NCBI GenBank assembly: GCA_902762435.1
Contig: CACWOH010000006.1
Location: forward strand, 19,482 to 83,481
Reading direction: 5' to 3'
Source: an uncultured Bacteroidia bacterium
GTDB taxonomy: Bacteria > Bacteroidota > Bacteroidia > Bacteroidales > UBA932
DNA length: 64,000 nucleotides
Shown here: piece by piece, positions 1 to 64,000 of the stretch
Position numbering within the stretch: the first letter of the stretch is position 1
Layout of the letters: the number at the start of each line of letters is the position of its first letter
Translations under genes and position numbers: made by a program
The notes under the pieces: model-generated
The model's input: the letters and a program-made list of their open reading frames with translations, nothing else
The model's database searches: none
What the model was told of the DNA's origin: nothing

Positions 1-1
1 C

Positions 2-550
2 AGCGCCTGCTCCGTCAACTTCTGCCTGTTCATGACCGGACAACTCGAATCCCGGCTGACGGAATTCTACCAGTGCGGGACGGAGGGCCTCGTGCAGCCG
101 AGCGTCCGCGACAACCTTTCCGACATCACCTCGGCCGAACTGCTGTGGATGATGGGCATGCCCAACATCACGCTCCAGTACTGCTTCGACATTCAGGAAT
201 CCATCCAGAACGGGCGGAGGAGCGGCCGCTTCCTGTCACGCATGGCCGACTGCAACCTCGTCAACGGTTGGTACGGACCGGCGGAAAGATACCTGGACAT
301 CCTTTCGCACAGCCTTTTCTACCGCCGGGACGCCCTCCGGAGGAAGCAGATGATCGGGGACGAGGCCGCCGTGAATGCCGACCCGGTCTATGCCTATATC
401 CGTTCCGTCCGCTTCCGCGACGACTTCATCACCGTGTACGACGGACTCGACCTGATGATGGCGATCCTGTACAACCAGAACAAAAACAACTTCATGGCCG
501 CCGCCTATTATTCCGCATGGCAGCGGCTCAAACAAACGGAAACGCGATGA
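2..550 (+). CDS. DUF6057-like protein, C-terminal part (5' end outside window)
   Basis: The frame is open to the left edge of the window, so the start lies upstream and only about 182 C-terminal residues are visible. The visible part is soluble and alpha-helical in character. It aligns by eye with the C-terminal halves of the proteins at 2535-3599 and 8292-10034: all share a stretch of the form R-(F/Y)-x3-(L/M)-A-x-(C/T)-N-(L/I)-V-(N/K)-G followed by A-x-(R/K)-Y-L, typical of TPR-like helical pairs. The stop codon overlaps the next start as ATGA, so the gene is probably translationally coupled to the CxxCH lipoprotein after it, the same order as in the two other copies of the pair. Function is unknown. 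The C-terminal YWxYYYY signature of the other copies is degenerate here. Confidence 0.7.
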   Translation, partial: SACSVNFCLFMTGQLESRLTEFYQCGTEGLVQPSVRDNLSDITSAELLWMMGMPNITLQYCFDIQESIQNGRRSGRFLSRMADCNLVNGWYGPAERYLDILSHSLFYRRDALRRKQMIGDEAAVNADPVYAYIRSVRFRDDFITVYDGLDLMMAILYNQNKNNFMAAAYYSAWQRLKQTETR

Positions 551-1995
551 AAAGACTGATTCCCTTCATTGCGATCCTCCTGATGGCCGCCTGCGCCCGG
601 AATACGGTATATTCCGACGATCTGCCCGCCATCTATCCCGATTACATCGGCGTGACCATCCCCGCCGGAATCGCCCCGATGGATTTCAACCTGCCGGAAG
701 GCTACGAGCGCACGTTCGTGGTCGTTACCGGAAGCCTTGGCGGGGAATTGAAAACGAAAGGCCGCTGGGCTTCATTCCCGGTCAAGGCCTGGCACAAGCT
801 TACCGCGCTGAATGCCGGCGGAACCCTGCGCTTTACCGTCCTGGGCCGGAAAGACGGCCGGTGGACCCAGTGGCGCGATTTCATCATGTATGTCAGCGAC
901 GCCCCCCTGACGGACTACGGCGTCACCTACCGCAAGATCGCTCCGGGCTATACCACATACAGCCGGATCGGCCTCTATCAGCGTGACATCCACACCTTCC
1001 GGGAGGATCCCATCATCGAGAGCACGCTCACGCCGGGGCAGTGCATGAACTGCCACACCGCCAACGCGACCGATCCCTCCCAGTTCATGTTCCACCTCCG
1101 CGGCAGCCACGGCGCCACGCTCATCCAACAGGGCGGCAGCCGCGAATGGGTGACCACCAAGGCCGAAGGCACCCTGGGCAACATGGCCTACTGCTACTGG
1201 CATCCGGACGGCCGCTGGCTGGCCGGCTCCATCAATCCCGTCCGCCAGTGTTTCCGGACCGGGGACCAGCAGCCGATCGAAGTATTCGACACGGCATCCG
1301 ACCTGGTGGTGATGGACCTGCGGGACTACTCCCTGATCGTGGATCCGCGCCTGACTACGGAAGACTGGCTGGAGTCATCCCCGGCATTCACCCCGGACGG
1401 ACGCACCCTGTATTATTGCAAGGCGAAGGCCTACGAGGTCCCCCGTCAGGTGGACAGCATCCGCTATGACCTGATGCGCGTTTCCTTCGATCCGCAGACG
1501 GGTACGCTCGGGGAGATCGCGACCGTACTGCCCGCCAGCGCTTCCGGCCGCAGCATCAGTTTCCCCCGGCCTTCCTACGACGGCCGCTGGCTGATGTACA
1601 ACGAAGCGGACTGCGGCGTTTTCCCGATCGACCACAAAGAGGCGGACCTCTGGCTGATGGACCTGGTAACCGGGGAAACGAGACCGGTCGACGAGGTCAA
1701 CAGCCCGCTGTCCGAAAGTTACCACAACTGGAGTTCCGACAGCCGCTGGTTCCTCTTCTCGAGCCGGCGGGACGACGGACTGCACGTGCAGTTGTTTATC
1801 GCATCCATCGACAGGGACGGACGCTGCACCAAGCCTTTCGTGCTTCCGCAGCGCAATCCCCGGAAGTTCTACCACGGCATCCTTTACTCTTTCAACGCCC
1901 CCGATTTCACGAAGGAGCGGGTACGCTTCGACACCCGCGGGGTGTATCGCGAAGTGTTCTCCGACAAACGTGTCCAAGCAACGGTCAAGCCATGA
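547..1995 (+). CDS. CxxCH-motif lipoprotein with TolB/PD40-like propeller (module 1)
   Basis: This is a 482-residue predicted lipoprotein. The N-terminus has a charged pair, a hydrophobic stretch and a lipobox ending at Cys16. I chose the ATG at 547, not the longer upstream reading, because it directly precedes this signal and overlaps the previous stop as ATGA. A single heme c-type motif CMNCH lies at residues 166-170. From about residue 190 the sequence holds PD40/TolB-like blades with repeated (H/S)-P-D-G-R motifs. The C-terminus has the family signature LPQRNPRKFYHG. Two paralogues in this window (3586-5037, 6825-8288) keep the Cys pair and His at the same position, which argues for real heme or metal binding. 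It likely sits in the periplasm or outer membrane, facing a DUF6057 partner. The propeller assignment is by motif only; function is unknown. Confidence 0.75.
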   Translation: MKRLIPFIAILLMAACARNTVYSDDLPAIYPDYIGVTIPAGIAPMDFNLPEGYERTFVVVTGSLGGELKTKGRWASFPVKAWHKLTALNAGGTLRFTVLGRKDGRWTQWRDFIMYVSDAPLTDYGVTYRKIAPGYTTYSRIGLYQRDIHTFREDPIIESTLTPGQCMNCHTANATDPSQFMFHLRGSHGATLIQQGGSREWVTTKAEGTLGNMAYCYWHPDGRWLAGSINPVRQCFRTGDQQPIEVFDTASDLVVMDLRDYSLIVDPRLTTEDWLESSPAFTPDGRTLYYCKAKAYEVPRQVDSIRYDLMRVSFDPQTGTLGEIATVLPASASGRSISFPRPSYDGRWLMYNEADCGVFPIDHKEADLWLMDLVTGETRPVDEVNSPLSESYHNWSSDSRWFLFSSRRDDGLHVQLFIASIDRDGRCTKPFVLPQRNPRKFYHGILYSFNAPDFTKERVRFDTRGVYREVFSDKRVQATVKP

Positions 1996-2531
1996 AAAAA
2001 GCTCTCTTCCTGCTGGCGGCCCTCTCGGCCGTCATGATCTCCTCCTGCGGCCGGGACCAGTACCGGATCCACGGCCGCGTGACCTCCAATGACCTGGAGG
2101 GCGTCCAGATTTTCCTGGTCCCCCTGGGGCATGAAACGGCGGAGTACGTGGACTCGGTCCATATCCGCAACCATGAATTCTTCTTCAGCGGCGACGAGCA
2201 GCGGATGTGCGAAATCCGGCTGTCCAAGTACGAACGGGACAAGGGGCAGAACCTGTTGGTCGTTACCGAACCCGGCGACATCTACGTGACCATCGGCCCC
2301 GACAGCAGCGGCGGCGGCACGCCCCAGAACGACAGCCTGCAGGTCTGGAAGGACCTGACCATCCAACGGAACCAGGTGTTCGGCCCGTTATATGACGCGG
2401 GACTGAAAGCGCAGGCGGATTCCGTCCACCAGCTTTACAAGGAACGCACCTGGCAGATGGCCCGTTCGATGGGCGAAGACAGCACGCTGGGAGAATTCCT
2501 GCTGGGTCTTTTCCCTTTGCCCCGGGAATAA
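1992..2531 (+). CDS. Small lipoprotein resembling a stand-alone DUF4369 domain
   Basis: This 179-residue protein starts with a signal peptide whose lipobox Cys is residue 19. The following 90 or so residues (I-x-G-x-V pattern, then a stretch on side chains being returned or clipped, then a D-x-Y-V-x-I strand) resemble the DUF4369 domain that normally precedes a TlpA-like thioredoxin domain in Bacteroidota lipoproteins. The thioredoxin domain is missing: the protein ends after a helical tail without a CxxC motif. It overlaps the CxxCH lipoprotein upstream by ATGA and is three bases from the next gene, so it belongs to this operon. A role in handling the CxxCH partner is possible but is inference only. 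Confidence 0.6.
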   Translation: MKKALFLLAALSAVMISSCGRDQYRIHGRVTSNDLEGVQIFLVPLGHETAEYVDSVHIRNHEFFFSGDEQRMCEIRLSKYERDKGQNLLVVTEPGDIYVTIGPDSSGGGTPQNDSLQVWKDLTIQRNQVFGPLYDAGLKAQADSVHQLYKERTWQMARSMGEDSTLGEFLLGLFPLPRE

Positions 2532-2534
2532 GCC

Positions 2535-3599
2535 ATGGAAAGAAAGGGACTGCGGATACCCGTCATCCTGCTGGCCACGCTTCTGCTCGCGGCCGGCGCG
2601 AGCCAGGCCTGGTTCCTCGTCCGCCATCCTTATTTCTGCAAATACGCCGCCCAGAACGGCATCTCGCTGCGCGAGGCCCGCAAGGTCTGGGGCCGGCCCG
2701 ACAAGGTTTCGGAACGTGTGATGGGCCTGACGGTCGAAGCCTCGCTGGAGAACTGGACGAAGGTCGCCGAACTTGCCTCCGTGGACCTGAAATCCGAGAT
2801 CGGCAGTTACTACTACAACCTCGCCAACGCCCACCTGGGGCAGCTTCCCGACAGGTTGATGGATTACTACCAGCCCTTCGAGCGCGGCCTGTTCCTACCG
2901 GTCGGCGAAAAATCCACCCCCTTCCAGATTGCCTGCGCCGGCGATGTATGGTTCGCCCTGGGCGACATGACGATGGCCGAGCGGGACGCGATGCTGGGCC
3001 TGTCGTTCTCCCCGGCCCACAAAGGCTCGCGCTACCTGCGCCGGCTGGCGGAAACGAACCTGGTCAAGGGCGATTACGCCGCAGCCTCCAAATACCTGCG
3101 CATCCTGCTCAATTCGCGTACGGACCGGGCCTGGGCGCAGGAACGGCTGGACGGCGCGTGGTCGCCGGAATACAGCGAGCGCATCGCCCGGAAGCGCGCC
3201 CTGATGCCGCGTATCGATCTGGTGCACGGCATGGACCAGACGCAGCTCATCCTGCGCATCCTGCTCAATTCCAACGCATCCAACAAGATGGCGCTGGACT
3301 ATCTGCTGTGCTACGACCTGCTCACGAAGGACCTGGACGCCTTCGTGGCGGACTACGACCCCTCGCTGACCGCCTCGACGCTCTATGAAGAGGCGATGCT
3401 CATTTTCCTGGCCGCCAAGGGCGGGATGGACGTCGAGAATTTCGACCACTACCATATCGCGCCGGCCACCCTGGAGCGCTTCAACCGTTTCGTCACCATC
3501 TACAGGCGGGACGGCGGATCGCTCGGGAACCTGACCGGGGATTTCGGAAAGACCTACTGGTACTACTATTATTTCGCCGTACGCAATGAGAAGGATTGA
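2535..3599 (+). CDS. Short DUF6057-like protein with a single N-terminal membrane segment (module 2)
   Basis: This 354-residue protein has one N-terminal hydrophobic segment (residues 8-28) and then a helical, TPR-like region. Compared with the 580-residue copy at 8292-10034 it lacks about 230 residues of polytopic membrane domain but keeps the soluble half. It also keeps the C-terminal signature, G-K-T-Y-W followed by four Tyr-rich residues. An N-V-V-K-G-like block near residue 176 and the A-x-K-Y-L-R block after it match the other two copies. The 3' end overlaps the next gene by 14 bases, implying coupled translation with the CxxCH lipoprotein at 3586-5037. Function is unknown. Confidence 0.7.
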   Translation: MERKGLRIPVILLATLLLAAGASQAWFLVRHPYFCKYAAQNGISLREARKVWGRPDKVSERVMGLTVEASLENWTKVAELASVDLKSEIGSYYYNLANAHLGQLPDRLMDYYQPFERGLFLPVGEKSTPFQIACAGDVWFALGDMTMAERDAMLGLSFSPAHKGSRYLRRLAETNLVKGDYAAASKYLRILLNSRTDRAWAQERLDGAWSPEYSERIARKRALMPRIDLVHGMDQTQLILRILLNSNASNKMALDYLLCYDLLTKDLDAFVADYDPSLTASTLYEEAMLIFLAAKGGMDVENFDHYHIAPATLERFNRFVTIYRRDGGSLGNLTGDFGKTYWYYYYFAVRNEKD

Positions 3600-5037
3600 C
3601 ACGCTCCTGGCAAGCGCCCTGGCGCTTCTCCTGCTCGTCTCCTGCGGCGGGCGGGCGGACGTGCGGCCATGGGGTCCCTTTACGGACAGGACGTCCATGA
3701 TTTTCCCGGATTATCAGGATGTTACCATACCCTGCAACATCGCTCCGCTGAACTTTTACTATACCGATCCTACCTTCCCGCGCCCCGTTACTGTGTTCTC
3801 CTGCGGCCCCGTGTCCGTCACCTTCAGGGGACGGGAAGTAGTCTGGAAGGAAAGCGTCTGGAAGGAACTGCTCGCCGCTGCCGCGGGCTCGGACATCGAC
3901 GTGGCAAGCACGCGGGGAGGCGACTCCGTGCACTGGAAGATCCACGTCAGCGCGGAACGCATCGACCCGTACCTCACCTACCGGCTCATCGAGCCCGGTT
4001 TCGAGGTCTGGGACGACCTGGAGATCGTGGAGCGGCACCTGGAGGGGTTCGAAACCCGGATCATCTCCGACTGGCGGCACACGCAGAACAAATGCATGAA
4101 CTGCCACATCCATGCCCAGGGGCGCGGGGACCTGTCGATGTTCTACCTCCGGGGAGCGGGTGGCGGAGCCATCCTCAACCGGGACGGTGCGCTGCGCAAG
4201 CTCACGCTCCGGGATTCCACGATGATCTCTTCCACCGTGTACGGCGAGATCCATCCCTCCGGACGCTGGGGCGTTTTCTCCACCAACACCATCATTCCGG
4301 CGATGCATTCCGCCGGCGACATCCGGATGGAAGTCTTCGACCGGGAGTCGGACCTGTGCGTCGCCGACTTCGACGGGAACCGGATGCTCAGTTTCCCCGG
4401 AACGGCGCGGAAAGATATGTTCGAAACCTTCCCGGTCTTCTCCGCGGACGGGAACGCCGTCTATTACTGCAGCGCGCCCGCCGGCCTGCTTCCCGCCGAC
4501 CTGGAGCGGACACGCTATTCCCTGCTCCGCATCCCCTTCGATCCGGAAAGCGGCACGCTCGGCTCCCCTGCCGACACGCTGTGGAGCGGCCCTGCGCACG
4601 ACGCGTCGGCCTGCCACCCCAAAGCCTCCCCGGACGGGCGCTGGTTGTTGTTCACGGTGGCGGACTACGGCACCTTCCCCATCAACCACGCCGAGTGCGA
4701 CCTCGCCCTGATGGATCTCCGGACCGGCGGGCTGATGCCCATGGACGCCGTCAACGCCGACAAATCGGACACCTACCACAGCTGGAGCTCCGACGGCAAG
4801 TGGTTCGTCTTCGCTTCCAAACGGGGCGACGGATTCTTCGGAAAGCCGTATTTCAGCCACGTATCGCCCGACGGCAGCGTGACCAAGCCCTTCCTGCTCC
4901 CGCAGCGGGACCCCCACTTCTATGACCATATGCTGCGCTCCTTCAACGTGCCGGACCTGGGCAACGCCCCGGTCGGATTCGATGCGGCCGAAATCGGCCG
5001 GGTGTGGAAGGACGTTCCGGCAGAACCTTTTGATTGA
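3586..5037 (+). CDS. CxxCH-motif lipoprotein with TolB/PD40-like propeller (module 2)
   Basis: This 483-residue paralogue of the protein at 547-1995 has a lipobox Cys at residue 20. After it comes a conserved segment, I-F-P-D-Y then D-V-T-I-P then I-A-P-L-N-F, which all three family members share just after the signal. The heme-type motif CMNCH is at residues 170-174. Propeller blades with H-P-S-G-R and S-P-D-G-R motifs follow, and the C-terminus has LPQRDPHFYDHM. The start lies inside the end of the DUF6057-like gene (14-base overlap). Position and spacing of the motif match the other copies within four residues. Biochemical role is unknown; a membrane-anchored monoheme protein or redox sensor is a reasonable guess. 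Confidence 0.75.
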   Translation: MRRIDTLLASALALLLLVSCGGRADVRPWGPFTDRTSMIFPDYQDVTIPCNIAPLNFYYTDPTFPRPVTVFSCGPVSVTFRGREVVWKESVWKELLAAAAGSDIDVASTRGGDSVHWKIHVSAERIDPYLTYRLIEPGFEVWDDLEIVERHLEGFETRIISDWRHTQNKCMNCHIHAQGRGDLSMFYLRGAGGGAILNRDGALRKLTLRDSTMISSTVYGEIHPSGRWGVFSTNTIIPAMHSAGDIRMEVFDRESDLCVADFDGNRMLSFPGTARKDMFETFPVFSADGNAVYYCSAPAGLLPADLERTRYSLLRIPFDPESGTLGSPADTLWSGPAHDASACHPKASPDGRWLLFTVADYGTFPINHAECDLALMDLRTGGLMPMDAVNADKSDTYHSWSSDGKWFVFASKRGDGFFGKPYFSHVSPDGSVTKPFLLPQRDPHFYDHMLRSFNVPDLGNAPVGFDAAEIGRVWKDVPAEPFD

Positions 5038-5051
5038 CAACACCTTCACTT

Positions 5052-6821
5052 ATGAAAACACGCATCCTTACCCTGTCGTTCCTGGCTGCTTTCCTTTTCT
5101 GTTCCTGCGGTGACCCCATCGAACCGGAACCCGTCAAGCTCGTCGCCACTCCCTCGCAGCTCTCCTTCGACGCCGCCGGCGGAACCCAGGAGCTGGTCCT
5201 TACCAGCGGCATCAAGCCCGAAATCAGCTGCTCCGACAACTGGATCACGCTGTCGGAAGGCGCCTACGCGTCCAACACGGTCACCCTCCGTGTGAGCGCG
5301 CAGGAGAACACCGGCACCGCAGCCCGTTCCACCAGCATCCGGGTCATCGGCGAGAAGCAAAGCCTGATGATTCCCGTCAACCAGGGCATCCCGCAGGTGA
5401 AACTTACCGTGAGCGAGACCCGCGTCTCCTTCGACCGTTTCGGCGGCGAGGCGGAATTCTCCGTCACCTCGTCCCAGAAACCGCAGGTCACCTCCGACGC
5501 CGCCTGGTGCGGCGTGGTGGTCGGAGAAATCGGCGACAACCATGAAACCCGGGTAACGCTGCTCTCCGGCGCCAACCGGACCACCGATGCCCGGGAGGCC
5601 GTCGTCACCGTCAAATGCGGTTCCGAAAGCCTGACCGTCAGCGTTTCGGGAGAAGCGGGCAAGGCCACCCCCGTCTCGAGCGCCACGGCACTTACGCCGA
5701 AGAAGGTATTCAATGCCATGGCCCCGGGCTGGAATATGGGCAACCAGATGGACGCCATCTCCAACGGGATTGCCGGGGAAACGCTCTGGGGCAATGACAA
5801 ATGCACCCAGGCCACCTTTGACGGCGTAAAGGCCGCTGGATTCAAAGCCGTTCGCATCTGCGTGACCTGGGAGGGACACATCGGCCCCGCTCCCGCCTGG
5901 AGACTGGAAGAGAACTGGCTCGCCCGCGTCGAGGAGATCGTCACTTATGCGGAGAAGGCCGGGCTCGTCGCCATCGTGAACACCCACCACGACGAAAGTT
6001 ACTGGCTGGACATCGCCAAGGCCTACAACAACGGCAGTCAGAACGAGAAGGTTAAAGACGAGATATTCAACGTCTGGAGCCAGATCGCCCTCCGCTTCAA
6101 GGACAAGGGAGACTGGCTGGTGTTCGAGTCTTTCAACGAGATCCAGGACGGCGGCTGGGGCTGGAGCGAAGCTTTCAGGAACGATCCCGAGGCCCAGTAC
6201 AAGGTGCTCAACGAATGGAACCAGGTGTTCGTGGACGCCGTCCGCAGCACCGGCGGGAACAACGCCGCACGCTGGCTCGGCATCCCCGGCTATGCCGCCA
6301 ACCCCGGATTCACCATCGCGGGACTGGTCCTTCCGACGGACTACACCAGCGCGAACCGGCTGATCGTGGCCGTGCACGACTACGACCCGTACAACTTCAC
6401 CCTGGCCGATCCGCTGGTGCGCCAGTGGGGCCACACGGCCGATCCCGCCCTGCGCTGCAGCGACAAGGACGAGGAGAACGTCGTGGCCGTCTTCGACCAG
6501 CTGAAGACCGCCTGGCTGGACAAAGGCATTCCTGTGTACCTCGGCGAAATGGGCTGCTCCCGCCACGCCGATGCGGACTTCCCCTATCAGAAGTACTACA
6601 TGGAATATTTCTGCAAAGCGGCCGCAGACCGGCTGCTGCCGATGTACCTCTGGGACAATGGCGCCAAGGGCACCGGACCGGAGACCCACTGTTACATCGA
6701 CCACGGCACCGGTGCGTTCGCAGACGACAAGGCCAAGGAACTGGTGGGACTGATGGTCAAGGCGGTTACGAAAAAAGACGCCTCCTATACCCTGGAAAGC
6801 GTCTATGAATCAGCCCCGTAG
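5052..6821 (+). CDS. BACON-BACON-GH5 beta-1,4-glucanase/mannanase lipoprotein
   Basis: This 589-residue surface lipoprotein has its signal peptide followed by Cys19. Two BACON domains follow (about residues 28-110 and 112-205), then a glycoside hydrolase family 5 domain to the end. The GH5 domain opens with GWNMGNQMDA. The proton donor is Glu363 in F-N-E, the nucleophile is Glu499 in Y-L-G-E-M-G, and a T-H-H-D motif lies between. I start at 5052 because the ATG at 5034 only adds a hydrophilic stub before the signal. It begins 14 bases after the CxxCH lipoprotein, so it may be read from the same transcript, and it is convergent with the next gene. The fold suggests endoglucanase (GH5_2/GH5_4 type), which fits the mannan/glucan operon downstream. 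Exact substrate cannot be told from sequence alone. Confidence 0.85.
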   Translation: MKTRILTLSFLAAFLFCSCGDPIEPEPVKLVATPSQLSFDAAGGTQELVLTSGIKPEISCSDNWITLSEGAYASNTVTLRVSAQENTGTAARSTSIRVIGEKQSLMIPVNQGIPQVKLTVSETRVSFDRFGGEAEFSVTSSQKPQVTSDAAWCGVVVGEIGDNHETRVTLLSGANRTTDAREAVVTVKCGSESLTVSVSGEAGKATPVSSATALTPKKVFNAMAPGWNMGNQMDAISNGIAGETLWGNDKCTQATFDGVKAAGFKAVRICVTWEGHIGPAPAWRLEENWLARVEEIVTYAEKAGLVAIVNTHHDESYWLDIAKAYNNGSQNEKVKDEIFNVWSQIALRFKDKGDWLVFESFNEIQDGGWGWSEAFRNDPEAQYKVLNEWNQVFVDAVRSTGGNNAARWLGIPGYAANPGFTIAGLVLPTDYTSANRLIVAVHDYDPYNFTLADPLVRQWGHTADPALRCSDKDEENVVAVFDQLKTAWLDKGIPVYLGEMGCSRHADADFPYQKYYMEYFCKAAADRLLPMYLWDNGAKGTGPETHCYIDHGTGAFADDKAKELVGLMVKAVTKKDASYTLESVYESAP

Positions 6822-6824
6822 GAC

Positions 6825-8288
6825 TCAGTCGGACCAGCGGAAACCGAACTTGACGCGCTCAGGAGCATTGATCAGCTTCTGGGCGCGTATCCTGTCCAGG
6901 CGGACCGGACCGCTCACGAACTCCGGGACGTTGTAGGAGAAGAAGAGGTCGTCATAGTACTTCCGGGGATTCCGCTGCGGCAGCATGAACGGCTTGCCGG
7001 CTACGCCGTTTTCATCGAAATGAGCGATATACAGGCGCGTGTACAGGCCGTCCGTCCGCCGGCTGGAAAAGACGATCCAGCGGGAATTGCCGCTCCAGGC
7101 GTGATAGCTGTCCGTGTCCGGGCTGTTCACCTCGTCCAGGGGGCGGCTCTCCCCGGTCTGGAGGTCCAGGACCCAGAGGTCCGCCTCATGGTGCCAGATC
7201 GGGAAGGTGCCGTAGTCGCTCAGGGTGTAGATCAGGAAGCGGCCGTCGTAGGAAGGCCGCGGAAAGGCGACGCTCTTCATCCGGGAAGCGGCATCGATGA
7301 CCGTTTCCACATCCTGTCCGATCGTCCCGGTCTCCGGATCGAAGCTCACCTTCATCAGGTTATAGCGCAGCCCGGTCAGGCCGGCGGGGATCTCAACCCG
7401 GGAAGCAGCGGTGAAATACAGGGTCCGGCCGTCCGCAGAGAAGGCAGGGAACGTCTCCCACAGGTCCGCCTGCTTCACCTGCGGGGCGGTGATCAGCTGG
7501 TTGTGCTCCACGTCATAGATCTGCATATCCGAATCCAGGTCGAACACCTCGATCAGTTTGTCCGGCCGGACATGGAAGCTCTGGCGGGTGCTGTTGGTGG
7601 CGTAGGCGATATACCGGCCGGAAGGATGCCAGTACGGATACACGCAGAAACCGAGGGTGGAATCCGTCTTGGTATCGTAGGCGCGCAGATCGTCGCCCAG
7701 TTTCAGGAGCGTGGCGCCGTGGCTGCCGCGGACGTGCAGGCTCAGGGAATCCGGATTGCCGCGGTTATAGGAGTGACAGTTGAGACAGCCGTCGAACTGG
7801 GTGTTCTCCAGCAGGGCCCGCTGGCGGAAGGAAGACAACTCCCGTTCATAGATGCCCATCCGGCTGTAGATTTCATAACCGGGCTCGAGCATGCGGAAGG
7901 TCAGCCCATAGTCGATGGGGTCGGCAGAGACGTGGATGCTGAACGGCTCGAAAGACTTCCAGCCCCCGTCGTAAAGGCCGGAAACCGTAACGGAGAGGGA
8001 TGCGCCCGCACTCCTCGCCAGGAGCCGGGCCCAGCGCCCCGCCGGGAATCGGGTGGACTGCCTGCCCCGGCTGCAGAACTGCGTCCCGTCAGGCGCGACG
8101 ACCCGGACATCCAGCGCCCGGGCACCGTCCAGCGTGAAATCCAGCGGAGCGACGGTCGCGGGAACGGTAACCCCCACGTAGTCCGGGAAGATGTCAGGCA
8201 CCGTGCCGGCCGGCACGGCGTGGCGTGCCCGGGGGCTGCAGGAGACCAGCATCAGGAGGGCCAGGATGGCAAGCGGACGGATTCTCAT
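6825..8288 (-). CDS. CxxCH-motif lipoprotein with TolB/PD40-like propeller (module 3)
   Basis: This is a 487-residue paralogue on the opposite strand, with lipobox Cys17 after a short hydrophobic signal. The family opening block (I-F-P-D-Y, V-G-V-T-V-P, V-A-P-L-D-F) follows. The heme-type motif is CLNCH at residues 168-172, then S-Y-N-R-G in place of the T/I-residue loops of the other copies. Propeller motifs include Y-W-H-P-S-G-R and F-S-A-D-G-R-T-L-Y-F, and the end carries LPQRNPRKYYDD. It starts three bases after the stop of the DUF6057 gene at 8292-10034, again placing it second in the pair. Closer in sequence to the copy at 547-1995 than to 3586-5037, judged by eye. Confidence 0.75.
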   Translation of the reverse strand: MRIRPLAILALLMLVSCSPRARHAVPAGTVPDIFPDYVGVTVPATVAPLDFTLDGARALDVRVVAPDGTQFCSRGRQSTRFPAGRWARLLARSAGASLSVTVSGLYDGGWKSFEPFSIHVSADPIDYGLTFRMLEPGYEIYSRMGIYERELSSFRQRALLENTQFDGCLNCHSYNRGNPDSLSLHVRGSHGATLLKLGDDLRAYDTKTDSTLGFCVYPYWHPSGRYIAYATNSTRQSFHVRPDKLIEVFDLDSDMQIYDVEHNQLITAPQVKQADLWETFPAFSADGRTLYFTAASRVEIPAGLTGLRYNLMKVSFDPETGTIGQDVETVIDAASRMKSVAFPRPSYDGRFLIYTLSDYGTFPIWHHEADLWVLDLQTGESRPLDEVNSPDTDSYHAWSGNSRWIVFSSRRTDGLYTRLYIAHFDENGVAGKPFMLPQRNPRKYYDDLFFSYNVPEFVSGPVRLDRIRAQKLINAPERVKFGFRWSD

Positions 8289-8291
8289 GGC

Positions 8292-10034
8292 TTATTGAGT
8301 AGAGGAGCGGTATCGATAGTAATAGTAGAACCAATAGGTGTCGCCGTATTTGCGACGCATTTCCTCCTCCGGACTCTTCGCCTGCATATCCACGATGAAA
8401 TTATTGATACGCAGGGCGTTGTCGGGGGAAAGATAGGCAGGAAGGCCTTCGAAATTGCTGTGGGTGAGCACCCAGCGGAGCAACAGGGCCTCCTGGTAGG
8501 CCTTGGGCATCACGGGAGCCTCCACCAGGCCGATGCATTCCACGAAGCGGTCCAGGTCCTTGCGCAGCAGGCACCAGGCCATCAGGTAGTCCAGGGCCAT
8601 GGTGTTCGACGGATTCTCGACCTTGAGCAGGCCCAGCATGGAATCCATCTCCGTACCGCTGAAAAAGAAATCGTGCTCCCGCAGGCGCAAGTCACGCGCA
8701 CGGGCCAGTTCCGGCCGCTGCTCGAAGACCGTTCCGGCATCCAGCAGGGAGAGGGTCTCCCGGGCCCACTTGCGGTAGAACGCCGTATGGGTGAGGGCCT
8801 TCAGGTATTTGCGGGCCACATCGGTATCGCCGTTCACGATGTTGGTCTGGGCCAGGCGCTGGTAGAAACGGGCGCTCTTCTGGAAATCGGGGATCGCCTC
8901 CTGCGCCTCGAAGGCAAAGCGCTGGGCGGTGTTGACCATGCCCAGGTGCCAATAGATCTCGCCGGTCGAGACCGGATTGGTGCAGTCGCCCACGAACTCC
9001 GGCAGCAGCCCTTCCGGCCCGTTCTGGAAGTATTCGAACTGGTGGTCCGGCATCCGCCCGGTCTTCGACAGGGCGAGGTTCAGGCACGACACCGTCTTGG
9101 GATTGTCGGGATTGCGCCGGTCCGCCGCCATCATGATGCGGTTCCACATCTGCATGCGGACCATGAAGTCATAGCGCATCCATTCTTCCTTGACGGGATC
9201 CGCCGTGCGCAGGGTGAAGAACGTACCCGCCCCGGCCACGCAGGCGAAAACCAGCACGCCCCGGAGCGTCCCGGACAGGATCCTTCCCTTGGACAGGGAC
9301 ACGAGGACAGTCACGACGACGCCCAGGGCCGAAATCCACAACAGCCCGGGCAGGATATTGTGATAACGGTAGTAATGGACGCCCAGGTACAGCCGGCCGA
9401 GCGGGTATGGGAACAAGCGCGCTGCAACCGGCGGACAGAGCGCCGCAATCGCCAGCAGGACGGCCGCCAGGGCCACTATCCGGCCGCCGCGTCCGCCTTC
9501 GTCCAGGATGCGGACCAGGACGAACACGACGACAAGGGGGCCGCAGGCCATATACAGCGCCGGCACGAGCACGGCTTCGGTCACGCGGCGGACCCGGGCG
9601 GAAGCCACCCGCCGGCACAGGACGGAAGCGGCCAGCGCCAAGATGAGCGCCACAGGCCCGCCCAGCAGGGAATGCTCGTCGCAAAGGAAGACGAGCAGGA
9701 TGGCGGAAGGCAGGAAACTCAATGCATACACCGGCAGCGTCCGCTGCCGGCAGGCCGCCCAGGTAAGCAGCTGCAAGGCGCAGAAAACCAGTGCCGTCAC
9801 GGCCGCTCCGGCAGGGGCATAGTAGCAGAACTGCGTCAGGAACCTGCCGGCCCAGTCGGCAAGGCCCCCGGGGACACCGGCCACGCCTGAGAAATATCCC
9901 CAGGTGAATTCGAAGAGCTGATACTGCTCCTGGAAATGCAGGTGATAAGGATACCGGAGGGCGAAAAAACTATAGACGGCGGCGCCCGAAAGCACCGTCA
10001 TCAGCGCGCCCGCAATCTTCTGGGTCCTGTTCAT
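8292..10034 (-). CDS. DUF6057-type polytopic membrane protein with helical C-terminal domain (module 3)
   Basis: This 580-residue protein has about eight or nine hydrophobic segments over residues 1-300. A soluble, TPR-like helical half follows, ending G-D-T-Y-W-F then four Tyr and a basic tail. The opening, with a transmembrane helix then R-Y-P-Y-H-L-H-F-Q-E-Q-Y-Q-L-F-x-F-T, is typical of DUF6057 proteins of Bacteroidales. I place the start at 10034 and not 10064 because a TAnnTTTG box lies at 10062-10069 and transcription should begin near 10056, downstream of the longer candidate. It is the first gene of the two-gene minus-strand operon. Only this copy shows the full membrane domain. Role unknown; topology suggests helical repeats exposed on one face of the inner membrane. 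Confidence 0.8.
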   Translation of the reverse strand: MNRTQKIAGALMTVLSGAAVYSFFALRYPYHLHFQEQYQLFEFTWGYFSGVAGVPGGLADWAGRFLTQFCYYAPAGAAVTALVFCALQLLTWAACRQRTLPVYALSFLPSAILLVFLCDEHSLLGGPVALILALAASVLCRRVASARVRRVTEAVLVPALYMACGPLVVVFVLVRILDEGGRGGRIVALAAVLLAIAALCPPVAARLFPYPLGRLYLGVHYYRYHNILPGLLWISALGVVVTVLVSLSKGRILSGTLRGVLVFACVAGAGTFFTLRTADPVKEEWMRYDFMVRMQMWNRIMMAADRRNPDNPKTVSCLNLALSKTGRMPDHQFEYFQNGPEGLLPEFVGDCTNPVSTGEIYWHLGMVNTAQRFAFEAQEAIPDFQKSARFYQRLAQTNIVNGDTDVARKYLKALTHTAFYRKWARETLSLLDAGTVFEQRPELARARDLRLREHDFFFSGTEMDSMLGLLKVENPSNTMALDYLMAWCLLRKDLDRFVECIGLVEAPVMPKAYQEALLLRWVLTHSNFEGLPAYLSPDNALRINNFIVDMQAKSPEEEMRRKYGDTYWFYYYYRYRSSTQ

Positions 10035-10061
10035 CTGGGTGGTCCACGTTGGTTCGGATAG

Positions 10062-10069
10062 CAAATTTA
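10062..10069 (-). promoter_or_regulatory. TAnnTTTG promoter box for the DUF6057/CxxCH operon
   Basis: Read on the minus strand the site is TAAATTTG, a full match to the Bacteroidota -7 consensus. A TTTG that could act as the -33 element is at 10093-10096 (minus strand). The box ends 27 bases before the ATG at 10034. Confidence 0.55.
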
Positions 10070-10228
10070 TTCATTTTGGGGGATTTATCCACCAAAACGA
10101 CCGGGAAAATAAGAAAAATGCGAAAAATGAACATTTTTCAAGGCGAATAATGCAAAATCTTCCCAAAATTTTTGGAAAATTCGGAATTTGAGTATAACTT
10201 GTGATTCCAATTAATACTAATAATCCAT
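10070..10228. other. AT-rich divergent intergenic region
   Basis: This stretch separates the DUF6057 operon (leftward) from the AraC-led mannan operon (rightward) and is far richer in A/T than the coding DNA. It probably holds the promoter and AraC-type operator for the rightward operon. A TTTG at 10171-10174 followed 18 bases later by TATAACTT (10193-10200) is the best, imperfect promoter candidate. I see no open frame and no clear inverted repeat. Confidence 0.4.
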
Positions 10229-11107
10229 ATGGTCAAAGTCCTCAACGAGATTACGCCCATCACCGAGAAAGACTGCCTTTTCATCGTGGAAAGACACAAG
10301 ACCGAATTCAACTATCCCCTGCACCGCCACCGGGATTTCGAGCTCAATTTCGTGGAGAACGCCGCCGGGGCACAGCGTGTCGTCGGGGACAACGTCGAGA
10401 CCATCGGCGACTACGACCTGGTGCTGATCGGAGGCGAGAATCTCGAGCACGTGTGGAAGCAGGGCGCGTGCCATTCCCCCGACATCCGCGAGATCACCAT
10501 CCAGTTCTCGGCAGACCTGTTTTCCAAGGACCTGCTGGTCAAGAACCAGTTCTCCTCCATCAAGAAGATGCTCCAACGTGCCGAATACGGGCTTTCCTTC
10601 CCGCTTTCCACCGTCATGGAGGTTTACGCAACGCTCAATACCATCGCCCAGGAGAAAGAGAGCTTCGTCCAGTTCATCAACTTCCTCTATCTCATCTATC
10701 AACTCTCGCTCGCGCCCAACGCCCGCGTCCTGGCCGGGAGTTCCAATGCCCAGCCGGACCGTGGACAGGAGGAGAACCGCATCCTCACGGTGCGGCAATA
10801 CATCGACGACCATTTCACGGAAAACCCGACGCTGTCGGAACTGGCCGACCTCGTTTGCATGACCCCCTCGGCCTTCAGCCGCTTTTTCAAACAGAAGACT
10901 GGCAGCAGCCTGTCGAACTACATTATCGAAGTCAAGCTCGCCTACGCCATCCGCCTGCTGGTGGACTCCACCCTCAGCGTTTCCGAGATCTGCTATGAAT
11001 GCGGGTTCAACAACCAGTCCAATTTCAACCGCATCTTCAAGTCCAAGAAAGGACAGACCCCGCGGGAATTCCGCGCCTCCTTCAAGAAAAACAAAACCAT
11101 CGTATAG
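10229..11107 (+). CDS. AraC-family transcriptional regulator of the mannan operon
   Basis: This 292-residue protein has a cupin-like sensing domain (about residues 1-150, with the H-R-H-x-D-F-E-L-N-F strand typical of these domains) and a C-terminal double helix-turn-helix (about residues 190-290). The second HTH has the family signature: I-C-Y-E-C-G-F then N-Q-S-N-F-N-R-x-F-K then P-x-E-F-R. It is the first gene of a collinear run of seven and lies nine bases before the GH26 gene, so it most likely senses a mannan- or glucan-derived sugar and activates this operon, possibly also the divergent one. Full-length for the family. The inducing ligand is unknown. Confidence 0.85.
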   Translation: MVKVLNEITPITEKDCLFIVERHKTEFNYPLHRHRDFELNFVENAAGAQRVVGDNVETIGDYDLVLIGGENLEHVWKQGACHSPDIREITIQFSADLFSKDLLVKNQFSSIKKMLQRAEYGLSFPLSTVMEVYATLNTIAQEKESFVQFINFLYLIYQLSLAPNARVLAGSSNAQPDRGQEENRILTVRQYIDDHFTENPTLSELADLVCMTPSAFSRFFKQKTGSSLSNYIIEVKLAYAIRLLVDSTLSVSEICYECGFNNQSNFNRIFKSKKGQTPREFRASFKKNKTIV

Positions 11108-11116
11108 CATTAACCC

Positions 11117-12199
11117 ATGAAAGTGTCTGAAACCCTTACACTGCTTGCGGCATGCCTGCTGCTCGCCGGCTCCTGCACGGCGCCGGCCGGCGCCCCTTCC
11201 GGCATCGCCGCCACCCTCGCCTCGGCCGCCTCGGCCGGCACGCCGCTCTACGGCCACCAGGACGACCTGATGTACGGCCACGACTGGAACGCCAACCTTG
11301 AACCCGGCACGGAAATGACCCGCTCCGACATCAAGGATGTCTGCGGGCACTACCCCGCCATCCTCGGCCTCGACATGGGCGGCATCGAACTCGGAGATAC
11401 GAAGAACCTGGACGGCAACGACTTCGCGCTGATGCGCAAGGCCGCCGTCGCCCACCACGCCCGCGGCGGCATCGTCAGCCTGAGCTGGCACCTCCGCAAC
11501 CCTTTCACGGGCGGCGACGCCTGGGACGTCTCGTCCGATCAGGCCGTGGCATCCGTCCTGCCGGGCGGGGAGAAGCACGAGCTCTTCATGCTGTGGATGG
11601 ACCGCCTCGCCGACTGGATCCTGTCGCTCAAGGCGGAGGACGGCTCGCAGATTCCCGTGCTTTTCAGGCCCTGGCATGAGCACAGCGGCAGCTGGTTCTG
11701 GTGGGGGCGCGACCTGTGCACGGCGGAAGAATACAACGCCCTGTGGCAGATGACCTATGACCACCTGGTCCGGGAACGCGGCATCGAAGGGATGGCCTGG
11801 GCCATCTCCCCCAATTACATGCCGCAGGACTTCGAGCAGTGGGAAGCACGTTACCCCGGCGACGCCTATGTCGACGTGGTCGGGCTGGACTGCTATGCCT
11901 CGCTGAACCGCGACGGCTACATCCGCCAGATGCACGCGGGACTGGCGTCCCTGCAGCGTTTCTGCGAGGCGCACGGCAAGATCCTGGCCGTCACCGAGAC
12001 CGGTCTGGAGACCCTGCCCGATCCCCGCTGGTGGACCGGGACACTGTCCGAAGCCATCCAGGGTTTCCCAGTCAGTTACGTCCTGACCTGGCGCAACGCC
12101 AGCGACCGTCCGACCCATTTCTTCGCCCCCTTTGCCGGACAGGAAAGCGCCGATGATTTCGCCGCCTGGATCCTGCAGGACAAGATTACCGTATTATAA
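11117..12199 (+). CDS. GH26 beta-1,4-mannanase lipoprotein
   Basis: This 360-residue enzyme cleaves beta-1,4-mannan, probably releasing mannobiose like the Bacteroides fragilis ManA type. The N-terminal signal ends at Cys20 in a lipobox-like A-G-S-C. The catalytic domain covers the rest, with acid/base Glu188 in R-P-W-H-E-H and nucleophile Glu294 in V-T-E-T-G-L-E. The W-F-W-W-G loop after the acid/base is typical of GH26 mannanases. It is immediately upstream of a GH130 phosphorylase, the same pairing as in known mannobiose-phosphorolysis loci. No carbohydrate-binding module is attached. Location is likely outer membrane or periplasmic face. Confidence 0.9.
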   Translation: MKVSETLTLLAACLLLAGSCTAPAGAPSGIAATLASAASAGTPLYGHQDDLMYGHDWNANLEPGTEMTRSDIKDVCGHYPAILGLDMGGIELGDTKNLDGNDFALMRKAAVAHHARGGIVSLSWHLRNPFTGGDAWDVSSDQAVASVLPGGEKHELFMLWMDRLADWILSLKAEDGSQIPVLFRPWHEHSGSWFWWGRDLCTAEEYNALWQMTYDHLVRERGIEGMAWAISPNYMPQDFEQWEARYPGDAYVDVVGLDCYASLNRDGYIRQMHAGLASLQRFCEAHGKILAVTETGLETLPDPRWWTGTLSEAIQGFPVSYVLTWRNASDRPTHFFAPFAGQESADDFAAWILQDKITVL

Positions 12200-12208
12200 G
12201 TCGCTGTG

Positions 12209-13381
12209 ATGAAAGTATTTGAGGAGAAACTCGCGGAACTCCGCGGGAAACACGAGGCGCTTCTCACGCGCCCCAACCGCCCCATTGAAGGCAACGGTAT
12301 TTATGAAAGATATGAAAACCCCATCCTGACGGCCGCGCACGCCCCGCTGGAGTGGCGCTACGACCTGGATCCGGAGAGCAATCCCTTCCTGGTGGAGCGC
12401 TTCGGCATCAACGCGACGCTCAACAGCGGCGCCATCAAGTGGAACGGCCGCTATGTCTTGGTGGTCCGCGTGGAAGCGGCCGACCGGAAGTCCTTCTTCG
12501 CCGTGGCGGAAAGCCCGAACGGCGTGGACAACTTCCGCTTTTGGCCGCGGCCGGTCACGATGCCCGAATGGGGCGAGCCGGCCACCAACGTCTATGACAT
12601 GCGCCTGACCCGCCACGAGGACGGCTGGATCTACGGCCTGTTCTGCGTGGAGCGCAAGGATCCGGCCGCACCCGCGGGCGACCTGTCTTCCGCGGTGGCG
12701 GCCTGCGGCATCGCCCGCACCCGCGACCTGGTGGAATGGGAGCGCCTGCCGGACCTGAAATCCGCCTCGCAGCAGCGCAACGTGGTGCTGCACCCGGAGT
12801 TCGTGGACGGGAAATACGCCCTCTACACCCGCCCGCAGGACGGCTTCATCGATGCCGGAGGCGGGGGCGGCATCGGCTGGGCCCTCGTGGACGACATCAC
12901 CCGGGCCGAGGTGAAGGAAGAACGGATCATCAGCGCCCGCCACTACCACACCGTCATGGAGTGCAAGAACGGCGAGGGCCCGCATCCCATCAAGACGCCG
13001 CAGGGCTGGCTTCACCTCGCGCACGGCGTGCGCGGCTGCGCCAGCGGCCTGCGCTATGTCCTGTACCTCTATATGACAGCCCTGGACGACCCTGCGCGCG
13101 TCATCGCCGAACCCGCCGGCTATTTCATGGCCCCGCAGGGGGAGGAATACGTCGGCGACGTGATGAACGTGCTGTTCTCCAACGGCTGGATCGCCGACCC
13201 GGACGGAAAGGTGTTCATCTACTACGCCTCGTCCGACACCCGGATGCATGTCGCCGTGAGCAGTGTGGAGCGCCTGGTGGACTACTGTCTGCACACCGAA
13301 GCGGACGGCTACCGGACCGGAGAGACGGTCCGGCGGCTCAACCGGCTCATTGACAAGAATTTGAATCGCAAAAACAAATAA
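12209..13381 (+). CDS. GH130 4-O-beta-D-mannosyl-D-glucose phosphorylase
   Basis: This 390-residue cytoplasmic enzyme has no signal peptide. It opens with N-P-I-L-T-A and [12 protein letters not shown], and continues with T-N-V-Y-D-M-R-L-T and the phosphate-binding [14 protein letters not shown] region, all typical of subfamily GH130_1. Family members phosphorolyse Man-beta-1,4-Glc to mannose-1-phosphate and glucose. The ATG at 12209 is preferred over an in-frame GTG one codon earlier. It sits between the mannanase and the sugar symporter. The cellobiose 2-epimerase that usually supplies Man-Glc from mannobiose is not present in this window. It could instead act on Man-Glc units from glucomannan directly. 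Confidence 0.88.
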
Positions 13382-13383
13382 CC

Positions 13384-14727
13384 ATGGCCAAACTCTCAGA
13401 GAAGATCGGATACGCCCTGGGCGATGCCGCCGCCGGCGGAATCACCTGGAAGGTAATGTCCATCGCGTTCCCCCTGTTCTTTACCAATATCTTCGGCCTG
13501 ACCGTCGCGGACACCGCGACGCTGATGCTGGTGGCCCGCCTGTTCGACGTGGTCACCGACCCGATGATGGGCGCCCTCGCCGACCGCACGCGGTCCCGCT
13601 GGGGCACCTACCGGCCCTGGCTCATCTTCGGCGCCCTCCCGCTGGGCGTCGTCTTCGCGCTGCTGTTGTACACGCCCGAACTGGGCCCCGTCGGGAAGCG
13701 CATCTATGCCTACTCGCTGTATCTGCTCATGATGGCCGTCTATACGGCCGTGAACGTACCCTACGGGTCCCTGCTGGGCGTGATGACCGACGACGACAAC
13801 GAGAAGAACCAGTTCTCGTCCTACCGGATGGTGGGTGCTTATGCGATGGGCTTCGTCACCCTGCTGTCCTTCCCCTACCTGCAGAAGCTGGTGGGCGGCA
13901 CCGAAGCGCACCAGTACGCCGTGCTGGGCGTGGTCCTGGGCGCCCTGGCGGCCCTGGGCACCCTGGCCTGCGGCCTGCTCACGAAGGAGCGCCTGAAGCC
14001 CGTCCGGGCCGAGAAGTTCTCCTTCAAGCCCTTCGCCGACCTGTTCCGCAACAAGCCGTGGATCTACCTCACGCTCGTGGGCATCTGCACCAATTTCTTC
14101 AACGGATTCCGCTACGCCGTGGCGGGCTACCTGCTGGAGTACTGCCTGCACGGCGACGTCACCGTGTCCGGCCTCATCATCAACTATACGGTCTTCATGA
14201 CCTTCGGCGAAGTGACCTGCATGATCTTCGGCGGACTGTCGCCCCGCTTCACGAAATGGGCGGGGTCCAAGCGCCGGGCCTTCAGCCTGGCGGCCCTCAT
14301 CTGCGCCGTCACCTCCATCGGCTTCTTCTTCATCCCGATGGACCCGAAGTACATCTGGGTGATGATCGGGACGGTTATCCTCACCTCGGTCGGCATCGGC
14401 CTCTACTCCCCGCTGCTGTGGTCGATGTACGCGGACGTGGCCGACTACGCCACGGAAAAGAACGGCACCTCCTCCACGGGACTCATTTTCTCTTCCGGCA
14501 CGATGGCGCAGAAGTTCGGCTCGGCCATCTCCGGCGCCCTCGTGGCCCTGCTGCTGGGTCTCGCCGGCTTCATCTCCGGCACCGATCCCGCCACGGGCCA
14601 GACGGTGGTCACCATCACCAACGAGCCCGCTGTATGCCGGATGATCTGGAGCCTGTTCTCCCTGTTCCCGGCCGCCCTCGCCCTGCTCATCGTCCTTCTG
14701 ATCCACCTGTATCCCATCAAAAAATAG
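13384..14727 (+). CDS. GPH-family (MelB-type) sugar:cation symporter
   Basis: This 447-residue inner-membrane transporter has 12 predicted hydrophobic segments. It carries the family signature near residue 57, D-P-M-M-G-x-L-A-D-R-T followed by R-W-G-x-Y-R-P-W, and the N-V-P-Y-G-S-L motif near residue 122. It lies two bases after GH130 and two before GH94. It probably imports mannobiose, Man-Glc or cellobiose for the two phosphorylases. It is the only transporter visible in the operon, as no SusC/SusD pair is present. Confidence 0.88.
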
Positions 14728-14729
14728 AA

Positions 14730-17120
14730 ATGAACAAGCAATACGGCCATTTCGACGACCGGGCGCGGGAATACGTCATCACCGATCCCGCCACACCCTG
14801 GCCCTGGATCAATTACCTCGGAACCGAAGACTTCTTCTCCCTGATTTCCAACACGGCGGGCGGCTACTGCTTCTGCCGGGACGCAAAGTTCCGCCGGATC
14901 CTCCGCTACCGCTACAACGGCGTGCCGATGGACGACGGCGGACGCTATTTCTACATCCGCGAAGCGGACGGCACCGTCTGGAATCCGGGCTGGAAACCCT
15001 GCAAGACGCCCCTGGACAGCTATGAATGCCGTCACGGGATGGGTTACACCCGCATCCGCGGGCGGAAGGACGCCCTGGACGCTGAGGTTCTCTTCTTCGT
15101 GCCGCCCGGACGCCGCTGCGAGGTGCACAAGGTCACGCTGACCAACCGCGGCACCGCCTCGCGGGACTTCCATCTCTTCTCTTTCGTGGAATGGTGCCTG
15201 TGGAACGCCGCCACCGACATGGAGAATTTCCAGCGCAACCTTTCCACCGGCGAGGTGGAGATCGAAGGCAGCACGCTCTACCACAAGACAGAATACCGCG
15301 AACGGCGCGACCACTACGCCTTCTACGGCGTCAATGCGCAGGCGGACGGGTTCGACACGGACCGGGAAACCTTCATCGGGATGTACAACGGCTTCGACGC
15401 GCCGCAGAACGTGCTCGCGGGGCGCCCCGGCAACTCGGTCGCCCATGGATGGAGCCCCATTGCGTCGCACTGTTTCCACCTCCGCCTGGAACCGGGCGAA
15501 AGCCGCACCCTGATTTTCGTGCTGGGTTACGTGGAGAATCCGCCGGAGCACAAGTTCGCCCCCGACGGGAGCATCGACAAGACCCGGGCGCACGAACTGC
15601 TGAAGGCCTTCGACACCACGGAGAAAGCGGATGCCGCCTTCGCGGAGCTCGGGCGGTACTGGGACGGGCTGCTGGGCCGCTTCCAGGTGGAGAGCGGCTG
15701 CCCCGAACTGGACCGGATGGTCAACATCTGGAACCAGTACCAGTGCATGGTCACCTTCAACATGAGCCGCAGCGCCAGTTTCTTTGAAAGCGGCATCGGG
15801 CGCGGCATGGGCTTCCGCGATTCCAACCAGGACCTGGTGGGCTTCGTCCACCAGATTCCGGACCGGGCCCGGCAGCGCATCCTGGACATTGCCGCCACGC
15901 AGTTCCCGGACGGGGGCTGCTACCATCAGTACCAGCCCCTGACCAAACGGGGCAACGACGGGATCGGCGGCGGTTTCAACGACGACCCGCTCTGGCTCAT
16001 CTTCGGCACCGTCGCCTACATCAGGGAGACCGGCGACTTCGGCATCCTGGACGAGCCGGTTCCCTTCGACAACGCCCCCGGAACGGAAGTTCCCCTGCTG
16101 GAGCACCTGCGCGTCAGTTTCAGGCATGTCACGGACAACCTCGGCCCCCACGGGCTGCCGCTGATCGGCCGTGCCGACTGGAACGACTGCCTCAACCTCA
16201 ACTGCTTCTCGGACAATCCCGACGAGTCCTTCCAGACCACGGAGAACAAGACCGGCGGCTCGCAGGCCGAGTCGCTGATGATCGCCGGCCTGTTCGTGTA
16301 CACGGGCCGGGCATTCGCGGAACTGCTCGGCCGCATCGGGCAGGATCCCGCCCCGGTGCTGCAGGCGGTGGAGGATATGGAGCGTGCCGTCCGCGAGAAC
16401 GGCTGGGACGGGGAATGGTTCCTGCGCGCCTACGACTACTTCGGAAGGAAGATCGGCTCCCACGAGAACGCGGAAGGACAGATCTTCATCGAAAGCCAGG
16501 GATGGTGCACGATGGCGCGCATCGGTGCGGAGGAAGGCCTTTGCGACCGGGCGCTGGACAGTGCCAGGCGCCTGCTGGACAGCGAGCACGGACTCGTGCT
16601 GAACCAGCCGGCCTATTCCCGCTACTACATCGAATACGGCGAGATCTCCTCCTATCCGGAAGGTTACAAGGAGAACGCCGGCATCTTCTGCCACAACAAC
16701 CCCTGGATCATCATCGGAGAGGCCCTCGCCGGCCGTGCGGACGACGCCTGGGAGCACTACTGCAAGATCTCTCCCGCTTTCATCCGCGACCAGCGGCTGC
16801 ACAAGGTGGAACCGTACGTTTACTGCCAGATGGTGGCCGGCAAGGACGCCGCCCGGCCCGGAGAAGGCAAGAACAGCTGGCTCACCGGCACCGCCGCCTG
16901 GAACTGGCACACGGTCACCGAATTCCTGCTCGGCATCCATCCCGAATATGACGGGCTCCGGATCGAACCCTGCCTGCCCGCGCAGCGCTTCCCCGAATAC
17001 CGCGTGCACCGGCACTTCCGCGACGCGGACTATGACCTGACCATCCGCAACTCCGGCCGCGGCGGCTCGCATTTCATCCCTTATTCTCCCGGCTATCATC
17101 AACTTACGATTGAATTATGA
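14730..17120 (+). CDS. GH94 cellobiose phosphorylase
   Basis: This 796-residue cytoplasmic enzyme converts cellobiose plus phosphate to glucose-1-phosphate and glucose. The N-terminus, Y-G-H-F-D-D-x-A-R-E-Y-V-I-T, is characteristic of cellobiose phosphorylases. The catalytic acid is Asp486 in D-W-N-D, and the substrate loop G[11 protein letters not shown] lies near residue 360. I take the ATG at 14730, right after the symporter stop; longer in-frame readings run antisense through the symporter gene. Full length for the family. With GH130 in the same operon, both Glc-Glc and Man-Glc disaccharides from glucomannan could be phosphorolysed. Confidence 0.9.
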
Positions 17121-19270
17121 TGCACCTTCTCTTTACGCTCCTGAGCATTTTCACGCTGCAGACCCGGCATACCACCCTGGCCCTCGACCTGGAGCAGGGC
17201 GGGGACGCCCGGATCGTCTATTACGGCGCCCGGATCGACGACACCGCCGAACTGAAGGACGCCGGCTACCGCGGGCAGACCGCCTACCCTGCCTACGGAC
17301 TGAGCGGCACGGCCGAGACGGCGCTCGCCCTCACGCAGGCCGACGGCAACAAGACGCTGGACCTGGCCGTCCGGGACTGGATCCTTGCGGACTGGGAGGA
17401 CGGGCAGCTCCTGACCGTCACCCTGGAAGACCGCTTCTATCCGGTCACCGTCCGGTTGTACTACAAGACCTTCCGGGACGAAGACATGATCGAGACCTGG
17501 ACCCGAATCGACAACGACGGCAAGAAACCGGTCGTGCTCACCCGCTTCGACTCCGGCCACCTGCCCATCCGCGGCGGCGACACCTGGATCTCCAGCCTGT
17601 ACGGCACCTGGGCCAACGAGGGACGCGTCTGCACCGAGCCGCTCACCCGCGGCATCAAGGTCATCAAGAACATCGACGGCACGCGCAACGCCCACACCTC
17701 CCACGGCGAGGTGATGATCAGCCTGGACGGAAGGCCGCGCGAAGACGCGGGACGCGTGATCGGCGCGGCGCTCTGCTGGGGCGGGAACTATGAACTCCGG
17801 ATCCAGAAGAACGACACCGACTACGACCACTTCTTCGCAGGCATCTGCCCGGAAAACGCGGAATACCACCTGGCCAAGGGCGAAGGTTTCATCACGCCGC
17901 ATCTGGCACTTACCTTCAGCGACGCGGGCCTGGGCGGAGCGAGCCGGAATTTCCACCGCTGGGGCCGCAAATGGCGCCTCGCACACGGCGACCGCGAACG
18001 CAAGATCCTGCTCAACAGCTGGGAAGGCGTGTATTTCGACATCAACGAACCGGGTATGAAACAGATGATGGAGGACATCGCCTCGATGGGCGGAGAACTC
18101 TTCGTGATGGACGACGGCTGGTTCGGCGACAAATACCCGCGTCTGAACGACAGCAGTTCGCTGGGCGACTGGGTCGTGGACCGGAACAAGCTCCCGAACG
18201 GCATCGGCTGGCTGGTCAGGACGGCCGGGCAGGCCGGCATCAAGTTCGGCATATGGATCGAGCCGGAGATGACCAACTCCGTCAGCGAACTGTACGAGAA
18301 GCATCCCGACTGGGTCCTGCAGGCCGCGAACCGGCCGGTCGTCACCGGCCGCGGCGGCACGCAACTGGTGCTCGACCTGTCCAATCCCGCCGTGCAGGAC
18401 TTCGTGTTCGGCGTGGTGGACCGGCTGATGACCGAAAACCCGGACATCGACTATATCAAGTGGGACGCCAACATGAACATCGCCGAGCACGGCAGCCAGT
18501 ACCTCAAGGAGCAGAGCCACCTGCAGGTGGCCTACTGGGCCGGTTTCGCCGCCGTCTGCGACCGCGTCCGGGCCAAGTATCCCGACCTTACCATCCAGGC
18601 CTGCGCATCAGGCGGCGGCCGCGCCAACTGGGGCGTACTCCCCTGGTTCGACGAGTTCTGGGTATCCGACAACACCGACGCGCTGCAGCGCATCTACATG
18701 CAATGGGGCACCTCCTACTTCTTCCCGGCCATCGCGATGGCCTCGCACATCAGCGCCACCCCCAACCACACGGTCTTCCGCACCACCTCGCTCAAATACC
18801 GCGTGGACGTGGCGTCAAGCGCCCGTCTCGGGATGGAAATCCAGCCCAAGAACATGACGGAGGCCGAGAAGGACTTCTGCCGACGAGCCATCGCCGATTA
18901 CAAGCGTATCCGTCCGGTCGTCCAGTTCGGTGACCTTTACCGCCTGGTGTCCCCCTACGACGACAAGGGCTACGCCTCGCTGATGTACACCACGGAGGCG
19001 AAAGACCGCGCCGTCTTCTACTGGTGGAAGATCGCCAATTTCTATGACGAGCATTTTCCGCGCGTGCGCATGGCCGGGCTCGATCCCGACCGCCGCTACA
19101 AGGTCACGGAACTCAACCGGATCGACCTGCGTCCGCTCGCCTTCGAAGGCAAATCCTTCACGGGCCGTTTCCTGATGGAGAACGGCCTGGACATGCCCTA
19201 CACCAACGAACCCGAATACGGCGAAAAGACCGACTGGTCCAGCCGCGTCCTGCTGCTGGAAGCGCTGTAG
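17117..19270 (+). CDS. GH36 alpha-galactosidase
   Basis: This 717-residue enzyme removes alpha-1,6-galactose side chains. A hydrophobic N-terminus (residues 2-16) suggests export, though it is weak. The GH36 barrel shows D-D-G-W-F-G near residue 333, nucleophile Asp450 in Y-I-K-W-D-x-N and acid/base Asp518 in W-V-S-D-N-T-D. The start overlaps the GH94 stop as ATGA. A beta-sandwich N-domain (residues 20-280) and a C-terminal all-beta domain flank the barrel, as in bacterial GH36 enzymes. It fits removal of galactose from galactomannan before GH26 or GH130 action. Confidence 0.88.
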
Positions 19271-19272
19271 AC

Positions 19273-21660
19273 ATGAAAAAGAAAGCCCTGCTCCCCATCC
19301 TGCTGGCGGCTGCGGTCTCCCTGTCCGCCGCCCCGCCGCCCGCGTCCGCTTTCCACACTTCGCTCGATGCGGGCTGGTCCTTCGCCCTGGGCAACGCCGC
19401 CTCGATGGAGGCGGACTTCGGCCACGGAACGGAATATTTCACCTACTTTACAAAGGTGATGTCCAACCACGAAAACCACGGTCCCGCCTCGACGGATTTC
19501 ATCGAAGACGGCTCCTGGCGGACGGTGACCCTGCCCCACGACTGGGTGGTGGACCTGCCCTATGACGGTGCGGCGAGCCACTCGCACGGTTACAAATGCA
19601 TCGGCTGGCGCTATCCGGAGAACTCCGTCGGCTGGTACCGACGGCACCTGGAAATCCCGGCGGAAGACAAGGGGAAACAGGTCTGGATCGAGTTCGAAGG
19701 CATCTTCCGCGACAGCCAGATCTTCTGCAACGGCTGCTACCTGGGCGGCGAGAAAAGCGGCTACGCCTCGCGGGTCTATGACCTCAGCCCCTACCTCAAC
19801 TACGGAGGCGACAACCTGATCGCGGTGCGCTGCGACGCCTCCGTCGAGGAAGGCTGGTTCTACGAGGGTGCCGGCATCTACCGGCACGTCTGGCTGCACA
19901 AGGCCGGCCCCGTGGCGGCGGAGCCCTATTCCATCGTGGTGGGGGCGGATGACATCCGCTTCAGCCTCGCGCTTGCGGACGACTCCGTCGATCCCGCCCG
20001 CATCACCGTCCGGAAGCGTTTCTTCGACGCGGAGGGCAGTGAGGTCCCCGCCATGACGCACCGCTGGAGCCTGGACGACCCGTATCTGTACGGCTGGAAG
20101 CTGGAGCTCTTCTACGACGGCGTCCTGTCGGCGGAATACAGCGGACGCAGCGGCCTGCGCGAAATCGCCTTCGACCCGCAGCAGGGCTTCCTGCTGAACG
20201 GCACCCGCGTGCAACTGAAGGGCTGCGACCTGCATCAAGACCACGCCGGCGTGGGGGCGGGCATTCCCGACGCCCTGTGGCGCTACCGGCTGGAGCAGCT
20301 GCGCAAATACGGATTCAACGCCATCCGCTGCTCGCACAACCCGGCCAGCCCCGCGCTGCTGGACCTGTGCGACGAACTCGGCTTCGCCGTGATCGACGAG
20401 CAGCGCCAGTTCGGGGTGAATGCCGAGCAGACCGCCCAGTTCGAGAACATGATCCGGCGTGACCGGAACCACCCGTCGGTGATCCTCTGGAGCGTGGGCA
20501 ACGAGGAGTGGGCCGTGGAGTGGAACGAAACGGGGACGCGCATCGCCCGGCGCCTGACACAGATCGCCCACCGGCTGGATCCCACCCGCCCGACGACCTA
20601 CGGGTCCAGCAGCGGTCCGCACCCCAACCGGGGCGTAGATGTGTTCGGATTCAACTACGTGATCCAGAATGACATAGAAGGCCTGCTGCGGGAGTTCCCG
20701 CAGCGCACGGGCGTAGGGACGGAAGAGACCACGGGCTCCGGTACGCGCGGCAAATACGCCACGGTCCCGGAACGCGGATGGATGCTCTCCCTGAACCGCA
20801 GCGGCGTGGAAAACCGGCCGATGGGCGGAAACCCGGATCAGGTCTGCACGCCGGACGTCCAGCCGATGACCGCGGACGGCCGGGTGCTGGAGGTCATCGC
20901 ACGCGGCTGGAAGTACTATGCCGCGCATCCCGGCCTGGGCGGCCTGTTCTACTGGACGGGCATCGACTACCGGGGAGAACCGAACCCGATGGTCTGGCCC
21001 GCCACCGGATCGCAGTTCGGCATCCTCGACTACTGCGGCTTCCCCAAGGACGAGGCCTTCTACCTGCAGTCCGTCTGGACGGATGAGCCGGTCCTGCACG
21101 TCGCTCCCCACTGGAACCGCCCGGTCCCGGAAGGGACGACGGTGCCTGTCGTGGTGTATACCAACTGCGAGCGCGTCTCGCTGAAAGTGAACGGGAAGAA
21201 CCTCGGTTCGAAGGAAGTATCCGGGAACGGAAGTGTCCGCTGGGAGGTTCCGTACCGGCCCGGCCGCGTGGAAGCCACGGGCCGGCGCGGCGGCCGGGTG
21301 GCCGTGCGCACCGTCCTGGAGACGACGGGCCCGGCCGTGGACGTGCGCCTGACCCCATCCCGGACCCAGCTGGAGCGCGACGGCGCGGACGTCGTGGTGC
21401 TGGACATCGAAGCCCTGGACGCGCGCGGCCGCTTCGTGCCGGACGCGGAAATGCCGCTGACCGTCCGGGTGGACGGCGCCCGGCTGCTGGGCTGGGGCAA
21501 CGGCGATCCCGGCTTCAAGGCCGTCGAACGGCCCCTGGATGGCAACGAAATGGACATCAGTACCTTCAGCGGCTGTGCCCAGGTGCTGGTCCGTTCTCTC
21601 GCCGGCCAGGACGGTCCGGTAACCGTATCCGTCGGCGGACGGAAGGTCCGGCTGGACTGA
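19273..21660 (+). CDS. GH2 beta-galactosidase-like glycoside hydrolase
   Basis: This 795-residue secreted protein has a signal peptide ending near A-S-A (residue 26). It has a GH2 sugar-binding domain (about 28-180), an immunoglobulin-like domain and a TIM barrel. The acid/base is Glu411 in V-G-N-E-E-W. The likely nucleophile is Glu484 in G-T-E-E-T-T-G-S-G, aligned with the S-E-x-x-S motif of Bacteroides beta-galactosidases. A DUF4982-like strand region and a GH2 C-terminal domain follow from about residue 600. In a galactoglucomannan operon it may remove beta-galactose caps or act as beta-mannosidase; the sequence alone does not decide. It ends the operon. Confidence 0.82.
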   Translation: MKKKALLPILLAAAVSLSAAPPPASAFHTSLDAGWSFALGNAASMEADFGHGTEYFTYFTKVMSNHENHGPASTDFIEDGSWRTVTLPHDWVVDLPYDGAASHSHGYKCIGWRYPENSVGWYRRHLEIPAEDKGKQVWIEFEGIFRDSQIFCNGCYLGGEKSGYASRVYDLSPYLNYGGDNLIAVRCDASVEEGWFYEGAGIYRHVWLHKAGPVAAEPYSIVVGADDIRFSLALADDSVDPARITVRKRFFDAEGSEVPAMTHRWSLDDPYLYGWKLELFYDGVLSAEYSGRSGLREIAFDPQQGFLLNGTRVQLKGCDLHQDHAGVGAGIPDALWRYRLEQLRKYGFNAIRCSHNPASPALLDLCDELGFAVIDEQRQFGVNAEQTAQFENMIRRDRNHPSVILWSVGNEEWAVEWNETGTRIARRLTQIAHRLDPTRPTTYGSSSGPHPNRGVDVFGFNYVIQNDIEGLLREFPQRTGVGTEETTGSGTRGKYATVPERGWMLSLNRSGVENRPMGGNPDQVCTPDVQPMTADGRVLEVIARGWKYYAAHPGLGGLFYWTGIDYRGEPNPMVWPATGSQFGILDYCGFPKDEAFYLQSVWTDEPVLHVAPHWNRPVPEGTTVPVVVYTNCERVSLKVNGKNLGSKEVSGNGSVRWEVPYRPGRVEATGRRGGRVAVRTVLETTGPAVDVRLTPSRTQLERDGADVVVLDIEALDARGRFVPDAEMPLTVRVDGARLLGWGNGDPGFKAVERPLDGNEMDISTFSGCAQVLVRSLAGQDGPVTVSVGGRKVRLD

Positions 21661-21716
21661 GAAGTACGCAGCCGTCATTCCCCTGCCCCGGGCGAAGAAT
21701 CTCCCGATAATATTGC

Positions 21717-21724
21717 TATATTTG
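21717..21724 (+). promoter_or_regulatory. TAnnTTTG promoter box for the peptidase operon
   Basis: TATATTTG is a full match to the Bacteroidota -7 consensus and ends 30 bases before the ATG at 21755. It overlaps the left arm of the inverted repeat at 21722-21743. Confidence 0.6.
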
Positions 21725-21743
21725 TAGTTTGAGTAAACTACAA
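21722..21743. repeat. Perfect 9-bp inverted repeat over the transcription start
   Basis: TTGTAGTTT, a four-base GAGT spacer and AAACTACAA form a perfect palindrome. It overlaps the promoter box and the expected start of transcription, so it could be an operator for a dimeric repressor or a 5' hairpin of the transcript. Confidence 0.6.
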
Positions 21744-21754
21744 TCGGTAACGTT

Positions 21755-22195
21755 ATGTCAACCAAGGGAAAAATCATCACCTGGGTCGTGGCCGTCCTGC
21801 TGGTCGCCTCCGCCATCTTCGTGTACTTCAAGTTCTACTTCGTGTTCGGCGAGGGCGTCAAGGCCGGCGAACTGAACCAGATCGTCTATAAGGGCTGGGT
21901 CTGGAAGACCTACGAAGGACGCCTGATCCAGACGGGATTCAAGAGCAAAGGTACTGGGAAAACCGGCGGAAACAGCCTGCAGTCCAATGAATTCAACTTC
22001 TCCGTCGTGAGCAAGGAAGTCGCCGACTCACTGATGCTTTGCAGCGGCAAGAACGTCGAACTGCACTACAAGGAGTACAACGGCTGGCTGCCGTGGCGCG
22101 GCATGCAGCGCTACGTCGTGGACCGCATCGTTTCCGTGGAACCGGGTTCGGGCACGTCCGAGATTCCCATCTTCGTAGGCGGCGAAACGCTATGA
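21755..22195 (+). CDS. Conserved single-pass membrane protein of unknown function
   Basis: This 146-residue protein has one N-terminal transmembrane helix (residues 7-27) and then a small soluble domain. The segment F-Y-F-V-F-G-E-G-V-K-A-G-E-L-N with the following K-T-Y-E-G-R-L-I-Q-T-G is a block I recall from Bacteroidales proteins often mislabelled 6-phosphogluconate dehydrogenase; there is no dehydrogenase motif here. Its stop overlaps the start of the S9 peptidase as ATGA. Function is unknown; it is likely periplasmic and membrane-tethered. Confidence 0.75.
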   Translation: MSTKGKIITWVVAVLLVASAIFVYFKFYFVFGEGVKAGELNQIVYKGWVWKTYEGRLIQTGFKSKGTGKTGGNSLQSNEFNFSVVSKEVADSLMLCSGKNVELHYKEYNGWLPWRGMQRYVVDRIVSVEPGSGTSEIPIFVGGETL

Positions 22196-24048
22196 CGCTC
22201 CTGCTTCCGCTGCTCGTCGCGGGCATCCTCGCGACGCAGCCCGCATCCGGCCCGGACGGCCGGATGCTGACCGTCGCCGAGTCCGTCGGCCAGGCGGACC
22301 ATTCCGTCTATCCCGAACAGGTGCGCCTGTACTGGACGCCGGAAGGCGAACTGACGCGGGAATTCCCCCGCCGGGAGGCGCCGGAGTGGAAGCTTCCCCA
22401 GAGCGAGGCGCCCGGCATCGTTTACGGTGAATCCGTCAGCCGCAACGAATTCGGCATCAACGGCGGGGTCTTCCCCGCCCCGGACGGAAAGCGGCTCGCG
22501 GTGTACCGCAAGGACGAGTCCGCCGTCACGCTCTACCCCCTCTACGACATCACCACCCGCACGGGCGGCAGCACCCTCATCCGCTACCCGATGGCGGGCA
22601 TGGCCTCGGAGCACGTCTCCCTGTGCGTCTGCGACCTGGAGGGGCACATCCTCACCACCCTGCAGGTCACGGACTTCGACGACGAACGCTACCTGACCGG
22701 CATCACCTGGGCCCCGGACGGGAAATACATCTTCGTCCAGGTGGTGGACCGCGCCCAGCACGAGATGCACCTCAACATGTACCGCTCCGACGACGGCCGC
22801 TTCGTCCGCACGATCCTGACCGAGCGGAACGACGCCTGGGTGGAACCGCTCGACCCGCTGTACTTCCTGAAGGACAGCTACCGTTTCTTCTACCGCACCG
22901 ACAACCGCGACGGCTGGCGCAACCTCTACCTCTGCGACACCCTCGGGCGCATTTCCCGCGTCACCCCCGTGGACGCCGACGTGGACTACGTGGCCAACGA
23001 CGGTAAGTTCCTCTACTACACCTCCGCGGAGGTCTCCCCGGTGGAGAACCACCTCTTCCGCGTGCGGGTGGACGGCCGCGGGAAGAAGCGTGAACGCACG
23101 CCGCAGCGCCTCACGGAGGAACCCGGCTGGCACCAGGTGTCCCTGTCGCCGGACTTCAGCCGTTTCATCGACCGCTACAGCAGCTTCAGCGTGCCCGGCG
23201 TGACGCAGGTGCGCGGCACCGACGGCAAACTGCTGGAAACGGTCCACGTCGCCCCCGACCCGCTAGCCGGCTATGCGCAGTGCCGCGTCGAATTCGGCAC
23301 CACGCCCTCCGCGGACGGCAGCTGCGAGAACTACTACCGCCTCTTCTATCCGAAGGATTTCGATCCCGCGAAGAAATATCCCCTGGTCGTGTACGTCTAC
23401 GGCGGCCCGCACTCGCAGATGGTCAACGACTCCTGGCTCGGCAACATCCGGATGTGGGAGATGCTGATGGCCCAGCGCGGCTACGTGGTCTATGTCCAGG
23501 ACAACCGGGGCACGCAGAACCGCGGCGCGGCCTTCGAAAAGGCCATCAACCGCCGCTGCGGGCAGGTCGAGAACGACGACCAGATGGCCGGCATCCGCGC
23601 CCTGCTGGACCGGGCTCCCTGGATCGACCGCGAGCGCATCGGGGTGCACGGCTGGAGCTACGGCGGCTTCATGACGCTCACCCTCGCCACGCACAATCCC
23701 GGCTTCTTCAAGGTGGCCGTGGCCGGCGGGCCCGTCATCGACTGGCAGTGGTACGAGGTGATGTACGGTGAGCGTTATATGGACAATCCCGCCACCAATC
23801 CGGAAGGGTTCGAGGCCACCTCGCTCATTCCGCGGGCCAAGGACCTGACGGGCCGCGTACTCATCTGCCAGGGCGTGCTGGACGGCACGGTAGTGCCGCA
23901 GCATTCCCTGAGCTTCGTCCAGGCCTGCATCGAGGAAGGCGTCCCGGTGGACTGGTTCCCCTACCCGCTGGACGAGCACAACATGCGCGGCAAGGCGCGG
24001 GTGCACCTGTACGAGAAGATCACGGACTACTTCGAACAGCATCTATGA
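22192..24048 (+). CDS. Dipeptidyl peptidase IV-like S9B peptidase, short N-terminal domain
   Basis: This 618-residue secreted serine peptidase removes X-Pro or X-Ala dipeptides from peptide N-termini in its family. A signal-like stretch covers residues 1-16. The propeller is recognisable from Y-G-E-S-V-x-R-N-E-F-G-I onward (about residue 80). The alpha/beta-hydrolase triad is Ser489 in G-W-S-Y-G-G, Asp564 and His596 in D-E-H-N-M. Members such as P. gingivalis DPP IV are about 720 residues, so roughly 100 N-terminal residues of propeller are absent. I chose 22192 because it overlaps the preceding stop as ATGA and begins a signal peptide; a longer start at 22039 would run through the upstream gene. 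Confidence 0.85.
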   Translation: MTLLLPLLVAGILATQPASGPDGRMLTVAESVGQADHSVYPEQVRLYWTPEGELTREFPRREAPEWKLPQSEAPGIVYGESVSRNEFGINGGVFPAPDGKRLAVYRKDESAVTLYPLYDITTRTGGSTLIRYPMAGMASEHVSLCVCDLEGHILTTLQVTDFDDERYLTGITWAPDGKYIFVQVVDRAQHEMHLNMYRSDDGRFVRTILTERNDAWVEPLDPLYFLKDSYRFFYRTDNRDGWRNLYLCDTLGRISRVTPVDADVDYVANDGKFLYYTSAEVSPVENHLFRVRVDGRGKKRERTPQRLTEEPGWHQVSLSPDFSRFIDRYSSFSVPGVTQVRGTDGKLLETVHVAPDPLAGYAQCRVEFGTTPSADGSCENYYRLFYPKDFDPAKKYPLVVYVYGGPHSQMVNDSWLGNIRMWEMLMAQRGYVVYVQDNRGTQNRGAAFEKAINRRCGQVENDDQMAGIRALLDRAPWIDRERIGVHGWSYGGFMTLTLATHNPGFFKVAVAGGPVIDWQWYEVMYGERYMDNPATNPEGFEATSLIPRAKDLTGRVLICQGVLDGTVVPQHSLSFVQACIEEGVPVDWFPYPLDEHNMRGKARVHLYEKITDYFEQHL

Positions 24049-25184
24049 GAAAGATCCTGATGGCCGCGCTGGCCCTGCTGCTGGCGGCCGCTCCCCTCTC
24101 CGCCCAGAAGAAGGCGGAAACCCGGCTGTATGACCGGACCCTGGCGAAACCTTCCCTGGAGGCCTTCGACAAGTTCCTGAAGAAATACCCCGCCTCCGTG
24201 TATGCGGACGACATCCGGGCCCGCAAGGACACCCTGCTGAACATCAGTCCCTACGACGAGGCGCAGGCGGCGCAGATCGCCGGCCCGCTCCTGCCGGCCG
24301 GAACGGAGTTCCGCGCCGTCGCGGACCGCCGCGAGGCCGTGGACCGCATCTATGCGCTCTGCCTGGACGGCGAAGGCCTGGCCCTGGACCAGGTCCGCAT
24401 CGTCAGCTTCATCCGGGGTGCGGACGGCTGGACGCAGGAAAGCGTCTATGACGCGCCCGCGTCCGATGCGGAGGGGATGACCGGGCGCGCGTTCGCCGAC
24501 GGGACCTCCGTCGTCGCCATCCGCGGCACACGCTACCTCTTCTTCCACTACCTGATGTACGGTGGGGACGGCTCGCAGCAGACCTACGTCGCCGCCGCCT
24601 ACGCCCCGCAGACCGACGAATTCGGCTGCGTCTCCTTCCGCGGGAAGGACATCCGGGGGACGGGGCACGTGCCGGAATACCACATCCTGGGCCGCAGCGA
24701 CGAAGCCCTGCTCAGCGGTATGGACCGGCCGTGGATGCGCCTGCTGCTCAAGGACATCCAGGACAATCCCTGGCTGGAATACGTACCGGAGAACTTCTGG
24801 CTCACCGACGCCGCCATCGCCTGGTGGCTGGAGCAGAATCCGGGTGCGACGACCAGCGCCACGCATCTCAAGTTCAACATCCTCCAGCCCGAGAGTTCCC
24901 TGGTGGAAGAATTCACCGCTTCGAAAAGCAGGAAGAATTCGTCGAAATACACCGCGGCGATGTTCGACCACCGCGGCTACACCGTCATCGTCGTCTTCCA
25001 GAAGGACGACGGCAACTACGTGCTCGCCTGGGCCGAGCCGGAGGCGAAGGACCACTACCGCGACCGCCTGCTGAACAGCATCGCCTTCGACGATGCCAAC
25101 ACGCTCGCGATGTCCTACTACCACGGCAACCGGACCTTCAAGTACCGCCTCAACCTCGCCTCCAAGAACCTCCGGAGAAACTAA
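24045..25184 (+). CDS. Secreted protein of unknown function
   Basis: This 379-residue protein has a clear signal peptide (cleavage expected after residue 20, before Q-K-K). A short helical segment, E-A-F-D-K-F-L-K-K-Y-P, follows, of the kind seen at the ends of TPR-type repeats. The rest is a globular domain rich in aromatic residues without a motif I recognise. It overlaps the S9 peptidase stop as ATGA and is three bases before the M20 dipeptidase, so it is probably expressed with peptide-degrading enzymes. No catalytic residues or metal ligands stand out. Confidence 0.7.
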   Translation: MRKILMAALALLLAAAPLSAQKKAETRLYDRTLAKPSLEAFDKFLKKYPASVYADDIRARKDTLLNISPYDEAQAAQIAGPLLPAGTEFRAVADRREAVDRIYALCLDGEGLALDQVRIVSFIRGADGWTQESVYDAPASDAEGMTGRAFADGTSVVAIRGTRYLFFHYLMYGGDGSQQTYVAAAYAPQTDEFGCVSFRGKDIRGTGHVPEYHILGRSDEALLSGMDRPWMRLLLKDIQDNPWLEYVPENFWLTDAAIAWWLEQNPGATTSATHLKFNILQPESSLVEEFTASKSRKNSSKYTAAMFDHRGYTVIVVFQKDDGNYVLAWAEPEAKDHYRDRLLNSIAFDDANTLAMSYYHGNRTFKYRLNLASKNLRRN

Positions 25185-25187
25185 GCC

Positions 25188-26537
25188 ATGAAAGAATACA
25201 TCGAACAGAACCGGGAGCGCTTCTTCGAAGAGCTGTTCTCCCTGCTGCGCATCCCTTCCGTGAGCGCGAAACCCGAACACGCGGCCGACATGTACCGCTG
25301 CGCCGAGACCCTGGCCGACCTGCTCCTGGAAGCGGGGGCCGATGACGCCGGCGTGTGCGAGACGGCCGGCCACCCGGTCGTTTTCGGCCGGAAGACCGTC
25401 GATCCGAAAGCGAAGACGGTGCTGGTGTACGGCCACTACGACGTCCAGCCGGCCGAGCCGCTGGACAAGTGGGACCACGACCCCTTCGACCCCCAGATAC
25501 ACGACGGGGCCATCTGGGGGCGCGGCGCCAACGACGACAAAGGCCAGCTGTTCATGCACGTCAAGGCCTTCGAATACCTGTTGCGCAGCGGCAGACTCCG
25601 CCACAACGTCAAGTTCCTCTTCGAGGGTGAGGAAGAGATCAGCAGCCCGTCCCTGCCCGCCTGGATCAAGGCTCACAGGAAACTGCTCAAGGCCGACCTC
25701 TGCCTGGTCAGCGACACCACGATGCTGGGCGAAAACACCCCGTCCATCAACTGCGGCATGCGCGGGCTCAGCTACCTGGAAGTCAAGGTGACCGGACCGA
25801 AGAAGGACCTGCACTCCGGCCATTTCGGCGGAACCGTGGCGAACCCCATCCAGGTCCTCTGCGAGATGATCGCCTCGCTGCTGGACGAGAACGGCCGCGT
25901 GACGGTGCCCGGCTTCTACGACGACGTTGCCGAACTGTCCCCGCAGGACCGGAAACTGCTCGCCAAGGCTCCCTTCAACCTCAAGGAATACAAGGAGTTC
26001 CTGGACGTGCGCGAGCTGCGCGGCGAACGGGGCTACACCCCGCTGGAGCGCGTGGGCATCCGCCCCTGCCTGGACGTCTGCGGCATCTGGGGCGGCTACG
26101 CCGGCGCCGGCGCGAAGACCGTGCTTCCCTCGGAAGCGCACGCCAAGATCTCGATGCGCCTGGTCCCGGACCAGCGCAGCGGACGGATCACGAAACTGTT
26201 CGAGCGGCACTTCCGGAAGATCGCCCCGAAATACGTGAAGGTGGAAGTGACCCCCTTCGAGGGCTGCGACGGGTTTACGATCCCGATCGGCTCGGAAGCC
26301 TACCGGGCCGCCGCCCGCGCCATCGGCGAAGTCTATGGGACAGAACCCGTTCCCGCCCGGGGCGGCGGCTCCATCGGCATCCTGGGCGAGATGCAGAAGA
26401 TCCTCGGCATCGATCCGCTCCTGATGGGCTTCGGCCTGGAACGCGACACCATCCACTCCCCCAACGAGAGCTACCTGCTCAGGCAGTTCTTCGCGGGGAT
26501 GGAATCCATCGCAAAATTCTACGAATACTGGAAATAG
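25188..26537 (+). CDS. M20 family metallodipeptidase (CNDP/DapE-like)
   Basis: This 449-residue cytoplasmic enzyme has the M20 metal-binding motifs: G-H-Y-D-V-Q-P (His near residue 84), R-G-A-N-D-D-K-G (bridging Asp near 116), F-E-G-E-E-E-I with the general base, S-D-T and a C-terminal D-T-I-H-S-P-N-E. A dimerisation lid lies between about 200 and 330, including D-L-H-S-G-H-F-G-G. It probably splits the dipeptides released by DPP IV, and it follows that gene in the same run. No signal peptide. Full length for the family. Confidence 0.9.
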   Translation: MKEYIEQNRERFFEELFSLLRIPSVSAKPEHAADMYRCAETLADLLLEAGADDAGVCETAGHPVVFGRKTVDPKAKTVLVYGHYDVQPAEPLDKWDHDPFDPQIHDGAIWGRGANDDKGQLFMHVKAFEYLLRSGRLRHNVKFLFEGEEEISSPSLPAWIKAHRKLLKADLCLVSDTTMLGENTPSINCGMRGLSYLEVKVTGPKKDLHSGHFGGTVANPIQVLCEMIASLLDENGRVTVPGFYDDVAELSPQDRKLLAKAPFNLKEYKEFLDVRELRGERGYTPLERVGIRPCLDVCGIWGGYAGAGAKTVLPSEAHAKISMRLVPDQRSGRITKLFERHFRKIAPKYVKVEVTPFEGCDGFTIPIGSEAYRAAARAIGEVYGTEPVPARGGGSIGILGEMQKILGIDPLLMGFGLERDTIHSPNESYLLRQFFAGMESIAKFYEYWK

Positions 26538-26556
26538 CGGGCCCGGCCGGGCCCGC
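26537..26556. terminator. GC-rich perfect palindrome between convergent genes
   Basis: A 20-base perfect palindrome of G and C (GCGGGCCC arm, GGCC centre) starts at the last base of the M20 stop and ends five bases before the stop of the PII-like gene. It lacks a T-run, so it is a possible bidirectional, atypical terminator. Confidence 0.4.
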
Positions 26557-26561
26557 TCCGC

Positions 26562-26894
26562 CTATCCTTCGGACGCTTCTTTCTTTTTCAGCGTCGTGGT
26601 CCGGTTGACCGGCAGGGAGAAGGCGATGCCGCAGGCTTCCTCGCCCAGGCCGGCCTCCTTGTAAACGGTGCGGATGACCTCGTCCTTGATCTCCTTCGGA
26701 ACGAGGATCATCACCAGTTCCTTGTCGGACTGGATCTTGATGTCGAAGAACTCTTCGGCCTCCGGGTTGGCGGAACCGCGGGCGCGGAGGATGGTGCCAC
26801 CCTGGGCGCCGGCCGCACGGGCCGCTTCCATCACGTTCTGGGAAAAACCTGCATTCACGATGCAGACCACGAGTTCAAACTTGTTCTCTTCCAT
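26562..26894 (-). CDS. PII-like regulatory protein A
   Basis: This 110-residue protein has the P-II fold pattern: E-L-V-V-C-I-V-N at the first strand, A-A-x-A-A-G-A-Q-G-G-T-I-L-R-A-R-G after the first helix, and K-E-L-V-M-I-L-V at the third strand. It lacks the canonical T-loop uridylylation tyrosine of GlnB, so it is a PII-like sensor of a different ligand. It is the last gene of a minus-strand set, one base after a second PII-like gene and after a DUF1538 membrane protein, which is probably the target. The residues after about 90 form a basic, charged tail. Confidence 0.8.
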   Translation of the reverse strand: MEENKFELVVCIVNAGFSQNVMEAARAAGAQGGTILRARGSANPEAEEFFDIKIQSDKELVMILVPKEIKDEVIRTVYKEAGLGEEACGIAFSLPVNRTTTLKKKEASEG

Positions 26895-26895
26895 G

Positions 26896-27267
26896 TTACG
26901 CGTCCTCCTTGACGGTTCTCTTTTCGTTGCTTAAAAAGCCATACACGCGGGTGCCGATGACGCTCGTCATCGGGATGGTGAAGGCGATGCCCTTGTAGTT
27001 CTTGCCTTTCTTGAAGGTTTCGTCCAGCAGTTTGACCAGGGCATCGGCCTGATCTGCACGTACCACACTGATTATCATGGTTTTGGGACGCTCCGTCAAG
27101 CCCAGGTAGTCCAGGATCAGGTGGGTGGTCCCCTTCGCGGGAAGGGTGAGCTGCAGGTTGGCCTGGTGGGACTGGATGAGGCTGGAATAATAGGCCGCCT
27201 TGTCGTTGTGCACGACGGCCAGCAGGAGTTCCAACTTCATCGGAGCGATATTCCGGGTCGTTTCCAT
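26896..27267 (-). CDS. PII-like regulatory protein B
   Basis: This 123-residue protein is a second, diverged PII-like domain: L-E-L-L-L-A-V-V-H-N at the first strand, then L-P-A-K-G-T-T near the loop position and K-T-M-I-I-S-V-V at the third strand. The sequence from G-K-N-Y-K-G-I-A-F-T-I-P-M matches the C-terminal strand of its neighbour (G-I-A-F-S-L-P). An internal Met at residue 10 (27240) is an alternative start. It lies between DUF1538 and PII-like A. Two distinct PII-like proteins with one transporter suggest a heteromeric or two-input control, which is inference. Confidence 0.75.
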   Translation of the reverse strand: METTRNIAPMKLELLLAVVHNDKAAYYSSLIQSHQANLQLTLPAKGTTHLILDYLGLTERPKTMIISVVRADQADALVKLLDETFKKGKNYKGIAFTIPMTSVIGTRVYGFLSNEKRTVKEDA

Positions 27268-27270
27268 AGG

Positions 27271-28830
27271 CTATTCAAAATAAATGATCTGGTCGTCCGC
27301 AGCGGCGAGGATGCGGCGCATCGCGGCGTTCTCGCGGCTGCGGACGCTCATCACGGACTTGAATCCCAGGGCCTGGATCGTGATCAGCGGCGTCATCGCC
27401 ACCATCGCCACCACGCCGAAGGCGAAGTCAAGTACGGCGGATTCGCCCTGCAGCGAGCAGCAGGCGCCGATCACCAGCGGCAGGATGAAACTGGATGTCA
27501 GCGGGCCGCTGGCCACGCCGCCGGAGTCGAACGCGATCGCCGTGTACAGCCGGGGTACGAAGAAGGACAGCCCGAGGGAGAGCAGGTAACCGGGTATCAG
27601 GTAGTACAGCAGGGAGAATCCGAAATACACGCGCAGCACCGACAGGCCGATCGACACGCCTACGCCGATGGACAGGGCGAGCATCATCTGCAACTTGGAC
27701 ACTTCCCCGCCGGTAATCTCCGCCACCTGGTTGTTGAGCACGTGGACCGCCGGCTCGGCGAGCACCACCACCATGCCGATGATGAAGGCCAGGCCGATCA
27801 GCAGCACCGGATCCTCGGCGGCCATCTGCGAGCCGATCTTGAAGCCGATGGGCATGAAAGCCATCTCTACGGCGGCCAGGAACAGGACCAGGCCGACGAA
27901 GGTGTGCAGGATACCCACCAGGATCTGGATGATCTTGGTCATCGGGAGCCGCAGGATGATGAACTGGAGGACGAAAAAGGACACGACGATCAGCACCAGC
28001 GACCGGGCCACGTTGAGCATCGTGGCACCGAAAAGATGCCACGCGCCTTCTTCCAGGATGCTATCCATCGAGTAGTCCGGGATGGCGAAGGACATGTCGC
28101 CCCTCGCCGTCATCGACAGGATGAGGACGGCCACGACCGGTCCGACGGAGCAAAGCGCGATCAGGCCGAAGCTGTTCTCGCTGGCGTTCCGTCCGCCCAC
28201 GGTCAGGGAGATTCCCACGCCAAGCGCCATGATGAAGGGGACCGTGATCGGTCCCGTCGTCACACCGCCCGAGTCGAAGGAAAGCGGCAGGAAAGCGCCT
28301 TTCCCACCGCCGAGCAGCAGGGCTGCCAGGCAGAACAGGAACAGGTAGAAGAACAGCAGCATATTGGTCAGGTCGCCGTGGAAGACGATCTTCAGCACGC
28401 CGAGCAGCAGGAAGATACCCACGCCGACGCCCACCGTGACGACAAGCATCGTGCTGTTCATCACCGCGCTGACCTGCCTGGCCAGCACGGCCAGGTCCGG
28501 CTCCGCAACGGTGATCAGCAAGCCCATCAAGAAACTGACCGACAGCAGGATCCCGAGTTTGCGGGACTTCGTCAGACCCTCTCCGATGTACTGGCCCATC
28601 GGCGTCATCGCCATGTCCGCCCCCAGATTGAAGAGGCTGATGCCCACGATCAGCAGCAGGGCGGCCAGGCCGAAGACCGTCAGTTCCTTTCCGGAAATGT
28701 CCACCCAGGGCGTCACGGAGAGCAGGAAGACGAGTCCGCTGACCGGCAGGACGGAAACCAGGGACTCCCGGAGTTTCTCCCGGAGGGACTTCCACAGTTC
28801 CCGAAGGACAGGATTGCTCTTGGCGCTCAT
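27271..28830 (-). CDS. DUF1538 polytopic membrane protein, predicted transporter
   Basis: This 519-residue inner-membrane protein is an internal duplication of two DUF1538 halves, with about 12-14 hydrophobic segments. Each half carries the same re-entrant-looking motif: S-F-D-S-G-G-V-T-T-G-P around Asp186 and A-F-D-S-G-G-V-A-S-G-P around Asp435. Each half also has an A-E-P-D/A motif (I-T-V-A-E-P-D, V-V-L-A-E-P-A). The repeated Asp/Gly motif looks like a substrate or ion site. It is followed within three bases by two PII-like genes, the arrangement expected for a PII-gated channel or transporter. The substrate is unknown to me. Confidence 0.8.
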   Translation of the reverse strand: MSAKSNPVLRELWKSLREKLRESLVSVLPVSGLVFLLSVTPWVDISGKELTVFGLAALLLIVGISLFNLGADMAMTPMGQYIGEGLTKSRKLGILLSVSFLMGLLITVAEPDLAVLARQVSAVMNSTMLVVTVGVGVGIFLLLGVLKIVFHGDLTNMLLFFYLFLFCLAALLLGGGKGAFLPLSFDSGGVTTGPITVPFIMALGVGISLTVGGRNASENSFGLIALCSVGPVVAVLILSMTARGDMSFAIPDYSMDSILEEGAWHLFGATMLNVARSLVLIVVSFFVLQFIILRLPMTKIIQILVGILHTFVGLVLFLAAVEMAFMPIGFKIGSQMAAEDPVLLIGLAFIIGMVVVLAEPAVHVLNNQVAEITGGEVSKLQMMLALSIGVGVSIGLSVLRVYFGFSLLYYLIPGYLLSLGLSFFVPRLYTAIAFDSGGVASGPLTSSFILPLVIGACCSLQGESAVLDFAFGVVAMVAMTPLITIQALGFKSVMSVRSRENAAMRRILAAADDQIIYFE

Positions 28831-28850
28831 CCCGGAAAGAGATTAAAGGA

Positions 28851-29852
28851 TTACAGTTCGCGGAACTTCGCGGCGCCGATCTTGGTCGGTTTCAGGGTGA
28901 TGGTCTCCCGGATCCGGTCCAGCACCTTGCGGTCCTCGACCTGCTCGGAAAGCCGCTCGATCTGTTTCTGGTCGTGCAGCATGTTCATGGCGGAGTCGCG
29001 CACCATCTCGTCGGGCACGTTGCCGATGCCGTACATCGCATACTGGTAGCGGACGAAATCCTCAGCCTGCGTGCGCAGGTCGTCCTCTTCCACCTTGAAC
29101 CCCCATTTCTGCATCAGGTAGCCGCGCACCAGCTGCCACTTGAAGTCTTCGGCGAAGCTCGGGAAGTCCTTCTCGACGTCCTCGGCGCTCAGTTTGCCGT
29201 CGTTCGCCTCCACCAGCCAGCGCTTCAGGAAGGCCTCGGGAAGCTCGATGCCCGCCTTCTGGATATAGAAGGCGCGGATGTCCTTGGTCAGGCGCCAGTC
29301 GGCCTCGCTCTTGTACTGGGCGTGCAGGCGCTCGGTCACCTCCTTGTCAATCTCCTCGTCCGTCTTCGGCTCTTTGTTCTCCTCCTTGTTCTCCTCGTAG
29401 TATTTCTTGAGGTTCTCGATCATCGGGGCCTTGTCCTTGGCTGTCACGGTGACGGTGTAGGAAGGTACGGTATCACCCTTCTCCACCTCCACGGACACCT
29501 CCGGGGAAAGTCCCAGGTCGAAGACGAAAGTGAAATCGTTGCCGTCGGCCCACTCGTTCTGCGGCTGCTTCTCCGAAGGGAGCGGTTCGCCCAGGATGCG
29601 CAGCTTGTTGCCGGAGATGTGCTCGTCCAGGGCCTTGCCGATCACCTGGTTCACGGATTCGACCAGGACCTGCTCGCCATAGACGCGCTTGATCATGGAT
29701 GCGGGCACCATGCCCTTGCGGAAGCCCTTGAAATCGGCCTTGCGGCGGAGTTCGGCGAGCTTCTTATTCTCGGATTCAACATAATCCGCGGCCGCCACCT
29801 CGATGGTCAGTTCGCGGTTGAGATTGTCAATCTTTTTTTCAGTTACTTTCAT
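28851..29852 (-). CDS. tig: Trigger factor-like chaperone lacking the PPIase domain
   Basis: This 333-residue protein begins with the ribosome-binding domain of trigger factor, including the signature F-K-G-F-R-K-G-M-V-P (residues 42-51) and V-N-Q-V-I-G-K-A. After the N-domain (about 1-150) it goes straight into an acidic, helical stretch and the substrate-binding C-domain. The FKBP-type prolyl isomerase domain, normally about 90 residues, is not present. Usual family length is 430-450 residues. It overlaps the pgpH stop as ATGA and is 20 bases before the DUF1538 gene. Chaperone activity may be kept, since the PPIase domain is not essential for it in E. coli. Confidence 0.8.
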   Translation of the reverse strand: MKVTEKKIDNLNRELTIEVAAADYVESENKKLAELRRKADFKGFRKGMVPASMIKRVYGEQVLVESVNQVIGKALDEHISGNKLRILGEPLPSEKQPQNEWADGNDFTFVFDLGLSPEVSVEVEKGDTVPSYTVTVTAKDKAPMIENLKKYYEENKEENKEPKTDEEIDKEVTERLHAQYKSEADWRLTKDIRAFYIQKAGIELPEAFLKRWLVEANDGKLSAEDVEKDFPSFAEDFKWQLVRGYLMQKWGFKVEEDDLRTQAEDFVRYQYAMYGIGNVPDEMVRDSAMNMLHDQKQIERLSEQVEDRKVLDRIRETITLKPTKIGAAKFREL

Positions 29853-31888
29853 ATCTTGCTGTTATTTTGATTTTTCTGGGGATAGACGATGCGCTCGTGG
29901 TGGATCTGCGAGAGATACTGCTTGAGCGTTTCCTTGACGGTGCCGAGCTCGCTGATGGAGATGTCGGCCTGGTCGAACTGGCCCTCCTCCATCTTGCCGG
30001 AAACGATCCGCTCCACGAACTCGGAGAAGGCCTCGGGAGTATATTCCCGGAGCGTCCGGGACGCCGCCTCCACGCTGTCGCAGAGCATCAGGATGATCTG
30101 CTCCTTGGTGCGCGGCTTGATGCCCGGATAGCGGAAAGCCTCCGCTCCGGCGGGCGTTCCGCCTGCGCGGAGATACTGCTGGTAGAAATAGCCGGTGGTC
30201 GTAGTGCCGTGATGGCTCCGGATGAAGTCCACAATGGCATCGGGCAACCGGTTCTTCTGCGCGATCTCCACGCCGTCGGCGACGTGGCGGATGATCGCCT
30301 GCGCGCTCTGCTCGGAGGTCAGTCCGTCGTGGTAACGGGTCGTTCCGGTACCCTCGCGGGTGACGAGCGACTCGTTCTCGATGAAGCAGAGCGGGTTGTT
30401 CATCTTGCCGAGGTCGTGGTACAGGGCGCCGGCGCGTACCAGGTCGGCATTGGCGTAGATGGCACGGGCGGCGTTGTCGGCCATGTTCATCACCTGGAGG
30501 GAGTGCTGGAAAGTGCCCGGCGCCTTCTGCTCCAGCTCACGGATGAGCGGGTTGGAGACGTCGCAGAGCTCGATCAGACGCGAATTGGATACCAGGTTGA
30601 ACATTCGCTCGAAAAGGTAGATCAAAGGGTAGCCGGCCACCGTCAGCATCGAGCCCAGCAGCAGGCTCAGCAGGGTGCGCCAGACGGTCCCGGCCACCAG
30701 GTCCGCGGCACGGAAGCCCAGGAAGGCCAGGGCGAGCACGGCGAAGGTGATCAGGGCGGTGACGAACTGCATCCAGCCGCGGTTGAAGCGGCGGAAGGCC
30801 AGGATGGCGACCATGCCTGCCAGGAAGAACATCACGTAGAGCACGGCCCCGTCGTGGCTGAAGATCAGCAGCGGCATCAGGGATACCGCATAGACGGGCA
30901 CGACCACCCGGTTCTTCATGAAGGCCTGCAGCAGCAGGGCGACCAGGGTGAACGGCACGAAATACAGGAGCTTCTCGTTCACGCGCACGAGGATCAGCGC
31001 GGCGAGGGCGCCCAGCAGGAACACCACCACGATATACGGATAGCGCGAATCGGAGAAGATCTTGGGATTGTTGAAGTAAACCGACAGGAACAGCAGCACG
31101 ACCAGCGCCAGCGCGATCAGCATGTTGCCGAGCAGCAGCAGGGCGGGCGGGCCGAGGTAGCCCACATTCGCCTCGAATTCCCTTTTGTAGGAATCCAGCA
31201 TCTGCGCGATCTCGGCGGTCACGATCTCCCCTTCCTGCACGATCAGCTGGCCGGCGGACACATAGCCGGAAGTGGGCGACACCGTGGCGGCGGACTCGGC
31301 GTGCACCAGCTCCGTCGTCTGCTCGTCGAAGAGCAGGTTCGGCACCAGCAGGTCATACACCCCGGCGGAGCGGAACAGCGAATCGACGTTCAGGTCCGCC
31401 GCAGCACCGATGTCCGCAAGCAGCTTGGCGCGTGCGTCGGCCAGCCGGTACACTTCCGTGACCGGATACTTCACGGCCCGCTTGTCGCGCTGGACGTAGA
31501 TGACGTCGGCATCGTAACCCGTGCGCCGGCGGTTGCCGTCGTCGGCCAGCACGCCCTTCTGGTAGATGGCGCGCATCGAGGAGACGACCGCGCTGCGCAG
31601 CCCGCCCAGTTCCAGGCGCTCGGCGGCGCGGAGGTTCTTGTTGACGATCTCGTCGGAGAACTTGTAGTAAGGGATCGCCACCGAGGACAGGCTGCCCCGC
31701 TCCTCGCGGATCTGCTCGTCGGTCTTGTAGATGGGGAAGTCGAACTGGGCGTAGAGCGTCTCGTACTTCCAGGTGCGCCCTTTGCGGTAGTCGTAGGCGA
31801 ATTTCGCGCTCCTCGGCATCAGCAGGACCAGCAGCAGGAACGCGACGGCGAGGGGGAAGATGCGGCGGATGATTTCTTTTTTCGTCAT
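29849..31888 (-). CDS. pgpH: 7TMR-HD phosphodiesterase, PgpH family (c-di-AMP)
   Basis: This 679-residue membrane protein has an N-terminal transmembrane helix and an extracytoplasmic 7TMR-HDED-like domain (about 45-265). A group of transmembrane helices (about 265-465) precedes a cytoplasmic HD domain with H-S-L-Q-V and A-L-Y-H-D-L-G-K-M, then H-H-G-T-T. Family members such as Listeria PgpH hydrolyse c-di-AMP to pApA. I start at 31888 (M-T-K-K-E) because the longer frame to 31930 adds only Arg/Pro-rich residues inside the SDR gene. It lies in a run of nine minus-strand genes behind gyrB. The synthase (CdaA) is not in view. Confidence 0.85.
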   Translation of the reverse strand: MTKKEIIRRIFPLAVAFLLLVLLMPRSAKFAYDYRKGRTWKYETLYAQFDFPIYKTDEQIREERGSLSSVAIPYYKFSDEIVNKNLRAAERLELGGLRSAVVSSMRAIYQKGVLADDGNRRRTGYDADVIYVQRDKRAVKYPVTEVYRLADARAKLLADIGAAADLNVDSLFRSAGVYDLLVPNLLFDEQTTELVHAESAATVSPTSGYVSAGQLIVQEGEIVTAEIAQMLDSYKREFEANVGYLGPPALLLLGNMLIALALVVLLFLSVYFNNPKIFSDSRYPYIVVVFLLGALAALILVRVNEKLLYFVPFTLVALLLQAFMKNRVVVPVYAVSLMPLLIFSHDGAVLYVMFFLAGMVAILAFRRFNRGWMQFVTALITFAVLALAFLGFRAADLVAGTVWRTLLSLLLGSMLTVAGYPLIYLFERMFNLVSNSRLIELCDVSNPLIRELEQKAPGTFQHSLQVMNMADNAARAIYANADLVRAGALYHDLGKMNNPLCFIENESLVTREGTGTTRYHDGLTSEQSAQAIIRHVADGVEIAQKNRLPDAIVDFIRSHHGTTTTGYFYQQYLRAGGTPAGAEAFRYPGIKPRTKEQIILMLCDSVEAASRTLREYTPEAFSEFVERIVSGKMEEGQFDQADISISELGTVKETLKQYLSQIHHERIVYPQKNQNNSKI

Positions 31889-31895
31889 GGGCGGC

Positions 31896-32708
31896 CTATT
31901 TGAACGGACTCCCCGCCTCGCGGGAAACATAACGGTAGGTCAGACGGTCCATCAGGGCCGGGAACAGCCGGCGGGTCCACAGGGACGCCCGGCCCAGCGT
32001 GGTCAGGACGGCGGACGAACGGCGGCGGCGCAGGGCGCGGGACAGAAAGCGGGCGCAGCGCTCGGCGCTCATCAGCCGGTTCTCCTCGAGCGGCGTCTCC
32101 CCCTGCGGGGTGCCGTCGGAGAGGAGGGCGGAGCGGCGCACGTTGGAGGCTGTGTAGCCCGGCGCGAACACAAGCACGTTCAGCCCGTCCTTCAGGTGTT
32201 CGATCCGCAGGGCGTCCAGGAAGCCGCGGATGGCGTATTTCGAGGCGCTGTAGCCCGTGCGGGCCGGCAGGGCGGAATAGCCCGCCGTCGAAACCACCCC
32301 GACCACGCTCCCCTTCGAGGCGAGCAGGTACGGCAGGGCGTACTTCGTGCAATATACGGTGCCCCAGAAATTGACGTCCATCAGGCGCCGGAGGACCAGC
32401 AGGTCAAGGTCCCGGAACATCGCGCGCATCGAGATGCCGGCATTGTTCACGAGGATGTCGATGCGGCCCCAGCGGGCGACCGTCGCCTCCACGAGCGCAC
32501 GGCAGTCCTCCTCACGGGTGACGTCGCAACGGACGCACAGGACCCGGTCGGGACCGGCCACGGACGGGGCCAGGGACTGCATCCGGTCCAGCGAACGCGC
32601 GGCCATCACGACCCGGGCGCCTTCGCTGCCGAATTGACGGGCAGAAGCCAATCCGATTCCCGAACTGGCTCCCGTCACGATGATCACCTTGTCCCTGAGA
32701 CTGTCCAA
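31896..32708 (-). CDS. SDR-family reductase, candidate 3-keto long-chain base reductase
   Basis: This 270-residue Rossmann enzyme has the NAD(P)-binding motif T-G-A-S-S-G-I-G at residues 12-19, N-N-A-G near residue 91 and the catalytic Y-S-A-S-K. R-S at positions just after the second strand suggests NADPH preference. The C-terminus is long and basic, with a hydrophobic helix-like segment, resembling membrane-associated 3-ketosphinganine reductase-like SDRs. It follows the alpha-oxoamine synthase by 12 bases. That pairing suggests it reduces the 3-keto product of that enzyme in sphingolipid or sulfonolipid synthesis. Function is inferred from context. Confidence 0.75.
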   Translation of the reverse strand: MDSLRDKVIIVTGASSGIGLASARQFGSEGARVVMAARSLDRMQSLAPSVAGPDRVLCVRCDVTREEDCRALVEATVARWGRIDILVNNAGISMRAMFRDLDLLVLRRLMDVNFWGTVYCTKYALPYLLASKGSVVGVVSTAGYSALPARTGYSASKYAIRGFLDALRIEHLKDGLNVLVFAPGYTASNVRRSALLSDGTPQGETPLEENRLMSAERCARFLSRALRRRRSSAVLTTLGRASLWTRRLFPALMDRLTYRYVSREAGSPFK

Positions 32709-32720
32709 CGGCGGAAAAAA

Positions 32721-33983
32721 CTATTTGATGGTCATTTCGGCGATGTCGTCGCCGTCGTAGGCGCCGGCATCGAGCTTGGCCTTGATTTCCTTGAACGCCC
32801 GGAGGGTGTATTCCACGTCCTCCATCGTATGGGCGGCCGTGCAGACGATGCGGAAGATGATCATTCCCTTCGGGATCACCGGATAGATGACCATCGAGCA
32901 GAAGATGCGGTAGTTCTCGCGCAGGTCCTTCGCCATCTTGGTGGCCTGGGCCACGCCGCCGAAAATATGGACCGGGGTCACGCAAGCCTGGGCCTCGCCG
33001 ATATCGAAGCCTTCCTTGCGGAAGCCGTCCTGGATGGCGTGGGTGATCTGCCAGCACTTGGCGCGCAGGGCGTCGCCCTCCGGGGAGTCGATGATCTCCA
33101 TCCGCTTGATGTTGCCCATCACGAGCGCCATCGGGAGCGACTTGGCGTACATCTGCGAACGCATGTTGCAGCGCAGGTAGTTGATGATCTTGTGCGGACC
33201 GGCCACGAAGCCGCCGATGCTCGCCATCGACTTGGCGAAGGCGCCGATGTACAGGTCGATGTCGTCCATCACCCCGAAGTGCTCGGAGGTGCCGCGTCCG
33301 TGCTCGCCGAGCAGGCCGAAGCCGTGGGCGTCGTCGATGAGGATGCGGAAGGGGTACTTCTTCTTGAGGGCGACGATCTGGTCCAGGATGCCCAGCGCGC
33401 CGGTCATGCCGAACACGCCTTCCGTGATCAGCAGCACGCCGCCGCCGTTCTCTTCGGCGACCTTGGAGGCGCGCGCCATGACCTTCTCGCAGTCCGCGAT
33501 GTTGTTGTGGCGGTATTTGAACTTCTCGCCGATGTGCAGGCGGATGCCGTCCAGCAGGCAGGCGTGGCACTCCGCGTCATAGACGATGACGTCGTGGCGC
33601 GCCGTGAGGGCGTCGATCGTAGAAACGATGCCCTGGTAGCCGAAGTTGTACAGGAAGGCGTCCTCCTTCTTCTCGAACCGGGCGAATATCTGCTCCAGCT
33701 GCTCGTGCCAGCGGGTGTGGCCACTCATCATGCGGGCGCCCATCGGGTACGCAAGGCCCCACTTGGCCGCCGCTTCGGCGTCCGCCTTGCGGACCTCCGG
33801 GTGATTGGCCAGGCCGAGGTAGTTGTTGAGGCTCCAGTTGAGCACCTCCTTGCCGTTGAAGATCATATGGGGGCCGAGTTCGCCCTCGAGGCGCGGATAC
33901 ATGTAGTAGCCGAAAGACTGCTCGAAATACTGTCCGATCGGGCCGCCGCTGTCGCGCTCAATCCTGTCGAAAATGTCTAACAT
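32721..33983 (-). CDS. Alpha-oxoamine synthase (SPT/cysteate acyltransferase-like)
   Basis: This 420-residue PLP enzyme of fold type I condenses an acyl thioester with an amino acid. Visible are L-N-N-Y-L-G-L-A-N-H-P, M-S-G-H-T, the cofactor-binding D-D-A-H-G-F-G, the Schiff-base lysine Lys251 in A-F-A-K-S-M-A, and T-P-V-H-I-F-G-G. The A-K-S-M-A-S-I-G-G form differs from the T-L-S-K-A of BioF and KBL, and matches what I recall of Bacteroidota serine palmitoyltransferase or cysteate acyltransferase homologues. It is 21 bases behind gyrB and just before an SDR. Serine versus cysteate as substrate cannot be decided from sequence here. Confidence 0.8.
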   Translation of the reverse strand: MLDIFDRIERDSGGPIGQYFEQSFGYYMYPRLEGELGPHMIFNGKEVLNWSLNNYLGLANHPEVRKADAEAAAKWGLAYPMGARMMSGHTRWHEQLEQIFARFEKKEDAFLYNFGYQGIVSTIDALTARHDVIVYDAECHACLLDGIRLHIGEKFKYRHNNIADCEKVMARASKVAEENGGGVLLITEGVFGMTGALGILDQIVALKKKYPFRILIDDAHGFGLLGEHGRGTSEHFGVMDDIDLYIGAFAKSMASIGGFVAGPHKIINYLRCNMRSQMYAKSLPMALVMGNIKRMEIIDSPEGDALRAKCWQITHAIQDGFRKEGFDIGEAQACVTPVHIFGGVAQATKMAKDLRENYRIFCSMVIYPVIPKGMIIFRIVCTAAHTMEDVEYTLRAFKEIKAKLDAGAYDGDDIAEMTIK

Positions 33984-34004
33984 GGTTATCTGATGCTTTA
34001 GGTT

Positions 34005-37695
<3,691 letters not shown>

Positions 37696-37698
37696 ACG

Positions 37699-40671
37699 CT
37701 AGTCTTTCATCAGGGTGGCGAGGCGGTCCAGCCTCATCTTCACGTTGTCGGCGACGTCGTCGGAGCCGTTCTCCGGCTCATAGCCGTCCCGGATGCTCTC
37801 GTAGGTGGCCTTCGCCTGGGCGTACTGCCCGCGCTCGGCGAAGGAGTCGCCCAGCACCAGGTAGGCGCGGGCCAGCCAGTAGGACTGGTCCCCGGCGTCC
37901 TGCGAGAAGGAATACACCTCTTTCTCCAGGTCGTCGAAGCGGCCGGAATCGAACAGGCTCTGGACCACCAGGTACTTCGACTCGGCGCCGATCGCGGTGG
38001 ACGGCTGCGCGCCGAGTTCACGGAAGATGGCGAGGGCTTCGTCGCGGCGGGAGGTCGCCAGGCTGGATTTCGCCTTGGTGTACCGGGCCTCGTCCCGCAC
38101 GGCGGGGGCGGCGTCCCGGTCCGCGGCCACGGCGTCCGCCGCCTTGATGGCCGCTTCGTAATCCTTGCTGCGGTAGGCGGAGCGCATCATGCCCAGGCGG
38201 GCCGTCTGCCGGTTGACGTCCATACGCGCGGTCTCGAGCAGGTCGTTATAGCCCCGGTAGGCGTCCTGATAGCGTTCCAGTCCGTAGGAGAGGTCCGCAT
38301 AGCGGAGCCGGGACATCTCGGCGAAGGAGTATTCGGACTGGGCGCCGGCGGCACGGCCGTAGGCCTCCACCGCCTTCTCCTTGTCGCCCAGGGCGTTGTA
38401 GGACTCCGCGAGGTAGAACTCGGCCTTGGCGCGGTCCGCGGCGTCCGGATAGCCCTCCAGATACTTCTGCAGGACCGGGACGGCCTGCTGCCAGTTGCCC
38501 GCCAGGTAGAGCTGCTCGGCGGTATTGAAGTACATCTGCTCGCGGTCGGAATCGGCCCGGGCGACGGCCAGGGAATTCTTCTCCACGTACTCGAGGAACT
38601 TCTCCGGCTGGCGGCGCGTCTGGTAGATGGACTCGATGGCGAGCATCGCCTCCTCCGCGTATTCGCTGCGCGGCATCAGCGAGACGACCTCCTTGTAGCT
38701 GTCCAGCGCCTCGTCGTACTTCGCCATGTTGCGGTACACCATCCCGAGGCCGATCAGCGCGCGGGCCACGTAGGTGTTGTCATCCGTGGTCTCCCGCAAG
38801 CGGGTGAAGGTCCGCACCGCGTCGTTGTTGTTCTTCACGTCCAGCTGGGCGCGGCCGAGCTCGTAGGTGGCCTCGTCGTACATCGGGGCGTCCGGGGAGG
38901 AATCCTCGACGTGCAGCAGCGTCGCCACCTTGCGGCGCTTGTCCCCGGCCAGCCCGTACGCGACCGCCTGCTGGTACCAGGGATAGATGTCGTCGGAGGA
39001 GAAGAACTCCGAGAGCACCTTCTGGTAGGAGTTGATGGCGGAACGGTAGTCCTTGCGGCCGAAGTCGCAGTCCGCCCGGCGGGTCATCGCATCTTCGCGG
39101 AAGGCGTCCGCGCCGGAGGCGAGGTAGCTGTCGAACCAGCGGGCCGCAGAGGCGTATTCACCCTCCTTGAAATAGCTGTAGGCGATGTTGTAGGGCAGGA
39201 GCGCCCCTTCGGGCGCACCGTCCAGCGCGGCGGCGTTGTGCAGTTCGGTAAAGGTCCTTTCCGCATCTTCCCAGTTGCCGGCGCGGTAGCTTGCCTCGCC
39301 CATCCAGTAGCGGGCCAGCTGGTTCAGCCGGTCGGTCCGGGGCACATAGTAGGCGGTGGCCCGGAAGAAGGGCACGGCGTCGCGGTAGGAACCGCTGGAA
39401 AGCAGCTGCGCGCCGCGCAGGAAGTTCGCCTTGGTGTAGTTGCTGCGCATGTCGGGCGTCAGCTCCTCGATCTTGTCGTAGGCCTCCACCGCGGCGGCGT
39501 AGTCCCGGTCCACGAGGTGCGCCAGGGCCATGTAGCCGTAGATCTGGTCGCCGCGGGTGCGGGTGGACCAGCGGCTCATGTAACGGGCGAAACCCGAGGT
39601 GTCCTTGTTGAGGTCGAAGGCCAGCTTGGCGTAGTTGAACGCGGCGTCTTCGGTGATCTCGGGGTCGAAATCCACTTCGGAGGCGTCCTTGAAGGACTGC
39701 ATCGCGGACACCTGGTCGTGCGTGCGCAGGTAGGAGTTCGCCAGATGGTAGTTCGCCACCTGGCCCAGGGAGTCGCTGCGGTCGCCCATCTTCGTGAAAT
39801 TCTCGATGGCGCCCGCGTAATCGTCCACGGAATACAGCACGGTGGCCGCATAGAAATAGTCCTTGCGGTTCATCTCCGTGTGCGACTGCTCGTCGTAGTA
39901 CTCGCGGGCCTTCTCCTTGTCCCCCTTGACGAGGTAGGACTCGGAGATGATGCGCGCCAGGCGGTCCCGGCGCTCGGGCGGGACGCTGCCGTAGATCCGC
40001 TCCCCTTCCCGGATCACGAAGTCGTAGTCCTTCTGGTTGAAGCGGCAGTCCACGATATAGAAGTTCGTCAGGTCCGTGAAACGCGGATCGTCGGCGGCGA
40101 CCCAGAAATGGGCTTCCGCCTCGGGGAAGCGCTTGGCGTCATACTGGATGATTCCGGAATAATAGTGCCCGGGGGCGGAATAGTCCGACTGCGGCAGCGC
40201 CTCCAGCAGCATGAAATACTGCGTCGCCTCGGCGTGGTGCCCCAGGGCGAAGGCGGAATAGCCGTATTTGAAGACGTACTCCGCCATCTCGGCTTCCGTG
40301 AGCGCCTCCGGCGCCACCTCCGAGAACTCCGTCGCAGCGCGCTCGTATCTGCCCTCGTCGAAGAGCAGGCGGCCGTATTCGAAATGCAGCAGGGACGACA
40401 TACCGGAGGCGGGATGGCGGCGTTCGTAGTCCGCCAGCAGTTCCGGGTAGTCCGCCGCGCGCTGTTTCATCGCGCAGAGCACCGTGTAACCTTCGCTGAG
40501 CGGGTCACCGGAAAGGGACTCAAAAAGGGTCCGCGCCTGCCCGTACATTCCGTTCTCGTACAGGCGTACCGCCTCCCGCCGGGTCCGGGTGATTCCGCCG
40601 GGTCCGGCCGTCAGGCCCGCTGAAAAGATCGTGACCGCAAGAAGGGTGGTCACCAGAGATTTCAAACTCAT
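37699..40671 (-). CDS. Large TPR-repeat protein, probably periplasmic
   Basis: This 990-residue protein starts with a signal peptide (residues 1-21). Tandem TPR repeats fill almost its whole length, with recurring patterns such as A-x2-Y-x2-I-x-Y-x2-A and Y-x2-A-L-x-x-Y. I count roughly 20 or more. The start at 40671 fits a promoter box ending 25 bases upstream; a start at 40698 would lie at that box. It precedes the outer-membrane barrel gene by three bases. TPR scaffolds of this size suggest an envelope complex, such as gliding/T9SS or lipoprotein trafficking machinery, but no specific motif supports a function. Confidence 0.75.
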   Translation of the reverse strand: MSLKSLVTTLLAVTIFSAGLTAGPGGITRTRREAVRLYENGMYGQARTLFESLSGDPLSEGYTVLCAMKQRAADYPELLADYERRHPASGMSSLLHFEYGRLLFDEGRYERAATEFSEVAPEALTEAEMAEYVFKYGYSAFALGHHAEATQYFMLLEALPQSDYSAPGHYYSGIIQYDAKRFPEAEAHFWVAADDPRFTDLTNFYIVDCRFNQKDYDFVIREGERIYGSVPPERRDRLARIISESYLVKGDKEKAREYYDEQSHTEMNRKDYFYAATVLYSVDDYAGAIENFTKMGDRSDSLGQVANYHLANSYLRTHDQVSAMQSFKDASEVDFDPEITEDAAFNYAKLAFDLNKDTSGFARYMSRWSTRTRGDQIYGYMALAHLVDRDYAAAVEAYDKIEELTPDMRSNYTKANFLRGAQLLSSGSYRDAVPFFRATAYYVPRTDRLNQLARYWMGEASYRAGNWEDAERTFTELHNAAALDGAPEGALLPYNIAYSYFKEGEYASAARWFDSYLASGADAFREDAMTRRADCDFGRKDYRSAINSYQKVLSEFFSSDDIYPWYQQAVAYGLAGDKRRKVATLLHVEDSSPDAPMYDEATYELGRAQLDVKNNNDAVRTFTRLRETTDDNTYVARALIGLGMVYRNMAKYDEALDSYKEVVSLMPRSEYAEEAMLAIESIYQTRRQPEKFLEYVEKNSLAVARADSDREQMYFNTAEQLYLAGNWQQAVPVLQKYLEGYPDAADRAKAEFYLAESYNALGDKEKAVEAYGRAAGAQSEYSFAEMSRLRYADLSYGLERYQDAYRGYNDLLETARMDVNRQTARLGMMRSAYRSKDYEAAIKAADAVAADRDAAPAVRDEARYTKAKSSLATSRRDEALAIFRELGAQPSTAIGAESKYLVVQSLFDSGRFDDLEKEVYSFSQDAGDQSYWLARAYLVLGDSFAERGQYAQAKATYESIRDGYEPENGSDDVADNVKMRLDRLATLMKD

Positions 40672-40695
40672 AAATTTATTCTGTTTCCAAATGGA

Positions 40696-40703
40696 CAAAT
40701 TTA
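40696..40703 (-). promoter_or_regulatory. TAnnTTTG promoter box for the TPR gene
   Basis: Reads TAAATTTG on the minus strand and lies 24 bases from the ATG at 40671. It is 13 bases from the oppositely directed box at 40717-40724. Confidence 0.55.
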
Positions 40704-40716
40704 CTCATTTTTGCGC

Positions 40717-40724
40717 TATATTTG
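40717..40724 (+). promoter_or_regulatory. TAnnTTTG promoter box for ftsE-nth
   Basis: TATATTTG, a full consensus match, ends 30 bases before the ftsE ATG at 40755. It is part of a compact divergent promoter pair. Confidence 0.55.
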
Positions 40725-40754
40725 TAGGGTTTAGGAATAATTTTCACCCGTTTT

Positions 40755-41441
40755 ATGGAAGAAAACAACACCCCCGTCATCTCGTTCTCCGGAGCCGACA
40801 TCCTGGGAGGAGACAACGTCGTCGTTTACGGGCTTGACCTCCAGGTCTTTCCCGGCCAGCTCGTCTATATCCTGGGCAAGGTGGGCAGCGGCAAGACCTC
40901 GATTTTCCGCACCATCACGGCGGAAAACCGCCTCGGGAAGGGCTCCGGGCAGGTCTGCGGCTACGACCTGGCCACCCTGCGGGCCCGGGACGTCCCGCAG
41001 CTGCGGCGCAGGATCGGCGTGGTGTTCCAGGACTTCCAGCTGCTGATGGACCGTACCGTGGAGGACAACCTCTCCTTCGTGCTCCGCTCCACCGGGTGGA
41101 AGGACCGCGCGGCCATCGCCAAGCGCATCGACGAAGTGCTCGCCGCCGTGGGGATGACCACCAAGGCGCACAAGATGCCGCACCAGCTCTCCGGCGGCGA
41201 ACAGCAGCGCATCGCCATCGCCCGCGCCATCCTCAACAGTCCCGAAGTGATCCTCGCGGACGAGCCCACCGGCAACCTCGACGAGGAAACCGCCGAAGGC
41301 ATCCTCCAGCTGCTGCAGCAGATCAACCGCGAGAAAGGCACCGCCATCGTGATGGTCACCCACAACCGCTCCATCTGCCAGCGCTACCCTGGCCGCATCT
41401 TCGAGACGCGCGACGAAAGCTGCAGGGAGATTACGGCATGA
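40755..41441 (+). CDS. ftsE: FtsE-type cell division ABC ATPase
   Basis: This 228-residue ATP-binding protein has Walker [10 protein letters not shown] (near residue 41), Q-loop V-V-F-Q-D-F-Q, the signature L-S-G-G-E-Q-Q-R, and Walker [12 protein letters not shown]. The F-Q-D-F-Q-L-L Q-loop and spacing match FtsE, which with FtsX controls cell-wall hydrolases at division. FtsX is not adjacent; the next gene is nth, overlapping as ATGA. A LolD/MacB-type ATPase is possible but less likely by sequence. Confidence 0.8.
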
Positions 41442-42067
41442 CGCTGAAGCAGCGCTACGAGGGCATCCTCGGGTATTTCCGGGAGAACGTGCCCGTCGCG
41501 GAGTCGGAACTGCACTTCGACTCCCCTTTCCAGTTGCTCGTGGCGGTCATCCTCTCCGCGCAGTGCACGGACAAGCGCGTGAACATGACCACGCCCGCCC
41601 TCTTCGCCGCATATCCCGATCCGGAATCCCTCGCCGCCGCGGAGTTCGACGACGTCCTCGCGCTCGTCCGGTCCATCTCCTACCCCAACAGCAAGGCGCG
41701 CCACCTGATCGGAATGGCGCAGAAGCTCCTGTCCAACTTCGGCGGGCAGGTCCCTTCCGGCATCGACGAACTGATGAGCCTGCCCGGCGTGGGGCGCAAG
41801 ACCGCCAACGTGGTCGCCTCCGTCACCTGGGGCGAGCCGGTCATCGCCGTGGACACGCACGTCTTCCGCGTGGCGCGGCGCCTGGGACTCTCCCGGGGCA
41901 CGACGCCACGCGCCGTGGAACTCGACCTTGAAAGGCACATCCCGGAGGAGCTCCGCCCCATCGCGCATCACTGGCTGATCCTGCACGGCCGTTACATCTG
42001 CACGGCGCAGAAACCCAAATGCGCGGGCTGTCCGCTCGCGCATTGGTGTAAGGAATACGGGGCCTGA
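41438..42067 (+). CDS. nth: Endonuclease III (DNA glycosylase/AP lyase)
   Basis: This 209-residue base-excision repair enzyme removes oxidised pyrimidines and cuts the AP site. The helix-hairpin-helix holds Lys121 (L-P-G-V-G-R-K-T-A) and the catalytic Asp139 (A-V-D-T-H-V). The C-terminus has the [4Fe-4S] motif C-x6-C-x2-C-x5-C. I start at 41438 because longer readings run inside ftsE; this ATG overlaps the ftsE stop as ATGA and gives the usual 210-residue length. Confidence 0.93.
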   Translation: MTLKQRYEGILGYFRENVPVAESELHFDSPFQLLVAVILSAQCTDKRVNMTTPALFAAYPDPESLAAAEFDDVLALVRSISYPNSKARHLIGMAQKLLSNFGGQVPSGIDELMSLPGVGRKTANVVASVTWGEPVIAVDTHVFRVARRLGLSRGTTPRAVELDLERHIPEELRPIAHHWLILHGRYICTAQKPKCAGCPLAHWCKEYGA

Positions 42068-42077
42068 CCCCCGTCAT

Positions 42078-42092
42078 CCGGGCTCGGCCCGG
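42078..42092. terminator. Hairpin between convergent nth and the EF-hand protein
   Basis: CCGGGC, loop TCG, GCCCGG forms a six-pair GC stem, followed on the plus strand by a T-rich stretch. It is a weak terminator for nth. The surrounding sequence (GTCATCC before, GGAATCT after) resembles dispersed intergenic hairpins of GC-rich genomes. Confidence 0.4.
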
Positions 42093-42098
42093 AATCTT

Positions 42099-42587
42099 CT
42101 ATTTCCGCTTTCCCAGGATACCGCCCAGGATGCTGGTCGCGGCACCGAGCAGGCCGCCGCCGCGGGCGGCCGCAGGGGACGCCGCAGCCGCACCGCCGCC
42201 GGTAAGGGACAGGATGATGTCGTTGAGGTCGACGTCGCCGTCGCCGTCACGGTCGCGGATGATGCCGGACAGGTTGCCCATCACCTTCGGGATGAGGCCG
42301 GCCAGGACCGCACCCAGGCCGGCGGGCAGTTGGAGGTTCTTCAAGATGTTGTTGGAGAACATGTTGCCGGCGAGTGCGGTGACCGGGCTGGTGGCCACGT
42401 TGGCCTTGCCGGAAAGCAGGTTCCGGATGAGGTCCACGCCGCCCGGTTTCGCCGCCGTCTGGGTGAGGCTGCCGAGCACGGAGGAAGCCATGCCGTTCAA
42501 GACTTGGGACTGGACGGCGGAGGGAATCTGGACACCGCCGGTAGCAGATCTCACCTGCTGCATGATAAGGTCGCTGATAGATGCCAT
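42099..42587 (-). CDS. Small protein with one EF-hand-like loop
   Basis: This 162-residue protein has no signal peptide. A helical, Ala/Gly/Leu-rich body (residues 1-105) is followed by a canonical calcium-loop pattern D-R-D-G-D-G-D-V-D-L-N-D (near residues 111-122), a Gly/Ala-rich linker and a hydrophobic, glycine-rich end finishing G-K-R-K. The loop is like a single dockerin or EF-hand loop. It is 12 bases downstream of the phosphohexomutase gene on the same strand. Function unknown. Confidence 0.65.
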   Translation of the reverse strand: MASISDLIMQQVRSATGGVQIPSAVQSQVLNGMASSVLGSLTQTAAKPGGVDLIRNLLSGKANVATSPVTALAGNMFSNNILKNLQLPAGLGAVLAGLIPKVMGNLSGIIRDRDGDGDVDLNDIILSLTGGGAAAASPAAARGGGLLGAATSILGGILGKRK

Positions 42588-42599
42588 TGTTATGAGGTT

Positions 42600-44270
42600 T
42601 TAAGGTTGTTGGCAGAACTGTTTCTTGAGCGCGGCGATCTTCCCGTCCGCATCCTCGCCCTTGGCTCCGAAATAGAACTTGATCTTCGGTTCGGTTCCGG
42701 ACGGGCGCACGGACACGACATCGCCCGCCTCGTCGAAGAACTGGAGCACGTTGGAGGACGGCTGGCCGGTCTTCTCCGGTTCCAGGTAGTCCACCACGCG
42801 CGTGACCGGGGAGCCGCACATCTCCTTCGGCGGATTGTTGCGGAGGTCCACCATCATCTGCTGGATCTCGCGGGCGCCGGCGATGCCCTTGCGCACCACG
42901 GACACGAGGCCCTCCTTGCGGTAGCCGTATTCCCGGTAGATGCGCTGCATCAGCTGGTAGAGCGTCAGGCCCTGCTCCGCGGCCCAGGCGGCGCACTCGG
43001 CCACCATCATCGCGGACACCTGCGCGTCCTTGTCGCGGACGAACTGTCCCACGTTGAAGCCGTAGCTTTCCTCGCCGCCGCAGATAAACTCGCCGCCTTC
43101 AGCCTCGTTGCGCTTCACCACCTCGGCGATGTACTTGAACCCCGTCAGCACGTTGTACACCGGCACGTTGAAACTCTTGCAGATGTCGGTGATCAGTTCG
43201 GTGGTCACGATGGTCTTCACCACGTACTTGCCCTCGCCGAGCTTGTGGAGGTCGTTCCAGCGGTTGAGGATATAATAGGTCAGCATCGCGGCGGTCTGGT
43301 TGCCGTTGAACAGCACCATCCTGCCGTCGTTGTCGCGCACGGCGATGCCCAGGCGGTCGGCATCCGGGTCGGAGCCCATCACCAGGTCCGCCCCGGTCTC
43401 GTCGGCCTTGTCGAGGGCCATCTGCAGTGCGGCGGGCTCTTCCGGGTTCGGCGACACCACGGTCGGGAAATTGCCGTCGGAGATATCCTGGTCCGGCACG
43501 TGGATGACGTTCCTGAAGCCCTTGCGCCGGAGGATTTCCGGGATGAGGCGCACGCCGCAGCCGTGCAGCGGGGTGTAGACGATCTTGAGGTCCCCGTGCT
43601 TCTCGCAGAGTTCGGGACTGAGGCTCAGGGACAGGAGGTCGCGCAGGTAGCATTCGTCCACGTCAGCGCCCAGCGCCTCGATCTCGCCGCAGCGCAGGCC
43701 GGCCTCGAACTTGACCATCTTCGGGTCGGTGATCTTCGCCACCTCGGCCACGATCTCCTTGTCCACCGGGGAGGTCACCTGCCCGCCGTCGGACCAGCTG
43801 ACCTTGTAGCCGTTGTACTCCTTGGGGTTGTGGGAGGCGGTGATCATCACGCCGGCCACGGCGCCCTTTAGGCGCACCGCGTAGCTCATTTCGGGCGTCG
43901 GGCGGATGTTGTCGAAGATATAGACGTGGATGCCGTTGGCGGAGAACACGTCGGCCGCGATGCGTGCGAACTCCTTGCTGTTGTTGCGGGAGTCGTAGGA
44001 GATGACGACCTTCGGGTCGTCGTCCTCACAGTGCGACAGGATATAGTTTGCAAGGCCCTGGGTGGCCATTCCCACCGTGTAGCGGTTCATCCGGTTGGTG
44101 CCTACGCCCATGATGCCGCGAAGGCCGCCGGTGCCGAACTCGAGGTTCTTGTAGAAGGCGTCCTCGTAGGCGGCGGGGTCGCTATTGCGCAGCTGGATGA
44201 TCTTGAGTTTGGTTTCCTGGTCGAAATCTCCGTCGAGCCAGGCCTGGGCTCTCTGTTCAAATTCTTTCAT
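42600..44270 (-). CDS. Phosphoglucomutase/phosphomannomutase
   Basis: This 556-residue enzyme interconverts hexose-1- and hexose-6-phosphates. It shows the phosphoserine loop T-A-S-H-N-P, the metal loop D-P-D-A-D-R, the sugar-binding G-G-E-E-S-Y-G, and the phosphate-binding R-P-S-G-T-E-P-K-I near the C-terminus. That is the usual size for the Bacteroidota phospho-sugar mutase. The true start is 44270 (M-K-E-F-E-Q); a longer frame extends into the divergent methyltransferase gene. It could channel the glucose-1-P and mannose-1-P made by the phosphorylases at 12209 and 14730. Confidence 0.9.
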   Translation of the reverse strand: MKEFEQRAQAWLDGDFDQETKLKIIQLRNSDPAAYEDAFYKNLEFGTGGLRGIMGVGTNRMNRYTVGMATQGLANYILSHCEDDDPKVVISYDSRNNSKEFARIAADVFSANGIHVYIFDNIRPTPEMSYAVRLKGAVAGVMITASHNPKEYNGYKVSWSDGGQVTSPVDKEIVAEVAKITDPKMVKFEAGLRCGEIEALGADVDECYLRDLLSLSLSPELCEKHGDLKIVYTPLHGCGVRLIPEILRRKGFRNVIHVPDQDISDGNFPTVVSPNPEEPAALQMALDKADETGADLVMGSDPDADRLGIAVRDNDGRMVLFNGNQTAAMLTYYILNRWNDLHKLGEGKYVVKTIVTTELITDICKSFNVPVYNVLTGFKYIAEVVKRNEAEGGEFICGGEESYGFNVGQFVRDKDAQVSAMMVAECAAWAAEQGLTLYQLMQRIYREYGYRKEGLVSVVRKGIAGAREIQQMMVDLRNNPPKEMCGSPVTRVVDYLEPEKTGQPSSNVLQFFDEAGDVVSVRPSGTEPKIKFYFGAKGEDADGKIAALKKQFCQQP

Positions 44271-44294
44271 CGGCTTTCGTTTTACGTTATCGTT

Positions 44295-44302
44295 CAAATA
44301 TA
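44295..44302 (-). promoter_or_regulatory. TAnnTTTG promoter box for the phosphohexomutase
   Basis: Reads TATATTTG on the minus strand and is 24 bases from the ATG at 44270, which supports that start over the upstream frame. Confidence 0.55.
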
Positions 44303-44323
44303 AGAAAAAAACGGAGAAAGTGT

Positions 44324-44331
44324 TACTTTTG
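44324..44331 (+). promoter_or_regulatory. TAnnTTTG box only five bases before the methyltransferase ATG
   Basis: TACTTTTG matches the consensus but ends five bases before the ATG at 44337, whereas the other boxes here are 22-30 bases away. Either the transcript is nearly leaderless or the real promoter is elsewhere. Confidence 0.4.
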
Positions 44332-44336
44332 CACGG

Positions 44337-45734
44337 ATGAAACGGAGTTTCGCGGATATTTTGGCCGGCCTGGACGGCGAGCGGGCGCGGAAAGTTGCGC
44401 GCAAGCTGCCCGAGTGGGCCGCCGCCGGCGCCGAAATCCCCTCCGCCCTCTCCCTCGAGCAGTGTTCCTCCGCCGCCACAGCATTGTATAAAGCCGGACA
44501 GGCGGCTGCCGCTGCAAAACTTCGCTTCGCTCATCCCACCGCTGCGCTACGCTTGCGGTCCCCCCGTTCACGAGCCACGGGCGGCTACGGTTTTGCCACG
44601 GCACCGCCTGCTCCGGCTTTGACTATAATCGATCTGACCTGCGGGTTGGGGGTGGACAGCTGGGCGTTCAGCCGGGTGGCGGAGCGGGTGGTGAGTTACG
44701 AGCGGGATGCCGTGCTGGCGGAGGCGGCGAAGCGGAATTTCGTCCGGCTGGGCGCGGACAACATCGAAGTCCGCTGCGAGACCGTGACCCCGGAAACCGA
44801 TCTGCCCGAAGCGGACCTCATCTACGCCGACCCGGCCCGCCGCAACGCCGCCGGTCGCAAGGTCTTCCTGCTGGAAGACTGCACCCCGGACATCCTCACC
44901 CTGCTGCCGATGATGCTGGAGAAGGCTCCGGCGGTGCTGCTCAAACTGTCGCCGATGGCCGACCTGACGATGCTCGCCAGGCGCCTCGGCCCCGCCTTAC
45001 AGGAGATTCACGTCGTCGAAAGTGACGGCGAAGTAAAAGAGTTGCTCTGCCTGCTGACCCGCGCCGCCGCCCCCGCCGAACCGGAAATCATTCTCGCGCA
45101 ATTGTCCGGGCAGGCGGCTGCCGCTGCAAAACTTCGCTTCGCTCATCCCACCGCTGCGCTTCGCTTGCGGTCCCCCCGTTCACGAGCCACGGGCGGCTAC
45201 GGTTTTGCAGCGGCACCGCCTGCCCGGACAGACCATATACGTTTCCGGATAGCGGAAGAGCAGGAGGCGGAGGCCGTTTTCGCGGCGGGCGTGCAGCCGG
45301 GCGATACGCTCCTGGAGCCCTGCCCCGCCCTGCTGAAGGCAGGCGCCTTCAACCTGCCCTGCGCCCGCTGGGGTCTCCGTAAACTCGCACCTTCCACCCA
45401 TCTGTACCTCGCTCCCGCCCCGCCGGGGGCAAATACCCCCGGTTCCGCCCCCGACAACCCGGATTTTCCTTTCCCGGGGGCCGATTCATGCCCCAATGCC
45501 CCTGGCAACCCCTGGTTCAAGGCCTGGCGCGTGCTGGAGGTGCTGCCTTTCGGCGCGGCGGCATTCAAACACGTCAAACAGCGCTGGCCCCGGGCCGAAG
45601 TCACGGCCCGCAACCTGCCGCTGGGCAGCGCCGAGCTGCAAAAAAGAATGGGCGTCACCCCGGGAGGAGACACCCATATCTTCGCCTGCAGGCTGGCGGA
45701 CGGATCCGCCGTCCTGCTCGTTACGGAACGATGA
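44337..45734 (+). CDS. Class I SAM methyltransferase with THUMP-like domain, interrupted by two in-frame palindromic elements
   Basis: This 465-residue protein has a helical N-terminal region (1-50, ending E-Q-C-S-S-x-A-T-A-L-Y-K-A), a SAM-binding Rossmann core beginning I-I-D-L-T-C-G-L-G-V-D near residue 98, and an active-site-like D-P-A-R-R. The C-terminal THUMP-like domain has W-G-L-R-K-L-A-P-S-T-H and F-K-H-V. Two near-identical stretches of about 40 residues (about 52-94 and 256-298, both starting G-Q-A-A-A-A-A-K-L-R-F-A-H-P) are encoded by palindromic DNA elements. One lies just before the SAM-binding motif, the other in a loop before the THUMP-like part. A third odd loop (about 358-393) interrupts the THUMP-like domain. 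Relatives I recall lack these. The 3' end overlaps the convergent M64 gene by 14 bases. Confidence 0.8.
   Translation: MKRSFADILAGLDGERARKVARKLPEWAAAGAEIPSALSLEQCSSAATALYKAGQAAAAAKLRFAHPTAALRLRSPRSRATGGYGFATAPPAPALTIIDLTCGLGVDSWAFSRVAERVVSYERDAVLAEAAKRNFVRLGADNIEVRCETVTPETDLPEADLIYADPARRNAAGRKVFLLEDCTPDILTLLPMMLEKAPAVLLKLSPMADLTMLARRLGPALQEIHVVESDGEVKELLCLLTRAAAPAEPEIILAQLSGQAAAAAKLRFAHPTAALRLRSPRSRATGGYGFAAAPPARTDHIRFRIAEEQEAEAVFAAGVQPGDTLLEPCPALLKAGAFNLPCARWGLRKLAPSTHLYLAPAPPGANTPGSAPDNPDFPFPGADSCPNAPGNPWFKAWRVLEVLPFGAAAFKHVKQRWPRAEVTARNLPLGSAELQKRMGVTPGGDTHIFACRLADGSAVLLVTER
44492..44618 (+). repeat. Palindromic coding-sequence element, copy 1
   Basis: An inverted repeat of about 29 bases bounds the element: the left arm (44492-44520) pairs with the right arm (44590-44618) apart from a few differences. 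The 113-base core (44499-44611) differs from copy 2 at only about three positions. Frame is codon-aligned and open. It encodes an Ala/Arg-rich insert. Confidence 0.8.
45103..45230 (+). repeat. Palindromic coding-sequence element, copy 2
   Basis: The left arm (45103-45132) and right arm (45202-45230) are inverted complements, differing only by one extra C in the left arm. The arms begin TGTCCGGGCAGGCGG. The core is read in the same frame as copy 1 relative to its own sequence (both begin at a CAG codon). Confidence 0.85.
45423..45442 (+). repeat. GC hairpin inside a third methyltransferase insert
   Basis: CCGGGGG, loop CAAATA, CCCCCGG lies in the Pro/Gly/Asn-rich stretch (about 45410-45515) that interrupts the THUMP-like domain between T-H-L-Y-L and W-R-V-L-E-V. 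It may be a decayed element of another family. Confidence 0.4.
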
Positions 45735-48690
45735 CCGGCGGTTCGCCCTGCACCCGGCCTTCAGGCAGCCGGAGCGGCGGCCGGACCGCGGACTGCGACT
45801 TGCCGCGGTTCACCGCATCATACTTCAGGAAGTTCTCGAACGTGCACGTCTCACCGCAGAGCTTCATAATCCGCTGGTAGATCGCCCAGCGGGACGGGGC
45901 GTTGAAGTCCCCGTAATCTCTCATCAAGCTGCTTCCGGAAGGCCTGTAAGCGCCCTTCGCATACAAAGAACCGCCCTCATAGATCCCAACCTCGTCCTTA
46001 TACCGTTTATCCGACAGGAACGCACTCCACTTGACCTTTTCCGGGTCGTTCGTGAAGTCCACGTTGGCGAACCAGCCGTACTTCTTGTACATCGTATTCC
46101 GGTGGTTGATGTGATCCTTGGTAGCAGCGCCCTGGTTCGTCACGTACTCATCGTCCAGGAAGGCGAAACCGTGGCCGCCCGCCTCGTGCCGGAGGGTGCT
46201 GCCAAATGCATCGGCTTCATTGTCGTTGGAACCGTAGTACGCAATGGCCGACTGCTTCGACTCGCTCATCACCGTGATGCCACGGGATACAAGAGAGTTC
46301 ACCAGGACACCGATCATCAGGTTCTTGTCATTCTTGATGCCAGGGACCTTGAGGGCATATTCGTAACATTTGTCAAGATTTCCACTGCTGATGGAACCGA
46401 ACGTGGTTACGCAACCGAGGGCGGTGGAATAGCCGTCTCCGGTCTTTCCGTTCTTGGAGACCACCTTTACCGCATACACGTTGAACCGGTCGCGGAAGGT
46501 CTTGTACGGCTCGATGGCAAAGAACTCCTCCATTGAATCTCTCATCAAGGTCTCGTACAGGCCGCTCTTCATATCCTTGTCGGTGTAAGCGTCACCCATA
46601 AACACGAGGTTGATGCCATTGCCCTTGGATGCTTTCTGGAGAGTAAGCACCTTGCCGTCCTGGGAGTAATCCTTGGAAGAATAATCGTCTTTCTCCTCCA
46701 GAGGGCCGAACATTTCCTCAAGGACAGGTATCAATCTGGCCGACGCAACGTATCCGAACCGGTTTCTGGCAGGATCGCTGACATTTTCCAGGCTGGATGT
46801 CAGGACTCTCCCCTTGTTGTCCACCACGATGGCTGACGGCGTGGCAGAGGCCCATACTTCCCACTCTTTGACTTGGAAAGCCCAGATATCGAAATTATAC
46901 CACTTATCATAACCCTTTTCCAGGATGACATCCTTCAGCGGCCGGCCCTCATCCGTCCCGTCGGGGTCGGCATTGAAAGAGGCAATGATCTCCAGGCCGT
47001 CCTTGTGGTATTTTTCATACATCTTTTTCAGCGACGGCATCAGTTCTTTCGAGAAAGGACACCAGGTCGCCCAGTTCAGCAGGACCGTCGCCTTGTTATT
47101 GGAGACAATCTTCTTATAGGGAATCGCCTTGCCGGTAACGATATCCTTGATGTCCCGCTTGGGCCAGTATGCCTTGATATCATAATTCCCTACCACCAAG
47201 GGTGTTGTTCTCAGATACGCCGGCACAAGATACATATTGACCAGATAATCCGCATACTCGGACTGGACGAAAGAATCGGGGACCCGGTCATCCAAGTATG
47301 GCTCCTTCATTTCCAGACGGGTGCCCAACTGGGCCCAAGAGTCCGGTACCGTCCCGGTAAAGGCATTTTCTGCAATAGACAATTCGTCTAGTTTTGAACT
47401 GCTGCCAAGGGATTCCGGAAGCGGGCCGGTCATCTTCTCGTTGCAGGAAATCAAGACATTCTTCAGAGGCACATTCTTGAATATATCCGGCAGACTCGTC
47501 ATAGACGTAAAGCACACGCCCAAGAATTCCAGGTTTTTGAGTTTTCCAAAACTGGGGGGCAGGGTTCCGGTGACACCGGGTTCGTGTTGAACGACAAACT
47601 GGGTAAGTGAAGTCAAATCGGCAAAGCAGTCCGGGAGCTCTCCTTTCAAGCCAAGATTCTCGCCGAGGAACAAATGGAGCTCTCCGGTTTCTTCATTCCG
47701 CCAGACTCCTTCCCATTCGTTGAGCGGCTTTGACTTATCCCATTTCCTGGTCATTTTCCACTTGGGCCCGTTCATCGCGTCATAGATCTTCATCAGAGCG
47801 TTCTTGATCTTTGTCACCTCGTTGCCCGACTGCTTTATCGTGACCGTCTTCGTCAGCGAACCGCCCTTCTGCTTGATCTCCACCTTCCCCTGGCGAGCCT
47901 TGGCCGACGTGTTCTCCGCCACTTTCAGGCGGACCGTCGACGTACTCAGCGCCTTGGTGTCCACATACTCGATCCAGTCCACCCCGCTGTTCACCTCAAA
48001 CGCCACGTTCGCCTCCACCTTCACCTCGACCTCGCCGCCACCGTAAGGCATACTGTATGTGACCGTGCCGACCAGCAGCGCATCCTTCTGAGCCTGCCGT
48101 ACGTTTATTATCTCCTCCGACCCGCTGCCGGACTGCGGCTTCACCGTGATCGTCGCACTACGCGCGTCGTACGATTTGTTCGCCTCCACGCTGAACGTCA
48201 GCGTCTCCTTCTTCAGGCCCTTCGTGCCCGTGCCCGTCTGCTTGATCCAGCTGTCCGACACCGTCACCTTGTAATCCACGTTCGACTGAACCTCCACCTC
48301 GATCGTCCCCGCGTCACTGCTAAGCTCAAACAACTTCGTAGGCAACACCACGCCCAGGTTCGCCGGCTGGCGCACCGACACGGTCTGCGTCAGGCCTTCC
48401 GCCTTGATCGTCACCGTGGCGTTCCGGTCCTCATAGGTCGTATTGGGACTGGCCTTGATCGTGATGCTCACCGGGCCGTCCGAGGCAGAACCCGACGAGG
48501 GAGAAACAGTTACCCAGGATTCCGAGGCGCTGGCCGTCCAGTCGCGGTTCACCGTGAAGCTCACGGTCCCGCTGCTGCCATCCGCGCTCATTTCCAAAGA
48601 CGTCGGACCCGACAGGGTCAGCGACGGTTCCTTCTGGCAGGCCGTGAAAAGAACGGCTGCACAGAAGACGAATGCGAAGAAACGTTTCAT
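45721..48690 (-). CDS. BACON-LRR-thioredoxin-M64 chimeric lipoprotein
   Basis: This 989-residue lipoprotein has lipobox Cys18 (F-T-A-C-Q). Three BACON-like domains follow (about 25-115, 115-205, 205-290). A leucine-rich-repeat-like region (about 330-450) has L-P-x-x-F and L-P-x-S-x-G motifs. A thioredoxin-fold segment has W-A-T-W-C-P-F-S (Cys544, second Cys replaced by Ser547). Residues about 690-960 form an M64 (IgA peptidase-type) metallopeptidase with F-M-G-D-A-Y and the zinc motif H-E-A-G-G-H (His835, Glu836, His840) followed by D-D-E-Y. M64 peptidases are known from gut bacteria; fusion to a thioredoxin and LRR domain is unusual. It is convergent with the methyltransferase gene. Confidence 0.85.
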   Translation of the reverse strand: MKRFFAFVFCAAVLFTACQKEPSLTLSGPTSLEMSADGSSGTVSFTVNRDWTASASESWVTVSPSSGSASDGPVSITIKASPNTTYEDRNATVTIKAEGLTQTVSVRQPANLGVVLPTKLFELSSDAGTIEVEVQSNVDYKVTVSDSWIKQTGTGTKGLKKETLTFSVEANKSYDARSATITVKPQSGSGSEEIINVRQAQKDALLVGTVTYSMPYGGGEVEVKVEANVAFEVNSGVDWIEYVDTKALSTSTVRLKVAENTSAKARQGKVEIKQKGGSLTKTVTIKQSGNEVTKIKNALMKIYDAMNGPKWKMTRKWDKSKPLNEWEGVWRNEETGELHLFLGENLGLKGELPDCFADLTSLTQFVVQHEPGVTGTLPPSFGKLKNLEFLGVCFTSMTSLPDIFKNVPLKNVLISCNEKMTGPLPESLGSSSKLDELSIAENAFTGTVPDSWAQLGTRLEMKEPYLDDRVPDSFVQSEYADYLVNMYLVPAYLRTTPLVVGNYDIKAYWPKRDIKDIVTGKAIPYKKIVSNNKATVLLNWATWCPFSKELMPSLKKMYEKYHKDGLEIIASFNADPDGTDEGRPLKDVILEKGYDKWYNFDIWAFQVKEWEVWASATPSAIVVDNKGRVLTSSLENVSDPARNRFGYVASARLIPVLEEMFGPLEEKDDYSSKDYSQDGKVLTLQKASKGNGINLVFMGDAYTDKDMKSGLYETLMRDSMEEFFAIEPYKTFRDRFNVYAVKVVSKNGKTGDGYSTALGCVTTFGSISSGNLDKCYEYALKVPGIKNDKNLMIGVLVNSLVSRGITVMSESKQSAIAYYGSNDNEADAFGSTLRHEAGGHGFAFLDDEYVTNQGAATKDHINHRNTMYKKYGWFANVDFTNDPEKVKWSAFLSDKRYKDEVGIYEGGSLYAKGAYRPSGSSLMRDYGDFNAPSRWAIYQRIMKLCGETCTFENFLKYDAVNRGKSQSAVRPPLRLPEGRVQGEPPVIVP

Positions 48691-48870
48691 AAGCGTATCG
48701 TATTAACCGAACTAAGTTAGAAACTTCCAGGCAGAAATGCAATTTACACCTCCCGTCATCGCCCGCGGGAGACAATTATAAAACCTTTTGACGCATTCTT
48801 GGCATCCGGACAGCGCCATTCTTGCTAAATTGTGCGTGAATTGAAAGTTCAACCGCATAACTATACCTTT
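48691..48870. other. Divergent intergenic region
   Basis: This separates the M64 chimera from the CE1 esterase. It has no full TAnnTTTG match; the closest are TAACTTAG on the minus strand near 48711-48718 and TACCTTTA at 48865-48872, the latter over the esterase start codon. No hairpin or open frame of note. Confidence 0.35.
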
Positions 48871-50073
48871 ATGAAAAAAATCATCACTTCCGTTTGTCTT
48901 CTCCTGGCGGCCATCGCCCTGTCCGCCCAGGTGAAAGAAGATTTCAAACCCGCCACGAGCAACCAGTCCAACCGCCAGTATCCGATGGTGAACTCCCAGC
49001 GCATCGTGCGTGCGCAGGTCCGTGCCACGGACGCGAAGAGCGTCAAGCTGGACATCGGCGGCGTCAAGTACGACCTGACCAACGACGGCAACGGCGTCTG
49101 GACCGGCGACTCCGCCCCGCAGGACGAAGGCTTCCACTACTATCAGATCGAAATCGACGGCGCGTCCGTCCCCGATCCGGGCAGCCTGTATTACTATGGC
49201 TCGTCCCGCTGGGGCAGCGGCATCGAAGTGCCTGCGGCCGACGACGATTTCTATACCCTGAAGAATGTCCCCCAGGGCGAGGTCCACGAGCGCTATTACT
49301 ATTCTTCCGTGACGGGCTCGATGCATCACTGCTACATCTACACCCCCGCCGAATATTCAGCCAATACGGACAAGAAGTATCCGGTCCTGTACCTGTATCA
49401 CGGCGGCGGCGAGGATGAACACAGCTGGGCCCAGCAGGGCCGCACGGGCATCATCATGGACAACCTCATCGCGGCGGGCAAGGCAGTGCCGTTCATCGTC
49501 GTGATGGACAACAGCAGCGACACCTACGGCCCCAACCGGCCGCGCCCGGAAATGCCCGCGTTCGGCGGTCCGCGTCCGCAGGGGGCTCCCGGACAGGGAC
49601 GTCCGCAGGGCGGCCCCGGCGCCATGATGGGCGGATTCGACTTCGCGAGCGCTTACCAGGAGATCCTGGAGAAGGACCTCATCCCGATGGTGGAGGCCAA
49701 TTTCCGCGTGATCGGCGACGCGCAGCACCGCGCGATGGCAGGCCTTTCCATGGGCGGCATGCTGACGCACTCCATCGCGCTCAACAACCCCACACTCTTC
49801 GCCTGGCTGGGCATCATGAGCGGCGGCGTGTTCAGCGTGGAAGAGGTGGCGCAGGCCAAGGGTTTCCGCGAGACCAACAAACTGGTATTCATCTCGTTCG
49901 GCAGCCGGGAACTGGAAAACCGCGTGATGGGCTACTCGGATCCCAAACCCATCAACGAAGAACTCGGCAAGAGCGGCATGAACACCGTCTTCTACGTGTC
50001 CCCGGACACCGCCCACGAGTGGCAGAGCTGGCGCCGCGCCCTTTACCAGTTCGCACAGCGCCTGTTCAAATAA
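48871..50073 (+). CDS. CE1-family carbohydrate esterase with N-terminal E-set domain
   Basis: This 400-residue secreted esterase has a signal peptide cleaved near residue 19. An N-terminal immunoglobulin-like E-set domain (about 30-125) precedes an alpha/beta-hydrolase domain. The nucleophile is in G-L-S-M-G-G-M and the histidine in A-H-E-W-Q-S-W-R, both typical of Bacteroidota feruloyl or acetyl xylan esterases of family CE1. A Pro/Gly/Arg-rich loop (about residues 212-248) interrupts the domain. The start at 48871 is the ATG that begins the signal peptide; 48832 adds a hydrophilic leader. It is followed by a strong hairpin terminator. Substrate acyl group unknown. Confidence 0.85.
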   Translation: MKKIITSVCLLLAAIALSAQVKEDFKPATSNQSNRQYPMVNSQRIVRAQVRATDAKSVKLDIGGVKYDLTNDGNGVWTGDSAPQDEGFHYYQIEIDGASVPDPGSLYYYGSSRWGSGIEVPAADDDFYTLKNVPQGEVHERYYYSSVTGSMHHCYIYTPAEYSANTDKKYPVLYLYHGGGEDEHSWAQQGRTGIIMDNLIAAGKAVPFIVVMDNSSDTYGPNRPRPEMPAFGGPRPQGAPGQGRPQGGPGAMMGGFDFASAYQEILEKDLIPMVEANFRVIGDAQHRAMAGLSMGGMLTHSIALNNPTLFAWLGIMSGGVFSVEEVAQAKGFRETNKLVFISFGSRELENRVMGYSDPKPINEELGKSGMNTVFYVSPDTAHEWQSWRRALYQFAQRLFK

Positions 50074-50102
50074 AAGAAATCCGCCCCCTCGTTGATGAAT
50101 CC

Positions 50103-50134
50103 ATGGCTGCCGGCTAGTCCAGCAGCCATTTTTT
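50103..50134 (+). terminator. Rho-independent terminator of the CE1 esterase
   Basis: ATGGCTGC (50103-50110) pairs perfectly with GCAGCCAT (50122-50129) and is followed by a T-run to 50134. It overlaps the last codons of the convergent S9 peptidase gene. Confidence 0.75.
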
Positions 50135-51952
50135 CCAGAAGATCGCTTCTGCGGCCGCGTCGTGTTCGTGCTGCTTTCCGCGGTAGCCGTGCATCCCGTC
50201 GGGATAGATACGCAACTCGAACTGGTAGCCGGCCTTCTGAAGAGCGTCGATCAGCTGCAGGGTGTTCTGGAAGTGGACGTTGTCGTCGCCGGTGCCGTGC
50301 GTGAGGCACAGCGCGTTCGGAAGCGGCTTCGGGCCATCGCCCGCAAAGACCTGCGGCACCCAGGTCATCACCGACGCTTCGGCATAGCCTTCCGGATTGG
50401 CCTGCGGCGTGTCCATGAAGCGCTCGGTGTAATGGGTGTCGTACAGGTGCCAGTCGTACACCCCGCCCCCGGCGATCCCGCAGCGGAAATACTGCGGATA
50501 ACGCAGCACCAGCATCGCGGTGGTCGTGCCGCCGAAGGAGAAGCCCTTCACGCCGATGCGCGAGCCATCCACGTAGGGCAGCGCCTGCAGCCATTTCGCC
50601 CAGGCGAGGTAATCCTGCAGTTCGATCACCGTCATCCGGCGGAACGCCTGGTCCATGCCCCGGCGGCCGTTCTCCCCGGAAGAGCGGGGATCCACGACGA
50701 TGTAGATGACGCCGTTCTCGTAGCACCACGCATCGGAAGCGTCGCGGTCCTCCCAGCTGTCGCGCACGTAGGGCGTGCCGGGGCCGCCGTAGAGCTGCAT
50801 CTGTACGGGATATTTCTTCGACGGGTCGAAGCCTTCGGGCAGGGACATCAGCCCATAGAGGTCGAAACCGTCATTCCCGATCTTGACGATCTGCGGGTCG
50901 GGGTGCGAAACGGGCGCCTCCACCAGGACCGAATCGATCTTCATCGAATATTTGTCCGTCCGGCCCGACACCGCCACCCAGGGTGTCCGCGCCGTGGACG
51001 CCGCCGCTTCGAACGTCTTCCCGTCCTCCGAAATCCGGGCGCCGGAAAGGTTCATCTCCGGATCCGACAGCGCCGTAATCCGGCCTTTGCGGTCCAGGCG
51101 GTAGAAGGTCGTGTGCAGGCGGGAATCCCGCTTCGCGGTGAACCACACGTCGCCTTTCTTCTCGTCCACCTTGACCAGCCGGATGCCCCAGTTCTCTCCG
51201 TCCGTCAGGCGCCGGAGCGTACCGTCATAGCCCAGGAAATAGATCTGCTCCCAGCCGGACTCGAAGTTGCGCGCCATATATAATCCCTTGTCGGTGAAGA
51301 TCATCCCCTCGATCCATTCCACCCAGGCGTCCGGGTATTCTTCGTGATAGACCTGCCGCTTGGATCCGTCCGTCACGCTCACGGCGTACAGGTCCAGCAC
51401 GCTCTGCCGGCGCGGCTCGCGCGAGACGTACAGTTCGCGGGAGTCGGCCCCCCAGAAGGGCGTGCCGAAATACTGCTCCGGCGAGTCGTCGAAATCCGCC
51501 CAGACGGGCTGTGCGCCGGCCCGCGCCTCGATGATGCCGATCCGCACCGAGGGATTGGCCTCCCCCGCCTTGGGATAGCGCGTCTGCAGCAGTTTCCCGT
51601 CCTGCCCGAAGGGCGAATAGATGGGAAACATCGGCACGGCGGAGTTGTCGAAGCGGTAGAAACCGAGCCGCTGGGAGTCGGGGCTCCACCAGAAGGCGCG
51701 GTAGCGCGAGGCCCGGCCGAAAATCTCCTCGTAATAGACCCAGGAGGCATAGCCGTTCAGGATCAGCTCCGACCCGTCGAAAGTCAGGCGCGTCTCGGTC
51801 GAATCGGCCACGCAGCGCACCCAGAGGTCATTGTCGCGGGTAAAAGCCACCATCGTCCCGTCCGGCGACGGGGTCACGTTCACGTCCTCGGCACGGACGC
51901 ACAACAGGCCGAGCAGGCAGAACGCCAGCACGGACAGGAAGGTCTTTCTCAT
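50114..51952 (-). CDS. Dipeptidyl peptidase IV-like S9B peptidase
   Basis: This 612-residue secreted peptidase has a signal peptide (residues 1-21). The propeller is clear from L-N-G-Y-A-S-W-V-Y-Y-E-E-I-F-G-R-A-S-R-Y onward. The catalytic serine is in G-F-S-F-G-G, Asp in G-D-D-N-V and His in D-G-M-H-G-Y. Like the copy at 22192-24048 it is about 100 residues shorter at the N-terminus than P. gingivalis DPP IV. The start overlaps the helicase stop as ATGA, which rules out the longer frame to 52288. It removes dipeptides from proline-containing peptides by family knowledge. Confidence 0.87.
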   Translation of the reverse strand: MRKTFLSVLAFCLLGLLCVRAEDVNVTPSPDGTMVAFTRDNDLWVRCVADSTETRLTFDGSELILNGYASWVYYEEIFGRASRYRAFWWSPDSQRLGFYRFDNSAVPMFPIYSPFGQDGKLLQTRYPKAGEANPSVRIGIIEARAGAQPVWADFDDSPEQYFGTPFWGADSRELYVSREPRRQSVLDLYAVSVTDGSKRQVYHEEYPDAWVEWIEGMIFTDKGLYMARNFESGWEQIYFLGYDGTLRRLTDGENWGIRLVKVDEKKGDVWFTAKRDSRLHTTFYRLDRKGRITALSDPEMNLSGARISEDGKTFEAAASTARTPWVAVSGRTDKYSMKIDSVLVEAPVSHPDPQIVKIGNDGFDLYGLMSLPEGFDPSKKYPVQMQLYGGPGTPYVRDSWEDRDASDAWCYENGVIYIVVDPRSSGENGRRGMDQAFRRMTVIELQDYLAWAKWLQALPYVDGSRIGVKGFSFGGTTTAMLVLRYPQYFRCGIAGGGVYDWHLYDTHYTERFMDTPQANPEGYAEASVMTWVPQVFAGDGPKPLPNALCLTHGTGDDNVHFQNTLQLIDALQKAGYQFELRIYPDGMHGYRGKQHEHDAAAEAIFWKKWLLD

Positions 51953-53385
51953 ACGAAGAAACGGTCTTTGAAATTCACGAGATATACTTTGCGGACGGCG
52001 CGGGTAAGCGCGGTATACAGCCATTTGAGGTCGTCCAGGGTCTGTTCGTCCTGCCAGAAGGGACAGTCGATGAACACGCAGTCCCACTGGCCGCCCTGCG
52101 ACTTGTGGCAGGTAATCGCCTCGGCGTACTTCAACTGGAGGGCGTTGAAATACGGGTCCTCGCGCACCGCCTCCCAGATCTTCTTCTTGGTGCCGCGGTC
52201 GGCGTAGTCGGCCGAGACGCCCTGGTACAGCGCGTTCTGCTGCTCGTAGGAGAGCGACGCCGCCTCGGATTCCAGGGTATCCAGGCACACCTTCGCCTTT
52301 ACCTCCACGTCGTCATAGTCCGGGAAAGAGAGCGTCGCGTCCGCGAAATGCAGGCCGTAGCGGTCCTCGAAGTTCCCGATGCGCACCAGCTTGGCGATGT
52401 CGCCGTTGGCGATGTAATCCATCCCGGGCACGTCCTCCACGAACTGGTAGCAGTTCCGCACGATCATCAGTTTGTCGTCGCGCACCAGGCGCTCCTCCTT
52501 GAACTGCACGGTGCCGCGGATGCCCAGGTTGTAGCGGATGGCCCGTTTGTTCGAGCGGCACAGCACGACCGTGCCGTCCTCCCCATAGCGTCCGTATGCG
52601 TCGGAGAGCGCCTCGATGAGCTCTCCCCCGCCGATGCGCTCGATGTCGTCCGCCCCGTCCAGGTCCAGCTTCCAGTCCGTGAACAGTTCGTCGCCTCCGC
52701 TGCCGGCGATCATCCCGCGCAGGCGGGTGGCGTTGCGCAGGATGCCCGACTCGGCCGCCTGCCGCACCACGGAAGTCAGTTCGCTGTAGCGCACGCCGCC
52801 GAAGCCGTCCATGAAGGACTTCGACAGCGCCGGCGAGGCGTCCAGGCCCACCGGGGGCAGTTGGGCGGCGTCTCCGACCAGGATGAGGCGGCAGTCGACA
52901 CCATTGCGCACGAAGGTCACCAGATCCTCCAGCAGGTTGCCCGAACCGAAGGCGGTGGTACCCTGGGGCGTAGCCGCGTCGATACCGATCAGGGACACCT
53001 CGTCCACGACGAAAAGCGTTCCCTTCGCCTTGTTCGGCGCCAGCGAGAACTGGCCGAAGCCGTCGCTGCCCACCGATTTCTGGCGGTAGATGTGTTTGTG
53101 GATGGTAAAGGCGGGCCGATGGGAGATGCCCGAGAAGACCTTTGCGGCACGGCCCGTCGGCGCCAGCAGCACCGAAGGGGTGCCGACATCCTTCAGGGCG
53201 GCGATCACCGCGGAAACCGCGGTCGTCTTGCCCGTGCCGGCATAGCCGTTCACCACGAGGATGTCCGCGTCGTCACAGGTCACGAATTCCGCCGCTTCCC
53301 GGAACAGACGCGCCTGGCAGGCGGTCGGTTCCGCCTTGAACCGCTTGAGGAAACGCTCCTCCAGGAATCCCGCCCGGTCCATCAT
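51949..53385 (-). CDS. RecD-like superfamily 1 DNA helicase
   Basis: This 478-residue ATPase has Walker A G-Y-A-G-T-G-K-T-T near residue 47 and a DEAA-like Walker B, V-V-D-E-V-S-L, near 127. G-D-A-A-Q-L-P-P-V-G is motif III, and a UvrD_C_2-type C-terminus has T-C-H-K-S-Q-G-G-Q-W-D and Y-T-A-L-T-R-A. This is the short RecD/Dda-type helicase widely found in Bacteroidota. It overlaps trkH upstream and the DPP IV gene downstream by four bases each. No nuclease domain. Role probably DNA repair. Confidence 0.85.
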   Translation of the reverse strand: MMDRAGFLEERFLKRFKAEPTACQARLFREAAEFVTCDDADILVVNGYAGTGKTTAVSAVIAALKDVGTPSVLLAPTGRAAKVFSGISHRPAFTIHKHIYRQKSVGSDGFGQFSLAPNKAKGTLFVVDEVSLIGIDAATPQGTTAFGSGNLLEDLVTFVRNGVDCRLILVGDAAQLPPVGLDASPALSKSFMDGFGGVRYSELTSVVRQAAESGILRNATRLRGMIAGSGGDELFTDWKLDLDGADDIERIGGGELIEALSDAYGRYGEDGTVVLCRSNKRAIRYNLGIRGTVQFKEERLVRDDKLMIVRNCYQFVEDVPGMDYIANGDIAKLVRIGNFEDRYGLHFADATLSFPDYDDVEVKAKVCLDTLESEAASLSYEQQNALYQGVSADYADRGTKKKIWEAVREDPYFNALQLKYAEAITCHKSQGGQWDCVFIDCPFWQDEQTLDDLKWLYTALTRAVRKVYLVNFKDRFFV

Positions 53386-54839
53386 CCGCGGGCGCGTTTG
53401 TCGAAGATCATCGCCACGAGGGCGAGCGCCGGGTAGATTTCGATGCGGCCGAGGAACATGTCCACGGTAAAGATGATCTTGCCGAGCAGCGGTACGCTGT
53501 TGAACGAGCCCATCGTGCCGAGGGCGCCGTACGCCGGCCCCACGTTGCCCAAGCTGGTTACCGAAGCGATGAAACTGTTCTGGTGGTCCACGCCCACGAA
53601 GAGGCTCAGGGCCACCGACACGGCAAGCACGAGACCGTACAGGGCCACGAAGAGCACGTGCGGATAAACATCCTCATCACGCAGGAAGCGCTTGCCCATC
53701 CGGACCTCGTGGATCGCAGACGGATGGAGGATGGCGTTGACGCGGCGCCCGATCGCCTTGAAGAACAGAATGACGCGGTCCACCTTGATACCGCCGGAAG
53801 TCGATCCGGCGCTGCCGCACATCACGGCGGAGAACATCAGCACCATCACGATCCAGAGCGGCCACTGGGCGTTGTCCAGGATGGCGAAGCCCGAGGTGGA
53901 CGTGACGCAGAGCGTCTCGAAGAGGCCGTTCCAGATGGCGTTGCCCCAGCCGGCGCAGATTCCGTTGAACTTAAGCCCGATGCCCACGATCAGCGCCATC
54001 AGCAGGATCCAGAACACATAGAACTTCACCACCGGATTGTTCATCGGTTTCAGGGAACGCGTGGCCACGGACAGGTAAACCAGTCCGAAGTGGATGGAAG
54101 ACAGGAACATGAACAGCATCGTGATGCCTTCGATCCAACGGGAATCGAAAGCAGCGATGGAGGCGTTCCGCGAACTGAATCCGCCCGTCGCGCTCACGCT
54201 CATCGCGTGGCAGATGGCGTCGAAGACGGGCATGCCGGCCACGACATAAGCCAGGAACGACAGCCCCAGCAGCGCCAGGTACACGTACGCGAAGATATAG
54301 ACCATCTTGTTGGGACGGTTGGCATAGCCGCCCCGCGACAGCGAGGTCAGTTCCATGTTGGTCAGGCGCATCTTCATCTGGTTCGAGCCGGGGATGACCA
54401 GCAGCAGGAACACCACGACCCCCAAGCCGCCGATGAAATGCGTCGAGGCGCGCCAGAAGAGCAGGCTCTTCGGCAGGCCTTCCACGTTGTCCAGGATGGT
54501 GGCCCCGGTGGTCGAAAACCCGCTGACGGACTCGAACCAGGCGTTCTGCAGGGTGAAAGGACCGCCCCAGAGCGCGTAGGGAAGCATCCCGAAAACGAAC
54601 GAGAGGAGCCAGGACAGGAAAATGATCAGGTACCCCTCCTTCAGGGTGATGGCGGGCGTCTCCCGCACGAAGATGAAGGGAAAGATGCCGACGATAAAGG
54701 TGATGAGGAAGGAGATGCTCAGCGCAGCCAGGGCGGAATCGCGGCCGTTCAGCAGCGAAACCCCCACCGACAGCAGCATGAAAAGGGCGCTGACCAGGAG
54801 GGCGTATCCGATATTCCTGCTGATGACCTTCCAGTTCAT
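53382..54839 (-). CDS. trkH: TrkH-family potassium uptake protein
   Basis: This 485-residue inner-membrane protein has about ten hydrophobic segments and repeated pore-loop motifs, among them S-V-S-G-F-S-T-T-G-A-T, A-M-S-V-S-A-T-G-G-F-S and M-F-S-A-V-M-C-G-S-A-G-S-T-S-G-G. These are K+-selectivity filter loops of the TrkH/KtrB family. The TrkA partner is not in this window. It overlaps the sensor-like gene upstream by four bases and the helicase downstream by four. Confidence 0.9.
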   Translation of the reverse strand: MNWKVISRNIGYALLVSALFMLLSVGVSLLNGRDSALAALSISFLITFIVGIFPFIFVRETPAITLKEGYLIIFLSWLLSFVFGMLPYALWGGPFTLQNAWFESVSGFSTTGATILDNVEGLPKSLLFWRASTHFIGGLGVVVFLLLVIPGSNQMKMRLTNMELTSLSRGGYANRPNKMVYIFAYVYLALLGLSFLAYVVAGMPVFDAICHAMSVSATGGFSSRNASIAAFDSRWIEGITMLFMFLSSIHFGLVYLSVATRSLKPMNNPVVKFYVFWILLMALIVGIGLKFNGICAGWGNAIWNGLFETLCVTSTSGFAILDNAQWPLWIVMVLMFSAVMCGSAGSTSGGIKVDRVILFFKAIGRRVNAILHPSAIHEVRMGKRFLRDEDVYPHVLFVALYGLVLAVSVALSLFVGVDHQNSFIASVTSLGNVGPAYGALGTMGSFNSVPLLGKIIFTVDMFLGRIEIYPALALVAMIFDKRARG

Positions 54840-55660
54840 TTCCTGCCGAGGGTCTTGATCCGGCTGCGGAACTGCCGGTTCTCGTTCGCCAGCTCCGTGA
54901 TACCGTCGTTGAGCCGGGAGAGCTGGTCGTCACCGTCGAACTTGACGGTGTATTTCTTGTCGTCCCGGCGATAGGCGTCCAGGCCGTCCAGCATCTTGTA
55001 GAGCGGATTGACGTAGAACGCGAGCAGGAAGAACAGCAGCATGACCACCAGCAGCAGGCCCACGCCCACCGCCACGATGCCCGGGATGATGCTGCGGTAG
55101 AAGCCGCGCTCGAAGGTGGCGGAATTCTTCTCCAGGTCCCGGTAGATGGCGCCGGAAAGGCTTTCCAGGTCGTTGCGGAGCCGTTCGTAGCGCGGCTGAA
55201 GCCGGCCGAAATACCACGAACGGGAGTCGATGAAGTCGGACTGGATCACGTCTTCCAGCTCCAGGGAAGTCAGCATATAGGCTGCATACGAGTACATCAC
55301 CGAATCCGCCAACGGGCGCACCTGGTTGGAGGCGACGCTCATCCGCAGCGAGTCGCAGTGGGACTTGAAATAGCCGTCGTCGAAAGCGGGCAGCCGGTGC
55401 GACGCCTCGTCGCCGATCACCTCGAGGATCTGCAGGTTGTAGGTATTGCTCATCTCCGCCAGCCGGTTGGCGACGTTGATGCTGCTGATGTCGTCCGCGA
55501 TCAGGTCCGAGACGTAATCGCTCATGCTCGTGTACTCCATCACGGAAATGATGGAGGAGACGAGCAGGATGACTGCGATCGAGGAGAGGCTCAGGATGAG
55601 CTTCCCCCGGAGCGACAGACCCCGGCCCTGGATTTTTTTCGATAATTTCCGGATCGCCAT
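54836..55660 (-). CDS. Two-TM sensor-like protein with HAMP-like tail
   Basis: This 274-residue protein has a first transmembrane helix at about 18-42, an extracytoplasmic helical domain of about 145 residues, a second transmembrane helix at about 190-216, and a short cytoplasmic segment ending in a coiled-coil-like tail. The layout is that of the input half of methyl-accepting or kinase receptors (four-helix bundle plus HAMP) but no kinase or methylation domain follows. The end overlaps trkH by four bases. It may modulate the K+ channel or pair with a separate output protein; both are inference. Confidence 0.65.
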   Translation of the reverse strand: MAIRKLSKKIQGRGLSLRGKLILSLSSIAVILLVSSIISVMEYTSMSDYVSDLIADDISSINVANRLAEMSNTYNLQILEVIGDEASHRLPAFDDGYFKSHCDSLRMSVASNQVRPLADSVMYSYAAYMLTSLELEDVIQSDFIDSRSWYFGRLQPRYERLRNDLESLSGAIYRDLEKNSATFERGFYRSIIPGIVAVGVGLLLVVMLLFFLLAFYVNPLYKMLDGLDAYRRDDKKYTVKFDGDDQLSRLNDGITELANENRQFRSRIKTLGRK

Positions 55661-55684
55661 TATTAAATTTCTTCAATAATAATG

Positions 55685-55692
55685 ACAAATAT
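55685..55692 (-). promoter_or_regulatory. TAnnTTTG promoter box for the sensor-trkH-helicase-DPP IV operon
   Basis: Reads TATATTTG on the minus strand, 24 bases from the ATG at 55660. It is back to back with the box at 55706-55713 in a strongly AT-rich gap. Confidence 0.6.
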
Positions 55693-55705
55693 AAGAATAT
55701 AATTT

Positions 55706-55713
55706 TTATTTTT
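55706..55713 (+). promoter_or_regulatory. TAnnTTTG promoter box for the ROK regulator operon
   Basis: TATTTTTG ends 25 bases before the ATG at 55739 and matches the consensus. Confidence 0.55.
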
Positions 55714-55738
55714 GTACGACTGCTAAAACGAACCGAGC

Positions 55739-56941
55739 ATGACCAACACCTTTCTGAATGACAGTTCCGGCAAGAGTGCCGCTGTCAAGCGGGAGATCCT
55801 CCGGCTCTGCATCGCGCACAACAACTACAGCATCGCCGACTTCAGCCGGGCGTTGGGCATCAGCGTCCCCACCATCACCAAGTTCATCAGCGAACTCATC
55901 GACGAGAGCTTCCTCAAGGACGAAGGCAAGGTGGGCACCTCCGGCGGACGCCGCCCGAGCGTGTACGGACTGAATCCGGACGCCGGTTATTTCGTGGGCG
56001 TGGACGTGGCGCGGCACCATTTCCACATCGCCATCAGCGACTTCAAGGGCAAGGTCATCTCCTACATCCAGGACATCGAGTTCGTGCTGGAGGCCAACGA
56101 GAACTCCTTCCGCACGATGTGCCGCATGGTCATCGACCAGGTCACGGCCAGCGGCATCCCCTGGATCAAGGTACTGGGCGTGGGCGTGAGCCTCTCCGGC
56201 CGCGTCAACCCCGAAAAGGGCTACAGCCTCACCTACTTCGTCAGCGACGACCTGCCCCTGGGCAACATCTTCCGCAAGGAATTCAACGTCCCGGTGACCA
56301 TCGAGAACGACTCGCGCGCGATGGCCTACGGCGAATACATGCACCTCGGCAAGAAGGCCGACCCGGACATGATCTTCATCAACGTCAGCTGGGGACTCGG
56401 CATGGGTATCATCATGGACGGCCGGCTCTACTACGGCAAGTCCGGCTACTCGGGTGAGCTCGGGCACTTCCCCGTCCTGAACAACGACGTCATCTGCCGC
56501 TGCGGCAAGGTCGGCTGCCTGGAAACGGGCGCTTCCGGTTCCGCGCTGCACCGGATGATCGTGGAGAAGCTGGGCAAGGGGCAGGCCTCCTCGATGGCGG
56601 AAGCTTACGGCAGGAAGGGCGACGTGGAGCTGGACGAAATCCTGCGCGCCGTCGAAGAGGGCGATGTGCTCGCCATCGACGCCATCGGCAAGATCGGCGA
56701 CACGCTCGGCCGCGGCATCTCCGGCGTGCTGAACGTCTTCAACCCCGGCCTCGTGGTGATCGGCGGGCGCCTGATCGTGGGCAAGGACTACCTCCTGCTG
56801 CCCATCAAGACCGCGGTGAACCGCCTCTCCCTCCCCCGCGTGTCTTCGGACACCACCATCGTCCTCTCGCAGCTGGGCCGCAGGGCCGCCTCCGTGGGCG
56901 ACTGCCTGCTCTCCCGCGCCCGGGTGCTCGGCCTGATGTAA
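55739..56941 (+). CDS. ROK-family transcriptional regulator (NagC/XylR type)
   Basis: This 400-residue protein has an N-terminal winged helix-turn-helix (about 15-70, S-I-A-D-F-S-R-A-L-G-I-S-V-P-T-I-T-K-F) followed by a ROK sugar-binding domain. The domain has the zinc motif C-R-C-G-K-V-G-C-L-E near residue 256 and E-N-D-S-R near residue 197, so this is the regulator form of the family. It is followed after three bases by an ABC-F gene. The effector sugar and target operon are not evident from the context. Confidence 0.87.
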   Translation: MTNTFLNDSSGKSAAVKREILRLCIAHNNYSIADFSRALGISVPTITKFISELIDESFLKDEGKVGTSGGRRPSVYGLNPDAGYFVGVDVARHHFHIAISDFKGKVISYIQDIEFVLEANENSFRTMCRMVIDQVTASGIPWIKVLGVGVSLSGRVNPEKGYSLTYFVSDDLPLGNIFRKEFNVPVTIENDSRAMAYGEYMHLGKKADPDMIFINVSWGLGMGIIMDGRLYYGKSGYSGELGHFPVLNNDVICRCGKVGCLETGASGSALHRMIVEKLGKGQASSMAEAYGRKGDVELDEILRAVEEGDVLAIDAIGKIGDTLGRGISGVLNVFNPGLVVIGGRLIVGKDYLLLPIKTAVNRLSLPRVSSDTTIVLSQLGRRAASVGDCLLSRARVLGLM

Positions 56942-56944
56942 GCC

Positions 56945-58813
56945 ATGCCCAGCTACCTGCAGATCGAGAACATCTCCAAGTCCTACGGCCCGAAGGTGCT
57001 CTTCGAGCGGATCGGTTTCAATATCAACGAAGGCGACAAGATCGCCCTCGTGGCTCCCAACGGCAGCGGCAAGACCACCCTCCTGCGCATCCTCGCGGGC
57101 GAGGACAGCTCCGATTCCGGCGGGCGCGTCCTGTTCCTGAAAGACATCCGCATCGCCTTCCTCAAGCAGGAGTACGACTACGACCCGGCGCTAACGGTCG
57201 AGGAGCAGGTCCTGCGGCACGCCGCCCACGCGCTGTCCTCCTTCCACGAGGAGGAACTGCGCGATTACCGGCAGCGCCTGCGCGAACTGCTGTCCTCATT
57301 CCGCCTGCCGGATCCGGGCAAGCCGATGGCGTCGCTGTCCGGCGGCGAAGTCAAGCGCGTGGCGCTCAGCGAGCTGCTCGCCCTGCAGGCCGACTTCCTT
57401 ATCCTCGACGAGCCCACCAACCACCTCGACATCGAGGCCATCGAGTTCCTGGAAAGCTACCTCAGGCGCAGCCGCTGCACCCTGCTGATGGTCACCCACG
57501 ACCGCTATTTCCTGGACCGGGTGTGCAATACCGTGATGGAGCTGGACCACGGCGGCATCTACATCTATAAGGGCAATTACCAGAACTACCTGGAGAAGCG
57601 CGAGGAGCGCATCGCCCTCTACAACGCCGAGACCGACAAGGTGCGCAATCTGCTGCGGCGCGAGCTGGAATGGATCCGCGCCACGCCCTGCGCCCGCAGC
57701 GGCAAGGCCCAGTACCGCATCGACGCCTTCCACGAACTCGCCGACCGCGCCGCACAGGTGTACCGGACGCAGCAGCTCAGCCTGGAGGGCGTGGGCGGCA
57801 GCGCCCGCCTGGGCGGCAAGGTCATCAACTGCAAGGACGTCTGTTACGACTGGGAGGGCATCCCGATGCTCCGGGATTTCAGCTATGATTTCCAGCGCGG
57901 CGACCGGGTGGGCATCGTGGGCCGCAACGGCGTCGGGAAGACCACCTTCCTGGACCTGCTCACCGGGGCCGTCGCGCCCGACAGCGGGATCATCGACCGG
58001 GGCGAGACCTTGAAGATCGGCTACTACCGCCAGCAGGGCATGGAGTTCCGGCCGGGCGATACGGTGCTCGACATCGTGCCCGACACCCGCCTGCTGGGGC
58101 GGTTCCTCTTCCCGCACGATATGCTTTCCACGCGCGTGGAGCGGCTTTCCGGGGGCGAGAAGCGGCGGCTTTACCTGCTGACCATCCTGCTGCAGGAGCC
58201 GAACCTGCTCATCCTGGATGAGCCGACCAACGACCTGGACATCGTGACGCTGAACATCCTGGAGGAGTACCTGAAGGAGTTCCGGGGCAGCCTGCTGATC
58301 GTCAGCCACGACCGGCATTTCCTGGACCGCGTGACGGACCATCTGCTGGTGTTCTGCGGCGAGGGCCGCGTCAAGGATTTCATCGGCTCGTTCTCCGAGT
58401 ACCGCGCGTACGTCCGCGATGCTGAGAAAGCGCAACGCTTATCCGGCCGGGCGGGAGCTCCCCAGCGGACGGACGGAAATTATTTCTCGGACAAGTTTGC
58501 CGAAAAACCAATTTCCGCTCCGTCCTCCACAACGCCGACGCAAGGCTCCCGCCCGGCCGGGACGACCTGCCGCCCGCCTGCTACAACGCCCGCGCACGGC
58601 AAGCGGAAGCTGACGTGGAAAGAGCAAAGGGAGTTGGAAGCGCTCGAGGCGGAACTGCCGCGGCTGGAGGCCGAGAAGGCGGAACTCGAGGCCCGGATGT
58701 CGTCCGGCGCCCTTCCCTACACCGAGCTCCAGGCGGCCTCGCAGCGCATCCAGGAGCTGATGGAACAGATCAGCCAGCGCGAGGAGCGCTGGCTGGAACT
58801 GTCGGACGTGTAG
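56945..58813 (+). CDS. ABC-F ATPase (Uup-like) with an in-frame palindromic insert
   Basis: This 622-residue protein has two ABC domains and no membrane segment. Walker A motifs are P-N-G-S-G-K-T-T (near 42) and R-N-G-V-G-K-T-T (near 330). Signatures are L-S-G-G-E in both halves, and Walker B is L-D-E-P-T-N-H-L-D and L-D-E-P-T-N-D-L-D. ABC-F proteins act on the ribosome; this type resembles Uup. Residues about 500-539 between the second ABC domain and the C-terminal coiled coil (about 555-615) are encoded by a nested palindrome at 58443-58560 with less GC-rich centre, a likely insertion. It lies three bases behind the ROK gene. Confidence 0.88.
   Translation: MPSYLQIENISKSYGPKVLFERIGFNINEGDKIALVAPNGSGKTTLLRILAGEDSSDSGGRVLFLKDIRIAFLKQEYDYDPALTVEEQVLRHAAHALSSFHEEELRDYRQRLRELLSSFRLPDPGKPMASLSGGEVKRVALSELLALQADFLILDEPTNHLDIEAIEFLESYLRRSRCTLLMVTHDRYFLDRVCNTVMELDHGGIYIYKGNYQNYLEKREERIALYNAETDKVRNLLRRELEWIRATPCARSGKAQYRIDAFHELADRAAQVYRTQQLSLEGVGGSARLGGKVINCKDVCYDWEGIPMLRDFSYDFQRGDRVGIVGRNGVGKTTFLDLLTGAVAPDSGIIDRGETLKIGYYRQQGMEFRPGDTVLDIVPDTRLLGRFLFPHDMLSTRVERLSGGEKRRLYLLTILLQEPNLLILDEPTNDLDIVTLNILEEYLKEFRGSLLIVSHDRHFLDRVTDHLLVFCGEGRVKDFIGSFSEYRAYVRDAEKAQRLSGRAGAPQRTDGNYFSDKFAEKPISAPSSTTPTQGSRPAGTTCRPPATTPAHGKRKLTWKEQRELEALEAELPRLEAEKAELEARMSSGALPYTELQAASQRIQELMEQISQREERWLELSDV
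58443..58560 (+). repeat. Nested palindromic coding-sequence element in the ABC-F gene
   Basis: Outer arms of 16 perfect bases (58443-58458 and 58545-58560, CCGGCCGGGCGGGAGC and its complement) enclose inner arms (58467-58481 and 58510-58525) that pair apart from one bulged base. The centre is AT-rich. It is open in the ABC-F frame. The sequence differs from the element in the methyltransferase gene. Confidence 0.75.
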
Positions 58814-58833
58814 GGCGGAGGCCCGGCCCGGGG

Positions 58834-59709
58834 CTACAGGATATTCATCGACTGCTCGCGGATCTTTTCCAGTTCGTCCTTCATCCGGACGACGAGTTTC
58901 TGGATTTCCGCGTGGTTGGCCTTCGATCCGGTGGTGTTGATTTCCCGGCCCATCTCCTGGATGATGAAACCCAGCTTGCGGCCCGGGGCCGCCTCGCCGT
59001 CGATCGTGTCCAGGAAGTACTTGCAATGCTGGCGCAGGCGCACCTTCTCTTCGTTGATGTCCAGTTTTTCCAGGTAGAAGATCATCTCCTGCTCGAAGCG
59101 GTCCTTGTCCAGCTTCACCTGCAGGTCCTCCGCAGCCTTGCGGATGCGTTCGCGCACGGCGTCCAGGCGCTCTGCCTCGTGCGACTCCACCTCGTCGTAC
59201 AGCGCGAGGACCGTATTCACGCGGGCGGTCACGTCGGCGTACAGGGCGGCGCCTTCCCGGACGCGGAAGGCATCCAGGGCGTCCAGCGCCTGCTCCAGGG
59301 CGGCCTGCACGAGGGGCCACTCCTCTTCGGGAATCGTATCCTGCCGGCCCCCTTCGAACACGTCGGGGAAGCGCAGGATGGCCTCCAGGTACTCTTCCTT
59401 GGGCATCGCGATACCCACCTTGCAGCCGATGGCGTGGACCTGGCGGAAGTAGTTCTCCACCAGGGCGGCATCGATGCGGCGGGCGGCGGCGCCGGCCTTG
59501 GGCTCGAAGTTCAGCAGCAGGTCCGCGGTGCCGCGCTGCAGCCGCTCGGCGAGCGTCTTGCGCACTTCCAGTTCCCGGTCCTTCGGCAGGAGCGGAGACT
59601 TGATGGTCACGTCGCAGTTTTTCCCGTTCAGGGTACGGATTTCGAGGGTGAGACGCCCCGTGGAGAGTTCGGCCACGCCTTTGCCGTAGCCGGTCATGGA
59701 TTTAATCAT
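58834..59709 (-). CDS. yicC: YicC/YloC-family endoribonuclease
   Basis: This 291-residue protein begins M-I-K-S-M-T-G-Y-G, the invariant family start, and ends with the C-terminal motif F-I-I-Q-E-M-G-R-E-I-N-T-T-G-S-K-A followed by the helical tail. Members of the YicC family are stress-linked endoribonucleases. The gene is convergent with the ABC-F gene (20-base gap) and divergent from glnS. Full length. Confidence 0.9.
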   Translation of the reverse strand: MIKSMTGYGKGVAELSTGRLTLEIRTLNGKNCDVTIKSPLLPKDRELEVRKTLAERLQRGTADLLLNFEPKAGAAARRIDAALVENYFRQVHAIGCKVGIAMPKEEYLEAILRFPDVFEGGRQDTIPEEEWPLVQAALEQALDALDAFRVREGAALYADVTARVNTVLALYDEVESHEAERLDAVRERIRKAAEDLQVKLDKDRFEQEMIFYLEKLDINEEKVRLRQHCKYFLDTIDGEAAPGRKLGFIIQEMGREINTTGSKANHAEIQKLVVRMKDELEKIREQSMNIL

Positions 59710-59731
59710 ATTCTCTTCGCGCTTGGATGCG

Positions 59732-59739
59732 CAAAATTA
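59732..59739 (-). promoter_or_regulatory. TAnnTTTG promoter box for yicC
   Basis: Reads TAATTTTG on the minus strand, 22 bases from the yicC ATG at 59709. Confidence 0.5.
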
Positions 59740-59751
59740 CGAATTAATCCG

Positions 59752-59759
59752 TAAATTTG
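59752..59759 (+). promoter_or_regulatory. TAnnTTTG promoter box for glnS
   Basis: TAAATTTG ends 22 bases before the glnS ATG at 59782. A TTGG at 59723-59726 is a possible -33 element. Confidence 0.55.
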
Positions 59760-59781
59760 CACGATTCAGCCAACTGCGTTT

Positions 59782-61437
59782 ATGGAAGAGAACGAGAAGA
59801 AACTCAATTTCCTGGAAGAGATCATCGAAGAGGACCTCCGGACCGGCAAGGTCCCGTCCATCCTGACCCGTTTCCCGCCGGAGCCCAACGGTTACCTGCA
59901 CCTCGGCCACGCCAAGTCCCTGTGCATCAACTTCGGCCTCGCGATGAAATACGGCGGCAAGACCAACCTCCGCTACGACGACACCAACCCCGTGAAGGAG
60001 GACGTGGAGTACGTCGATTCCATCAAGGAGGACATCAAGTGGCTGGGTTTCAGCTGGGAGAAGGAATGCTACGCATCCGACTATTTCGACCAGCTTTACG
60101 AGTGGGCCGAACAGCTGATCCGGAGAGGCCTGGCCTATGTTGACGACCAGACCCAGGAGGAGATTTCCCGCGGGCGCGGCACCGTGGACAAGCCGGGCAC
60201 GCCCAGCCCCTTCCGCGACCGCACGCCCGAGGAGAACCTGAAGCTCTTCCGCGAAATGCGCGACGGCAAATACGCCGACGGCGAGAAGGTGCTCCGCGCC
60301 AAGATCGACATGGCGCATCCCAACATGCTGATGCGCGACCCGCTGCTGTACCGCATCAAGCACGCCTCGCACCACCGCACCGGCGACAAGTGGTGCATCT
60401 ACCCGATGTACGACTTCACCCACGGCCAGAGCGACTCCATCGAGCACATCACGCACTCCATCTGCACGCTTGAGTTCGACGTGCACCGCCCGCTCTACGA
60501 CTGGTTCATCGAGACGCTCGGCATCTACCCGTCCCACCAGTACGAGTTCGCCCGCCTCAACCTCACCTACACGCTGATGAGCAAGCGCAAGCTGCTGGAG
60601 CTCGTCCAGAAGGGCCTGGTGGCCGGCTGGGACGACCCCCGGATGCCCACGCTCTGCGGCGTGCGCCGCCGCGGCTACACGGCCGAAGCGCTGAAGATGT
60701 TCTGCGACAAGATCGGCGTCTCGAAACGCGACCAGCTGATGGACATCCAGCTGCTGGAGTGGTGCGTACGCCAGGACCTCAACGCCCGCGCCAACCGCTA
60801 CATGGTGGTGCAGGATCCGCTGAAGGTCAGGATCACCAACTGGCCGGAAGGCCTGGTGGAGTGGTACGACTGCCCGCTGAATCCCGCCGAGCCGGAAGGC
60901 GCCACCCGCAAGGTGCCCTTCACGGGCGAGTTGTGGATCGACCGTTCGGATTTCATGGAGGACGCCCCCAAGAAGTTCTTCCGCCTCAAGCCGGACGGCG
61001 AGGTGCGCCTGAAGTACACCTATATCATCAAGTGCGAGAAGGTAATCAAGGACGCCGAGGGGAACGTGACCGGGCTGGAATGCACGTACGACCCGTCCAC
61101 GAAACCGGGCGGCGGCGAGTGGCGTTCCGTCAAGGGCACCATCCACTGGGTATCCTGCGCGCATGCGAAGAGCATCGAACTGCGCAACTACGACCGCCTC
61201 TTCACGCTGGCGGACATGAGCCAGGTGCCGGAAGACAAGGATTACAAGGACTTCCTGAATCCGGAGTCGCTGACCCTTGGAACCGGCCTTGCGGAGCCCG
61301 CCCTCCTGGACGACGCCTCCGGCATCGCCGTGCAGTTCGAGCGCACCGGCTATTACGTCCTGGACAAGGACTCCACACCGGAAAAGACCGTCTTCAACAA
61401 GACGGTCTCCCTGAAAGATTCCTATAAACCGGAATAA
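59782..61437 (+). CDS. glnS: Glutaminyl-tRNA synthetase
   Basis: This 551-residue class I synthetase attaches glutamine to tRNA-Gln. The HIGH motif is H-L-G-H at residues 40-43, in P-P-E-P-N-G-Y-L-H-L-G-H, and the KMSKS-equivalent is L-M-S-K-R near residue 270. The anticodon-binding beta-barrel domains follow. Length is normal for GlnS. GltX-type enzymes lack the G-Y-L-H-L-G-H form with downstream F-C-D-K-I-G-V, so this is the Gln form. It is divergent from yicC and nearly touches the convergent bactofilin gene. Confidence 0.95.
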   Translation: MEENEKKLNFLEEIIEEDLRTGKVPSILTRFPPEPNGYLHLGHAKSLCINFGLAMKYGGKTNLRYDDTNPVKEDVEYVDSIKEDIKWLGFSWEKECYASDYFDQLYEWAEQLIRRGLAYVDDQTQEEISRGRGTVDKPGTPSPFRDRTPEENLKLFREMRDGKYADGEKVLRAKIDMAHPNMLMRDPLLYRIKHASHHRTGDKWCIYPMYDFTHGQSDSIEHITHSICTLEFDVHRPLYDWFIETLGIYPSHQYEFARLNLTYTLMSKRKLLELVQKGLVAGWDDPRMPTLCGVRRRGYTAEALKMFCDKIGVSKRDQLMDIQLLEWCVRQDLNARANRYMVVQDPLKVRITNWPEGLVEWYDCPLNPAEPEGATRKVPFTGELWIDRSDFMEDAPKKFFRLKPDGEVRLKYTYIIKCEKVIKDAEGNVTGLECTYDPSTKPGGGEWRSVKGTIHWVSCAHAKSIELRNYDRLFTLADMSQVPEDKDYKDFLNPESLTLGTGLAEPALLDDASGIAVQFERTGYYVLDKDSTPEKTVFNKTVSLKDSYKPE

Positions 61438-61440
61438 ACC

Positions 61441-61854
61441 TTACTTCTTTTCCGCCGGCGCGGCGAAGAGCGCGTCGTACTCATCTCCGGAAATCACCTT
61501 GACGGAGCCGTTGACCTGTGCGCCCAGTTCCACCTGCACGCGGCTGACGTAGATGTCGCCGTTCACCACGGCACTGCTCTTCAGGGACAGCAGGTCCCGG
61601 ACGTAGATGTCGCCGTCCATCCGGCCCCAGATGTCCGCATTGGCACAGAAGAGCCGGCCCGACAGGCAGGCGGATTCGCCGGCGACCACCCGCCCGTCCG
61701 AGCGGAGCGTCCCCTCCACGCTGCCGTCCACCCGGATGTCGGTCGAGGCGGAAAGGTCCCCCTTGAGCACGGCGCCCTGGGCGATGCGGCTGACGCTGTT
61801 GACATTCTGCTCCGTCGTCTTCGGAGCCTTGGTTTCGTTCTTGCTGAAATTCAT
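61441..61854 (-). CDS. Bactofilin-type polymer-forming protein
   Basis: This 137-residue protein has a short disordered N-terminus (1-25). A beta-helical DUF583 domain follows with the recurring G-x-(V/L)-x-G pattern (I-A-Q-G-A-V-L-K-G-D-L, G-S-V-E-G-T-L, D-G-D-I-Y-V). It is a small bactofilin that likely polymerises without nucleotide. It lies 12 bases downstream of secA on the same strand, so probably co-transcribed. No membrane anchor is seen. Confidence 0.85.
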   Translation of the reverse strand: MNFSKNETKAPKTTEQNVNSVSRIAQGAVLKGDLSASTDIRVDGSVEGTLRSDGRVVAGESACLSGRLFCANADIWGRMDGDIYVRDLLSLKSSAVVNGDIYVSRVQVELGAQVNGSVKVISGDEYDALFAAPAEKK

Positions 61855-61866
61855 ACGCGGCGGGTT

Positions 61867-64000
<2,134 letters not shown>

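Follow-up and report, generated by a model that had tools for sequence, protein, structure and literature searches.

A dispersed palindromic element read in frame in genes of gut Bacteroidales, with hairpin arms that are probably evened out by template switching

A methyltransferase gene that holds nearly the same palindrome twice, and is read through both times, raises the question of what the inserted sequence is, how it comes to lie within genes and what keeps its arms complementary. The gene (44337–45734, + strand) is located in the window, the whole stretch of 64,000 nucleotides that was analysed, and encodes a class I SAM methyltransferase of the PG_1098 type with 465 residues, as assigned from the open reading frame, the Pfam domains PG_1098_Fer and Thump_like and the homologue 3LL7. 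The preliminary description of two palindromic elements in the same frame of one ORF was confirmed, and the two insertions lie in separate loops. Copy 1 (44490–44620, + strand) spans residues about 52–94, directly before the SAM motif DLTCGLGVDS, and copy 2 (45103–45230, + strand) spans residues about 256–298, before the PG_1098 ferredoxin-like domain. In copy 1 the left arm (44490–44520, + strand) pairs with the right arm (44590–44620, + strand) at 74% complementarity in an ungapped comparison, and the conserved core of about 80–85 nt, common to other copies, extends approximately from 44517 to 44596 (+ strand). The start of this copy, previously placed at 44492, becomes 44490 if all A-T and G-C pairs of the stem are counted. 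In copy 2 the left arm (45103–45132, + strand) and the right arm (45202–45230, + strand) are 100% complementary in two blocks, 45103–45117 with 45216–45230 and 45119–45132 with 45202–45215, around a core with approximate ends at 45129 and 45208 (+ strand). Compared as a direct repeat (44494–44611 and 45106–45223), the copies are 97% identical; the near-identity described earlier stands, with four differences counted over 118 nt in place of about three in a core of 113 bases. Both copies fold strongly on the + strand (folding energy z = -5.4 and -8.4, none of 200 shuffles being as good), a 20-base core pattern occurs in the window only in these two copies with 0 expected by chance, and a profile of 45 copies recovers both at E < 1e-28, the next best match having E = 0.46.

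In agreement with the insertions claimed in the preliminary description, homologues without the two stretches exist, namely the P. gingivalis protein (PDB 3LL7) and several close relatives. The spacing from 'YKS' to the SAM motif is about seven residues in 3LL7 versus about 42 here, and loop 1 is short and without the element in G331, G275, G249, G283 and G015; G288 and G177, with no methyltransferase ORF, were left out of this comparison. In the AlphaFold2 model of the methyltransferase the pLDDT falls below 50 at residues 66–91 and 259–297, inside both inserts, and also outside them at residues 1–11, 170–183 and 363–390. The third hypervariable loop of the protein (residues about 363–390; 45423–45506, + strand) carries another repeat, GCCCCTGGCAAC, of a different element, which is also found in L025 and L027, and in several relatives this loop carries repeated PGxxTxxxAPG-like peptide units. 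The recent movement that had been proposed from the similarity of copies 1 and 2 was not borne out: both loops also bear palindromes in three relatives, G325, G132 and G224, and the near-identity of the two cores in the window may therefore reflect gene conversion.

The core, when searched genome-wide, is present 30–40 times in the own genome. At least 30 blastn matches were obtained (40 of 63 candidates scored), a figure to which copy 2 contributes an extra hit on its arm and in which one copy, divided between contig ends, counts as two halves, and at least 40 profile matches (150 of 1341 candidates scored), which is probably a lower bound. The profile was built from an alignment of 45 copies, 18 from the own genome and 27 from other genomes, with partial or doubtful copies omitted (L002, L004, L005, L006, L009–L011, L015, L019, L021, L028, L030, L074 and L079). 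Several contigs of the own genome (G000 C1/C35, C17 and C18) end inside the element; palindromes thus seem to break the assembly, and the copy numbers of this genome may be lower bounds for that reason. At the genus level matches occur in 128 of 200 genomes (about four candidates scored per genome), and the core pattern is found in at least 118 stretches of public MAGs; among the 80 MAG matches listed, 79 have titles with Bacteroidales, Bacteroidaceae or Bacteroidia, many of them naming a gut site, and one is Candidatus Cryptobacteroides intestinavium. Of 295 genomes of the order, 8 have a profile match, and the fold around one match each identifies four true carriers besides the own genome: G524, from another genus of the same family, and G576, G606 and G426, from other families. 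The matches in G656, G595 and G586 (E from 2e-4 to 0.008) had no element-like fold around them and were dropped as chance. The core pattern was not found in exact form in viral contigs. The copies represent a non-autonomous element family of Bacteroidales from gut and rumen: palindromes of about 100–150 bp, with a core of ~85 nt and a stem of roughly 20–35 bp, which are also found outside recognisable genes.

Sixteen recognisable genes of the own genome carry 17 insertions between them, a count that cannot show broken genes because each copy was found through an open frame spanning the element and a gene-breaking copy would count as intergenic. The host genes, with short names that are partly our assumption, are those of the methyltransferase (two insertions), RecG, a YgiQ-like radical SAM protein, an HI0933-like flavoprotein, DsbD, GcvP2, QueH, a pseudouridine synthase, PmbA, TldD, UvrD/PcrA, RsmF, RibF, an RNB-domain ribonuclease (RNase R-like), a SpoU methylase and a tyrosine recombinase (XerC/D-like); the pseudouridine synthase gene is split over two contigs within the element. 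An unbiased test of the frame is provided by the comparison between species. It covered eight of the host genes, each in as many as eight relatives, and all 66 orthologous sites, own genome included, keep both anchors in the same frame with no stop. The YgiQ loop is likewise in frame without a stop in 56 of 56 genomes, 27 of the loops being longer than 45 nt and 29 measuring 12–36 nt; a YgiQ match was present in 156 genomes, 41 of them with two matches and one of these (G085) also full-length, and the loops read are those of the best 30 matches, nearly all contiguous, of 17 split ones and of the eight-gene comparison. All 148 orthologous segments, from nine genes and ten sites, are multiples of three and stop-free, and 63 of them contain a strong palindrome of this element or of other families. 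The methyltransferase part of this count (35 of the 148 segments and 13 of the 63 palindromic ones) is biased, since its ORFs were picked by motif; for the other segments the anchors were sought in all six frames. The element profile matches 54 of the 92 loci searched, each of which holds such a site, so some of the palindromes belong to other families. Reading frame and strand differ by gene, the element being read in sense in the methyltransferase, in another frame in RecG and in antisense in YgiQ. Compared with dinucleotide shuffles, the element shows no consistent excess of stop-free frames, hence there is no sign that it is shaped for openness in many frames. Together, the dispersed copies and their frames support the earlier proposal of a palindromic element inserted in frame in genes in the manner of the Rickettsia palindromic elements (RPEs).

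Between species the same loops are found empty, with this core, with other palindromes or with nested ones; RecG, for example, is without the element in G201, G132 and G331. In the methyltransferase of G121, loop 1 holds a left arm alone and loop 2 only a right-arm-like piece, and GcvP2 of G089 has a left-arm-like remnant; judged from their sequence, the single-arm pieces of G121 and G089 are presumably scars of in-frame deletions. Comparison of occupied with empty sites revealed no target duplication or exact boundary, the flanks being too diverged. In YgiQ of G180 (L352:204-536) two palindromes stand in tandem, and between them the host codons PIL recur in nearly the same form, a possible target duplication. 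In five further species (L354, L358, L361, L363 and L364) this YgiQ loop holds another repeat, CCCCCTGC[AG]CCCCC..., the peptides of which are alike (TIPLHPQGTGG-like).

What the 45 copies have in common is only the core of about 85 nt; every locus has arms of its own. Left arms score on average 17.5 when paired with the right arm of their own copy and 6.3 when paired with those of other copies. In 38 of 45 copies the best score is obtained within the copy, with own scores lowered in one subfamily by arm windows that were cut short; the highest cross-copy score, 30, comes from two orthologous copies. In many of the 45 copies the left arm has an additional unpaired base, located about equally far from the core. 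Evidence that the two arms change in concert comes from seven orthologous YgiQ palindromes (three turned to match), in which 97.1% of the cells in 20 stem pairs are paired and both sides have changed in 11 of the 20 pairs, with hardly any G.U steps. None of 500 shuffles reaches this, and at most 55% of the cells remain paired when the partner is shifted by one to three columns. The cells comprise 15 double changes, one one-sided change and four unpaired ones, and in G180 four adjacent stem pairs differ together. Further pair types in the set are unexceptional, being reached by 41 of 500 shuffles, and the species compared are few and related to each other, so the counts are not independent. When 26 ortholog pairs are pooled, some of them not of the element, so that the pool does not represent true orthologous elements alone, 142 double changes (paired ones only) stand against 121 expected (all double changes, under independence); since these counts lie near the independent expectation, the clean signal of concerted change rests on the YgiQ set. 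The YgiQ core is also inverted between species, its orientation in G000, G132 and G224 being opposite to that in G104, G082 and G089 at the same site. Arms that change together and a spacer that inverts, as in template-switch dynamics, are seen at this one site, YgiQ.

The arms further include codons of the host. The left outer arm in the methyltransferase coincides with the conserved YKA, the outer AAAGCC of the copy 1 arm being the conserved host codons Lys-Ala, and in RecG of G104 and G325 GACCAGAATGTG stands before CACATTCTGGTC to give a hairpin with the conserved PHILV codons. In the outer stem of YgiQ, loop codons pair with the codons to the right of the loop (PILL in G000). Ten of ten positions are complementary in G000, G089 and G219, which have three different sequences, and nine of ten in G331 and G082; the best empty genome reaches seven, and G132 three. 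When all 56 YgiQ genomes are included, the difference becomes modest (mean 5.2 versus 3.7 of 10, p = 0.019). A longest-match check of these arms proved too crude to add to the folds. Arms that include host codons would fit a stem that grew outward as host sequence was copied in inverted form.

The observations are probably best accounted for by a dispersed element inserted in frame, the hairpin of which is evened out and extended by template switching after insertion. The element lies between genes and in frame in protein loops, and within genes it would be translated in the cell as a mostly disordered insert of about 30–45 residues, while insertions that break a gene would be removed by selection, as the unbroken frames suggest. 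The inserted hairpin would then act as its own template: a polymerase switching between the arms would make them alike, would sometimes extend them outward with host codons copied inverted and would sometimes flip the core. The compensatory double changes, the host-codon arms and the inverted cores all point to such switching, and template switching between inverted-repeat arms is described as homogenising the arms and inverting the spacers (PMC8604942) and as creating and maintaining stems (PMC8794818). By itself, template switching leaves the arrival of the core at new loci unexplained, and a Y1/RAYT-type enzyme acting in trans would be the first candidate for this transfer.

An enzyme of this kind might alternatively account for the arms as well, if the element is of the REP/REPIN type and mobilised in trans by a RAYT (TnpA-REP, Y1 HUH), with compensatory arms that reflect hairpin recognition; enzyme selection for the hairpin could likewise yield compensatory changes. 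We consider this possible and, on the whole, doubtful. A RAYT mobiliser had been suggested before, and the part of the suggestion that held is the co-occurrence with Y1 genes: at least two Y1_Tnp matches (E <= 1e-3) are found in 14 of 15 element-bearing genomes and none in four of five element-free ones (Fisher p = 0.005), in a set of 20 genomes of one genus with shared ancestry that were selected for completeness and contrast. The long stem-loop form and the additional base at a similar place in many left arms are also in line with it. The element itself, however, is absent within the fetched flank of about 1.5 kb from all 31 RAYT-like loci, which belong to the 39 listed Y1 matches, and the RAYT-like Y1 gene L061:800-2230 (G000:C10), with an HVHF motif, has a different palindromic repeat, CGTCCC...GGGACGATA, on both flanks. 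The tags of such repeats are not conserved either, the conserved place being occupied by GTAG in 10 of 45 and by CGTC in 9 of 45 copies, and G013, with 11 matches to the element, lacks any Y1 match. Among the Y1 matches, several fall below the Pfam cut-off, with 13 of the 20 genomes above it; the own genome has three weak Y1_Tnp matches, one above the cut-off and all three with the H-x-H motif.

It is also conceivable, and in our judgement unlikely, that the element spreads with no transposase at all, a stalled nascent strand switching to an ectopic copy of the hairpin and back and thereby copying the local flank. If true, such spread would explain the shared core, the private, locally derived arms with inverted host codons and the inversion of the core.

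A structured RNA, such as a ribozyme, a regulatory hairpin or a signal for translational bypass, kept for its RNA fold would be consistent with the strong folds and the compensatory changes, but is highly improbable. All gene segments examined are in frame without stops, which makes bypass unneeded, and the copies stand in both orientations to genes, even at one site. Arm mismatches over 63 palindromes (32 G.U versus 48 A.C) give no RNA bias and hence no sign of selection on the gene-strand RNA, and a search of 11 loci against Rfam 15 returned no match to the element and only an SRP RNA next door, so the RNA-hairpin function entertained earlier is not favoured. Even less credible is a protein-level adaptation in which hypervariable loops are selected for their peptide; the same loops are indeed hit repeatedly in different species, but different frames and both strands give unrelated peptides, the methyltransferase inserts are predicted at low confidence and other copies are outside recognisable genes. 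An assembly artefact of metagenome bins, which the contigs ending inside elements might suggest, can practically be dismissed given that 128 of 200 separately assembled genomes carry the element, that G121 has 31 matches in only about five contigs, and that the copies are in frame at every site examined and orthologous between species.

Comparative data are scarce on how coding palindromes such as RPEs originate, keep their symmetry and come to be tolerated. Here, many related genomes present the same loops empty, with one core, with another core, with nested copies or with single-arm remnants, so that gain, loss, inversion and arm conversion become datable site by site. The insertions in RecG, RNase R, UvrD/PcrA or the XerC/D-like enzyme show loop insertion that these enzymes bear, and the element offers a natural test of how in-gene palindromes survive.

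Among the papers listed by searches of the open PMC library for palindromic or in-frame repeats with Rickettsia, Bacteroidales, Bacteroidetes or Cryptobacteroides, subscription journals being outside this scope, no title or abstract describes the element. Copies of one RPE family are alike over the whole palindrome, arms included, whereas the arms studied here mostly have their own partner as the best one (38 of 45). RPEs are described as palindromes of about 150 bp with many copies, nearly half of which are in frame in unrelated genes (PMC10969869), and the present element resembles them in being palindromic, present in many copies and in frame in unrelated protein genes. It differs, in a comparison by description and not by sequence, in its occurrence in another phylum, in a core that alone is common while the arms are private per locus and change together, and in a core that lies in opposite orientations between species at one orthologous site. 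GTAG/CGTC-tagged REPs are reported to have intragenic copies, among them double insertions in Opitutus terrae uvrA and copies in R. conorii (PMC3733652); from that account both are palindromic repeats within genes, repair genes too, sometimes more than one per gene, but REPs measure 20–40 bp and have a conserved tag, whereas the element measures 100–150 bp and conserves neither tag. With MITEs, ERIC and intragenic RU elements, as these are outlined in PMC10969869, it has in common that it is short, non-autonomous, dispersed and sometimes in frame; no terminal sequence in common was seen among its copies, and neither a target duplication, the flanks of empty sites being too diverged to reveal one, nor a parent transposase was found. 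The long inverted repeats in coding sequences of Nematomorpha mitochondria also have arms that encode conserved residues, but their abstract describes no dispersed repeat with a shared core (PMC6649704). Inverted repeats shaped by template switching are similar in arm homogenisation and spacer inversion, the known cases being, in the relevant passages of those papers, small local events and not a dispersed element (PMC8604942, PMC8794818). From its sequence, the element thus appears to work like RPEs and intragenic REPs, yet without conserved arms and tags it is set apart from both and is probably not a member of either.
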